Assembly (NCBI RefSeq): GCF_003144315.1
Contig: NZ_MPDK01000023.1
Location: 1-42,332, forward strand
From: Sulfoacidibacillus thermotolerans
GTDB taxonomy: Bacteria > Bacillota > Bacilli > Alicyclobacillales > SLC66
DNA: 42,332 nt
Direction: 5' to 3'
Shown here: positions 1 to 42,332 of the stretch, in pieces
Layout of the letters: the number at the start of each line of letters is the position of its first letter
Numbering within the stretch: position 1 is the first letter of the stretch
Program-made: the position numbers and the translations under genes
Notes under the pieces: model-generated
Database searches by the model: none
Told to the model about the DNA's origin: nothing
Seen by the model: only the letters and a program-made list of their open reading frames with translations

Positions 1-2
1 AC

Positions 3-68
3 TTCGCTGGGGCGACGATCCTCGGGGATGGACAAGTGGCCCTCGTACTTGATCCTGGGGCTTTCTAA
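3..68 (+). CDS. cheA: Chemotaxis histidine kinase CheA, C-terminal end (partial)
   Basis: An open frame enters from the left edge and stops at the TAA at 66-68. The last 21 residues read as a CheA C-terminus, with a GATILGDGQVALVLDPG motif typical of the end of the CheW-like regulatory domain. CheA is the kinase that passes receptor signals to CheY. Only the tail is in the window, so its other domains cannot be judged. The receptor and cheW genes downstream on the same strand fit this reading. The call rests on one short motif plus context. Confidence 0.75.
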   Translation, partial: FAGATILGDGQVALVLDPGAF

Positions 69-123
69 TCGCACAAAATAACGGTTGTGACCTCTATAGT
101 TTAGAAAAAGGGTGGATGTATTT

Positions 124-1077
124 ATGGATATGGTGCGAGAAGTGGCAGAGTTGGTGAAAGTGATAGGGATCGAAGAGCAGGATTTTACGATTTTAGCCGC
201 TCACCAAGAATTTTTCGAACGTCATGCTAGTGCAGTCAGCGATTATTTCTTTGAAAAAATGTCTCTATTACCCAATTTTTCTTTGCGCCTAAAAGGACGT
301 ATTGCAAATGAAGCGTTTAAGCAACAACAGGCGCAGTTTTTTATGGATATGGCAGGACCTAATTCTACGCAATCGCAGCAACTCGTGATTCAGATCGGGG
401 AATTGTATCATCAGCTTGGGTTTACGCAGCAGTGGGCAATCTCTTCTCTACAAATTTTTGAAAACTATGTTTTAGAACACTTACAAGAGATTTCAGACCC
501 GTTGTTTTATCCAGCCTTCGCTCGTCGCTTGCGCTTGCGAGAGTTACTACTTACAAGTACGTATTCAAATAAAATCCAAGAAATGGAGCGCGTAATTGCG
601 GATAAAGTAGTCAATTCCACGGATGAGCTAAAAGGGATCTCTGATCAGTTGTCGACGACAACTGTTCGTATTGCTGAACGTTTGCAGGATATTTTAGCGG
701 ATTCCTTGCAGGTAAAAACAGATGCCGATGAGTCAGGAAAACTAGCCACTTATGTTCAAGAAATCGCAGATCAATCGAATCTGCTCGGGTTAAACGCAGC
801 GATCGAAGCAGCACGTGCGGGCGAAGGGGGACGCGGTTTTTCTGTGGTTGCAGATGAGATGCGCAAGATGGCAGAGCAGAGTAAACAGTATGCAAAACAG
901 ATCCGGGAACAGTTAATTGGTGTCAACCATCGGATCGAGTCACTGAGCGCAGCGATTGAGGAGATCGCCGCAGTGACAGAAGAACACACGGCGAGCACGG
1001 AAGAATTTGCAGCCGCTTTTGTACAATTGAGAGAAGTGGCACATGAACTGGCACATGGTGATGGTTCAAGTAAATAA
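124..1077 (+). CDS. Soluble globin-coupled chemoreceptor (HemAT-like, short)
   Basis: Predicted cytoplasmic haem-based oxygen or redox receptor for chemotaxis. Residues 1-155 (from ATG 124) resemble the protoglobin sensor of globin-coupled receptors, with a candidate proximal histidine at about 96 in LYHQLGF. Residues 205-260 hold the methyl-accepting hairpin tip ([19 protein letters not shown]) that binds CheA and CheW. There is no membrane segment. At about 317 residues it is shorter than B. subtilis HemAT (about 430), so the signalling coiled coil is truncated, as in short soluble receptors of the YfmS type. A GTG at 112 is in frame, but the AGGGTGG at 109-115 sits correctly for ATG 124. 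It lies between cheA and cheW and probably shares their transcript. Haem binding is inferred from family resemblance. Confidence 0.8.
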
Positions 1078-1097
1078 TAGAAAAAGGGTGACTCTCG

Positions 1098-1457
1098 ATG
1101 AAAGTGGTTATTTACCGCGTTGGGCAGAATCAATATGCGACACCAGTCGAAAGTATTCAATCAATCGAACGTATGCTTCCAATCCGTCCAGTCCCCGGAG
1201 CTGCTGCGCATGTTCTAGGCGTGGCAAATTTGCGAGGGAGTGTGATTGCCGTCAGCGATTTGCGTAAAGTGCTAAATGTCGAAGAACAAGCTTTTACGCC
1301 TGAGTCGCGTCTACTCATTTCAAATGGGAACGGATATGTCGTAGATGAGGCGCTTGATATAGCAGATTGTGCAGATGACGCTTGGGAACACGTGGGGGAA
1401 CAAAAAGTATGGCAGCGCGGTGACCAGTTGATTGTCTGGGAGGATTTACAAGCATGA
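1098..1457 (+). CDS. cheW: Chemotaxis coupling protein CheW
   Basis: Adaptor that links chemoreceptors to CheA in the cytoplasm. The 119 residues match a CheW fold: [19 protein letters not shown] at the N-terminus, the [21 protein letters not shown] core with the NLRG motif near residues 45-50, then a C-terminal strand. It is slightly shorter than the usual 140-160 residues, with loss mainly at the C-terminus. The ribosome site AAGGGTGA precedes the ATG at good spacing. Its stop overlaps the start of the next receptor gene (ATGA at 1454-1457), so the two are translationally coupled. It belongs to the same operon as the cheA end and the globin receptor. Confidence 0.88.
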
Positions 1458-2728
1458 ACAAGTTCCTTTCGACAGTCAGTGGGCGCATTCTTTCTATCAC
1501 GATGGGCACTGCTACTGCTGTCACACTCTTTAGTATCATCGTAGGCTTTTTGGCGCATCAGGCAGGGAATGTGACCATCCAAGTGCTAGCTTTTGCTGTT
1601 GCGTTTATTATCATCTTGGGAAGTATATGGATTTATTGGTATTTGAATTATTTGTGTCGGCCACTCACTGACCTTCGTACAGATATTTTGCGTTTAGCTA
1701 AACGCGACTTCTCACAATCTGCTCGAAAGCAATCACAACACACGGATATTGCACAACTTGTGACAGACCTTTCGAACGCTCGTGGCAATGTTCGCGATAC
1801 TCTCCACTCGGTGCATGAGGTGACAGGCAGTCTCGTGGAAGCTGCGCAAGCGTTGCGCGCAGCTTCTGTGACCACGGCTACGGCAGCAGAAAATAACTCT
1901 GTTTCTGTATCGACAATGGCAGAAACGACTTTGCGTCAAAAAGAGATGGCAGTTCAAGCCTCTGAAAACATGCAAGATGTACTTCGCTCTGTCGCGCAAA
2001 TTACAGCAGAGACAGAAGCCATGCGCGAACTTTCTACACATATGGAGCAAAGGGCTAGACTGGGTGAAACACGCGTTCAGGATGCTCTTTCGCATATGAC
2101 AGAAATCGCTTCAGTAGCTGAACAGACAGCTGTTCAAGTTGGAACGCTCGTACAAAGTACAGAGTCTGTTGCACGTAGTCTTTCTCTTATCGAAGAGATT
2201 GCTGGGCAGACAAATTTGCTTGCACTAAATGCAGCAATCGAAGCTGCGCGTGCTGGCGAACAAGGGCGTGGTTTTGCGGTAGTCGCTTCGGAAGTGCGCA
2301 AATTAGCGGAAGCTTCGCGTGCGGCGGCTACAGAAATTCGCGATGTGCTCCATACGATTTTGACCGAGGCAGGACAGACGGAGGCTCAGACAAAGACGAT
2401 GAACGCCACGGTCAATGCGGGAGTACAGGCTGTTGAAGAGACGGGTCATGTATTTCTCGCGCTTACGCAAGATCTGCATGAAAGGGATCAAAGAGAGGCG
2501 CAAATTGTTGATGAGGTAAAGCAAATTGGGGGAAAGGCTGCTTTGACAGATGAGCAGGTACGTGCTGTCGTCGAGGCGAGTGCAAAGCAAACAGTTGCTG
2601 CAGAGGCTGTGGCGGCGGCGAGTGAAGAACAGCTTGCCTCTTTGCAAGAAGTATCTGCCAGTGTGGAATCGTTGACAAGTGTGGCAGAACAATTGTCAGC
2701 AAAAATCGCTTCGTTTACACTAGAATAA
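1454..2728 (+). CDS. Methyl-accepting chemotaxis protein without a large sensor domain
   Basis: Membrane chemoreceptor of 424 residues. Two hydrophobic segments, about 12-34 and 40-66, are separated by only a few residues, so there is essentially no extracytoplasmic ligand domain. A HAMP-like linker follows (about 66-115). The cytoplasmic hairpin carries the canonical tip [19 protein letters not shown] near residues 245-265, and long flanking Ala/Glu/Gln-rich helices could hold methylation sites. The start overlaps the cheW stop by four bases. With no sensor domain it may sense through the membrane, sense an intracellular signal, or serve as the array partner of the soluble globin receptor two genes upstream. 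The MCP assignment is firm; the signal is unknown. Confidence 0.9.
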
Positions 2729-2762
2729 GTTGAATCGGCCACTTTTTAAGAGATTTTGATGC

Positions 2763-3965
2763 TTGGGTAGTTCACTTCACATTGACGATAGGATGGAGTG
2801 CCTTTTGTCACACAATGACGAATTCACCGTGCGTGTGCAACATGACAAATTACGAGTGCGGCAAGCGGACAAACAGTATCTGTTTGACCGCTCCGGCCGC
2901 TTTTTGTTGTATGCAACCGATGGTCAAGTCATACGCAGGGGGCTTGATCATCGCATGCTTAAAATCGATGTCCCGCGTTATGGCGGATTGCCTGCGCGTC
3001 GCTATACTGAGATGACGCGGGAGGCGAAAGCGCAGTTTCTCGAAACAGCGTATGTATTGGCAAAAACAGCCTTGCGTCAAGCGCAAGGAGCAGAGATTGA
3101 ATACTTTCGAGCTATTTTTTCTACAATTTCCATCGAGCAATTGGAACAGGATGCGAAGGCGTTTTTACAGGTATATCTCCCCGTGAGCATTTTGCCGCCT
3201 GATCAGTATCATACGCTCGTTGTTCAGGTTACACATGGTTGTTCGTATAATCGTTGCTTATTTTGCGATTTTTATCGCGATCGTCCTTTTCACATAAAGT
3301 CACGGACAGAATTACAATCGCATCTAAAGCAATTACAGGAGTTTTTTGGCGAACGCATGCGAGATCGTACAGGTGTATTTTTGGGAGATGGCAATGCGCT
3401 GGTCATTCCAACAGAGCGTTTGGTTGAGATGATTCAGTTGATGAAAGAAAAATTAGGAAATCCTGTGACAGACACATTTAGTACGTTCATGGACACTTTT
3501 ACTCTTGATCACAAGTCACAAGCCGAATTACAGAGGATACGTGAAATTGGGCTGGAAACGGTCTATATTGGATTTGAGACAGGGGCGGATCGCCTGCGTG
3601 CGTTTCTTGATAAACCTGGGACAGCTGATGAGGCTGTGCAAGCGGTGATCAAATTAAAAACGGCAGGGTTTCGCATAGGTCTCATTTTGCTGATCGGAGC
3701 TGGCGGGGACGAGTTTGTAAAAGAGCATCGGGAGCAGACAATCAAAGCGCTTGCGCGTATTCCCTTTACGGCAGGGGATGTTGTGTTTTTGTCGCCATTT
3801 TACATGCCTGAACACACGCCATATGAGCAAAAGATGGAACAAGCGAAGTTCCAGGCTCTCTCGGAAGTCGCTATGGAGCAGGAACTCCTTTTTTGGAAAG
3901 CGCAACTTTCTTTGTTGTACCCAGCGAAGATCACACTCTATTCGATTAAAGAGCATATTTACTAA
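2763..3965 (+). CDS. Radical SAM protein of unknown substrate
   Basis: The protein of up to 400 residues has a radical SAM core beginning near residue 150. The cluster ligands are in GCSYNRCLFCDFY (Cys 160, 165, 168), spaced CX4CX2C instead of the classical CX3CX2C. This spacing occurs in some uncharacterised radical SAM families. Strands after it (FLGDGNALVIP, ETVYIGFETGAD, GFRIGLILLIGAGGDEF) fit the rest of a radical SAM barrel. The N-terminal 150 residues are not recognised. The start is uncertain: TTG 2763 and ATG 2793 are both in frame and neither has a convincing ribosome site. It follows the receptor gene by 34 bases and may share its transcript. I cannot name the reaction. Confidence 0.72.
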   Translation: MGSSLHIDDRMECLLSHNDEFTVRVQHDKLRVRQADKQYLFDRSGRFLLYATDGQVIRRGLDHRMLKIDVPRYGGLPARRYTEMTREAKAQFLETAYVLAKTALRQAQGAEIEYFRAIFSTISIEQLEQDAKAFLQVYLPVSILPPDQYHTLVVQVTHGCSYNRCLFCDFYRDRPFHIKSRTELQSHLKQLQEFFGERMRDRTGVFLGDGNALVIPTERLVEMIQLMKEKLGNPVTDTFSTFMDTFTLDHKSQAELQRIREIGLETVYIGFETGADRLRAFLDKPGTADEAVQAVIKLKTAGFRIGLILLIGAGGDEFVKEHREQTIKALARIPFTAGDVVFLSPFYMPEHTPYEQKMEQAKFQALSEVAMEQELLFWKAQLSLLYPAKITLYSIKEHIY

Positions 3966-3975
3966 TTGTGTAAGC

Positions 3976-4004
3976 AACCCTCTGAAGCAGAACTTCAGAG
4001 GGTT
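3976..4004. terminator. Bidirectional hairpin terminator
   Basis: A perfect 12-bp stem (AACCCTCTGAAG with its complement) and a 5-nt loop lie between the convergent radical SAM gene and the oxidoreductase operon. The T-tracts are weak on both sides. Confidence 0.7.
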
Positions 4005-4023
4005 TGAGTAAATTTGTCTCTGC

Positions 4024-6330
4024 TTATAGGTAAGGATTTTCATGTTTTGCTTTTAAGCGTTGCCAGCGGCGCTCTACTTCTTCTTCAAACTGATGCAAGA
4101 GTTCGTGGTTCTCTGGTTTTAGTAGATGTTTAGTTTTCCCCATTGTTGCTAGCCAATCACTTACAGGAATCCGTTTGTTCTTGTCCTCAGGATTATAAGT
4201 GATCGTCGTGATTCCATGTTCCACTTCATAGAGAGGGAAAAAGCAGCTATTAACAGCAGCACCAACAATTTCGTGTCCGGCATCGTCTGCTGCCTTCCAG
4301 TTAAGCGGGCAGGAGATGAGAATTTTACCATAGGCCATCCCTTCATGAGTTGCATACCACTGGGCTTTCGCAGCCTTTTTTATCAAATCCTGAGGATATG
4401 TTTCTACTCCAGTAAAAACATAGGGGATGTTCGTGGCTGCCATAATTTGCGGCGTGTCTTTGTGTTGAAAAGTTTTGCCGTGTTCATATTTTCCTACACC
4501 TGATGTCGAGGTCATATGACCAAGCGGTGTGGAATAGGACAATTGTGAACCCGTGTTCATATATCCTTCATTGTCATACTCAAGGATAATCATTTTATGG
4601 TCGCGCAGCGCCGTACCGATGGCAGATCCCATGCCGATATCCATTCCTCCATCGCCAGTTACCATGAGAAAAGTGACATCGTCATGAACTTTAATTTCAC
4701 CTCTTCGTTTGCGCTCAAAAAACATTTCAACGATACCAGACAACGTGGCCGCACCATTTTGAAATAAGTTGTGAATGTAAGTTACGCGATGGGAAGAGAA
4801 TGGATATCCAGTAGTGGTAACCATTGCACACCCTGTTTGGTATAATACGACTACATCCCCTTCTATTCCCTTAAGAAATGTATTAATACCAGGAAATATA
4901 CCGCATCCAGGACATGCACCATGGCCCGGTGCCATGCGATTTGCTTTTGCGGTAAGTGCGCGTAGCGGTGGGGCTTTTACTTTTAATTGTCCACTTGCTG
5001 GATCTTTTGCAACTTCTATAAAGCCTGTCGTTTGATTTTTTGGCAATGATTGTGTGCGTTCTGCCGGGGCGAGATTGGGGTCACCTGGATTGACTCCGTA
5101 GTAGTCAAACTGGCGAACTGCTTTCCCTGCGAGTGCGTCTAAGCAAAGTTCAAAGAAATGGTCTGCATCGTCTGGATAAAAATCACGTCCGCCCAAACCA
5201 TAAATGCGGGTGAGCACGGTTGCATTTGCATGAATTTCTTGTAGAGCTGATTTGATTTCATGTGTGATGTTTGCTCCGTGTCCGCCATATGCATCTGCAC
5301 GTTCTCCGACGAGAACGATCTTCGCATTTTTGAGTGCTTCTTGAATCGCGCGTTTAGGGAATGGGCGTAGCAGAACAGGGGTGAGTACTCCGGCTTTGAT
5401 CCCTTTTGCGCGCAAATGATCTACAGTATCTTTTGCAGTGTCGGCTGCAGAATTGAGTAGGACTACGACAACTTCTGCATCGTCCATAGAATATTTGTTT
5501 ACCACATCGTAGTAACGTCCGCTCATTTGTGCAAATTCGGAAGCAATCGTTTGAAAGACGGCTTCGGCGCGATACATCGCTTCTGATTGCATGTAGCGGG
5601 TATTGATGAGGTCTGGATCATTCATATATGGGCCAATTGTGACGACATGTTCTAGATCTAACGCATCGATGGGAGGTTTTGGCATGTCACCGACAAATGC
5701 TTGTACGTCGGCGTTCTGCGTGAAATACTGTACCCGCCGTTTCTGATGTGATGTGAAAAACCCATCAGATGCAACAATTACAGGAAGCCTCACCTCTGCA
5801 TGTTCAGCTAAGCGCAAGGCAATCAAGTTCAGATCATAGACAGCTTGTGGATCTTTTGCTAGTAAAATGGGCCAACCGATATTTAAACCATAATATAGAT
5901 CAGAGTGATCGCCGCGAATGTCAAGGGGACCTGACACCGCACGAGTGACGAGATTTAACACCATTGGGAAACGCGTACCCGATTGAACGGGCATTTCTTC
6001 GAGCATATAGAGAAATCCTTGAGCCGATGTTGCGTTAAATACGCGTCCCCCCGCTGCTGCTGCCCCATAGCAGATGCCAGCTGAACCATGTTCTCCGTCT
6101 GCCGGGATCATCACGATGTGGTGCTCCCCGTTTGCTTTCATTTCATCAAGGTATTCTGCAATTTCTGTCGATGGAGTAATAGGAAAATAACCCATAACAT
6201 GATAATCGATTTGAGCAGCAGCTTTGGCAGCCATTTCATTTCCTGAACGAAAATCGGTAGTTTGATCCACGCGTCGCTGTGCAGATCTATTTCGTGTTCG
6301 CACATCCTCTTCTTGCAGGGCCATGTTCAT
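4024..6330 (-). CDS. 2-oxoacid:ferredoxin oxidoreductase, fused alpha-beta subunit
   Basis: Thiamine diphosphate enzyme that oxidatively decarboxylates a 2-oxoacid (pyruvate or similar) to acyl-CoA, reducing ferredoxin. Residues about 25-400 are the alpha (PorA-like) part, with GNEMAAKAA, the substrate loop GYFPITPSTEIAEYL and the domain II region. Residues about 455-768 are the beta part, with the CPGC pair near 472-475 and the TPP/Mg motif GDGGMDIGMGSAIGTA near 560. The usual separate alpha and beta genes are fused. An RBS (GAGGAGAT) precedes ATG 6330, with a second in-frame ATG six bases on. The gamma-delta gene lies directly upstream, 27 bases away, so both are one operon. Substrate specificity cannot be fixed from sequence alone. 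Confidence 0.88.
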   Translation of the reverse strand: MNMALQEEDVRTRNRSAQRRVDQTTDFRSGNEMAAKAAAQIDYHVMGYFPITPSTEIAEYLDEMKANGEHHIVMIPADGEHGSAGICYGAAAAGGRVFNATSAQGFLYMLEEMPVQSGTRFPMVLNLVTRAVSGPLDIRGDHSDLYYGLNIGWPILLAKDPQAVYDLNLIALRLAEHAEVRLPVIVASDGFFTSHQKRRVQYFTQNADVQAFVGDMPKPPIDALDLEHVVTIGPYMNDPDLINTRYMQSEAMYRAEAVFQTIASEFAQMSGRYYDVVNKYSMDDAEVVVVLLNSAADTAKDTVDHLRAKGIKAGVLTPVLLRPFPKRAIQEALKNAKIVLVGERADAYGGHGANITHEIKSALQEIHANATVLTRIYGLGGRDFYPDDADHFFELCLDALAGKAVRQFDYYGVNPGDPNLAPAERTQSLPKNQTTGFIEVAKDPASGQLKVKAPPLRALTAKANRMAPGHGACPGCGIFPGINTFLKGIEGDVVVLYQTGCAMVTTTGYPFSSHRVTYIHNLFQNGAATLSGIVEMFFERKRRGEIKVHDDVTFLMVTGDGGMDIGMGSAIGTALRDHKMIILEYDNEGYMNTGSQLSYSTPLGHMTSTSGVGKYEHGKTFQHKDTPQIMAATNIPYVFTGVETYPQDLIKKAAKAQWYATHEGMAYGKILISCPLNWKAADDAGHEIVGAAVNSCFFPLYEVEHGITTITYNPEDKNKRIPVSDWLATMGKTKHLLKPENHELLHQFEEEVERRWQRLKAKHENPYL

Positions 6331-6357
6331 TCATCTCCTCGTAGTAGTGACTACAAA

Positions 6358-7359
6358 TTAGGCGCCAATCGAGTGTTTCACTCGATTTTCATCCGCGTAA
6401 CCATCTATTTCGCGCAATGCCTGGAGTGCATCTGTCGGGCAAGCGCTGATACAACGTAAACATCCTTTACAATACTGATAGTCAATTCCTTTTAAATATT
6501 GGAAAGCCCTACCACGCTCGTCTTGTCTCGATTCCCACACAAAGCACATGTCTGGACACACTTGATCGCATGCAGCACAATGAATACACGCGTCTTTCTC
6601 AAAAGCAGGTAGGAAACCAGAGCGTGAAGCACTGAGGTCACGACTGATCGAGTTGCCGGGATTGATGATTGCACCACCTAGTGGTTGTGTTTCGTAACCT
6701 AGTGTTGAGATCGGGTGTGCAAACGGCACGTGAATTTCCTTGTGTTGTGGCTCATAAGATACAGTGCGGCCTTCACGAAAGCCGCGGTCGAAAGTGCGTA
6801 GATTGGCTTCTGCTAAAGCGGGATACTTCTTTCCAAACGTTTCAGAGATGACTTTTTTGACTGCATTTTCGTCGAGAAAACTTATTGCGTGGCAGATTGC
6901 GCCAAGCATAGCAGTGTTGACACGTGTTTTTTCTTCTACTGAGATTTGCAGCGCGTCAATACATACGATCGTGCCAGACTTCATTTTGGTGATCTGGCGG
7001 ATATCCTCTGGCGTTTTTGCGGTGTTGACGATCAAGGTACCATCTGGTTGTAGACCTGCGATACAGTTTTGCGTGCGCAAGAGAGATTCGTGAAAAACCG
7101 CCACGATATGAGGTTCTTCAATCGGCGAAGAAGATCGGATTTCTGTCTCTGGAGCTGCAAAGCGAATGAATGTTTTTACAGGGGTGCCTTTCTTCTCAGA
7201 TCCATAAGAAGAAAAGTTAGATCCATTTAACCCCATTTGCAGTACGCCAGCTTCTGCAAGCATTTTCCCTGCCAAGTTTGCGCCGAGTCCGCCGATGGAT
7301 TCCATACGGATCTCATAAAAGCCCGCTTCGTTCGTATGCGAGCGAAGATCACTCGTCAT
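6358..7359 (-). CDS. 2-oxoacid:ferredoxin oxidoreductase, fused gamma-delta subunit
   Basis: Companion of the alpha-beta gene. Residues 1-190 form the gamma domain (IGGLGANLAGKMLAEAG, NGSNFSSYGSEKKGTPV), which binds CoA. The C-terminal 90 residues form a 2[4Fe-4S] ferredoxin-like delta domain with CIHCAACDQVCP near 257-268 and CKGCLRCISACP near 297-308. Both have the CX2CX2CX3CP pattern, so two clusters can carry electrons to ferredoxin. An excellent RBS (GAGGAGGT) lies 8 bases before ATG 7359. It is the first gene of the operon, and a palindrome at 7436-7447 lies about 80 bases upstream. Confidence 0.88.
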   Translation of the reverse strand: MTSDLRSHTNEAGFYEIRMESIGGLGANLAGKMLAEAGVLQMGLNGSNFSSYGSEKKGTPVKTFIRFAAPETEIRSSSPIEEPHIVAVFHESLLRTQNCIAGLQPDGTLIVNTAKTPEDIRQITKMKSGTIVCIDALQISVEEKTRVNTAMLGAICHAISFLDENAVKKVISETFGKKYPALAEANLRTFDRGFREGRTVSYEPQHKEIHVPFAHPISTLGYETQPLGGAIINPGNSISRDLSASRSGFLPAFEKDACIHCAACDQVCPDMCFVWESRQDERGRAFQYLKGIDYQYCKGCLRCISACPTDALQALREIDGYADENRVKHSIGA

Positions 7360-7435
7360 CTGTATTACCTCCTCATTCTGTCTGTTATCATTGTGACACG
7401 AGGAGGAAATTTGAGCATGTTCCTTGTGGGTAGTA

Positions 7436-7447
7436 TTGACTAGTCAA
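7436..7447. promoter_or_regulatory. Palindrome TTGACTAGTCAA, candidate operator
   Basis: A perfect 12-bp palindrome upstream of the gamma-delta gene. If the minus-strand TATACT at 7459-7464 is the -10 box, the palindrome lies at about +5 to +16, a repressor-like position. GACTA/TAGTC half-sites recur upstream of the b6-type cytochrome operon at 13138-13212. The binding protein is unknown. Confidence 0.4.
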
Positions 7448-7622
7448 AAGTAACTAGAAGTATATAGTAAGAATAAAACTTGAAATATTTTTAGATATGT
7501 GGTAGAGATGCATCTTTGCCAACGTATTCTGTGGAGACAATCCTATGATTTGTTGACCCTACTGCAGGCACTATATTCATACAGTATATCTACTGGTATA
7601 TAACAGATGGTTTGTGTGAAAA

Positions 7623-7653
7623 ATGCGCAGGGAACAAAAGGATCCCTGCGCAT
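7623..7653 (-). terminator. Rho-independent terminator of sqr
   Basis: A perfect 11-bp stem (ATGCGCAGGGA and complement) with a 9-nt loop. On the minus strand it is followed by TTTTTCAC, giving a U-tract for the sqr transcript. Confidence 0.88.
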
Positions 7654-7687
7654 AAAATCCAATAGGGGGATGGGGTGCCCATAAATC

Positions 7688-8893
7688 CTAAGGAAGATTT
7701 GAGTACCCGTGTTTGGTTTTCCATAGGAAGTATTTCTCAAATAGACGTTTCCCTTCATCGTAGAGCGGATTGGGTAGAATCGCAGCAAATTCTCGCGGCT
7801 TCATCAGGTGATTGCTCACGATTATGACTTCTTTATGTCCGGCGTCCATTACACACAATCCTGGAATCTTAACAAATGGTCGGCTCTTGAGATCGATTTT
7901 ATCGTTTACTAATTTGGCAATGTTTTCGCCCACTGTTTTTCCAGCCTCGTCGGCAGGGAATCCTGTTTTTGGGACGCCAATAGCGATGGGTGTAACAAAT
8001 GGGGCAGGAACGTCAATTGCGATACCTGCGGCAAATATATTGCTGTATGTTTTGTGTTGGTACGTATCATGCACCGGTACATAGCCTTTTGCATTGCCGA
8101 TGCCGGGTGAATTACGTATGACATCCTGTCCAAGAAAAGGTGGCATAATCATGGAAAATACGAACGGTAGGCGTCTGCCATCGGCAAGTATGATTTCATT
8201 TGGCGTCACTTCCACCAGTTCTGCATTTTCAATATAATGGATGTGTAAAGAATCCATAAACTTACGCAATAAGGAAGTTGCTCCTGCCATTCCGCCAATG
8301 CCAAAATGCCCGAGAAAAGGTTCTGGTGTTATCCACGTTAGCTCTACACGGTCGCGTACACCACGCTTGCGTAAGTTGTATTCAAAGTTAAACAAAAATT
8401 CATATGCTGCGCCTGTACACCCAGCTGCTGGCGCAGCTCCGATTACTACAGGGCCGGGATTTTCAACAAGGCGATCAAAATGCTCGCGAATGGCTAGTGC
8501 GTCATTTGGCGTGCATACGCATTGTGTATAGCCTGTTTTAGGGCCTAGACCGGGCAAGGAATAATCAAGAGCAGGACCTGTCGCGATGACGAGATAATCA
8601 TAGAGAAAGTCGCCTGCTGTCGTTTCTACACGATTGTTTACTGCGTCAATTTTGGTTGCGGTTGCATGAACAAATTCAATTCCGTGAGATTCTAAAATGG
8701 GACGTAGCGGTAAGCTGATGTCTTCAATCTCCCGCTCGCGAAAAGGCACCCAGATTAAAGATGGTACAAATAAGAAATTCTCTCTGTTTGAAACGACGAT
8801 CACACGATGACGATCGTCATGCAGTCTGCGCTTAATTTCAAGAGCGCTCGTCAGTCCAGCGAAGTTTCCGCCTATTACAAGAATGGTGGCCAT
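7688..8893 (-). CDS. sqr: Sulfide:quinone oxidoreductase (SQR)
   Basis: FAD-dependent membrane-associated enzyme that oxidises sulfide to polysulfide/sulfur and reduces quinone. The 401-residue protein opens with the dinucleotide fold VIGGNFAGLTSALEI. It has cysteines at 125/127 (QCVC), 159 (GCTG) and 347 (GLCVMDAG), close to the three redox-active cysteines of Acidithiobacillus SQR (128, 160, 356). That separates it from ordinary NADH dehydrogenases. The FAD region IFAAGIAIDVPAPF and an amphipathic C-terminus fit the family. ATG 8893 is chosen because AAAGGGGAT precedes it by seven bases; the in-frame GTG at 8911 lies before that site. A perfect hairpin covers the ribosome site. Function is by homology and cysteine pattern. 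Confidence 0.82.
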   Translation of the reverse strand: MATILVIGGNFAGLTSALEIKRRLHDDRHRVIVVSNRENFLFVPSLIWVPFREREIEDISLPLRPILESHGIEFVHATATKIDAVNNRVETTAGDFLYDYLVIATGPALDYSLPGLGPKTGYTQCVCTPNDALAIREHFDRLVENPGPVVIGAAPAAGCTGAAYEFLFNFEYNLRKRGVRDRVELTWITPEPFLGHFGIGGMAGATSLLRKFMDSLHIHYIENAELVEVTPNEIILADGRRLPFVFSMIMPPFLGQDVIRNSPGIGNAKGYVPVHDTYQHKTYSNIFAAGIAIDVPAPFVTPIAIGVPKTGFPADEAGKTVGENIAKLVNDKIDLKSRPFVKIPGLCVMDAGHKEVIIVSNHLMKPREFAAILPNPLYDEGKRLFEKYFLWKTKHGYSNLP

Positions 8894-8898
8894 ACTCT

Positions 8899-8946
8899 TA
8901 TCCCCTTTCACATCTACACCACGATTGTAAGATGTGAAAGGGGATA
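8899..8946 (-). promoter_or_regulatory. 17-bp inverted repeat sequestering the sqr ribosome binding site
   Basis: Arms 8899-8915 and 8930-8946 are perfectly complementary over 17 bp, with a 14-nt loop. In the minus-strand transcript the 3' arm contains the AAAGGGG ribosome site of sqr and ends five bases before the ATG. The hairpin would hide the site unless opened or unless transcription starts inside it. There is no U-tract, so it is not a normal terminator. It could instead be a DNA operator. Confidence 0.75.
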
Positions 8947-8959
8947 GGTAGAGTTTGGA

Positions 8960-8982
8960 ATAGACTATTTGCCGTGGTCTAT
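8960..8982. promoter_or_regulatory. Inverted repeat upstream of sqr, possible operator
   Basis: ATAGAC and GTCTAT are separated by 11 bases, just upstream of the large sqr hairpin. The spacing fits a dimeric repressor or activator site. No clear -10/-35 pair can be assigned nearby. Confidence 0.3.
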
Positions 8983-9022
8983 GCAGATCATTTTGTACAG
9001 TCCATTTGTAGGGGGGTATGGA

Positions 9023-10240
9023 TTAAGAAGCGTGATTTACGAGAGTAGTTTGTTGGATAAAATCAATCAACTGCTGCGCGACAGCCTCGCCTTGCACGAT
9101 GCATTCAGGGATTTCTATTCCCTCATAGCCAGCACCAGCAAGAAGGATTCCTGGAAAGCGTTCGGTTAGTAACTGGCGAATCGCGACCACGCGTTCGTGA
9201 TGATCGGCTGTGTATTGGGGGATGGCATTGGGCCAACGCTTGATCAATACTCGACCGGGTGTTGCGTTGATTTGCATCAGGGTTCGCAAGTCTTCACGCA
9301 CTCGATGAGTCATCTCAAAATCAGAACAGAGAGCCATCTCCTCCTGTCCGACTCCACCAAGAAAGCAGCGCAGGGCGATGGCACCGTCTTTTGTGCTGTG
9401 TGGCCATTTTGAGGACTGGAATGTGCATGCGGTGATGGCGTGAGGTTCCGTCTTTGGCACGATGAATCCGGCTCCTTTCAGGTTTGTGGTGTCAACCTGA
9501 TCAGGTAAAAAGAGCAAGGTTACCGTAGCGACAGAGCTGTATAAAATGCAATTGAGTGCATGTTTGACTTCCTCGTCGGGCAGTAACTGTGCCGCAACGA
9601 ATGGAGGGACTGTAAGGATCACGCCATCAGCTTCAAGAGTCGTACCGTTGGTAAGGTGAATGGTATAGGCTGAGGAGTTAGAATCAACAGAGGGATTCTC
9701 TGCGTTTTTGTTGATGCGAACGACGCGTACACCTAGGCGAATGTGTTCTTCACCAATTGCGAGCGCGAGCGCATCGATGAGTGTTTGCAACCCTTGGCGA
9801 AAGGTTAAAAATGTGCTTTTGGGCAGTGCAAAAAACGATTTTGCAGCTTCTTTTGCCTCAGGTAAAGGAGCTGAGATGAGCGTTTGTTCGAGAAAAGGGA
9901 TGCCCATTAATGTTCCGGGAGGTAAAGGGAATAAGTGGTTATCTTGTGCGAGATAGGTTTGATTAGCCTCTGGTCCCATTCCGACAATGCGTTCAGAGAG
10001 TCCAAGCTTGTCACATAAACGAAGGATTGCCGCTCGATCAGCTAAGAAGGACTCAGGCCCACGTTCAACAATATTCCCATTGACCTTTGTGGATTTGATT
10101 TTACCACCGAGTCGTGGTTCGCGCTCTAGGATCGTCACTTCCAGGTTTTTTCGGTCGCTTGTCGACAGTAGGGTATAGGCAGCTGTAAGTCCAGTGATTC
10201 CACCGCCTATGACAAAAACGCGCTTTGTCCGATCTGTCAT
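9023..10240 (-). CDS. cgoX: Coproporphyrinogen/protoporphyrinogen oxidase (HemY/CgoX type), internally shortened
   Basis: FAD enzyme of haem synthesis that oxidises coproporphyrinogen III (Firmicute route). The N-terminus has the FAD motif VIGGGITGLTAAYTL, then LGGKIKSTKVNG and RGPESFLADR. The C-terminus has the FAD-binding end ILLAGAGYEGIEIPECIVQG. The protein is 405 residues against about 470 for B. subtilis HemY. The missing block falls near residue 122-130, between LMGIPFLEQTLISAPL and FFALPKSTFLTFRQGLQTL. There the family normally has about 65 residues, including the LIEPLLSGIYAGD stretch of the substrate/membrane subdomain. The deletion is in frame. RBS AAAGGAGTG precedes ATG 10240. Activity is therefore uncertain. 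Upstream neighbours are the VIT transporter and cytochrome genes. Confidence 0.8.
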   Translation of the reverse strand: MTDRTKRVFVIGGGITGLTAAYTLLSTSDRKNLEVTILEREPRLGGKIKSTKVNGNIVERGPESFLADRAAILRLCDKLGLSERIVGMGPEANQTYLAQDNHLFPLPPGTLMGIPFLEQTLISAPLPEAKEAAKSFFALPKSTFLTFRQGLQTLIDALALAIGEEHIRLGVRVVRINKNAENPSVDSNSSAYTIHLTNGTTLEADGVILTVPPFVAAQLLPDEEVKHALNCILYSSVATVTLLFLPDQVDTTNLKGAGFIVPKTEPHAITACTFQSSKWPHSTKDGAIALRCFLGGVGQEEMALCSDFEMTHRVREDLRTLMQINATPGRVLIKRWPNAIPQYTADHHERVVAIRQLLTERFPGILLAGAGYEGIEIPECIVQGEAVAQQLIDFIQQTTLVNHAS

Positions 10241-10267
10241 TACGTGCGCACTCCTTTACTTCGCCGT

Positions 10268-10939
10268 CTAGACCATCAGTGAACTGAGCGAGCCAAGCCC
10301 GTAGGAAACAATTCCAACGAGAATTCCGACAGCCATCATTTCAAAGCCACTCTGCCACCAAGGACGCATCGTGACGAGTGATTTGACTGCACCGACCACA
10401 TAGTGAGCTGTGATGCTTACGACCGCAGCTGCAATAAACGCCGCTTGATGGGAGAGAAAAAACAACGGCACAAGCGGAATGAGTGCTCCGACAAGAGTAG
10501 AGAGGCCAGCAAACAGCATGGCATGCCATGGATTTTTCTTATGGTGGTCATGCACTTCTAAGTGCTCATTGAGCATCATTTGTTGGAAACGCTCGGGATT
10601 GCTTGCTAGGCGATCGACAATCCAGCGTGCCTCATCTTGCGAAAATCCATTTTCTATATACTCTTTGTGTAAAGTCCACTTATAATCCTCGAGATTTTGT
10701 GTAATTTGCTGGCGTTGATGAAGTAATTCACATTCCTTGACTTCGTTTTCGGAGCGAGCAGCAAGCCAGGCTCCGGCGCCCATAGAGAGTGTACTTGCTA
10801 TTGCGCCAAACAAGCCAGAGACTAGAATCATGCGATGATTATCTGTGAACCCAGATACGCCAGCAATCATTCCAAAGATCGCAGCTAATCCATCATTGAC
10901 TCCGTAAATTGCATCCCCCAACCAAAATCTTGCATTCAT
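10268..10939 (-). CDS. VIT/CCC1-family iron or manganese transporter
   Basis: Integral membrane protein of 223 residues in the VIT1/CCC1 family, which moves Fe2+ or Mn2+ across the membrane. The N-terminal signature GDAIYGVNDGLAAIFGMIAGVSG and an SMGAGAWLAARSENE helix are characteristic. A cytoplasmic Glu/His-rich helical segment (about 75-140) follows, then three hydrophobic segments to the C-terminus. ATG 10939 is chosen because homology starts there and it lies two bases after the stop of the upstream gene; a TTG 48 bases further upstream is in frame. No strong ribosome site is seen, so translation is probably coupled to the upstream small gene. Fe versus Mn cannot be decided. Confidence 0.85.
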   Translation of the reverse strand: MNARFWLGDAIYGVNDGLAAIFGMIAGVSGFTDNHRMILVSGLFGAIASTLSMGAGAWLAARSENEVKECELLHQRQQITQNLEDYKWTLHKEYIENGFSQDEARWIVDRLASNPERFQQMMLNEHLEVHDHHKKNPWHAMLFAGLSTLVGALIPLVPLFFLSHQAAFIAAAVVSITAHYVVGAVKSLVTMRPWWQSGFEMMAVGILVGIVSYGLGSLSSLMV

Positions 10940-10941
10940 AG

Positions 10942-11148
10942 TCAATGGATACGTTGACGACGATAGGCTTGACGGGCTGATGCCCAAATATTACCCGTAA
11001 CCCAAATTCCAAGCAGTAGAATTGGAATTCCATAGAGTAGATCTAGTTTTGCAGAGGTTGTAATTCCTTGATACACAACAGCAGTTCCATAGATACCGGC
11101 ACTAAGTGCGAGCAACCAGATTACCCACAATTTCAATCCTTTGCCCAT
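10942..11148 (-). CDS. Small two-helix membrane protein, unknown
   Basis: A 68-residue protein with two hydrophobic stretches (LWVIWLLALSAGIYGTAVVY and YGIPILLLGIWVTGNIW) and a basic C-terminal tail ending RRQRIH. I recognise no family. Of several in-frame starts, ATG 11148 is preferred because GAGGAG lies nine bases before it; the ATG at 11157 abuts that site. It sits between the cytochrome genes and the VIT transporter and ends two bases before the VIT start, so the two are probably coupled. An intergenic hairpin (11167-11199) lies just upstream. Confidence 0.6.
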   Translation of the reverse strand: MGKGLKLWVIWLLALSAGIYGTAVVYQGITTSAKLDLLYGIPILLLGIWVTGNIWASARQAYRRQRIH

Positions 11149-11166
11149 TGTTGTCATCTCCTCTTT

Positions 11167-11199
11167 GCTGTGATGTACACATTCTGTGTACATCACAGC
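11167..11199 (-). other. 15-bp perfect hairpin between cytochrome genes and the small membrane gene
   Basis: GCTGTGATGTACACA and its exact complement flank a 3-nt loop. On the minus strand the stem is followed immediately by AAAGAGGAG, the ribosome site of the next gene, not by a U-tract. It may separate or stabilise mRNA segments, or end part of the cytochrome transcript. Confidence 0.65.
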
Positions 11200-11232
11200 G
11201 CTTGATTGTTTGTTACTTGCAGTGTTTTTTGA

Positions 11233-12336
11233 CTATCCTGCCGTGCGAACGCCTCCTGCTGGTTTCGTGCTCGTTTGATCATAACAGGCTGGGATTGCGT
11301 TGGCGGTAGTCGTCACAGCGTGACCGCGAAACTCTTTTTTGCAGGATTCGGAAAGTGGGCAAGAAGCACAGGCATTTGTTTGTTCTAATCGTTTATACCA
11401 ATCTCTCCAAATTGCTCGATGTACAGGAAGTGCACGTGGCAACTTGTTGAGCCCAGGGATAAAGGGCACGAGAATCAGTAATAGGAACAAGAAGGCCACC
11501 GTGTACGCGACGATTTCATCACCCGATGATGAAGTGGATCCTGGGGGTACTTGGTAGAGGAATGTGTATGGCGTCAACCACCATGGGCCAGGATACGCTT
11601 GTTCATCATGGTTAATTCCCCATTGTTCACCCTTCATATCGATCGTTTTGGCATATTGGTGAAGGGCAGCACCTTGTAAGAATAAGAGATCATTTTGGAT
11701 ATTCCAGCGATAGACACCGTTATTCGTTTCACGATCGAGTGCCCCTGAAAGAAGTCCGGAACGTGCTAGTGCGAGTTCGTCGTTCATCATCAGTTGCACG
11801 GGTCCGTAATTCCCTGGAGGTACGACGACTTGCCCATTTTGCACGGTGGCTTTGTTCAGAGCGTTTGAAAAGTTGTTATCCCACGCTTGTTGTTGTGTAT
11901 ACGAAGCGAGGTTGTAAGTTTGAAGAGCCGTTTGTAACGCTGAGTCATTGGAAGCTGTCGCGAGCATTGACAGCGGCGTAAGTACATCGTCTGTGGCAGT
12001 GTTTAAATGGTAAGGAGTACCCCACCACGTCTGTGGAGAAAATGGTCCGATCGATTGGATGTTTTGAGCAACGCCGTGCCATCCATTGTTATAAGGAGGG
12101 CCATAAGAAGCCATCTCCCCTTGTCCGTCGAGATCGCCCAAAGCAGTTTGCATGATCAAAATGGGCTTTTGATTTGCAATGTCTTGGTTGGTGATGGCGG
12201 GACGATAAGGGGCGCCAAAGATTGCCGCGACACCAACGACAAGTACACCGACAAGTCCTAGACTGACCACGCCTTCTTTGATCATATCGAAGTCTTTTTG
12301 AGGAAAGCGCAAGGTATTTCGTTCAAAGTATTTCAT
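11233..12336 (-). CDS. Membrane partner of b6-type cytochrome, large extracytoplasmic domain
   Basis: Protein of 367 residues encoded directly after the cytochrome b gene (TGATG overlap; RBS AGAAGGTG). Residues 10-45 (FPQKDFDMIKEGVVSLG, then a membrane helix ending IFGAPYRP) resemble the first helix of cytochrome b6f subunit IV, but the quinol-site PEWY motif is absent. Residues 45-275 are predicted to lie outside the cell, rich in Asn, Gln and Trp, with no CXXCH haem motif. A second membrane helix spans about 276-297. The cytoplasmic tail has four cysteines (323, 326, 332, 351), a possible metal or cluster site. The subunit IV resemblance is my inference from a short stretch. Function is unknown beyond membership of the complex. 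Confidence 0.6.
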   Translation of the reverse strand: MKYFERNTLRFPQKDFDMIKEGVVSLGLVGVLVVGVAAIFGAPYRPAITNQDIANQKPILIMQTALGDLDGQGEMASYGPPYNNGWHGVAQNIQSIGPFSPQTWWGTPYHLNTATDDVLTPLSMLATASNDSALQTALQTYNLASYTQQQAWDNNFSNALNKATVQNGQVVVPPGNYGPVQLMMNDELALARSGLLSGALDRETNNGVYRWNIQNDLLFLQGAALHQYAKTIDMKGEQWGINHDEQAYPGPWWLTPYTFLYQVPPGSTSSSGDEIVAYTVAFLFLLLILVPFIPGLNKLPRALPVHRAIWRDWYKRLEQTNACASCPLSESCKKEFRGHAVTTTANAIPACYDQTSTKPAGGVRTAG

Positions 12337-12953
12337 CACTTCACACCTTCTTTTTGCTGGACGTGCGCTGCTTGGTAAGGAGGTACGACCCCTTTTGCTC
12401 TTACAGCAATCAAGTGCCAAGCCACAAGAACGATCAAGACCAAGGGTAAAACGGCGATGTGCAGTCCATAAACTTGCCCATTGTTCAGTATGTTTAGAAA
12501 TCCATCAAGACCAGCACCATTAAAAGCGTCTTTGCTCTGTACTTGATTCCATTGTGAGAAAAAGTCGCCACGCGATAAGTATCCTGTAAAAGCGGTTAAA
12601 ACAGACACGCCAAATGATAGGGCGCCAATCACCCAGGTGAGTGCGCGTCCTTCGCGCCATGACCCCATGAAAAATTGACCGACAAGATGCATGGTCATAA
12701 AGAAGAAGAAGGCCTGAACACTCCAAAAGTGCACTGATCGCAGAAAGTCGCCGGCAGATGAATACTGATACCAAGTAGGTCCGTATGCTGCCATGATGAC
12801 GCCGGAAAGTATGGTAAAAACAAGACTACTTAGTGTGAATACCCCAAAACTGTATACTAAGGAAGACACGTAAATAGGTTGTTCCGAAGGCAACAAGTTA
12901 TCCCAAGTCAGTTTCTCGGTGACTGTCGTGCGCATGCTTTTTGTCCAGTTCAT
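12336..12953 (-). CDS. Cytochrome b6-type di-haem membrane subunit
   Basis: A 205-residue cytochrome b N-terminal-domain protein with four predicted membrane helices. Haem-ligand histidines are His75/His89 and His165/His180. The 14- and 15-residue spacing of the two pairs matches b6-type rather than mitochondrial-type cytochrome b. It would carry electrons from menaquinol across the membrane. The RBS AAGGGTGA is six bases before ATG 12953. The gene overlaps the 38-residue gene upstream (ATGA) and the partner gene downstream (TGATG), so the three are tightly coupled. No Rieske protein or cytochrome c gene is in the window, so the acceptor is unknown. Confidence 0.85.
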   Translation of the reverse strand: MNWTKSMRTTVTEKLTWDNLLPSEQPIYVSSLVYSFGVFTLSSLVFTILSGVIMAAYGPTWYQYSSAGDFLRSVHFWSVQAFFFFMTMHLVGQFFMGSWREGRALTWVIGALSFGVSVLTAFTGYLSRGDFFSQWNQVQSKDAFNGAGLDGFLNILNNGQVYGLHIAVLPLVLIVLVAWHLIAVRAKGVVPPYQAAHVQQKEGVK

Positions 12954-13066
12954 TTTTTCTCACCCTTATCATGATGCGGATATTTTGCTGCAACAAAAAG
13001 GATGAAGACGATAAGCCATAAGTAGCCGACGTAATAATTGGGCCACGCATTCGAATAATCTACCAT
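12950..13066 (-). CDS. 38-residue single-helix membrane peptide of the b6 operon
   Basis: A short gene read from ATG 13066, with the RBS AAAGGAG seven bases upstream. The peptide starts MVDYSNAWPNYYVGY, has one hydrophobic helix (LWLIVFILFVAA) and a basic, His-containing tail (KYPHHDKGEKK). Its stop overlaps the cytochrome b start (ATGA). It is the first gene of the operon. By position and size it recalls the small single-helix subunits of b6f complexes or of bacterial oxidases, but I see no sequence match that would name it. Confidence 0.7.
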   Translation of the reverse strand: MVDYSNAWPNYYVGYLWLIVFILFVAAKYPHHDKGEKK

Positions 13067-13105
13067 CGTGTATCGCTCCTTTCAATTTCGATGGCTTCAT
13101 GTTAA

Positions 13106-13134
13106 TTTACATTCACTTTTAACGGCAGGGTCAA
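13106..13134 (-). promoter_or_regulatory. Possible promoter of the b6-type operon
   Basis: On the minus strand TTGACC (13129-13134) is followed after 17 bases by TGTAAA (13106-13111), about 40 bases before the 38-residue gene. The -10 match is modest. Confidence 0.4.
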
Positions 13135-13137
13135 AAC

Positions 13138-13212
13138 GACTAAAATGTCTAGTCAAAGAGGAGGGTAAAAAAAACAAAAGAAGACTAGTCATTTTGGACC
13201 ATTTGATTAGTC
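13138..13212. promoter_or_regulatory. Cluster of GACTA/TAGTC half-sites in the divergent region
   Basis: GACTA-N7-TAGTC at 13138-13154, GACTAGTC at 13183-13190 and GATTAGTC at 13205-13212 lie just upstream of the proposed b6 promoter and upstream of the receiver gene. The same core forms the palindrome before the oxidoreductase operon at 7436. This looks like a multi-site operator for an unknown regulator. Confidence 0.4.
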
Positions 13213-13299
13213 TTTCTTTAGGTCGCGTAGATAAGTTCAGTTCGCTACGATAAAGGCGGGAAGTTGTGAGATGAGAGATGAAAAGGAAGGTCGAGAGCG

Positions 13300-13731
13300 A
13301 TGGCGGCGATTCGTGTGGCGATTATTGCAAAACATCCGCTCGTGCGGCGTGGGATGCGGGATCTGATCAACGATCAGCCAAACATGCGCACAGTGAGCGT
13401 TGGAGAGACAGTCGAGGATGCGATTTTAATCGCCGAATTAGAATACCCGGACGTCGTCATTATCGATGGCGGTACACTCCGTGGAAAAGTAGCAGCCGCA
13501 TACGTCAAATATGTCAAATCACGCTTGCCAGGTATCCGCGTATATTTTTTAGGTACGCAATCGGATAAGTCCTGTCTTGCCGCGCTTGAAAGTGCACAGA
13601 TTGATGGGTACAGTGATTTTTTGGCACCTTTTTCAGACTTGTTGCAACTTATTCGTGCGCGTGTAGACGCATCGTCGCCTTTAGAAAATTTTTCTGATCG
13701 GCCCATGGATTTACTTCATGATGTCGTTTAA
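13300..13731 (+). CDS. Stand-alone degenerate response-regulator receiver domain
   Basis: A 143-residue receiver-fold protein resembling the N-terminal domain of NarL-type regulators (VAIIAKHPLVRRGMRDLI). No DNA-binding domain follows. The likely phospho-acceptor Asp56 is present in VVIIDGG. The usual acidic pair at the end of strand 1 is replaced by Ala10-Lys11, and the conserved lysine after strand 5 reads Asp (IDGYSDF). Normal Mg-dependent phosphorylation is therefore doubtful; it may be a pseudo-receiver that works by protein contact. The ribosome site is weak (GGAAGG far upstream). It is divergent from the b6 operon and upstream of the truncated haemoglobin, on the same strand. Confidence 0.65.
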   Translation: MAAIRVAIIAKHPLVRRGMRDLINDQPNMRTVSVGETVEDAILIAELEYPDVVIIDGGTLRGKVAAAYVKYVKSRLPGIRVYFLGTQSDKSCLAALESAQIDGYSDFLAPFSDLLQLIRARVDASSPLENFSDRPMDLLHDVV

Positions 13732-13739
13732 TTTTTGCA

Positions 13740-13788
13740 GTGATATAAATCACAACATTTGTCCTTGTGATCGAACATAATTGGCACG
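13740..13788 (+). promoter_or_regulatory. CRP/FNR-type class II promoter of the truncated haemoglobin
   Basis: GTGA-N6-TCAC (13740-13753) matches the Gram-positive CRP/Fnr consensus TGTGA-N6-TCACA except at the outermost 5' base. A CATAAT -10 box at 13776-13781 predicts a start near 13788. The centre of the site is then at about -41.5, the position used by class II activators of this family. Confidence 0.6.
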
Positions 13789-13798
13789 AAATGTTCGA
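13771..13798. promoter_or_regulatory. Inverted repeat around the haemoglobin transcription start
   Basis: TCGAACAT and ATGTTCGA are exact complements 12 bases apart, spanning the -10 box and the predicted start. This is a repressor-like position for a second regulator, possibly NO- or redox-responsive. Confidence 0.4.
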
Positions 13799-13817
13799 CA
13801 ACACAAGGGGGATCTAA

Positions 13818-14180
13818 ATGGGAAAAATGTCGTTATATGACCGACTGGGTGGGCAAGAAGGAATCATAAAAGTAGTCGATCAATTTTATGATTATGTTTT
13901 GGCGGATGGACGTGTCAACCACTTTTTTCGCAAGACTGACATGAAACGTCAACGCTTACATCAAAGTTTGTTTATTAGTTTTGCTACGGGTGGGCCCAAT
14001 CACTATACAGGGCAATCTATGCGCAAAGCACATGAAGGAATGAATTTGACAGATGAGCATTTTGATACCATTGTGGAGTTACTTGCACGAGCACTCCGCG
14101 ATTTTCATGTAGCAGAGACAGAGATTGTTGAAGTGGCAAACACCATTGAACCTCTTCGTAAAGATATTGTAGGAGCATAA
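13818..14180 (+). CDS. Group I truncated haemoglobin
   Basis: A 120-residue globin of the truncated (2/2) family, thought to bind O2 or NO and often to act as an NO dioxygenase. It starts SLYDRLGGQEGI, has a Tyr-rich B helix (FYDYVLADG, with candidate B10 Tyr at 24-26), the GGPNHYTG turn near 58-65, and the proximal histidine His72 in MRKAHEGM. Group I is suggested by the Gly-Gly pairs and short length. RBS AAGGGGGAT is six bases before ATG 13818. It is monocistronic, with a CRP/FNR-like promoter upstream and a terminator downstream, so oxygen- or NO-linked expression is likely. Confidence 0.88.
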   Translation: MGKMSLYDRLGGQEGIIKVVDQFYDYVLADGRVNHFFRKTDMKRQRLHQSLFISFATGGPNHYTGQSMRKAHEGMNLTDEHFDTIVELLARALRDFHVAETEIVEVANTIEPLRKDIVGA

Positions 14181-14201
14181 GGTAAGTAGAGAAAACAATG
14201 T

Positions 14202-14233
14202 GCAGGTGCATGCTTTTGTGCACCTGCCTTTTT
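14202..14233 (+). terminator. Rho-independent terminator of the haemoglobin gene
   Basis: A 9-bp stem (GCAGGTGCA and complement), an 8-nt loop, then CTTTTT. Confidence 0.88.
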
Positions 14234-14240
14234 GATGTGT

Positions 14241-14301
14241 CGGCATGAGGGAATCGCCAGCGTGCAAGTTCCAAACGGAAGTTGGCGGCATACCTCCCGT
14301 T
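14241..14301. repeat. ~61-nt conserved element, copy A
   Basis: This stretch aligns with 42271-42332 at 47 of 62 positions with one gap. Shared blocks include CGGCATG, GGAATC, AACGG, GTTGGCG, ACCT and CCGTT. The AACGG and CCGTT blocks are complementary, so an RNA or DNA hairpin is possible. Copy A lies about 100 bases upstream of the sigma-54 activator pseudogene, on the same strand orientation as copy B. No gene is apparent in it. Confidence 0.6.
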
Positions 14302-14344
14302 AGCCAAGAGCTAAGTTCCAGTTTCCTGAAGTACAAAACTACGT

Positions 14345-14350
14345 TATAAT
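14345..14350 (+). promoter_or_regulatory. -10 box before the sigma-54 activator remnant
   Basis: A perfect TATAAT lies about 50 bases upstream of the activator reading frame. No good -35 hexamer is visible at 16-18 bases. Confidence 0.4.
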
Positions 14351-14400
14351 GAATTCGATTATTTTGTAAAGTTATTCGATTCTGCATATACTATCAGAGG

Positions 14401-16337
14401 ATGGGTAGCGGATGGGTATATTTGAATTGTTGCGGAATCCTCTTGTCATACGCAGATCAAAATGACCTCTTGAAGTGTAATGAAGTAATTCGCAAGGAAC
14501 ATCATCGCTTTGTATTTCTAGAAATTGATCATACTTTCTATTTTGTTAAAAGTTTTATTTTACTTGGAAAGCTGCATGATGCACGATTAGAAACGCTGCA
14601 AATTAGAGATTTGAGCAATGAGAAACCTATGGAAGCGGTTCCTATTGAAGAACTTTCAGACCGGGCAATGGATATTTTATCTGAGGAAGTGACATTAGTT
14701 CGCATAGGAAATGAATTAAGATATATCACTCGCGAAGATTTCCTTCTCTCCCTTATGTCAGATGCAGATCAAAGTAAAATGGGTTGGTTGCACAGTTTGT
14801 TCTCCTCCATTCCGAAAGGACTCATGGTCGTAAACCTAGAATATACAGTTGTAAATAGTAATGCGGAATCGATTCGGATGCTCTGTACAACCCCGCAACA
14901 GATGATTGGTCGACGCCTTGATGAACTACTTGGCTCTTCCCCCTTCCAACAAGTCCAACTCACTCAAATTCCTCTACTTAATCAATTGATTACCTTGCCA
15001 AACAATCAAGGAGCTGTTCTCGTCGATTTTGTTCCATTGATTGAAGGAGGCGTGATGACAGGGTTTGCACTTGTGCTTCAAGATCTCCCTACTGTGAATT
15101 CGATGGCGATGGAACTCGATTCGGTCAAGAACTTAAATGCGGATTTGGAGACGATTCTGTCGACGATTTATGATGAGATTATCGTTGTTGATCGAGAGGG
15201 GAGATTGCTTCGGGCAAGTGCTCACTATATTGAAACGCATTGGGAGAGAGCCCCTAAGGAATGGATTGGAGAACAGATTTTTCAAGTAAAATCAGCACGT
15301 GATTTAGTATGCCAAGTGATTCGTAAAGTACAGAAGACGGGGATAAAGGTATCCCTGATGCAAAAGGAAGGGGAAGCACCTTTACTCTCAGTTGGAAACC
15401 CTATCTTTACAAAAGATGGAAAACCGGATCGGATAGTCGTCGCTTCACGTGACTTGACGGAGATGGCGCGCTTGCAGCGTGAATTGGAGTTTACTCGCAA
15501 ACAGAGTGAGAATTATCGCAAAAAGTATGAAGAACTGCAGGATCGTCTGCCGAGTGCACGGGGAGGCGGGATGGTTTTTGCTAGTCCTAGTATGTTTGAA
15601 GTCATGAAGGAAGTGGAAAGAATTTCCCAATTTTCAGCAACAGTCTTGCTCACTGGAGAATCAGGAGTTGGGAAAGAGGTTGTGGCGAACGCCATTCACA
15701 GTTTGAGTGCAAGACGTGATCATCCGTTAATCAAGATTAATTGTGCATCAATCCCTGAATCTTTACTTGAGAGTGAGTTGTTTGGCTACGTGAAAGGAGC
15801 TTTTTCGGGAGCAAGATCAGAAGGAAAATCAGGATTATTTATCAAGGCAGATAAAGGAACGCTATTTTTAGATGAGATTTCTGAACTTCCTTTGAATATT
15901 CAAAGCAAACTATTGCGGGCGATTCAAGAACGCGAAGTCTATCCTGTTGGGGCAACGACACCGGTAAAATTTGATGTTCAAATCATTTGCGCTGCGAACC
16001 GATCGTTAGAAGAACTTGTGGAAAAAGGGGAATTTCGAGCGGATTTATTTTATCGAATTAATGTTTTTCCGATCCACATCCCACCACTGCGTGAGCGTAA
16101 AGAGGATATTGCTGTTTTGGCGCATCACTTGTTACACGAATTTAACCAAATGTACAATCGCAATCTCAGATTTTCTCGCGCATCCATTGAATTGCTTGAA
16201 GCCTATGAATTTAAGAGGAAGAACTGATTTCGCGAGCTATGGCGACATACGGTTCGACCGTTAAGGCTGCAGAAGTGTTAGGAATCAGTCAATCTTCGGT
16301 GAGCCGGAAATATCAAAAATATCTCATGACAAAGTAG
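14401..16337 (+). pseudogene. Sigma-54-dependent activator (PAS-AAA-HTH), disrupted
   Basis: Enhancer-binding activator of sigma-54 RNA polymerase. The frame from 14401 contains PAS-like regions (about 130-240 and 250-350), then an AAA+ core with Walker A GESGVGKE, the sigma-54 loop as GAFSGA (usual GAFTGA), Walker B GTLFLDEIS and the RADLFYRINVFPIHIPPLRER box. The frame then ends abruptly at 16227 after LLEAYEF, where homologues continue PGNVREL. The Fis-type HTH (STVKAAEVLGISQSSVSRK) resumes in another frame and ends at 16337. A deletion with frameshift therefore separates ATPase from DNA-binding domain. The N-terminus may also be shifted, since ATG 14412 opens a second short frame. It probably controlled the adjacent acyl-CoA dehydrogenase/aminotransferase genes. 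Confidence 0.82.
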
Positions 16338-16372
16338 GGATTCATTGAATCGAAGAGAGGAGTTACTTACGA

Positions 16373-17563
16373 ATGTTAGATTTTTCGTTGAGTCAAGAGC
16401 AACTAGAATTGCAAGCGATGGTACGCAAATTTACGAAGACAGAGATTCTTCCATTTATCCGTCAATGGGATGAAGAACATCATTTTGAGCGAAGTATTAT
16501 TGACAAATTGGCGGCTCTTGGCCTTATGGGAGTGTGCATTCCTGAGCAATATGGTGGAGCGGGTATGGATTATAATGCACTTGCGATTGTTTGTGAAGAA
16601 TTAGAATACGGGGATACTTCTTATCGTACGGCAGTTTCTGTTCATACCGGATTACATAGTCTTACAATTTTGCAATGGGGCACGGAAGAACAAAAGAAAA
16701 AGTTCCTTATTCCTCTTGCGCAGGGGAAAAAACTTGGTTCATTTGCTTTAACAGAACCGGAAGCGGGTTCTGATGTAGGTGCTTTGCGTACACGTGCCGT
16801 AAAAGATGGAGATTTCTACATCTTAAATGGCTCAAAAATGTGGATTTCAATGTGCAACTATGCAGACTATTTTCTTGTATTTGCAACGGTTGATCCAGAG
16901 AAAAAGCACAAAGGAATTACCGCATTTCTTGTGGATCGCACATTCCCTGGAGTGGAGACGAGACCGATTAGAGGAAAACTTGGGATTCATGCAGGGGACA
17001 CGGGGGAAGTCATTTTAACTGACGTGCGTGTGCCTGTGTTTAATCGGTTGGGTGCAGAGGGAGAGGGTTTTAAAATTGCGATGGCTGCGTTAGATAATGG
17101 TCGATTTACGGTTGCCGCTGGCGCTGTGGGGCTTACACGGGCAGCCTTAGATGCATCGGTTGCGTATGCGAAAAGTCGTAAGACATTTGGTGTGTCGATT
17201 GCAAATCATCAGTTAGTCCAACAGATGATAGCTAAAATGGAAGCTGCATATCAGACTTCGCAATTACTCGTGTATCGATCTGGATGGTTGAAAAATAAAG
17301 GGTTGCGAAATACAAGAGAGACTTCACTGGCTAAGTGGATCGCGGCAGACGCGGCTTTTCAAAGCGCTGCAGATGCGATTCAAATTCACGGAGCTTATGG
17401 TTATTCTAATGAATATCCGGTAGAGCGCATGATGCGAAACGCGAAAGCGCTTGTCATCTATGAGGGAACGAGAGAAATTCATACACTTATGCAGGCAGAA
17501 TACGTACTAGGTCTCAGACAGGATAAACCATTAAACCGGATGTTACCAGCTTGGGAAGGATGA
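16373..17563 (+). CDS. Acyl-CoA dehydrogenase (short- or branched-chain/glutaryl type)
   Basis: FAD flavoprotein that oxidises an acyl-CoA to its 2-enoyl-CoA. The 396 residues run through the full family: N-terminal helical domain, the flavin-binding loop FALTEPEAGSDVGALRT, the middle beta domain, RKTFGVSIANHQLVQQMIAKM and the C-terminal IQIHGAYGYSNEYPVERMMRNAK. The catalytic Glu lies in ALVIYEGTREIH. RBS GAGAGGAG lies about ten bases before ATG 16373. It appears intact, although its neighbours on both sides (sigma-54 activator, aminotransferase, permease) are broken. Together with an aminotransferase it could have served amino-acid or 5-aminovalerate/glutarate breakdown, but the substrate is not readable from sequence. 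Confidence 0.88.
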   Translation: MLDFSLSQEQLELQAMVRKFTKTEILPFIRQWDEEHHFERSIIDKLAALGLMGVCIPEQYGGAGMDYNALAIVCEELEYGDTSYRTAVSVHTGLHSLTILQWGTEEQKKKFLIPLAQGKKLGSFALTEPEAGSDVGALRTRAVKDGDFYILNGSKMWISMCNYADYFLVFATVDPEKKHKGITAFLVDRTFPGVETRPIRGKLGIHAGDTGEVILTDVRVPVFNRLGAEGEGFKIAMAALDNGRFTVAAGAVGLTRAALDASVAYAKSRKTFGVSIANHQLVQQMIAKMEAAYQTSQLLVYRSGWLKNKGLRNTRETSLAKWIAADAAFQSAADAIQIHGAYGYSNEYPVERMMRNAKALVIYEGTREIHTLMQAEYVLGLRQDKPLNRMLPAWEG

Positions 17564-17597
17564 GCGATGTATTGAGAGTAGTTGTTCTTGCATAATA

Positions 17598-17741
17598 TAT
17601 GCTTTATTACATAAGCAATTAAGCATACTCGGGGGTTCCGTTCCAGCTGGTTTAACGACACTTTCCATTTTCGCTCCTGCTCTTAGCAGTAATCTTTTCG
17701 CTACAACGATTGTAGGGGGGGATGTGGTTCCTTTTTATTAG
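17598..17741 (+). pseudogene. Unidentified hydrophobic gene remnant
   Basis: An open stretch ending in TAG at 17741 encodes a Gly/Ala/Ser-rich hydrophobic sequence (LGGSVPAGLTTLSIFAPAL), as found inside transporters. It has no start with a ribosome site and is too short to be whole. I cannot name the family. It sits between the acyl-CoA dehydrogenase and the aminotransferase remnant. Confidence 0.35.
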
Positions 17742-17759
17742 TTTCGTCATTATGTTAGG

Positions 17760-18413
<654 letters not shown>

Positions 18414-18427
18414 AAGGATGCGATACA

Positions 18428-19256
18428 TTGCTACTTGAACCGCAAAAAGAGACAATTCGTCTCTCTGCGCGAGGACGATTGTATAAATTTCTGGTTGATG
18501 CAATGCTTATCTTGATTGGCGTGAGTTGGGGCTATACGTTTCTAATCACGAAATATGTGATTATCGTATTGCCTGTCTTTTTATTTCTAGGTATGCGCTT
18601 TTTGCTCGCAGGGATGATCTTGGGCATTCCATTATGGATCAAGATGAGACGTTTATTTACAATCAATGATCTCAAGCAAGGATTTTTTGCTGGTATTTTA
18701 CTTGCGTTTGCATATTCTCTTCAGACTTTCGGAATTTTGCATACGAATCCTGGGACAGCGGGGATGATTACAGAACTTACGACGGTGTTAATCCCTCTTT
18801 TGTATTTTCTACTCACGCGTCATCCGATTGGCTAGTACTTTTGTGCGATGTTGCTTATGCGAGTCATGTGTTGTTGGTAGATCGAAAGGTGAAACAAGTT
18901 CATGTTTTGTGGTTTGTTGTCATTCAATTGTTGACTACAGGGGTACTTTGTCTTGGGGCTGGTTTCGTTACAGAGTCGTTTCCCCACTCTCTGAGCCCTT
19001 TTTTATGGTTTGTGGCTATGTATTTGAGTTGATTTTCGGGACAATTCTTGCGTATCTAGTGCAAATTTTTGCTCAAAAATGGAGTAATCCAACACATGTA
19101 ATGATTATTTTATCTGTCGAAGGACCTTCTGCATTTCTCTTTGCATGGCTATTTTGGGGAGGGTCGATGCAAGTTTTTAAAGTGTCTGGTGCCCTTTTCA
19201 TTATCATTGCAGTGATGATTACAGAATGGTTTGGAGCATCCGAAAGAGTGGATTGA
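18428..19256 (+). pseudogene. EamA/DMT-family permease, frameshifted
   Basis: A drug/metabolite-transporter family protein split over three frames. From TTG 18428 (AAAGGATG upstream) helices 1-4 run to FLLTRH, then stop at 18835. The next frame carries DWLVLLCDVAYASHVLLVDRK, the start of the second EamA repeat, without the loop and helix that normally precede it (about 40 residues missing). Another frame change near 19025 leads to LIFGTILAYLVQIFAQK and the last helices ending at 19256. The gene therefore has one deletion and at least one further frameshift. It is probably a former amino-acid or metabolite exporter of the same cluster. Confidence 0.78.
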
Positions 19257-19270
19257 GTGAAGATCACGAA

Positions 19271-19318
19271 AAAGATATAGTCATGTCATATTATATAACA
19301 TGACTATATCTTTTTTTT
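19271..19318 (+). terminator. Rho-independent terminator after the permease remnant
   Basis: A perfect 16-bp stem (AAAGATATAGTCATGT and complement), an 11-nt loop, then eight T residues. Confidence 0.92.
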
Positions 19319-19339
19319 AAAAAACTCATGAAAATAGGC

Positions 19340-19370
19340 TTGAATTTTGAGTTAATGTGTTATATATAAT
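19340..19370 (+). promoter_or_regulatory. AT-rich promoter before the 58-residue gene
   Basis: TTGAAT (19340-19345) and TATAAT (19365-19370) are 19 bases apart; an alternative TATATA at 19363 gives 17. Confidence 0.45.
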
Positions 19371-19398
19371 AACATAACATGTGACTGGGGGAGATCGT

Positions 19399-19575
19399 GT
19401 GCAAACAGAGGAGGTCTTTGAACGATATGTCATATCTCGTCAGGCGTGTGAGGAGCGGACCGCATTGCTTGATCGGATTAAAGAACGAGTGGATCGAGCG
19501 GAGATTAAGATTATCGATGTACAACGTAGACACGATCATTTAATTGTCGTATGTCGCAAACGCACTTGGCGCTAA
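19399..19575 (+). CDS. Small charged cytoplasmic protein, unknown
   Basis: A 58-residue protein (from MQTEEVFERY) rich in Glu, Arg and Asp, with a predicted helix at 10-40 and a final strand DHLIVVCRKR. I recognise no family. The start is GTG 19399, because GGGGGAG lies six bases before it; the in-frame GTG 19381 lacks a site. It has its own AT-rich promoter and follows a strong terminator, which supports it being a real gene. About 90 bases separate it from the isochorismatase gene. Confidence 0.5.
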   Translation: MQTEEVFERYVISRQACEERTALLDRIKERVDRAEIKIIDVQRRHDHLIVVCRKRTWR

Positions 19576-19666
19576 TGAGGATTTACCGTGCGTGTTTTGT
19601 GAGTCCATGGTATCCTAGAAAAGATTACTTGTTTTTTAAATTCGATGGATTCCTGGAGGTCGTACG

Positions 19667-20242
19667 GTGGATTTAGAACTTCAAAGCAAGAAGACGGCAT
19701 TGGTTATAATTGATCTGCAAAAAGGAATTGTCCAATTTCCAGGTGCCCCAAACGCAACCACTGAAGTGGTAGCCAATGCGGCAAAGCTGAGTCAGGCTTT
19801 TCGCAAACAAGGTGGATTTGTTGTTCTTGTGACGGTTGGTTCGCGCGATGGGGGAGATCTATTACATCCAATTGTAGATCAGCCGATGACTACTTCGGTG
19901 CAGCGATCTGCAGATTTTGCTGATTTGGTTCCGGAGTTGCATGTTCAACCTACAGATCATCTCGTGATAAAACACCAGTGGGGCGCTTTCTTTGGGACTG
20001 ACCTTGATTTGCAGTTGCGCAGGCGCGGTATTGATACCCTCGTTTTGTGTGGAATTGCGACGAATATCGGAGTAGAGACGACAGCGCGGGAAGCATATCA
20101 GCATAACTATCAACAAATTTTTGTGTCAGATGCCATGACAGGGTTGACGGCCGCTGAACATGAGCACACCTTACAATATATTTTTCCGCGCATTGGAAGA
20201 ATTCGTACAACAGAGCAAGTCTTAACTGCATTGGGCCTATAG
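19667..20242 (+). CDS. Isochorismatase-family cysteine hydrolase
   Basis: A 191-residue cytosolic hydrolase of the isochorismatase/nicotinamidase superfamily. The catalytic triad is visible: Asp16 in VIIDLQKG, Lys102 in IKHQWGAFFGT and Cys128 in LCGIATNIGVETTAREA, preceded by the cis-peptide GIAT turn. The residues that separate nicotinamidases (metal-binding Asp-His-His) are not evident, so the substrate is unknown. GTG 19667 is the start, with TGGAGGT six bases upstream. It is followed by a terminator and so appears monocistronic. Confidence 0.85.
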   Translation: MDLELQSKKTALVIIDLQKGIVQFPGAPNATTEVVANAAKLSQAFRKQGGFVVLVTVGSRDGGDLLHPIVDQPMTTSVQRSADFADLVPELHVQPTDHLVIKHQWGAFFGTDLDLQLRRRGIDTLVLCGIATNIGVETTAREAYQHNYQQIFVSDAMTGLTAAEHEHTLQYIFPRIGRIRTTEQVLTALGL

Positions 20243-20256
20243 TATTGGCGATTGCG

Positions 20257-20308
20257 AACATACAAACCATCGAGAAATTAGCAAATCGAGGGTGTTTGTA
20301 TGTTTTTT
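20257..20308 (+). terminator. Rho-independent terminator of the isochorismatase-family gene
   Basis: An 11-bp stem (AACATACAAAC and complement), a 26-nt loop with a small inner pairing, then TTTTTT. Confidence 0.75.
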
Positions 20309-20353
20309 GTTTTTAAAATCAATACGTTGACGTAAGGATTAGATATTGCTAAG

Positions 20354-20794
20354 ATGTTTCGTGAGGTGAGAACGACGGACGAGAAAGAGTTATTTTCAGT
20401 AGAAGATGTAGCGAAAAAACTGGGCATTACAGCGAGAACATTACATTATTACGAAGAAGTGGGGCTTATTGTTCCAAGTTCCCGCACGGCAGGAGGTCAT
20501 CGTTTATACGCACAGGATGTAGTAGAGAAATTGGCTTATATTTTGCGAATTAAAGACAGTTTGGGGTATTCGTTACAAGAGATTCGAAACGTACTAGCTG
20601 CACAAGAGACGCTTGATCGTTTGCGCGAGAGTTATCAGAGTGGCTCAGAAACAGAACGCCAACAGATTATCGATGAATCCATCGAATTGATGACGACGAT
20701 TCTTCAGCATATTGATGAGAAATTAGAGAAGCTAAGTGAAATGAAAACAGGATTGTTAGAACGTCTAGATCGTGTGAAAAAATTGCGGCCTTAA
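20354..20794 (+). CDS. MerR-family transcriptional regulator
   Basis: A 146-residue MerR-type regulator. The winged-helix domain spans about 13-80: FSVEDVAKKLGITARTLHYYEE, then VGLIVPSSRTAGGHRLYAQDV. A dimerisation coiled coil follows, rich in Glu, Leu and Arg. No cysteine metal site is present, so a drug or other small molecule is the likelier signal. ATG 20354 has no clear ribosome site, and a TTGACG with a poor -10 overlaps the start, so the true start is uncertain. The efflux pump gene begins about 30 bases after the stop, and the pair forms a typical regulator-pump operon. ACGTTGACGT upstream may be its own operator. Confidence 0.85.
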   Translation: MFREVRTTDEKELFSVEDVAKKLGITARTLHYYEEVGLIVPSSRTAGGHRLYAQDVVEKLAYILRIKDSLGYSLQEIRNVLAAQETLDRLRESYQSGSETERQQIIDESIELMTTILQHIDEKLEKLSEMKTGLLERLDRVKKLRP

Positions 20795-20823
20795 CGGTGT
20801 ATGGGGAGTGTGGAGGTGTTTTT

Positions 20824-22293
20824 GTGCAGGAGGAAAGGAAGAAATGGTGGGTTTTATCCGTTACAAGTCTTGGCGCATTGCTGAGCGCTTTAAATTTCAG
20901 CACGTTGATTATTGCTCTGCCAGATTTGATTCGTTCTCTTCACGCCTCTCTGTTGCAGGCAATGTGGATTATGCTTTCTTATATGGTTGCACAAACAGTG
21001 ATGGTGCTGATGGCGGGAAGTTTAGCGGATTTACTTGGTCGTAGGAAATTATATATTTCGGGGATGGCACTTTTTACACTGGTATCCTTTGTAGCAGGTT
21101 ATGCACCTACTGCATCTTGGCTGATTGGATTGAGGATTTTGCAGGGGATTTCAGGTGCGATGGTCATGGCCAACAGTACAGCGATTGTTGCGGATGTTTT
21201 CCCAAAAGCAGAACTGGGTCGGGCGTTAGGGATCAATGTCATGGTTGTTGCAGTTGGTCAAATTATTGGTCCTGTACTGGGCGGATGGTTAACGACTGTA
21301 TTTGGTTGGCCGTGGACTTTTTGGTTTAACGTTCCTTTTGGCATCGTCGCCGTTTTATGGGCGCTCTATGTGATGGGTCTGCGTGAAATAACCGAGCGCA
21401 AAGGTCGGAAAATTGACGGATGGGGTATTTTTACTTATGTATTTGCAGCGCTTGGTCTGTTGATCGCCTTGACCTGGGGGGCTATTCAGAGTTGGGACTC
21501 GGTTGTGGTCTTAATTGGGGCGATTGCTTTTGTGGTCTTTTTGCCGCTTTGGCTGTATGTGGAGAGTCGTCATCCGCAGCCGCTTTTACATTTACCATTG
21601 TTTCGCAAGCGCGCGTTTAGTATTGGGATTATCGCGGCTACGTTAAATGCAATTGCTCGCATGGCGGTGATGTTCATGCTGATTTTCTATTTTCAAGGAG
21701 CCGAAGGGTTCAATGCGTTGCAGGCGGGAATTCTTTCAATTCCGCTAGCGGCAGGGATGCTCGTAGTTTCACCGTTTTCAGGATGGTTGAGTGATCGTTT
21801 CGGAGTGACGCTGCCTACCACAGGGGGGCTATTGGTGACGTTCATTGGACTTATAGGTCTTGCGCTCGGACTGACTTTGACTACCCCTTACTGGCAATTG
21901 GCGCTTTGGATGGCCATCATTGGAGTTGGCTCAGGATTCTTCAATTCGCCTAATTCAAGCAGTATCATGAACTCTGCGGGAGCAAAGTTTCGCGGTGAAG
22001 CATCAGGCATTCGCTCTCTTACTACGAACTCAGGAATGATGTTGAGTATTGCATTTACGATTCCACTTGTTACAGCGAGTATCCCAAGGCAAGCAATGCT
22101 TGCTATTTTTTCTGGTACGGAAGTGGGATTAAAGGGTGCCGCAAGTTCGCTTCAAGGATTTATTTTGGGACTACAAATCGCGTTTTGGGCCATGGCTATT
22201 CTGATGTTGTTTGCGACGGTGATGTCTGCATTGCGTGGCAAAGAGGGAAATGCGCAATCATTTACGACAGCTCCAGACGGTTCTTCGCAGTAA
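20824..22293 (+). CDS. DHA2-family (EmrB/QacA-type) drug efflux transporter
   Basis: A major facilitator protein of about 489 residues and 14 predicted helices that exports toxic compounds by proton antiport. Motif A reads GSLADLLGRRKLY after helix 2, and motif C is in helix 5 (VVAVGQIIGPVLGGWL). Helix 1 begins SVTSLGALLSALNFSTLIIALPDL, with the signature aspartate at its end. GTG 20824 is chosen, with GGAGGTG seven bases before it; an in-frame GTG at 20797 lies upstream of that site. It follows the MerR gene in the same operon, which probably controls it. The drug specificity is unknown. Confidence 0.9.
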   Translation: MQEERKKWWVLSVTSLGALLSALNFSTLIIALPDLIRSLHASLLQAMWIMLSYMVAQTVMVLMAGSLADLLGRRKLYISGMALFTLVSFVAGYAPTASWLIGLRILQGISGAMVMANSTAIVADVFPKAELGRALGINVMVVAVGQIIGPVLGGWLTTVFGWPWTFWFNVPFGIVAVLWALYVMGLREITERKGRKIDGWGIFTYVFAALGLLIALTWGAIQSWDSVVVLIGAIAFVVFLPLWLYVESRHPQPLLHLPLFRKRAFSIGIIAATLNAIARMAVMFMLIFYFQGAEGFNALQAGILSIPLAAGMLVVSPFSGWLSDRFGVTLPTTGGLLVTFIGLIGLALGLTLTTPYWQLALWMAIIGVGSGFFNSPNSSSIMNSAGAKFRGEASGIRSLTTNSGMMLSIAFTIPLVTASIPRQAMLAIFSGTEVGLKGAASSLQGFILGLQIAFWAMAILMLFATVMSALRGKEGNAQSFTTAPDGSSQ

Positions 22294-22300
22294 AGGATAT

Positions 22301-23011
22301 TTACAGTTGCACAGAGGGTGTGTGCGAACGCATCTGTGCAAATGCACGAATCATTTCATTGATTGCGCTTTGATACTGCGGCTTGCTCCAGTTATTATAC
22401 GATGGATGTGGGATATCCAGTAACACCGTCCAATTCGGCGATGTGATATTGGCAATGCGGAAAAACTTTTGCGCAAAGCGTCCGCAGGGGATGATATAAC
22501 ATCTGCGATCGATGAGGTTGTATAGTTTTTCCTGTAACTTTTGTGCGATCAAATTTTGTAGTGCCTGTAATTTTGCATCTGAAAAATGATCACGCTGATT
22601 TGCTGTTCGCAGATTTTCTAGTAAGGAAAATAACTCTCTGAATTCGGCAGCCTTCGGGAATCCTTGATAAGCAGACGCTTGCATGGGAATTTGACAAACA
22701 TTCATTACACCTAGCACATTGAGTGAGGGTCGATCTAATTGCTCTGTCATATTTTTCTTAACCATGATTCCAAGGGGAATGTGAGAATATTTTTCGCCAA
22801 ATAAGTGTTTACTCATTGATAAACCAGAGCTACCGCTTACTGGTGCGCCATGCTTCAATTCTTGAAGATGGGGACTTTCCAACAGAAAGATAAAGCTAGC
22901 GTGTGAAGAGATGAAATCAGGGACGTAATAACTTGTAGTAAGTTCATCGAATTGGGATTGTAGCAGAAGAAGTTCATTGGTTGATCCATGGGGATGCATT
23001 TCTATGACCAT
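22301..23011 (-). CDS. Uracil-DNA glycosylase-superfamily-like protein
   Basis: A 236-residue protein with the outline of the UDG superfamily: an N-terminal strand FIFLLESPHLQELKHGAPVSG in the position of the active-site loop, a central strand YIIPCGRFAQKFF and, near the C-terminus, a strand-plus-HPS motif (DIPHPSYNNWSKPQY) like the family's HPS loop. The active-site loop is not the typical one of families 1-5, so it may bind nucleic acid or have lost glycosylase activity. AGGATAAGG precedes ATG 23011. It is convergent with the efflux pump, separated by seven bases, and stands alone on its strand. The assignment rests on motifs only. Confidence 0.5.
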   Translation of the reverse strand: MVIEMHPHGSTNELLLLQSQFDELTTSYYVPDFISSHASFIFLLESPHLQELKHGAPVSGSSGLSMSKHLFGEKYSHIPLGIMVKKNMTEQLDRPSLNVLGVMNVCQIPMQASAYQGFPKAAEFRELFSLLENLRTANQRDHFSDAKLQALQNLIAQKLQEKLYNLIDRRCYIIPCGRFAQKFFRIANITSPNWTVLLDIPHPSYNNWSKPQYQSAINEMIRAFAQMRSHTPSVQL

Positions 23012-23050
23012 CGCCTTATCCTACTAATTGAATGAGGCTATTTTAGCAAA

Positions 23051-23090
23051 ACAAAAGCTCTCCTTCAAATTATGCCAGGAGAGCTTTTGT
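23051..23090 (-). terminator. Rho-independent terminator of the thiazole operon
   Basis: A 14-bp perfect stem (ACAAAAGCTCTCCT and complement), a 12-nt loop, followed on the minus strand by a T-rich run. Confidence 0.88.
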
Positions 23091-23127
23091 ATTTATACGC
23101 ATCACACTAGTGGGAATAAAAAAGTAG

Positions 23128-23925
23128 TTATATCCTTTGGCCTATGAGGCCAGTCGTTGGACTGCTAGGCTGTGCGTTATCAGATTTTTCAATGCGTCCG
23201 GCTAGATAGCCCGCCCGTCCTGCTAAAACAGCTAGTTTCATGGCATGCGCCATGTCGATCGGTTGTTTTGCACGGGCAATGGCGGTGTTGATTAATACGG
23301 CGTCAGCGCCCAGTTCCATAGCAAGCGCTGCGTCTGAAGGTGCGCCAATTCCGGCGTCGACAACTACTGGCACGCGGCCAGCCACAAGGTCAATGATGCG
23401 GCGAAGTCGATCTTGACTTAAGAGTCCACGCCCGGTTCCAATCGGCGAACCATACGGCATAATGGTTGCACAGCCGATGTCAAGTAGACGTTTTGCTACT
23501 AAATGGTCGTCTGTCGTGTACGGCAGTACGATAAATCCTTCTTCGACGAGTGTTTTAGCCGCCTCAAGTGTCTCGATAGGATCAGGAAGAAGTGTTCCGT
23601 CTGACGGGATTACTTCTAGCTTGACCCAATTTGATAGACCTGCGGCACGCGCTAAACGTGCAGTACGCACAGCTTCAGCGGCTGTTTGGCATCCTGCGGT
23701 GTTTGGGAGAATGAAGTAACGTGTGCGATCAATGTAGTTGAGCAATGACTCTTCTGTCTGATCGAGGTTGACGCGACGGACTGCTACAGTGACGATCTCT
23801 GCTTCAGAAACATCAAGAGCCGCGCGCATTTGTTCAAAGGTGTCGTATTTCCCTGTCCCAACCATAAGGCGGGAGCGAAATGTACGCCCCGCAATTGTGA
23901 GTTGATCATCTGCTGGAAGGTTCAT
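23128..23925 (-). CDS. thiG: Thiazole synthase ThiG
   Basis: Forms the thiazole phosphate of thiamine from deoxyxylulose phosphate, dehydroglycine and ThiS thiocarboxylate. The 265 residues fit the family: FRSRLMVGTGKYDTFEQM, ILPNTAGCQTAAEAVRTARLA, WVKLEVIPSDGTLLPDP, IMPYGSPIGTGRGL and VVVDAGIGAPSDAALAMELG. The Schiff-base lysine lies in VKLEV. An extension of about 15 residues follows the core. RBS AGGAGGT is nine bases before ATG 23925. It is the last gene of tenI-thiO-thiS-thiG. Confidence 0.95.
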   Translation of the reverse strand: MNLPADDQLTIAGRTFRSRLMVGTGKYDTFEQMRAALDVSEAEIVTVAVRRVNLDQTEESLLNYIDRTRYFILPNTAGCQTAAEAVRTARLARAAGLSNWVKLEVIPSDGTLLPDPIETLEAAKTLVEEGFIVLPYTTDDHLVAKRLLDIGCATIMPYGSPIGTGRGLLSQDRLRRIIDLVAGRVPVVVDAGIGAPSDAALAMELGADAVLINTAIARAKQPIDMAHAMKLAVLAGRAGYLAGRIEKSDNAQPSSPTTGLIGQRI

Positions 23926-23980
23926 TATAATTTCTACCTCCTCTTTTCTTTATAACTTGTCTCCGAGGTTCTGCTTTTTT

Positions 23981-24181
23981 TCAACCCCCACCGACGAAGC
24001 GAACAATTTCAATTACATCTTTCTCAGTCAATCTTCGTGTTGCATACGCTTCACGCGCAATAATTTCGCCATTGTGTTCTACGGCAATCAATTCATCTTG
24101 CAAATGAAACTGTTCAAGTAGTGAAAAGATCGTTGTGGTATCTGGAACGCTTTTTCTCTGCCCATTGACTAAAATATCCAC
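23981..24181 (-). CDS. thiS: Sulfur carrier protein ThiS
   Basis: A ubiquitin-like carrier of 66 residues ending in FVGGG. The terminal glycine is activated by ThiF and converted to the thiocarboxylate that feeds sulfur to ThiG. The N-terminus MDILVNGQRKSVPD and the loop EHNGEIIAREAYATRRL are typical. Start is GTG 24181 with AAAGGAGG about 11 bases upstream. It lies between thiO and thiG. Confidence 0.93.
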   Translation of the reverse strand: MDILVNGQRKSVPDTTTIFSLLEQFHLQDELIAVEHNGEIIAREAYATRRLTEKDVIEIVRFVGGG

Positions 24182-24236
24182 TTTGTGGATGCCTCCTTTC
24201 CTAATAGAAGATCGGATTGTTTTGCTAGCGTTTTGT

Positions 24237-25355
24237 CTATCGTACTTGTGAGACCGGAATCTGTGGGATGAACGCTTTATGGTGAGCTAAAAGCGCTTTT
24301 CCTTCAATGAGAGAGACGATTATTTCCGCAGTTACAGGTGCCAGTAAGATGCCGTTGCGAAAGTGGCCGATGGCAACAAGCGCTTGAGAATTAGCATCGA
24401 CAGGCCCGATGAATGGTTCGCGAGTGGGGAGTAAAGGGCGTATTCCTGTCCACGCGTCTACAAAGGCTGCATCACGTAATCCAGGTAAGACATCCTGTAC
24501 AGCAAGTAGCAACTGCGAGAGTCCAGATACGGTGTTGATATGGGAAAGTAATTCAGGTTCTTCAGTTGCACCCACAATTATTGTGCCGTCACGTTTTGGA
24601 ACAAAATAGAAATGACCATGGGAGATTGTACGTGTCAATTTGACATGGCCACTCGGTTGAATTCTCAGTAACTGACCCTTTACCGGGATCAGTGAAGGGG
24701 GCATGTGCATAGAGGGTAAGAATTGGTTTGCGAAAGCTCCATTCGCGAGGATGACTTTTTCTGCATGATATTGCTCTGTCGCTGTTCGCACGGTTACTTC
24801 AGTTGGCGAGAAGACAATGTCGTATACAGGGGAGCCTTCGATGACATCTGCAGTGAGACTAGCAGCTTTGCCAACGGCGCGCGTGACTAGAGCGGCATTT
24901 ACGTTACCATCTTTGGCTAAAAATAGCCCGCCAAATGTTTCGCATACCGAAGTTTCCATGGCTGCGATTTGAGTAGATGTGAGAAACATCGCGCTACCGC
25001 CATGTAACTGTTGCCATGCCGCCGTTTCCTGCAATTGTGCAGCTTCTTCTGTGGTGCGTGCAAGGCGTAAAATGCCGTTTGGGGTGAGTTCGATCTCTAT
25101 CCCTGTGAGATCAAAGAGTTCGTCAGAAAATGTAGGATATAATTCTCTACTCTCTAAGCACAACTGGAAAAAAGGTCCCGGCTCATTCATTTCCAGTTCG
25201 GCTCCTAGCATGCCTGCAGCTGCGCTTGAAGCTTCCTGACCAAGCCGTCCGCGTTCAAGGAGCAAGACTTTGCGGCTTGTCTGTGCGATACGCCAAGCGA
25301 TCGTTGAGCCAATCACGCCGCCGCCTACAACTATCACATCGTAGCTCGTCTTCAT
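24237..25355 (-). CDS. thiO: Glycine oxidase ThiO
   Basis: FAD-dependent oxidase that turns glycine into dehydroglycine (iminoglycine), the nitrogen donor for the thiazole ring. The 372 residues start with the FAD motif DVIVVGGGVIGSTIAWRI and ERGRLGQEASSAAAGML. A DAO-family middle part follows, with GTIIVGATEE and DAWTGIRPLLPTREPFIGPV. The C-terminal GHFRNGILLAPVTAEI closes the FAD site. ATG 25355 overlaps the tenI stop by four bases (ATGA), so translation is coupled. Confidence 0.93.
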   Translation of the reverse strand: MKTSYDVIVVGGGVIGSTIAWRIAQTSRKVLLLERGRLGQEASSAAAGMLGAELEMNEPGPFFQLCLESRELYPTFSDELFDLTGIEIELTPNGILRLARTTEEAAQLQETAAWQQLHGGSAMFLTSTQIAAMETSVCETFGGLFLAKDGNVNAALVTRAVGKAASLTADVIEGSPVYDIVFSPTEVTVRTATEQYHAEKVILANGAFANQFLPSMHMPPSLIPVKGQLLRIQPSGHVKLTRTISHGHFYFVPKRDGTIIVGATEEPELLSHINTVSGLSQLLLAVQDVLPGLRDAAFVDAWTGIRPLLPTREPFIGPVDANSQALVAIGHFRNGILLAPVTAEIIVSLIEGKALLAHHKAFIPQIPVSQVR

Positions 25356-26026
25356 GCTTTTAGCCCCCTTGTTATCCAGGAAACTTTTTCTTTTCCTGAA
25401 TGTTGCTTTAACTTTTCTTTCAAGGTCTGTACTGCTGCGAGAGGTCGTTCAGATTCAAGAACAGCTCCGATAACCGCTACCCCAGTACAGCCAGTGGCAA
25501 GGACAGATGCAATGTTGGTCGCATCAATACCGCCGATCGCAATTACTGGGATTGACAATTCTTCGACAACTTGGTATAGAGCCGATAATCCTTTCGGCGG
25601 GATCCCACTGTGTGATGAACTGGCAAAAACATGGCCAAAAGTCACATAATCAGCACCTGCTTCCTGTGCTGCTTTTGCTTCTTCTAGACTGTGTACGGAG
25701 CAACCGATTTGGCCGGTCCACCCGATGCGACTACGCAGATGCACAACTTTTGCAATGGGTAGTGATTTTGCGGCAAGATGTACACCTGCAGTAGGCAAAC
25801 TAAGTGCCACATCGACGCGATCATTCACAAAGACTTGTGAGTTCAACCCTTCGTTTGCACAGGCTTGCATCAAGGATTCGCATAATTGGTAGGTTTCTAG
25901 GCTCGGCGCTTTTTTTTCGCGAATTTGAATGACGTCAGCTCCTGCCCGAGCGCTTAAAAGTAGTGCATCAAACAAAGGAAGCGAATGTCGTTTGCGGTCG
26001 CTGATAACGTGAAGGACAGCACACAC
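25352..26026 (-). CDS. tenI: Thiazole tautomerase TenI
   Basis: A ThiE-like barrel protein of about 225 residues. TenI aromatises the thiazole tautomer made by ThiG. It is assigned to TenI, not ThiE, because of the CSVHSLEEAKAAQEAGADYVTFGHVF stretch with its catalytic histidine (FGHVF) and because the ThiE pyrophosphate motif is missing. It opens LHVISDRKRHSL and ends with VIAIGGIDATNIASV. The start is GTG 26026, with AAAGGAG ten bases upstream; the longer frame to 26128 runs through the leader hairpins and is not credible. It is the first gene of the thiazole operon. Confidence 0.85.
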   Translation of the reverse strand: MCAVLHVISDRKRHSLPLFDALLLSARAGADVIQIREKKAPSLETYQLCESLMQACANEGLNSQVFVNDRVDVALSLPTAGVHLAAKSLPIAKVVHLRSRIGWTGQIGCSVHSLEEAKAAQEAGADYVTFGHVFASSSHSGIPPKGLSALYQVVEELSIPVIAIGGIDATNIASVLATGCTGVAVIGAVLESERPLAAVQTLKEKLKQHSGKEKVSWITRGLKA

Positions 26027-26051
26027 AATGTTTAACTCCTTTAGAATATTG

Positions 26052-26138
26052 AAGACATGAAATAAGCCGCACCCAAGTAAGGGATGCGGCTGAATCTCCA
26101 CTCTGGATTCAACAAACGCGATCGTCAAGTCATGTCTT
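26052..26138 (-). ncRNA. Structured leader RNA with terminator before tenI, riboswitch candidate
   Basis: The minus-strand leader can form three helices. P1 pairs 26130-26138 with 26052-26060 (nine perfect pairs). P2 is TGAATC/GATTCA (26106-26111 with 26091-26096). P3 is a GC-rich stem (26081-26091 with 26065-26074, one bulge), followed by TTATTTC and able to terminate. The TPP riboswitch consensus (CTGAGA, ACCTGATCTGG) is absent. Its position before a thiazole operon and the terminator-embedded layout recall the HMP-PP (thiS-motif) riboswitch, but I cannot confirm the conserved bases. Confidence 0.55.
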
Positions 26139-26231
26139 ATTGCGTTCTTAGACTATCATTGGTTCTGCCATTGCGTCAAGGTTTTGTGTACAATGAGAAG
26201 CACAAATGAGAGAAAGGGCAGGCGATATGGG

Positions 26232-27266
26232 ATGGATCAGGCACAACTGCAAGAACGGTACTCGCGGCAGATTTTATTTCGTCCGATCGGAGCAAAGGGG
26301 CAAGAGCGTCTGAGACAGTCGCGTGTCGCAATTGTGGGCATGGGGGCGCTTGGCACTGCAATGGCGACGCAAGTGGTGCGTGCAGGCGTAGGATTTGTGC
26401 GGTTACTCGACCGCGATATTATTGAGCCTTCCAATCTTCAACGTCAGGCTTTATACGATGAACAGGATGCGCTTGAGGCACTTCCCAAGGCAATTGCAGC
26501 GATGTATAAATTGCGCCAGGCAAACCGCGATGTGGAGATTGAGGCTAAAGTTGTCGATGTGACTGCGCAAAATGCGGAAGCGTTGCTGTCAGATGTGGAT
26601 GTGATTCTAGATGGGACAGATAATTTTCAGATACGCTACCTGATCAATGACGTGGCGGTTAAGCATCACATTCCGTGGGCGTATGGTGGTGCTGTGAGTG
26701 CACACGGAACTAGCGCATTTTTCCGACCTCATGAGACACCGTGTCTCGTTTGCCTGTTTGGCACAGACCCGGGTTCTGGGCACGATACGTGCGACACAGT
26801 GGGCGTCATTGCTCCGGTTGTGTCAGTGATTGCTTCTTTTCAAGTTGCAGAAACACTAAAATATTTAACCGGAAATCTAGATGATTTGCGCAGTGGTCTC
26901 GTATATGTAGATTTATGGAATAACGAAATGCGGCAAATTGGATTTGGACAACGCAACACCGATTGTCCCTGTTGTGGGCATGGTCAGTATGCTGCGTTAC
27001 AAGCTAAGCGTGATGCAATCACGGTTTCTATGTGTGGAAGACGCACGATCCAAGTCAAACCACAAGTCCCTGCTCAATTGTCCTTAGCGTCTGTTGCAAA
27101 GCGCTTGGAGGCTGTTTTTCGAGTGCGTTACAACGAACACTTATTGCGTGTGGAACTTCCGGATCATGTACAAATTACACTGTTTGCCGATGGGCGCGCA
27201 CTTGTGCATGGAATCGAAGACGCTACGGCGGCGAGAGAGCTGTATGCCCGATATATTGGAATGTGA
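26232..27266 (+). CDS. thiF: ThiF/MoeB-family adenylyltransferase
   Basis: E1-like enzyme that adenylates the C-terminal glycine of ThiS (or a MoaD-type protein). The 344 residues have ERYSRQILFRPIGAKGQERL, the nucleotide loop VAIVGMGALGTAMATQVVRAG, DRDIIEPSNLQRQALY and DVILDGTDNFQIRYLIND. Two CXXC-type pairs (CLVC and CPCC) form the zinc site. A C-terminal extension of about 90 residues follows. Start is ATG 26232; the upstream ATG 26184 lacks a ribosome site. It is divergent from the tenI operon across a short shared promoter region, so ThiS is the likely partner, although MoeB activity cannot be excluded. Confidence 0.85.
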   Translation: MDQAQLQERYSRQILFRPIGAKGQERLRQSRVAIVGMGALGTAMATQVVRAGVGFVRLLDRDIIEPSNLQRQALYDEQDALEALPKAIAAMYKLRQANRDVEIEAKVVDVTAQNAEALLSDVDVILDGTDNFQIRYLINDVAVKHHIPWAYGGAVSAHGTSAFFRPHETPCLVCLFGTDPGSGHDTCDTVGVIAPVVSVIASFQVAETLKYLTGNLDDLRSGLVYVDLWNNEMRQIGFGQRNTDCPCCGHGQYAALQAKRDAITVSMCGRRTIQVKPQVPAQLSLASVAKRLEAVFRVRYNEHLLRVELPDHVQITLFADGRALVHGIEDATAARELYARYIGM

Positions 27267-27326
27267 GAAGAGGAACGAGCACCAAATATTGTGAGCCTTA
27301 TGTTATACTCGATAGGGGGTGGTTGA

Positions 27327-29024
27327 ATGTTCACGTTTATTGATATGCCTTATGTGCGACCTAATATGGAAGATTTTTCGGCGCATTTTCGTGAAGAGTT
27401 ACGCGCTTTTCGCAGTGCACGCGATGTGTCGGAGCAAGATGCAGCGATGGCACGTATCAATGCGGATCGCAAGACATTTGAATCGTTAAGTCAAATCGTG
27501 TACATTCGCCATTCCATCGATACGACAGATGAGTTGTATCGTGCAGAACAAGACTTTTTTGACGAAGTAGATCCGATCTATCGAGGGCTTGTAAATGAGT
27601 ATTATGAGGCGTTGGTGAATTCCCCTTTTCGCGCGCAATTGGAAGAGAAATGGGGCTCTCAGTTGTTTCGTATTGCTGAACTCACTCTGCGAACATTTTC
27701 TCCCGAGGTCTTAGAAGATTTACAACAGGAAAATCGGATTGCGAGCGAGTATGTTCAACTGTTGGCATCGGCGAAGATTCCCTTTGAAGGTGCGGAGCGG
27801 ACACTGTCGCAGATGACGCCTTTTTTGCAATCGACGGATCGCTCGATGCGCAAGCGCGCAGCGTTAGCTAAGTATGGATTTTTGCAAGAACATGAAGAAC
27901 AATTGGACTCTTTGTATGATGAACTAGTGAAAACACGCACGCGTATCGCACGCAAGCTGGGGTTTCGCAATTTTGTGGAACTTGCGTATGCGCGCTTACA
28001 TCGCACGGATTATGATGCCAAGGCCGTTGAGCAATTTCGCAAGCAAGTGCGACAATACATCGTACCTGCAGCCACGCGATTGCGCGAGCGTCAGAGGCAA
28101 AGGATCGGAGTGCGCGAATTATACTATTATGACGAAAACTTCAATTTTTTATCAGGAAATGCGACGCCTAAGGGAGATCCAGACTGGATTCTCGCAAATG
28201 GACGTACGATGTATCGTGAATTATCGCCCGAAACGGACGTGTTTTTCTCTTATTTAGTCGATCATCAGTTGATGGATCTCGCGAGTAAGCAAGGGAAAGC
28301 AGGCGGTGGATACTGTACGTATATTCCCGATTATGAGTCTCCGTTTATTTTCGCCAATTTCAACGGCACATCGGGCGACGTGGACGTATTGACACATGAG
28401 GCTGGACACGCTTTTCAAGTATACGCAAGCCGAAATTACGAAATTCCAGAGTACTTGTGGCCAACTTATGATGCGGCAGAGATTCATTCGATGAGCATGG
28501 AGTTTTTTACATGGCCATGGATGGATTTGTTTTTTAAAGAAGATACGGACAAATACAAATTTGCACATCTTAGCGGATCACTGCTGTTTATTCCTTATGG
28601 TGTGTTGGTCGATGATTTTCAGCACTTTGTTTATACCAACCCAGATGCAACTCCACAACAGCGTAAAGCAAAGTGGAGGGAACTTGAGCAGATGTACTTG
28701 CCGTCAAAAAATTACGAGGGAAATACATATTTAGAACAAGGTGGTTTTTGGCACCAACAAAATCACATCTTTACGGTGCCATTTTATTATATCGACTATA
28801 CCTTGGCACAAATCTGCGCTTTTCAATTTTGGGCGCGGATGCAAGAAGATCGAGAAAGTGCATGGACGGACTATGTACACTTATGCCAAGCAGGCGGCAG
28901 TGAGTCTTTTACGAAGTTAGTCACTAAAGCGGGGCTGATTTCACCTTTTGAGGAAGGTTGCATAGAGTCTGTGATTGGTAAAATTGAACATTGGTTAGAT
29001 CAAATAGACGATGCCAGTCTGTAG
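27327..29024 (+). CDS. M3-family oligoendopeptidase (PepF-like)
   Basis: Cytosolic zinc metallopeptidase of 565 residues that cuts short peptides. The metal site is VLTHEAGHAFQ near residue 356, with the third ligand Glu about 25-30 residues on (AAEIHSMSMEFF). The substrate region HQQNHIFTVPFYYIDYTLAQ and the helical cap (residues 1-200) fit the M3B group. GGGGGTGG lies four bases before ATG 27327, and a TATACT -10 box is at 27304-27309. It stands as a single gene before glyS. It has no signal peptide. Confidence 0.9.
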   Translation: MFTFIDMPYVRPNMEDFSAHFREELRAFRSARDVSEQDAAMARINADRKTFESLSQIVYIRHSIDTTDELYRAEQDFFDEVDPIYRGLVNEYYEALVNSPFRAQLEEKWGSQLFRIAELTLRTFSPEVLEDLQQENRIASEYVQLLASAKIPFEGAERTLSQMTPFLQSTDRSMRKRAALAKYGFLQEHEEQLDSLYDELVKTRTRIARKLGFRNFVELAYARLHRTDYDAKAVEQFRKQVRQYIVPAATRLRERQRQRIGVRELYYYDENFNFLSGNATPKGDPDWILANGRTMYRELSPETDVFFSYLVDHQLMDLASKQGKAGGGYCTYIPDYESPFIFANFNGTSGDVDVLTHEAGHAFQVYASRNYEIPEYLWPTYDAAEIHSMSMEFFTWPWMDLFFKEDTDKYKFAHLSGSLLFIPYGVLVDDFQHFVYTNPDATPQQRKAKWRELEQMYLPSKNYEGNTYLEQGGFWHQQNHIFTVPFYYIDYTLAQICAFQFWARMQEDRESAWTDYVHLCQAGGSESFTKLVTKAGLISPFEEGCIESVIGKIEHWLDQIDDASL

Positions 29025-29148
29025 CATTGAGGTCTCGAATCTGTTATCTTCTAAAGAAAAAGCGAGCCCAGATTCGATGATTGATGTGTAAAGAGGAGTC
29101 AGACATCGCACAGAAGGTTTGCTTCAATGGATGTGGAGGTATTTTTTC

Positions 29149-30528
29149 ATGGCAGTAACAATGGAACAGCTAGTATCACTGGCAAAACACCGCGGCTTTA
29201 TTTTCCCTGGTTCAGAAATTTATGGTGGATTGGCGAATACTTGGGATTATGGTCCGCTAGGTGTCTTGCTAAAGAATCACGTCAAGCGAGCTTGGTGGCA
29301 AAAATTTATTCAAGAGTCCCCATACAATGTAGGGCTTGATTCAGCGATCTTGATGAATCGTGAAGTATGGGTGGCTTCAGGTCACGTAGGCAATTTTAAC
29401 GATCCCATGATTGACTGTAAGGTATGTAAAGCGCGCCATCGGGCTGATAAATTGATCGAAGAAGCTCTTTTGGAGCGCGGTGAGGAAAAGGTGGTTGATG
29501 GTCTACCTTTTGGTGAAATGGAAGCGCTGATACGAGATCTTGCCATTGGATGTCCGCAGTGTGGAGCGCATGATTTTACGCCGATTCGACAATTTAATAT
29601 GATGTTTAAAACGCACGCGGGGGTCACTGAAGATGCCGCCAATGAAGTTTTTTTACGTCCGGAAACGGCACAAGGCATTTTTGTGAACTTCAAAAATGTA
29701 CAGCGTACCATGCGTAAGAAACTTCCTTTCGGCATCGGTCAGATAGGGAAAAGCTTCCGCAATGAAATCACCCCTGGAAATTTCACGTTTCGAACACGTG
29801 AATTTGAACAGATGGAAGTTGAATTTTTTTGTGAACCGGGCACTGATGAAGCGTGGTTCTCATATTGGCGTCAGTTCTGTGCGGATTTTGTACTGCAACT
29901 TGGCTTGCGTAAAGAAAATATTCGCTTGCGTGACCATGAACCAGAGCAACTGTCTCACTATAGCAAGGCGACGACTGACGTTGAATATCATTTTCCCTTT
30001 GGTTGGGGAGAATTGTTAGGAGTAGCAAATCGCACGGATTATGATTTGCGCCAGCATAGCCAGCATGCACATGAAGATTTTAGTGTAAAGGAAGAGGGGA
30101 AAGATCCCTTTATACCCTATTGTATTGAACCTTCAATAGGTGCAGATCGTCTGACCCTCGCTTTTTTTGTTGATGCTTTCGAGGAACAAGCATTGCCAGA
30201 CGGTGATATGCGTACAGTGTTGCATTTCCATCCGGCACTTGCTCCCTATACTGCGGCCGTTTTTCCACTATCAAAGAAGCTGGCAGAGGGCGCGTTGCAG
30301 ATTTATACACAACTTGCAGCGGACTTTTCGGTGGATTATGATGACAGCGGATCAATCGGTAAACGATATCGGCGTCACGATGAAATTGGAACGCCATTTT
30401 GCATTACGTACGACTTTCAATCAGAAGAAGATCACGCGGTCACAGTTCGCAATCGGGATACGATGGAGCAAGTTCGACTTCCGATTGCTGAACTCAAAAA
30501 CTATTTAGCAGAGAAGATTCGCTTTTGA
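29149..30528 (+). CDS. glyS: Glycyl-tRNA synthetase, homodimeric type
   Basis: Class II synthetase that charges tRNA-Gly. The 459 residues match the single-chain type: [33 protein letters not shown], motif 2 region [32 protein letters not shown] and [10 protein letters not shown] (motif 3). The C-terminal anticodon-binding domain has [21 protein letters not shown]. Start is ATG 29149, with GGAGGT nine bases upstream; the frame from 29119 runs through that site. No T-box is seen in the 125-base leader, only a weak 9-bp hairpin at 29035-29077. Confidence 0.95.
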
Positions 30529-30539
30529 GTTTCTTTTTT

Positions 30540-30592
30540 AGCAAAAGGGTGCACAAGTATAGTGATTCTATACGGTTGTGCGCTCTTTTGCT
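30540..30592. terminator. Large hairpin at the glyS / membrane protein convergence
   Basis: AGCAAAAG and CTTTTGCT enclose GTGCACAA and TTGTGC stems and TATAG/CTATA, a long imperfect hairpin. It overlaps the last codons of the minus-strand gene and can serve both directions. Confidence 0.7.
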
Positions 30593-31857
30593 TTGCTCAC
30601 ATGTTGTAAAAGCTCTGTGATGAGTTGTGTAGTTCCACTTTGCAGGGAGTGGGGAAGCACATTGTTTGAAGTCCGTTCAATTGTTGAAGCGTTTGGTGTA
30701 ATACACTCGATCTGCCACCAGAGTAATGGGCGTTCTAAGTCATCTTCGGGTGCCGTTCGTAACAGACGTTCTCGTTCACGACGCAAAAGTGTAGAGATGC
30801 GTTGACGAATGCTTTGCAATTCTTCTTCGATCCGTCCGTTCGCAGTGTAGGGATGATCAGTTCGTGCAAATCTTACTGGCGTGGCAAGGCTTAACACTTC
30901 GAAATAACGCACTAGCGCATGAGTGCCATATTGATCCGCAAGGGTTTGATCGATCTCATAAATCGCGCGATGTTGGAGTATTGCTAAATGACTGTCCAAT
31001 AGTTGTGCGAGTGCTTGAGGAATAAAAGAAAGCGGACGTGTGAGCATCTGAAGAAAATAAATGGTGGAGCGACTACTTGCAACATTCGCAGTAAAACGGT
31101 AGGTTTCGTGAACAGGTGGCATGGAATGGGGGATACGCGCGTTAAAAGAGGGTGTGTCGTTGCGGATAATTTCGCTTGCAAGAGTAAGTATTTTTTGCGC
31201 CCATATGGCTCCAGCGATGCTTTTGCGGCGCAAGTAACGATGTAAATGGAGCTCACGGGCGATGCCAAGTAATAAAAGTTCATCGTCTAGCAGATAGAGT
31301 AAGGGAAGACTGATTTGTACGCATTGCTGTCTGCGCAGCAGAGGTTGTATCGTGCGAATCTGCATCCCGTTTGGCATGATGTCAAGACGAGTAATGGGTG
31401 AGCGATTGAGTACTGCGGTGAGTTTGTTAAGACGGGCAAATCCTTGTGGTGCATGTTTCTGAGTCAAAGGAGTGGTGCACTCTGGAAATTTCCATAAGAA
31501 TTCAAAAGGCAAGAACAATCCAAGAGCCAATAAACTGCCTAGGAGCGTTGCAATCAGCGTGTGTAGTTTAAATAACGCAAATGTGATTCCAAGATAGAAA
31601 ATGAACCACGCAAAGACAAGCATTCCAACTAGGGTTATCACGAGGCGTGCACGCCATAAAAGTGGATCGTTTGCGCGTTTTGCACGAACGTTTTCATATA
31701 CTTGCTGTGCACGCCGGTATTTTGCACGAAGCCTTTTGTCCTCTTCCCAATCAGTAGGCAGATCGAGCTGCCAACCACACTCACACCATGTGATATAGCC
31801 ATAGTGCATAGGGACTTGTGCAGAACATTTGGGACAGGTAAGCGTCGTTTCGGTCAT
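30568..31857 (-). CDS. Zinc-ribbon membrane protein with degenerate M48 peptidase-like domain
   Basis: A 429-residue membrane protein. The N-terminus has a zinc-ribbon-like CPKC...CEC (Cys8, 11, 25, 27), then a basic helix, two hydrophobic segments (about 70-95 and 97-120) and a C-terminal domain. That domain has the outline of M48 (HtpX/Ste24) peptidases: LLLLGIARELHLHRYLRR takes the place of the HEXXH helix, with Arg201-Glu-Leu-His-Leu-His instead of HEXXH. RAIYEIDQTLADQYG near 297-311 resembles the third-ligand helix. With the first histidine lost, it is probably inactive or differently metallated. Start is ATG 31857 (GGAGTGG upstream). The gene follows the PBP by 68 bases on the same strand. 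Confidence 0.55.
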   Translation of the reverse strand: MTETTLTCPKCSAQVPMHYGYITWCECGWQLDLPTDWEEDKRLRAKYRRAQQVYENVRAKRANDPLLWRARLVITLVGMLVFAWFIFYLGITFALFKLHTLIATLLGSLLALGLFLPFEFLWKFPECTTPLTQKHAPQGFARLNKLTAVLNRSPITRLDIMPNGMQIRTIQPLLRRQQCVQISLPLLYLLDDELLLLGIARELHLHRYLRRKSIAGAIWAQKILTLASEIIRNDTPSFNARIPHSMPPVHETYRFTANVASSRSTIYFLQMLTRPLSFIPQALAQLLDSHLAILQHRAIYEIDQTLADQYGTHALVRYFEVLSLATPVRFARTDHPYTANGRIEEELQSIRQRISTLLRRERERLLRTAPEDDLERPLLWWQIECITPNASTIERTSNNVLPHSLQSGTTQLITELLQHVSKAKERTTV

Positions 31858-31924
31858 TTGCTTCCACTCCAGTTTTGCGGGCGCCCGCTGCTTTAAAGGT
31901 GCTACAGTACGTGTTCCGTCGCAT

Positions 31925-34048
31925 TTAGGGAGATGGGCCAAAGTCAACGATGATCGCTGTTCCTACAGGAACGAACTTGCCTGGCTGTAAGTTTTGCGAG
32001 AGGGCATAACCAGCTCCTTGTGGAACCATTTCCAATCCTACTAGCGAGCACACATGCATCGCTTCAGTCATGAGCATGCCGGAAAGGTTGGGGACTTGCA
32101 CTTTTCCAGGCGGATGATCTGATGGAGCAAATGTCCATGCATTTGTTCCGCTTGGAACTTTTGTACCAGGGGCTGGCCATTGCTCTAAGACTTTTCCGGT
32201 AGATCCAACCATGTGGGCGTTAAAACCCGCGCGCTCGAGAACGGATGTCGCCGTATGTACTGGGAGACCGACTACGTCTGGTGCCACGATATAATGGTCG
32301 CGGGGCGCAAAGTTTGCTGCAGATGGCGCAGTGTGGGGAGGAATGCCCAAATATGCGAGTGATTTTTGTAGGACATAGCGAGCCGCAGGTGTTGCTACCC
32401 AATCCCCCCACTGAGCGGTATGGTGAGCTTCACTTACAGTGACATAGATCTCAAGCGCTGGGTGATAAGCAGGAACATACCCGATAAAAGATAAATTATA
32501 TAGATTTTTATAATATCCTCCCGTCGGTTTTGGAATCTCAGCTGTACCGGTTTTCCCAGCGACCGTATAGCCAGGAATCTCCCCTACATTTCCCTGTGGA
32601 TCATTATTTACGACTTGAACCATAACGTTTGTGACCTGTCTCATAATCGCAGCCTGTGCCACGTGATCCACGATATGGACATGGTGGTTGTAGATCACTT
32701 TGCCGCTAGGGCTTACGATTTTTTGCACGACATACGGAGTTAAAAGATTGCCTCCGTTTGCGATGGCGCCGATCGCAGCAATTTGTTGGATAGGGGTGAC
32801 AGCCAGCCCTTGACCAAATGTCATCGTTGCAAAGTCCACAGGATTCAAATGGGCTTCGGGAAAGATAATTGGATCTCCTTCACCAGGTAGATCGATCCCC
32901 GTTTTATGTGTCAATCCAAATCGATTTAAATACGTATAAAAATTTTGAACCCCTTCAGCTTGTCCAATGTGAATGAAACCGACGTTGCTTGAATAAATCA
33001 TCGCTTGACGATATGTTAAACGTCCCCAGCCATACAAATTCCAATCGTGAATCGGCACTCCATCAACCACATCAACGCCAGACATATAGGTTTGGTTTAA
33101 CTGAATGCTATGTGTTGCTAAAGCGCCTGTCAGCGTAACCGCCTTAAATGTGCTGCCTGGTTCAAAAGGGTCAGAGATCGCCCAATTGGTGTCAAGTGTT
33201 GAATTGTTATAGCGCCAAAAGTAGTTTGGATTATAGTCTGGAAGTGTTGCCATGGCGAGGATTGCTCCTGTATTTGGATCCGCTACAATGATGGCGGCAT
33301 GTGCAGGAGAAAAACGCTGTTTGATCACAGCGAGCGCTTGTTCTGCGTAGCGCTGAATGACTGAGTTGATCGTTAAGTACACGCTATCCCCATTTTGTAC
33401 GGGTTTACGCACCACAGGTTGAAAGGGGATGGGATTCCCAAACGTATCTTGTGTAAAAGTAGAGATTCCAGGTCTGCCTGCGAGATACTGATTGTATTCG
33501 AGTTCGACACCTGCTGCACCGTGTCCATGCTGATCAGTAAAACCTATGACTTCAGAAGCAAATGTCCCGTCTGGATAAATGCGCCGATAAGTCTTATACG
33601 GATTCACGTCATTTTGCATGTTTAGTTTTGCGAATAATTTGAGTACGGCTTCTTTTGTAGCTAAAGGAACATGAACGAGATAAGGATACATGCGCAACCA
33701 AATGACATTTGGCTGTTGTAATTGGGCATAAATTGTTGCTTCTTTGGCGTGTACGATTTGGGCTAAGCCTTGAGCAAGTTCTGTGATTTTCGCTGGGGTA
33801 TTATGCTCAATGGCTTGAAGGTCAATGTCCATGTCATAGGCAGGGGCATCAAATGCCAGCACGCCGCCATTTGCGTCGTAAATCGTGCCGCGCATAGGCT
33901 GTATTGTTTCTTCTGCGTTCCACTCTGCTAGTGCGCGTCCTTTAAGAAAGTGATCTGCCGTTTGAATGTGCCAAATGCGAAATAGCACGACGCTCGCCAA
34001 GAAAAGAAAGCCTATTTGTAAAGATTTCGTTCGAATTTGCTCTTTCAC
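31925..34048 (-). CDS. Class B penicillin-binding protein with two PASTA domains (PBP2B/SpoVD-like)
   Basis: Peptidoglycan transpeptidase of 707 residues. An N-terminal membrane helix (about 10-26) and dimerisation domain (about 50-215) precede the transpeptidase, with EPGSTFK (Ser299, Lys302), YSSN (353-355) and KTGTAE (499-503). Two PASTA repeats close the protein (about 588-645 and 652-705). Two PASTA domains and 707 residues fit B. subtilis PBP2B better than SpoVD, which has one, but the gene is not in a division cluster. Start is GTG 34048 with AAGGA nine bases upstream. A role in septum or spore cortex synthesis is likely. Confidence 0.88.
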   Translation of the reverse strand: MKEQIRTKSLQIGFLFLASVVLFRIWHIQTADHFLKGRALAEWNAEETIQPMRGTIYDANGGVLAFDAPAYDMDIDLQAIEHNTPAKITELAQGLAQIVHAKEATIYAQLQQPNVIWLRMYPYLVHVPLATKEAVLKLFAKLNMQNDVNPYKTYRRIYPDGTFASEVIGFTDQHGHGAAGVELEYNQYLAGRPGISTFTQDTFGNPIPFQPVVRKPVQNGDSVYLTINSVIQRYAEQALAVIKQRFSPAHAAIIVADPNTGAILAMATLPDYNPNYFWRYNNSTLDTNWAISDPFEPGSTFKAVTLTGALATHSIQLNQTYMSGVDVVDGVPIHDWNLYGWGRLTYRQAMIYSSNVGFIHIGQAEGVQNFYTYLNRFGLTHKTGIDLPGEGDPIIFPEAHLNPVDFATMTFGQGLAVTPIQQIAAIGAIANGGNLLTPYVVQKIVSPSGKVIYNHHVHIVDHVAQAAIMRQVTNVMVQVVNNDPQGNVGEIPGYTVAGKTGTAEIPKPTGGYYKNLYNLSFIGYVPAYHPALEIYVTVSEAHHTAQWGDWVATPAARYVLQKSLAYLGIPPHTAPSAANFAPRDHYIVAPDVVGLPVHTATSVLERAGFNAHMVGSTGKVLEQWPAPGTKVPSGTNAWTFAPSDHPPGKVQVPNLSGMLMTEAMHVCSLVGLEMVPQGAGYALSQNLQPGKFVPVGTAIIVDFGPSP

Positions 34049-34148
34049 GCTCTCTCGTCCTTGTTGTGTGTTTGTGCTAGAGTCGAAGATTGATGATGTG
34101 CATGATCAATATAAAACAACTGACTTTTGGATGCTATACAGGAAGAGT

Positions 34149-36453
<2,305 letters not shown>

Positions 36454-36454
<1 letters not shown>

Positions 36455-36765
36455 TATTGCATCCATTCGTCCGCCCAACGTTGAACTTGATCCATGACAG
36501 GTTCGAGTGCGCGGCCTTTTTCTGTTAAGGAGTACTCAATGCGGACGGGAGTTTCAGGGTATACCGTGCGGGTGATGAGACCTGCTATTTCAAGTTCTTT
36601 AAAGCGTTCTGCAAGCATACGATCACTCATATTCGGAATCATGTCAGAAATATCTTTAAAGCGTTTAGGTCCATCTAGCAGCACGCGGATGATCAGTCCT
36701 GTCCAGCGTTTGCCAAGAAGTGCGAAAGCGGATTCGAACTTTGGACATAGATGATCATTGGACAT
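36454..36765 (-). CDS. HxlR-family transcriptional regulator
   Basis: A 103-residue winged-helix regulator (MarR-like fold). Typical blocks are FALLGKRWTGLIIRVLLDGPKRFKDI, NMSDRMLAERFKELE and YSLTEKGRALEPVM. A single cysteine near the N-terminus (Cys7) is placed as in redox-sensing HxlR members such as HypR and YodB, so electrophile or oxidant sensing is possible. GGAGGG precedes ATG 36765. It is the first gene before the MFS permease and probably controls it. An AT-rich TTAATTAA palindrome lies about 50 bases upstream. Confidence 0.85.
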
Positions 36766-36917
36766 GGGGTATCCCTCCAGAATTATAGTAACACAGTCGC
36801 TTCATAAAAGTTAGTTAATTAATCATTATACGTACTACATATGGAGTCTATACGTTGTTTGGCTGCGCGCATCCTTGAAACAGAGAAAAGAATACGTGAT
36901 TTATTGGTATAAGTTAC

Positions 36918-37595
36918 TTAAAGAACGTCCGTTTGCCAAGACTCAAGATGATAGGCCATGTCCCAAAATCGCAATTCATACTCACTTGAGCGTAAAAAAT
37001 GCTGACGCATCAATTTGCGCTGTTCCTCCGAGGCGTTTTGTGCGAGCACATCGAGCAAGTGAATTTGCTCAGTTACAAGTTTGCCAAACCACTCATCACC
37101 GTAAGTGGCGATCCATTGATCATAAATTGGGTGATTGGGGGTGCTGTTACGATAGCGTTCACCGATCTCGAAATATAACCAGTAGCAGGGTAAAATGGCG
37201 GCAATGATCTCGCCAAACGTCCCTTCGGCTGCTACAGCGAGTAAGTGTGTGGTATACGCATAGGTTGTAGGTGCGGGAATAAAATCTGTTGACGGGGTGA
37301 TGCCTAGCAAGGAAAAGAATGTCTCATGAAGTAAATGCTCAGCTTCTACTGTACTTTGTGCGTGCACAGCGAGTCGAGCGATTGTAGGCAAGTCCGGAGC
37401 TTTTGAGGCTGCCCTAGATTGCACCTTTGCAAATATGGTTAGATAATACGAATCATTTAGCACGTAGTGGACAAATTTTTCTCGTGCGAGTGAGCCTTTT
37501 GCGAGTTCAGTCACAAAAGGGTGAGCGAAACTTTGTTGCCATAATGCATCTGCTTTTTGTCGCAGTTCGCGGGTAAACGTCATAGGTGATTTCAT
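36918..37595 (-). CDS. tenA: TenA-family aminopyrimidine aminohydrolase (thiaminase II)
   Basis: Salvages the pyrimidine of thiamine by hydrolysing aminomethylpyrimidine derivatives or thiamine. The 225 residues contain SFAHPFVTELAKGSL, FVHYVLNDSYYL with Asp48, the AAILPCYWLYFEIG block with catalytic Cys137 and the helix YELRFWDMAYHLE with its Glu. These correspond to the catalytic residues of B. subtilis TenA. Two starts are close (37595 and a second ATG 12 bases on). It is not linked to the thiazole operon at 23128-26026, and no TPP riboswitch precedes it. Confidence 0.9.
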   Translation of the reverse strand: MKSPMTFTRELRQKADALWQQSFAHPFVTELAKGSLAREKFVHYVLNDSYYLTIFAKVQSRAASKAPDLPTIARLAVHAQSTVEAEHLLHETFFSLLGITPSTDFIPAPTTYAYTTHLLAVAAEGTFGEIIAAILPCYWLYFEIGERYRNSTPNHPIYDQWIATYGDEWFGKLVTEQIHLLDVLAQNASEEQRKLMRQHFLRSSEYELRFWDMAYHLESWQTDVL

Positions 37596-37654
37596 TCCCT
37601 ACCGTAAATTTTCTTAAGTGTGGGAAGGGGCTGTGGAGATCCACTTGCACAGCC

Positions 37655-37891
37655 TTACCACGGTTCATCTGCAAATGGGGCATCTTCTGTCTCTTGTAGC
37701 TGCAAAAGTTCGGTTAAGAGCTCCTGGGCTGTCTCACGTTCGACCCATCTCCCATTGGCAAATGCATACGGGCGTAACAAACAATCTTCACATCGCTCAA
37801 GACAAGGGTATGTGATAACTTCCATTCCTTGAGCTTCGAGTTCTGGCATCCAAGTAGCGATCTCATTGGATATACAGATTTCTACAATCAC
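37655..37891 (-). CDS. DUF1450 (YuzB-like) small cysteine protein
   Basis: A 78-residue protein. The core TYPCLERCEDCLLRPYAFANGRWV matches the CX3CX2C-type core of B. subtilis YuzB (cysteine, Gly/Arg turn, FANG). Its function is unknown; the cysteines suggest a metal or redox site. Start is GTG 37891 with GAGGGG seven bases upstream; the frame to 37927 has no site. It lies upstream of tenA and directly after the cyclase gene, 32 bases from it. Confidence 0.75.
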   Translation of the reverse strand: MIVEICISNEIATWMPELEAQGMEVITYPCLERCEDCLLRPYAFANGRWVERETAQELLTELLQLQETEDAPFADEPW

Positions 37892-37923
37892 GCAACACCC
37901 CTCACTTCTCAAATTGCAGGTTG

Positions 37924-39012
37924 TCAAGAAAATTCTACTTCTGATGAACTCGTGTGTCGCCGTTTTTTTTGGATGTACATCGCGGCATCTGCGGATCGGA
38001 TTAAGCGCGAGAGTTCCTCCCAGGGCGCGTGAGTTACACCAATACTCACAGACAGGGGTTCACCGCGGTGATCTCCGAGTTTTAAGGCTGATTGTCGAAT
38101 CTTACTAGCAATCGTATGCGCTTCAATGTTTGTCGCATTTGGAAGTAAAATGACAAATTCGTCTCCGCCGTAACGAAAGATCAATTGATGACCTGGGGTA
38201 GCATAACGCAGAATTTGTGTAAATGCCACGAGTCTTAAATCACCTTGATCGTGTCCGTGTGTATCGTTATACAGTTTAAATTCATCTAAATCAATCATGA
38301 GGACAGCGACAGTGTCGATACTCTCGATCGTATGATCGATGACAAATGAATCCATAAAGGAAATCAGGCTTTCACGATCATGGATCATGTGCAATGCCCG
38401 GCGATTAAAGACGCCAGTTAAACCATCTGTGGTCGCCTGAAGTTTTAGTTCCATCAACAACTTGGAGACATATAGGCTAGCCGATAGGTGTACAGCGACA
38501 TCTTCTAGTAGAGAAATATCGTCTACAGAGAAGTGGTTGGGTTCCATAGATTTCACGGTCATAATGCCAAATGCTTCGCCAGTTTTAAACAGTGGAACGC
38601 GCACAATTGATTGAATTGATTGTTCATAAAGAAAAGGATCCTCGAGAAACTCGTGTTTTTCCCTCAAATGCTGATTGACGTGTGTACGCTGTTCGCGAAA
38701 ACACCATTCGATCGCAGTGTGCTCGATGGGCATGATGTCTCCAGGCGCACTGCATATCAGACCATCTTTTGTCACGAGCTCATGTACAATACAGTATTTC
38801 CCCTTGGGTTCAGCGACTAAAAGACCAATCCGATCAAATGCGACGAGTGGCTGTATTTTGTCTCTAACAGCACTCAGAATTTCCGTGGTATTGAGGGAAT
38901 CGCGCGTCGCGTGCAAAAGTTGATTGATCGCACGCAGGCGGGCGACTTCTTGTTCCAGCGACAATTTGTCTGGCAATGTCAACGCCTCTCTTTTGCGCCG
39001 ATCTGTTTTCAT
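37924..39012 (-). CDS. GAF-GGDEF diguanylate cyclase
   Basis: Signalling protein that probably makes cyclic di-GMP. A coiled coil (about 15-35) and GAF domain (about 30-200) precede the GGDEF domain (about 205-360). In the latter, DGLTGVFNRRALHMI, DLDEFKLYND and FRYGGDEFVILLP are intact, so the active site is complete. A putative inhibitory I-site (RXXD) is not obvious. No membrane helix is seen. The start is unsettled: ATG 39012 has no ribosome site, while TTG 38976 has GAGAGG eight bases before it. Confidence 0.85.
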   Translation of the reverse strand: MKTDRRKREALTLPDKLSLEQEVARLRAINQLLHATRDSLNTTEILSAVRDKIQPLVAFDRIGLLVAEPKGKYCIVHELVTKDGLICSAPGDIMPIEHTAIEWCFREQRTHVNQHLREKHEFLEDPFLYEQSIQSIVRVPLFKTGEAFGIMTVKSMEPNHFSVDDISLLEDVAVHLSASLYVSKLLMELKLQATTDGLTGVFNRRALHMIHDRESLISFMDSFVIDHTIESIDTVAVLMIDLDEFKLYNDTHGHDQGDLRLVAFTQILRYATPGHQLIFRYGGDEFVILLPNATNIEAHTIASKIRQSALKLGDHRGEPLSVSIGVTHAPWEELSRLIRSADAAMYIQKKRRHTSSSEVEFS

Positions 39013-39095
39013 ATAACTACTAGTATATATTTTACCGCACGACATGTATAGATTTGTAGGTGCTGGAATACGAAATATGAGTGTTCGAATAAAAA

Positions 39096-39125
39096 TTGAC
39101 AAAAATCTTTGCGCTCGCGTATGAT
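39096..39125 (+). promoter_or_regulatory. Strong promoter of hutH
   Basis: TTGACA (39096-39101) and TATGAT (39120-39125) are 18 bases apart. Transcription would start near 39132, about 140 bases before hutH. Confidence 0.8.
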
Positions 39126-39151
39126 GGAATGAAACGAAAGGGCGGGATACG

Positions 39152-39217
39152 ATGCAACCGCATAGAAGGCGGAAAGTACAACCGCATATCGGCGTTCCGG
39201 GCCGTGAGATAAGGTAG
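39152..39217 (+). CDS. Possible 21-residue leader peptide in the hutH leader
   Basis: ATG 39152 is six bases after AAAGGGCGG and opens a frame of 21 codons ending in TAG at 39215-39217. The peptide carries two QPH triplets (residues 2-4 and 10-12) within a duplicated decamer (39155-39164, 39179-39188) and an Arg-rich run. Its stop codon lies in the loop of the leader terminator. The position suggests translation-coupled attenuation. Real translation is not shown. Confidence 0.45.
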   Translation: MQPHRRRKVQPHIGVPGREIR

Positions 39218-39241
39218 AGCTTATCTCACGGCCTTTCTTTT
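39200..39241 (+). terminator. Attenuator-type terminator in the hutH leader
   Basis: A perfect 14-bp stem (39200-39213 with 39220-39233), a 6-nt loop and a TTTCTTTTT tail lie between the promoter and hutH, about 30 bases before the gene. It would stop transcription unless prevented, for example by a ribosome or an antiterminator protein. B. subtilis hut uses HutP for a similar leader terminator; no hutP is seen here. Confidence 0.85.
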
Positions 39242-39272
39242 TGGCTTTGTTCAAGTAAAGGAGTGAAGGTTT

Positions 39273-40814
39273 ATGTCGAAGGTGTTCTTAAATGGTAATA
39301 CGCTTACTTTAGAAGAAGTTTGGGAAGTAGCCACAGCAAAAGATTTTATAGATCCCAGACATCGTGTGGAAGTACAGGTCGCAGATGAAGCGTGGCCACG
39401 TATTCACAAAAGTCGTGAATTGATTGAAGCTGTCGTACGGCAAGGGAAGCCGGTGTACGGAGTAAATACGGGATTTGGAAGGTTATCTGAGGTATCGATT
39501 CCAAAAGCGGAAACGGTGCAATTGCAAAAAAATCTGATCCGCAGTCATGCTTGCGCCGTGGGGAGGCCTCTTGCTACAGACGTCGTGCGCGCCATGATGC
39601 TGTTGCGGGCGAATGCTTTAGCAAAAGGGTATTCTGGAATTCGCAAGGAAACCTTGCAACTGCTTGTAGATTGTTTGAATGCTGGAGTTCATCCTGTGAT
39701 TCCTAGTCAAGGATCACTTGGGGCAAGTGGCGACTTGGCCCCCCTCGCTCATCTTGCACTCGTTCTTATGGGGGAAGGGAAGGCGGAGTTTCGCGGTGCA
39801 GTGCTACCTGGTGCGGAAGCACTGGCACACGCAGGGCTGACACCCGTTACACTTCAGGAAAAAGAAGGGTTGGCGTTAATCAATGGCACGCAAGCGATGA
39901 CAGCGATTGGTACGCTTGCGTGGATGAAAGCAAACCATTTGGTCCAATTAGCGGATGGGATTGGAGCGCTCACCATTGAAGCACTTGCCGGGATTCGCGA
40001 TCCCTTTGCTCAGCAGGTGCACGCATTGCGTCCACATCCAGGACAGGAAACGGCAGCAAAAGCTTTACGTGAGTGGCTTGCCGGGAGTCAGTTGACTACA
40101 GCACAAGGAGAAAAGCGTGTACAAGACGCTTATAGTCTGCGCTGCATGCCTCAAGTGCATGGCGCCAGTCGTCAAGTAGTAGATTATGTGCAGAATGTGC
40201 TGAAGATAGAGGTCAATGCTGCGACGGATAACCCGCTTGTCTTTGCTGAAACGCAGGAGGTGATTTCAGGAGGTCACTTTCATGGGCAGCCAGTCGCACT
40301 TGCCATGGATTTTCTAAAAATTGGGATGGCTGAAATCGCAAATATTTCGGAACGTCGGGTGGAGCGTTTAGTGAATCCTAGTTTAAGTGGATTACCTGCT
40401 TTTTTGGCGCAAAATCCTGGATTATCTTCTGGACTCATGATTTTACAATATGTTGCAGCTTCTCTGGTGTCTGAAAACAAGGTGCTCGCACATCCAGCGA
40501 GTGTCGATTCGATTCCATCTTCAGCGGGTCAAGAGGATCATGTCTCCATGGGAACGACTGCAGCTCGACAGGTAGATGAGCTTGTGGGGAATGCGGCGCG
40601 TGTATTAGCGATTGAGGCGATTGTAGCAGCGCAGGCGATTGCACTACAACATGTCGAATCTCGTCTGGCAAAGCGGACGAAACAATTGTATGAGTGGATT
40701 CGTTCTTATGTGCCAAATGTCACGGTAGATCGCAGTTTGTCTGAGGAGATTGAGGCGCTTGCACAAGAAATTCTGCGTCTTGGCGGAGGAACTCCTTCTC
40801 TCGTGCACGCGTAA
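39273..40814 (+). CDS. hutH: Histidine ammonia-lyase HutH
   Basis: First enzyme of histidine breakdown: it removes ammonia from L-histidine to give urocanate. The 513 residues include the YGVNTGFGRL active-site loop and the Ala-Ser-Gly triad (151-153, GSLGASGDLAPLAH) that makes the MIO cofactor. Further blocks are LINGTQAMTAIGTLAW, YSLRCMPQVHGASRQ, NAATDNPLVF and SSAGQEDHVSMG. It is of the usual length. AAAGGAGTG lies eight bases before ATG 39273. No other hut genes are beside it, so the rest of the pathway must be elsewhere. Expression appears to be controlled by the terminator in its leader. Confidence 0.95.
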   Translation: MSKVFLNGNTLTLEEVWEVATAKDFIDPRHRVEVQVADEAWPRIHKSRELIEAVVRQGKPVYGVNTGFGRLSEVSIPKAETVQLQKNLIRSHACAVGRPLATDVVRAMMLLRANALAKGYSGIRKETLQLLVDCLNAGVHPVIPSQGSLGASGDLAPLAHLALVLMGEGKAEFRGAVLPGAEALAHAGLTPVTLQEKEGLALINGTQAMTAIGTLAWMKANHLVQLADGIGALTIEALAGIRDPFAQQVHALRPHPGQETAAKALREWLAGSQLTTAQGEKRVQDAYSLRCMPQVHGASRQVVDYVQNVLKIEVNAATDNPLVFAETQEVISGGHFHGQPVALAMDFLKIGMAEIANISERRVERLVNPSLSGLPAFLAQNPGLSSGLMILQYVAASLVSENKVLAHPASVDSIPSSAGQEDHVSMGTTAARQVDELVGNAARVLAIEAIVAAQAIALQHVESRLAKRTKQLYEWIRSYVPNVTVDRSLSEEIEALAQEILRLGGGTPSLVHA

Positions 40815-40832
40815 CTATTTTACTGCAAGCAT

Positions 40833-40888
40833 CGCACAGGAGCGGGTGTATCCAGTAATAGTCTGATGGCTGTACCCGCTTCTGTGCG
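40833..40888. terminator. Hairpin terminator between hutH and the NCS1 permease
   Basis: CGCACAG...AGCGGGT pairs with ACCCGCT...CTGTGCG in a long, nearly perfect stem, with a modest T-rich tail. It lies between convergent genes and can serve both. Confidence 0.75.
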
Positions 40889-40905
40889 GTTGTTTCAATG
40901 CGAGA

Positions 40906-42276
40906 CTACAATGGGAGATCGGTTATGTGACGAGTTAACTTTGCTTTCATTGGAAAGTAGTACAAAATTCCTGAAACAAGCAATCCTACAACCCATGCAA
41001 AATCTGCGTTGCCTAAATATTTAGAAATTACCCCAACGTATAGAGCAGTATTCATGAAGGGGAATTCGAGTGCAATGGCAACCACGTAGCTAATGAGTGC
41101 GACCCAGTTCACGGTGCCATACGCACCTTGTTGGTGGAAAATTGCGTCTACATCATAATGTCCATGTCGAAGGAAATAGAAGTCGATGAGGTTGATGGAT
41201 GTCCAAGGAACGAGAAAATACAAGAGCAGCAAGAGAAAATTCGAATAATTATTTAAGAAATTGCCTTGTCCCCAAATAGCGATCCCCGTTCCTAAAAGAG
41301 CGATGATCCCGCTGATCCAGGTGCGTGCCCGACTTGTAAAACCGATGCGACTGAGTGCGCTGATCGTTGTTGTGATGGACATGAAACCGCCGTACAAGTT
41401 GAGCACGTTGACAGCGATGATGCCTAATAAGATGACAAGATCGATCAGCCAAGAAAAATTTTGACCGAACAGCGAGGCGAGATAATTTGATGCGCTTGCA
41501 TTAAAAGCATTCGCAGCTGTTGCGGCGCCAATTGCACCAATCATCATCATCCAAATGCTTCCTATTACAGATCCGGCATACGTATACCAAAAGGTTTTTG
41601 CAATGGCGGTCTCTTTTGGCAGATAGCGCGAGTAATCAGCTACATAAGGGGCATACGTGATTTGCCAAGTCGCCACAATCGAGAGGACAAGGAAAAAAGG
41701 GCCAAATGCGAATTGATGTTGAGAAAATCCTGCAGAGAAGGCGGGAGATGCAATGAGTTTTATCGTTAAAAAGAGAAATGTCACAGCAAATAGATAGGAA
41801 ACGACCCGCTCATAACGATGGATCATCTCATAGCCATAAACAACTAGTAAGAAGGTTATGAAATTTGCGATGACAAGTGAGAAATCAAGGGGAATATGCA
41901 GGAAGGCACTGAGTGCTTGACCTCCTAGGACCGCACTTGACGCAAAAAAGCCGATATACATCAAAATGACGAGCACAAGTGGCAAAATGGCACCAATGAC
42001 GCCGAATTGGGCTCGTGATTGGATCATTTGTGGAATCCCCAGTTTTGGTCCTTGTGCCGAGTGGAATGCCATGAAAATGCCACCGATGAGATTGCCAAGT
42101 AGGATTGCAATGATCGCAAACAGCAAATTGAGACCGAGTACAATCGCAAGGCCGCCTGTGACAATTGTAGTGACCTGCATGTTGGCGGAAAACCAAATGG
42201 CAAATAAACTTGAAGGTTTCCCGTGGCGATCGGATTCTGGAATGAATCCGATCGTACGTTGTTGTACGCCCGGCAT
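40906..42276 (-). CDS. NCS1-family nucleobase/cation symporter
   Basis: Membrane transporter of 456 residues with 12 predicted helices, in the purine/cytosine/allantoin (NCS1) family. The N-terminus has the family signature FIPESDRHGKPSSLFAIWFS. LGIPQMIQSRAQFGVIGA and the TYAPYVADYSRYLP motif follow. The C-terminal half keeps VPWTSINLIDFYFLRHG, as in cytosine and hydantoin permeases. The exact nucleobase is unknown. ATG 42276 has no clear ribosome site, and the start lies inside a ~61-nt element that is also found at 14241. The gene is convergent with hutH and need not be functionally tied to it. Confidence 0.82.
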   Translation of the reverse strand: MPGVQQRTIGFIPESDRHGKPSSLFAIWFSANMQVTTIVTGGLAIVLGLNLLFAIIAILLGNLIGGIFMAFHSAQGPKLGIPQMIQSRAQFGVIGAILPLVLVILMYIGFFASSAVLGGQALSAFLHIPLDFSLVIANFITFLLVVYGYEMIHRYERVVSYLFAVTFLFLTIKLIASPAFSAGFSQHQFAFGPFFLVLSIVATWQITYAPYVADYSRYLPKETAIAKTFWYTYAGSVIGSIWMMMIGAIGAATAANAFNASASNYLASLFGQNFSWLIDLVILLGIIAVNVLNLYGGFMSITTTISALSRIGFTSRARTWISGIIALLGTGIAIWGQGNFLNNYSNFLLLLLYFLVPWTSINLIDFYFLRHGHYDVDAIFHQQGAYGTVNWVALISYVVAIALEFPFMNTALYVGVISKYLGNADFAWVVGLLVSGILYYFPMKAKLTRHITDLPL

Positions 42277-42332
42277 GGGCGGAATCTTTAGGGTGTAAGT
42301 CCCGAACGGGGGTTGGCGACAAACCTACCGTT
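42271..42332. repeat. ~61-nt conserved element, copy B (runs to the window edge)
   Basis: It aligns with 14241-14301 at 47 of 62 positions, including CGGCATG, GGAATC, AACGG, GTTGGCG, ACCT and CCGTT. The element begins at the start codon of the NCS1 permease (the CAT in CGGCATG is its ATG) and continues past the window. It is in the same orientation as copy A. It could be a structured RNA, a mobile-element end or an untranslated leader. Confidence 0.6.

Follow-up and report, generated by a model that had tools for sequence, protein, structure and literature searches.

What can a di-haem cytochrome b of the b6 type do without a Rieske protein or a cytochrome c, and beside a partner that lacks the PEWY motif? 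The question is raised by a small gene module in Sulfoacidibacillus thermotolerans, on the 42,332-nucleotide stretch of contig NZ_MPDK01000023.1 (assembly GCF_003144315.1) that we call the window. An earlier note on this DNA had described three overlapping genes for a 38-residue helix peptide, a b6-type protein and a partner, and the minus-strand coordinates bear this out: the peptide and b6 genes overlap by 4 nt (ATGA), the b6 and partner genes by 1 nt (TGATG). A fourth small gene, which that note had overlooked, lies behind them. The features are as follows.

12950..13066, minus strand: 38-residue peptide of one helix, encoded by the opening gene of the module; open reading frame with an ATGA overlap with the b6 gene
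12336..12953, minus strand: b6-type di-haem cytochrome b, 205 residues, with four predicted hydrophobic stretches
11233..12336, minus strand: partner, 367 residues, interpreted as a remodelled subunit IV (TM E, insertion, GPWW loop, TM F, four-cysteine tail)
12211..12285, minus strand: partner TM E equivalent, residues ~18-42, from hydropathy and an hhalign segment to canonical subunit IV
11593..12210, minus strand: partner outer (p-side) domain, residues ~43-248, preceded by TM E and followed by the GPWW loop, free of CXXCH and of cysteine
11542..11592, minus strand: partner PEWY-equivalent loop PGPWWLTPYTFLYQVPP, residues 249-265, from sequence comparison with canonical subunit IV
11461..11532, minus strand: partner TM F equivalent, residues ~269-292, from hydropathy and profile comparison
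11284..11370, minus strand: partner four-cysteine tail C-x2-C-x5-C-x18-C, residues 323-351, predicted cytoplasmic, found in one subclass
10942..11157, minus strand: fourth gene, small hydrophobic protein of ~70 residues; start codon uncertain, the longest open reading frame reaching 11196

Peptide, b6 protein and partner are kept together at all 15 named loci, in 12 genomes, with a similar peptide directly upstream of the b6 gene each time (15/15), so the arrangement is not a matter of chance; a sequence similar to the fourth gene stands behind the partner gene at 13 of the 15. The module represents a conserved family in Bacillota. A partner match was obtained in 29 of the 59 genomes of the order, a count that includes fragments (G048, G055) and three genomes (G032, G044, G049) that, by E-value, seemingly carry class III or IV only. 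Many genomes carry several copies, and plasmid records gave no match to a class I or class IV partner.

The b6 protein has kept its haem ligands. The two histidine spacings previously claimed, 14 and 15, correspond to His75/His89 and His165/His180, none of which varies across an alignment of 16 b6 proteins; the four ligands occur in all 88 b6/cytochrome b sequences counted (HHHH in 51/51 module b6 proteins). The protein matches PF13631 (cytochrome b N-terminal domain, 2.4e-14), and profile comparison places it in the b6/IV fold family at 99.3%. Its cd1 motif, on the other hand, reads GYLSRGD as against GYLLPWD: LPWD is present in none of the 51 module b6 proteins and in 32 of the 37 canonical sequences, the remaining 5 having variants. 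The window protein contains no cysteine at all and thus no haem-ci cysteine; the corresponding position in TM A is serine, and cysteine occurs there in only 5 of the 51 module proteins, all of class IV. In the tree, the 51 module proteins fall on one side of a single branch, apart from canonical cytochrome b (SH-aLRT 100), and members of classes I and II are 70-87% identical to the window b6. These motif and tree counts refer to 88 distinct regions of more than about 140 matched residues, from 126 matched open reading frames, after removal of shorter or duplicate sequences.

The likeness of the partner to subunit IV was said to be confined to the first helix, a claim that does not survive profile comparison. 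With the insertion columns cut, a profile of the wider partner set aligns with canonical subunit IV (42 and 29 non-redundant rows) from TM E through the ef loop to TM F, in that sequence (probability 82.8, E 9e-6; decoys lower), the cut having been chosen post hoc, after two partial alignments had been seen. Class IV partners alone gave no meaningful alignment with canonical subunit IV, and adding them reduced the profile score; the relation is supported only by the wider set and after removal of the insertion. The insertion itself, of ~190 residues, lies within the ef loop, ahead of the GPWW loop, and the third helix, TM G, is missing by hydropathy. PF00032 (canonical subunit IV) has no match in the window genome, searches of the partner against Pfam, NCBIfam and PDB sequences returned nothing significant, and its profile found chance-level matches only among PDB sequences. 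As far as sequence comparison can tell, the best reading is a remodelled subunit IV, not a stranger with a likeness at one helix.

That PEWY is absent was correctly noted before: GPWW stands at its position. Among 50 distinct partners (more than about 240 matched residues) none has the acidic residue of PEWY/PDWY, with proline or alanine there instead, as against 25 of 29 canonical sequences that have it; the other four read APWY (three) or PAWY (one), so that this loss alone does not exclude membership of the bc1/b6f group. A proline 13 residues past the PEWY tryptophan position is common to both sets (47/50 partners, that of the window among them, and 21/29 canonical sequences). Taken with the b6 protein, this bears on the extent to which a Rieske/cytochrome b design can be dismantled, with the haem ligands kept and both examined Qo-side motifs rebuilt.

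As the earlier note stated, the outer domain has no CXXCH haem site, nor does any other part of the partner. No histidine, cysteine or methionine of this domain is invariant across classes I-IV, and docking of a copper protein to it is therefore conjectural. Structure prediction of the whole partner was poor (mean pLDDT 55, 18 sequences), and a fold search with the model found no match in the PDB at E 0.001 or better. Predicted alone, the outer domain reached a pLDDT of 63 with a confident middle part, and this model had no match by Foldseek or VIA-align. The cysteine tail was also correctly described: the only four cysteines of the partner (323, 326, 332 and 351) are all C-terminal, and the positive-inside rule places them in the cytoplasm. 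The tail is found in 18 of the 50 partners, which are 18 of the 31 PGPWW partners. Being limited to one subclass, it is no general feature of such complexes, and a mechanism centred on a redox-active tail was rejected because 32 of the 50 partners lack it.

Genome searches agree with the claim that no Rieske or cytochrome c gene is present. No bc-type Rieske protein was found; PF00355 matches the genome at one place only, a 109-residue open reading frame right after a gene that, by eye, we take to be sufB-like. A search with the cytochrome c model PF13442 found nothing, and a search with PF13631 found no second b6, both of its places falling in the window b6. The reading set against the proposal from the start, that the partner is a known bc/b6f subunit of a standard complex with its Rieske gene elsewhere, holds as regards a distant homology to subunit IV and fails as regards the complex: as no bc-type Rieske protein, second b6 or PF00032 match was found in the genome, we rejected it.

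Among the nearest known systems is the Bacillota QcrABC/b6f type (cytochrome b6, subunit IV alone or joined to cytochrome c, and Rieske protein), with which the module shares the split into b6 and subunit IV, the four haem ligands, TM E and TM F as far as profile comparison supports them, and the proline after the PEWY tryptophan position. The b6f complex also has a small one-helix protein, like the module peptide. Unlike that type, the module has no acidic PEWY residue, LPWD or TM G, no Rieske protein or PF13442 cytochrome was found to go with it, its partner carries the long insertion, and its b6 has its own side of the branch. The best curated family for the b6 is ExtP (NCBIfam NF040969, a b-type cytochrome of selenite/tellurite reduction operons), at 70.8 bits for the window protein and 80.4 bits for class IV against a curated cut-off of 290; no c-type cytochrome is seen in the window operon. 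A weak likeness to the SoxC-type cytochrome b (NF041076, 27.2 bits against a 740-bit cut-off) was also found. In archaeal SoxC-type chains the carriers are copper proteins, sulfocyanin for example, and SoxC-type complexes retain a Rieske protein. With a partner family for which we found no description in the literature and a b6 on a separate side of the tree, the module is apparently an undescribed redox complex, presumably linked to quinone, in line with what had been suggested.

Published data on Sulfobacillus concern what are probably members of the same family. Justice et al. 2014 (PMC4378227) describe a di-haem PetB homologue in Sulfobacillus, in operons without an iron-sulfur protein or cytochrome c, as in the module. 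PMC5114278 reports for S. acidophilus TPY a rise from S0 to FeSO4 of petB-1 from 150 to 4771 RPKM and of petC-1 from 471 to 6029 RPKM (about 32- and 13-fold), in an RNA-seq experiment with one biological replicate that showed no induction of the adjacent assembly gene; by RT-PCR, petC-1 rose 4.9-fold. Conjugation, too, is reported there for this strain. The TPY order of assembly protein, petB and petC is that of CtaA, b6 and partner at locus L093, and it is by gene order that we match petB-1 and petC-1 to the module. In the same paper petC-1 is named a cytochrome c subunit; as CXXCH is absent from the L093 partner, the name is likely a misannotation. In S. thermosulfidooxidans, PMC6315122 reports two 'cytochrome b/b6 domain' genes (Sulth_2730/2731) dropping with sulfocyanin once Fe(II) is exhausted; the vast majority of the cytochromes dropped together then, so this response is not specific. 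The relation of the partner to subunit IV, the breadth of the family and the link to copper proteins do not appear in the parts of PMC4378227 and PMC5114278 consulted.

That link comes from co-occurrence. Across the 59 genomes, the module is present in 18 of the 19 with a cupredoxin-like protein encoded beside CuA oxidases, and in 11 of the 40 without (p 8e-7); by genera, which is the one level at which kinship was handled, the figures are 11/11 and 6/14 (p 0.003). Canonical bc genes track the PF13442 cytochrome c instead and show no relation to the module, which occurs in 12 of 24 genomes with bc and 17 of 35 without (p 1.0). The window genome has two CuA oxidases with a cupredoxin-like gene adjoining each, as well as two COX1 clusters of the quinol-oxidase type; a protein beside one of these CuA oxidases exceeds the Pfam sulfocyanin cut-off. 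The cupredoxin-like assignment is weak: of the genome's own cupredoxin-like proteins, one scores 19.1 bits (Pfam cut-off 27) and the other has no Pfam match; NCBIfam matches are far below cut-off; and the copper ligands are presumed from reading by eye. Module and copper/CuA cluster share a contig in two of these 19. The cupredoxin-like protein occurs in both Sulfobacillus-like genomes, is missing from three module genomes that stand further off (f107, f140), and is present in one genome (G056) where the module gave no match. The co-occurrence could also arise from both following an acidophilic iron/sulfur lifestyle.

These observations lead us to propose, tentatively and at somewhat less than an even chance, that the module is a Rieske-free quinone/copper-protein oxidoreductase serving the uphill branch of iron oxidation. 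The complex would lie in the membrane, built like the b6f/bc core, without Rieske protein and cytochrome c/f. A copper protein would dock outside, with the inserted domain occupying the space in which a Rieske head would swing, and electrons would cross the membrane through haems bp and bn, between the copper protein and quinone on the cytoplasmic side. While Fe(II) is being oxidised, electrons would most likely flow uphill, from the copper protein to quinone at the expense of the proton gradient, and so supply the formation of NADH in bacteria without a bc1 complex. Against this, the step from a copper site of high potential to a b haem is energetically difficult when there is no bifurcation of the Rieske type. 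A bolder version, which we regard as unlikely, is a Rieske-free Q cycle, in which a blue copper protein would replace the Rieske protein at an outer site rebuilt from the GPWW loop and the inserted domain, and quinone chemistry would be bifurcated, or joined in reverse, between copper and haem bp. If true, it would to our knowledge be the first energy-conserving cytochrome b complex with a copper high-potential partner, and would supply the uphill enzyme that is missing for acidophilic Gram-positive iron oxidisers. PMC4378227 and PMC6803676 both remark that these organisms have cytochrome b genes but no bc1. Authors working on living A. ferrooxydans caution that b-type cytochromes may escape detection. 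As the cytochrome b gene now has a partner, a family boundary, motif definitions and a copper/CuA association, the uphill question is directly testable.

The same path could run downhill, from quinol through the b haems to the copper protein and a CuA oxidase, standing in for bc1 and cytochrome c. This is possible but rather improbable. It would suit the 17 of 29 module genomes that have no canonical subunit IV (16 of 29 also being without PF13442), the linkage to the CuA oxidase cluster in two genomes and the CuA oxidases and cupredoxin-like genes of the window genome itself, in which no PF13442 cytochrome c was found. However, the quinol-oxidase-type COX1 clusters of that genome offer a bypass, the module is retained in 12 of the 24 canonical-bc genomes, and the rise of the TPY genes on Fe(II) rather than sulfur, reported in PMC5114278, suits a role in iron oxidation better. 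The latter result also weighs against feeding by sulfide oxidation, where the complex would take electrons from the sulfide:quinone reductase (SQR) encoded nearby, as had been suggested. The window does contain an SQR-like gene (7688-8911; Pyr_redox_2, with 116 of 525 bits in the best NCBIfam SQR model), and 6 of 42 stretches surveyed have such a gene close to the module (41 with a partner open reading frame; L011 and L079 are the same place). Yet four of the six belong to one syntenic block, which accounts for most cases and led us to reject the idea, and SQR itself reduces quinone, making a cytochrome b unnecessary; we consider it very improbable.

A link between quinone and the cytoplasm, with an Fe-S cluster in the tail exchanging electrons with a ferredoxin system, appears only slightly less remote. 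Its attraction is the tail, predicted cytoplasmic, of 18 of the 31 PGPWW partners and the presence, at 4 loci including the window, of homologues of both genes at 4024-7359, which by eye we take to be 2-oxoacid oxidoreductase-like. These neighbours are confined to one syntenic block, though, most partners have no tail, and CxxCP-type motifs bind zinc too. Equally hard to credit as the SQR reading is a decayed bc complex, either a non-catalytic relic or a protein of haem handling or assembly. The combined loss of the acidic PEWY residue, LPWD, the haem-ci cysteine, Rieske protein and PF13442 would fit such decay, as would the HemG-like gene in the window (9023-10240), but a HemG homologue is absent from the other 15 named loci. 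The four haem ligands are retained in 51 of 51 module proteins, the b6 of classes I and II is well conserved, many genomes keep several copies, and the TPY genes are reported in PMC5114278 to be highly induced on Fe(II).

The overlapping genes for the 38-aa helix peptide, the b6-type di-haem protein and its partner are real and form a conserved family of their own, in which a variant b6/subunit IV core comes without a Rieske protein; this identity is well supported, and the function of the module moderately so. Earlier publications had touched on part of the family, by way of its petB gene; the partner and the family boundaries are defined here, and we found no description of the partner family in the open-access literature searched. 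In the window the module consists of:

12950-13066, minus strand: gene for the 38-aa peptide, first gene of the module
12336-12953, minus strand: b6-type gene (205 aa), matching PF13631 and PF00033
11233-12336, minus strand: open reading frame of the partner (367 aa counted from ATG)

The peptide and b6 genes overlap by 4 nt and the b6 and partner genes by 1 nt; a longer alternative partner frame, from TTG, reaches 12420. A contig scan located the module at 15 loci in 12 genomes, and named carriers are Alicyclobacillus ferrooxydans, A. tolerans, A. mengziensis, Alicyclobacillaceae I2511 and Bacillota MAGs. Peptide, b6 and partner are co-located in 15/15 named loci, with a small hydrophobic protein encoded behind the partner in 13/15. 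Partner matches occur in 29 of the 59 genomes of the order (at most five per genome, fragments counted) and in six of 398 sampled across the phylum: one is the window's genome, two belong to family f92 and the remaining three to f107 and f140. Class I partners have a four-cysteine tail and class II partners lack it, classes III and IV share about 40% and 24% identity with the window partner, and the f92 type stands beside these four. We infer that f92 is a Sulfobacillus-like family, its gene order fitting that of Sulfobacillus acidophilus TPY.

The window b6 protein, with haem-ligand histidines spaced 14 and 15, matches PF13631 (2.4e-14), PF00033 and cytochrome b6 chains in the PDB. The four haem ligands are retained in all 51 module b6 proteins; LPWD, the cd1 motif, is found in none of them versus 32/37 canonical sequences, and the cysteine at the haem-ci position is kept solely in five class IV members. 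In an unrooted maximum-likelihood tree of 88 b6/cytochrome b sequences, one branch parts the 51 module proteins from the 37 canonical ones (SH-aLRT 100); the tree came from a quick search without bootstrap, and some of its long branches were flagged.

The partner gave nothing significant among Pfam families, NCBIfam families or PDB sequences. Two hydrophobic stretches are predicted, the outer stretch is acidic (8 K/R versus 17 D/E, residues 43-268) and the ends are K/R-rich, so both ends should be cytoplasmic. Canonical subunit IV sequences drawn from relatives were used for comparison. A first profile comparison paired the PGPWW loop and TM F of the partner with the PDWY loop and TM F (probability 46.7, E 2e-4), and 42 partner against 29 canonical rows yielded two separate aligned segments in the correct order (scores 33.3 and 24.0). 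When the insertion columns were cut post hoc from the partner profile, a single alignment spanned TM E, loop and TM F (probability 82.8, E 9.3e-6, score 38.4). Reversed controls scored 16.4 and 21.1, and none of 25 other families exceeded 25.6, a value reached by the small one-helix protein whose gene precedes class III modules; the runner-up had 18.5. The post hoc cut is one point against kinship with subunit IV; others are that class IV partners alone did not align with the canonical sequences and that their addition to the partner set weakened the profile score. A proline 13 residues past the PEWY-Trp position is shared by 47/50 partners and 21/29 canonical sequences. Given the ordered alignments and this proline, the best reading of the partner, from its sequence, is a relative of subunit IV that lacks TM G and carries an ef-loop insertion of ~190 residues. 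Its likeness to subunit IV, which the earlier note had confined to the first helix, stands for that helix (TM E); the restriction falls, since the loop and TM F align too.

The absence of PEWY, also claimed there, was borne out: none of 50 distinct partners has an acidic residue at this position, which reads GPWW (31), GAVW (11), GPWY (6) or GAWW (2). Among 29 canonical sequences it reads PDWY (13), PEWY (12), APWY (3) or PAWY (1), and because of the last two the missing acid alone is not decisive. APWY, with proline at the acidic position, was seen in three canonical-type cytochrome b C-domains (L107, L114, L115).

No PF00032 match (canonical subunit IV) and no second b6 turned up in the window's genome (2.87 Mb, 135 contigs, 99.86% complete), where all PF13631 places lie within the module b6. 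PF13442 cytochrome c is absent, and the single Rieske domain directly follows a sufB-like gene; the reported lack of a Rieske or cytochrome c gene thus holds genome-wide for bc-type Rieske and PF13442. Of four COX1 genes, two belong to clusters of quinol-oxidase type, with no CuA motif in subunit II; the other two clusters have it (CAEVCGPGH), each adjoined by a cupredoxin-like and a lipoprotein-like gene. The lipoprotein-like protein beside locus L129 scores above the SoxE (sulfocyanin) Pfam cut-off (29.5 vs 21). One cupredoxin-like protein scores 19.1 against a Pfam cut-off of 27 and the other has no match, so this naming rests on a C-x6-H-x4-M ending read by eye.

Across the 59 genomes of the order, a two-sequence profile found the cupredoxin-like protein in 19, and the module is present in 18 of these versus 11/40 without it (Fisher p 8e-7); the association persists by genus (11/11 vs 6/14, p 0.003), the level to which kinship was taken into account, and within f2, the order's other family (9/9 vs 4/32). 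Canonical subunit IV, on the other hand, does not track the module (12/24 vs 17/35, p 1.0); it tracks PF13442 cytochrome c (23/24 vs 3/35, p 4e-12), and 16 of 29 module genomes have neither. Outside the order, two of five module genomes, both f92, encode the cupredoxin-like protein. In 2/19 genomes the module shares a contig with a cupredoxin-like/CuA cluster less than 20 kb away (~4 kb in G050, ~15 kb in G030).

In the literature, S. thermotolerans is described as missing bc1 and having cytochrome b in two copies along with three sulfocyanins (PMC6803676). In TPY, a single RNA-seq replicate gave 150 RPKM on S0 and 4771 on FeSO4 for petB-1, and 471 and 6029 for petC-1 (4.9-fold by RT-PCR), with no rise for the adjacent cytochrome oxidase assembly protein gene (PMC5114278). 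Locus L093 has the same gene order as TPY (CtaA (PF02628), b6, partner), and we therefore take petC-1, annotated as a cytochrome c subunit, to be the module partner, although the L093 partner has no CXXCH. In S. thermosulfidooxidans, two 'cytochrome b/b6 domain' genes drop as L. ferriphilum exhausts Fe(II), together with sulfocyanin and most cytochrome/oxidase genes (PMC6315122). Sulfocyanin has been proposed to act in iron oxidation (PMC4062416), and in A. ferrooxydans and S. thermosulfidooxidans a-type cytochromes prevail in the spectra obtained on reduction by Fe(II) (PMC5143472).

Mechanistically, the Qo-side motifs examined in the module are rebuilt, and the outer domain has no cofactor ligands invariant across partner classes. 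In cytochrome b the haem pair crosses the membrane and the cytoplasmic side can hold quinone. The partner's outer domain would occupy the place where a Rieske head would move, and the link to copper-type proteins points to one of these as a putative outer redox partner. Sequence does not settle whether electrons would run uphill, in growth on Fe(II), or downhill; the rise in transcripts reported for growth on Fe(II) speaks for an iron chain. The proposal that SQR feeds the complex finds little support, SQR-like genes lying near 6/42 stretches, mostly in one syntenic block.

Class IV modules (L062 4802-6407; L063-L067) combine the haem-ci cysteine in b6 with GPWY in the partner. Near some of them lie genes that by eye resemble CcdA, TlpA-type thioredoxins, Lgt, CsoR or a Cu-ATPase, and L062 has a sulfocyanin/plastocyanin-like gene, suggesting copper or thiol chemistry. 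Class III modules at L004, L069 (7184-7426) and L078 share another small one-helix protein (~80 aa), which may replace the 38-aa peptide. A TIGR04053-type radical SAM/SPASM protein, above cut-off, is encoded near the module at 6/42 stretches (including L003 9652-10743), its second-best match, below cut-off, being the haem b synthase AhbD. Response regulators, identified by eye near the module at 9/42 stretches (L012-L016, L070, L075, L076, L094), make two-component regulation plausible.

The four-cysteine tail motif (window 11284-11370) has a sub-threshold match to transposase family PF13751 (E 0.095), a reminder that cysteine motifs of this type also occur outside redox proteins. The module is flanked by genes for a HemG-like protoporphyrinogen oxidase (9023-10240; no HemG homologue in the 15 named loci), a VIT-family protein (10268-10987) and a small protein named globin-like by eye (13818-14180). 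A 16-pair palindrome, TGTGATGTACACA...TGTGTACATCACA at 11166-11200, separates the partner gene from the fourth small gene; a role as operator, attenuator or processing site is conceivable.
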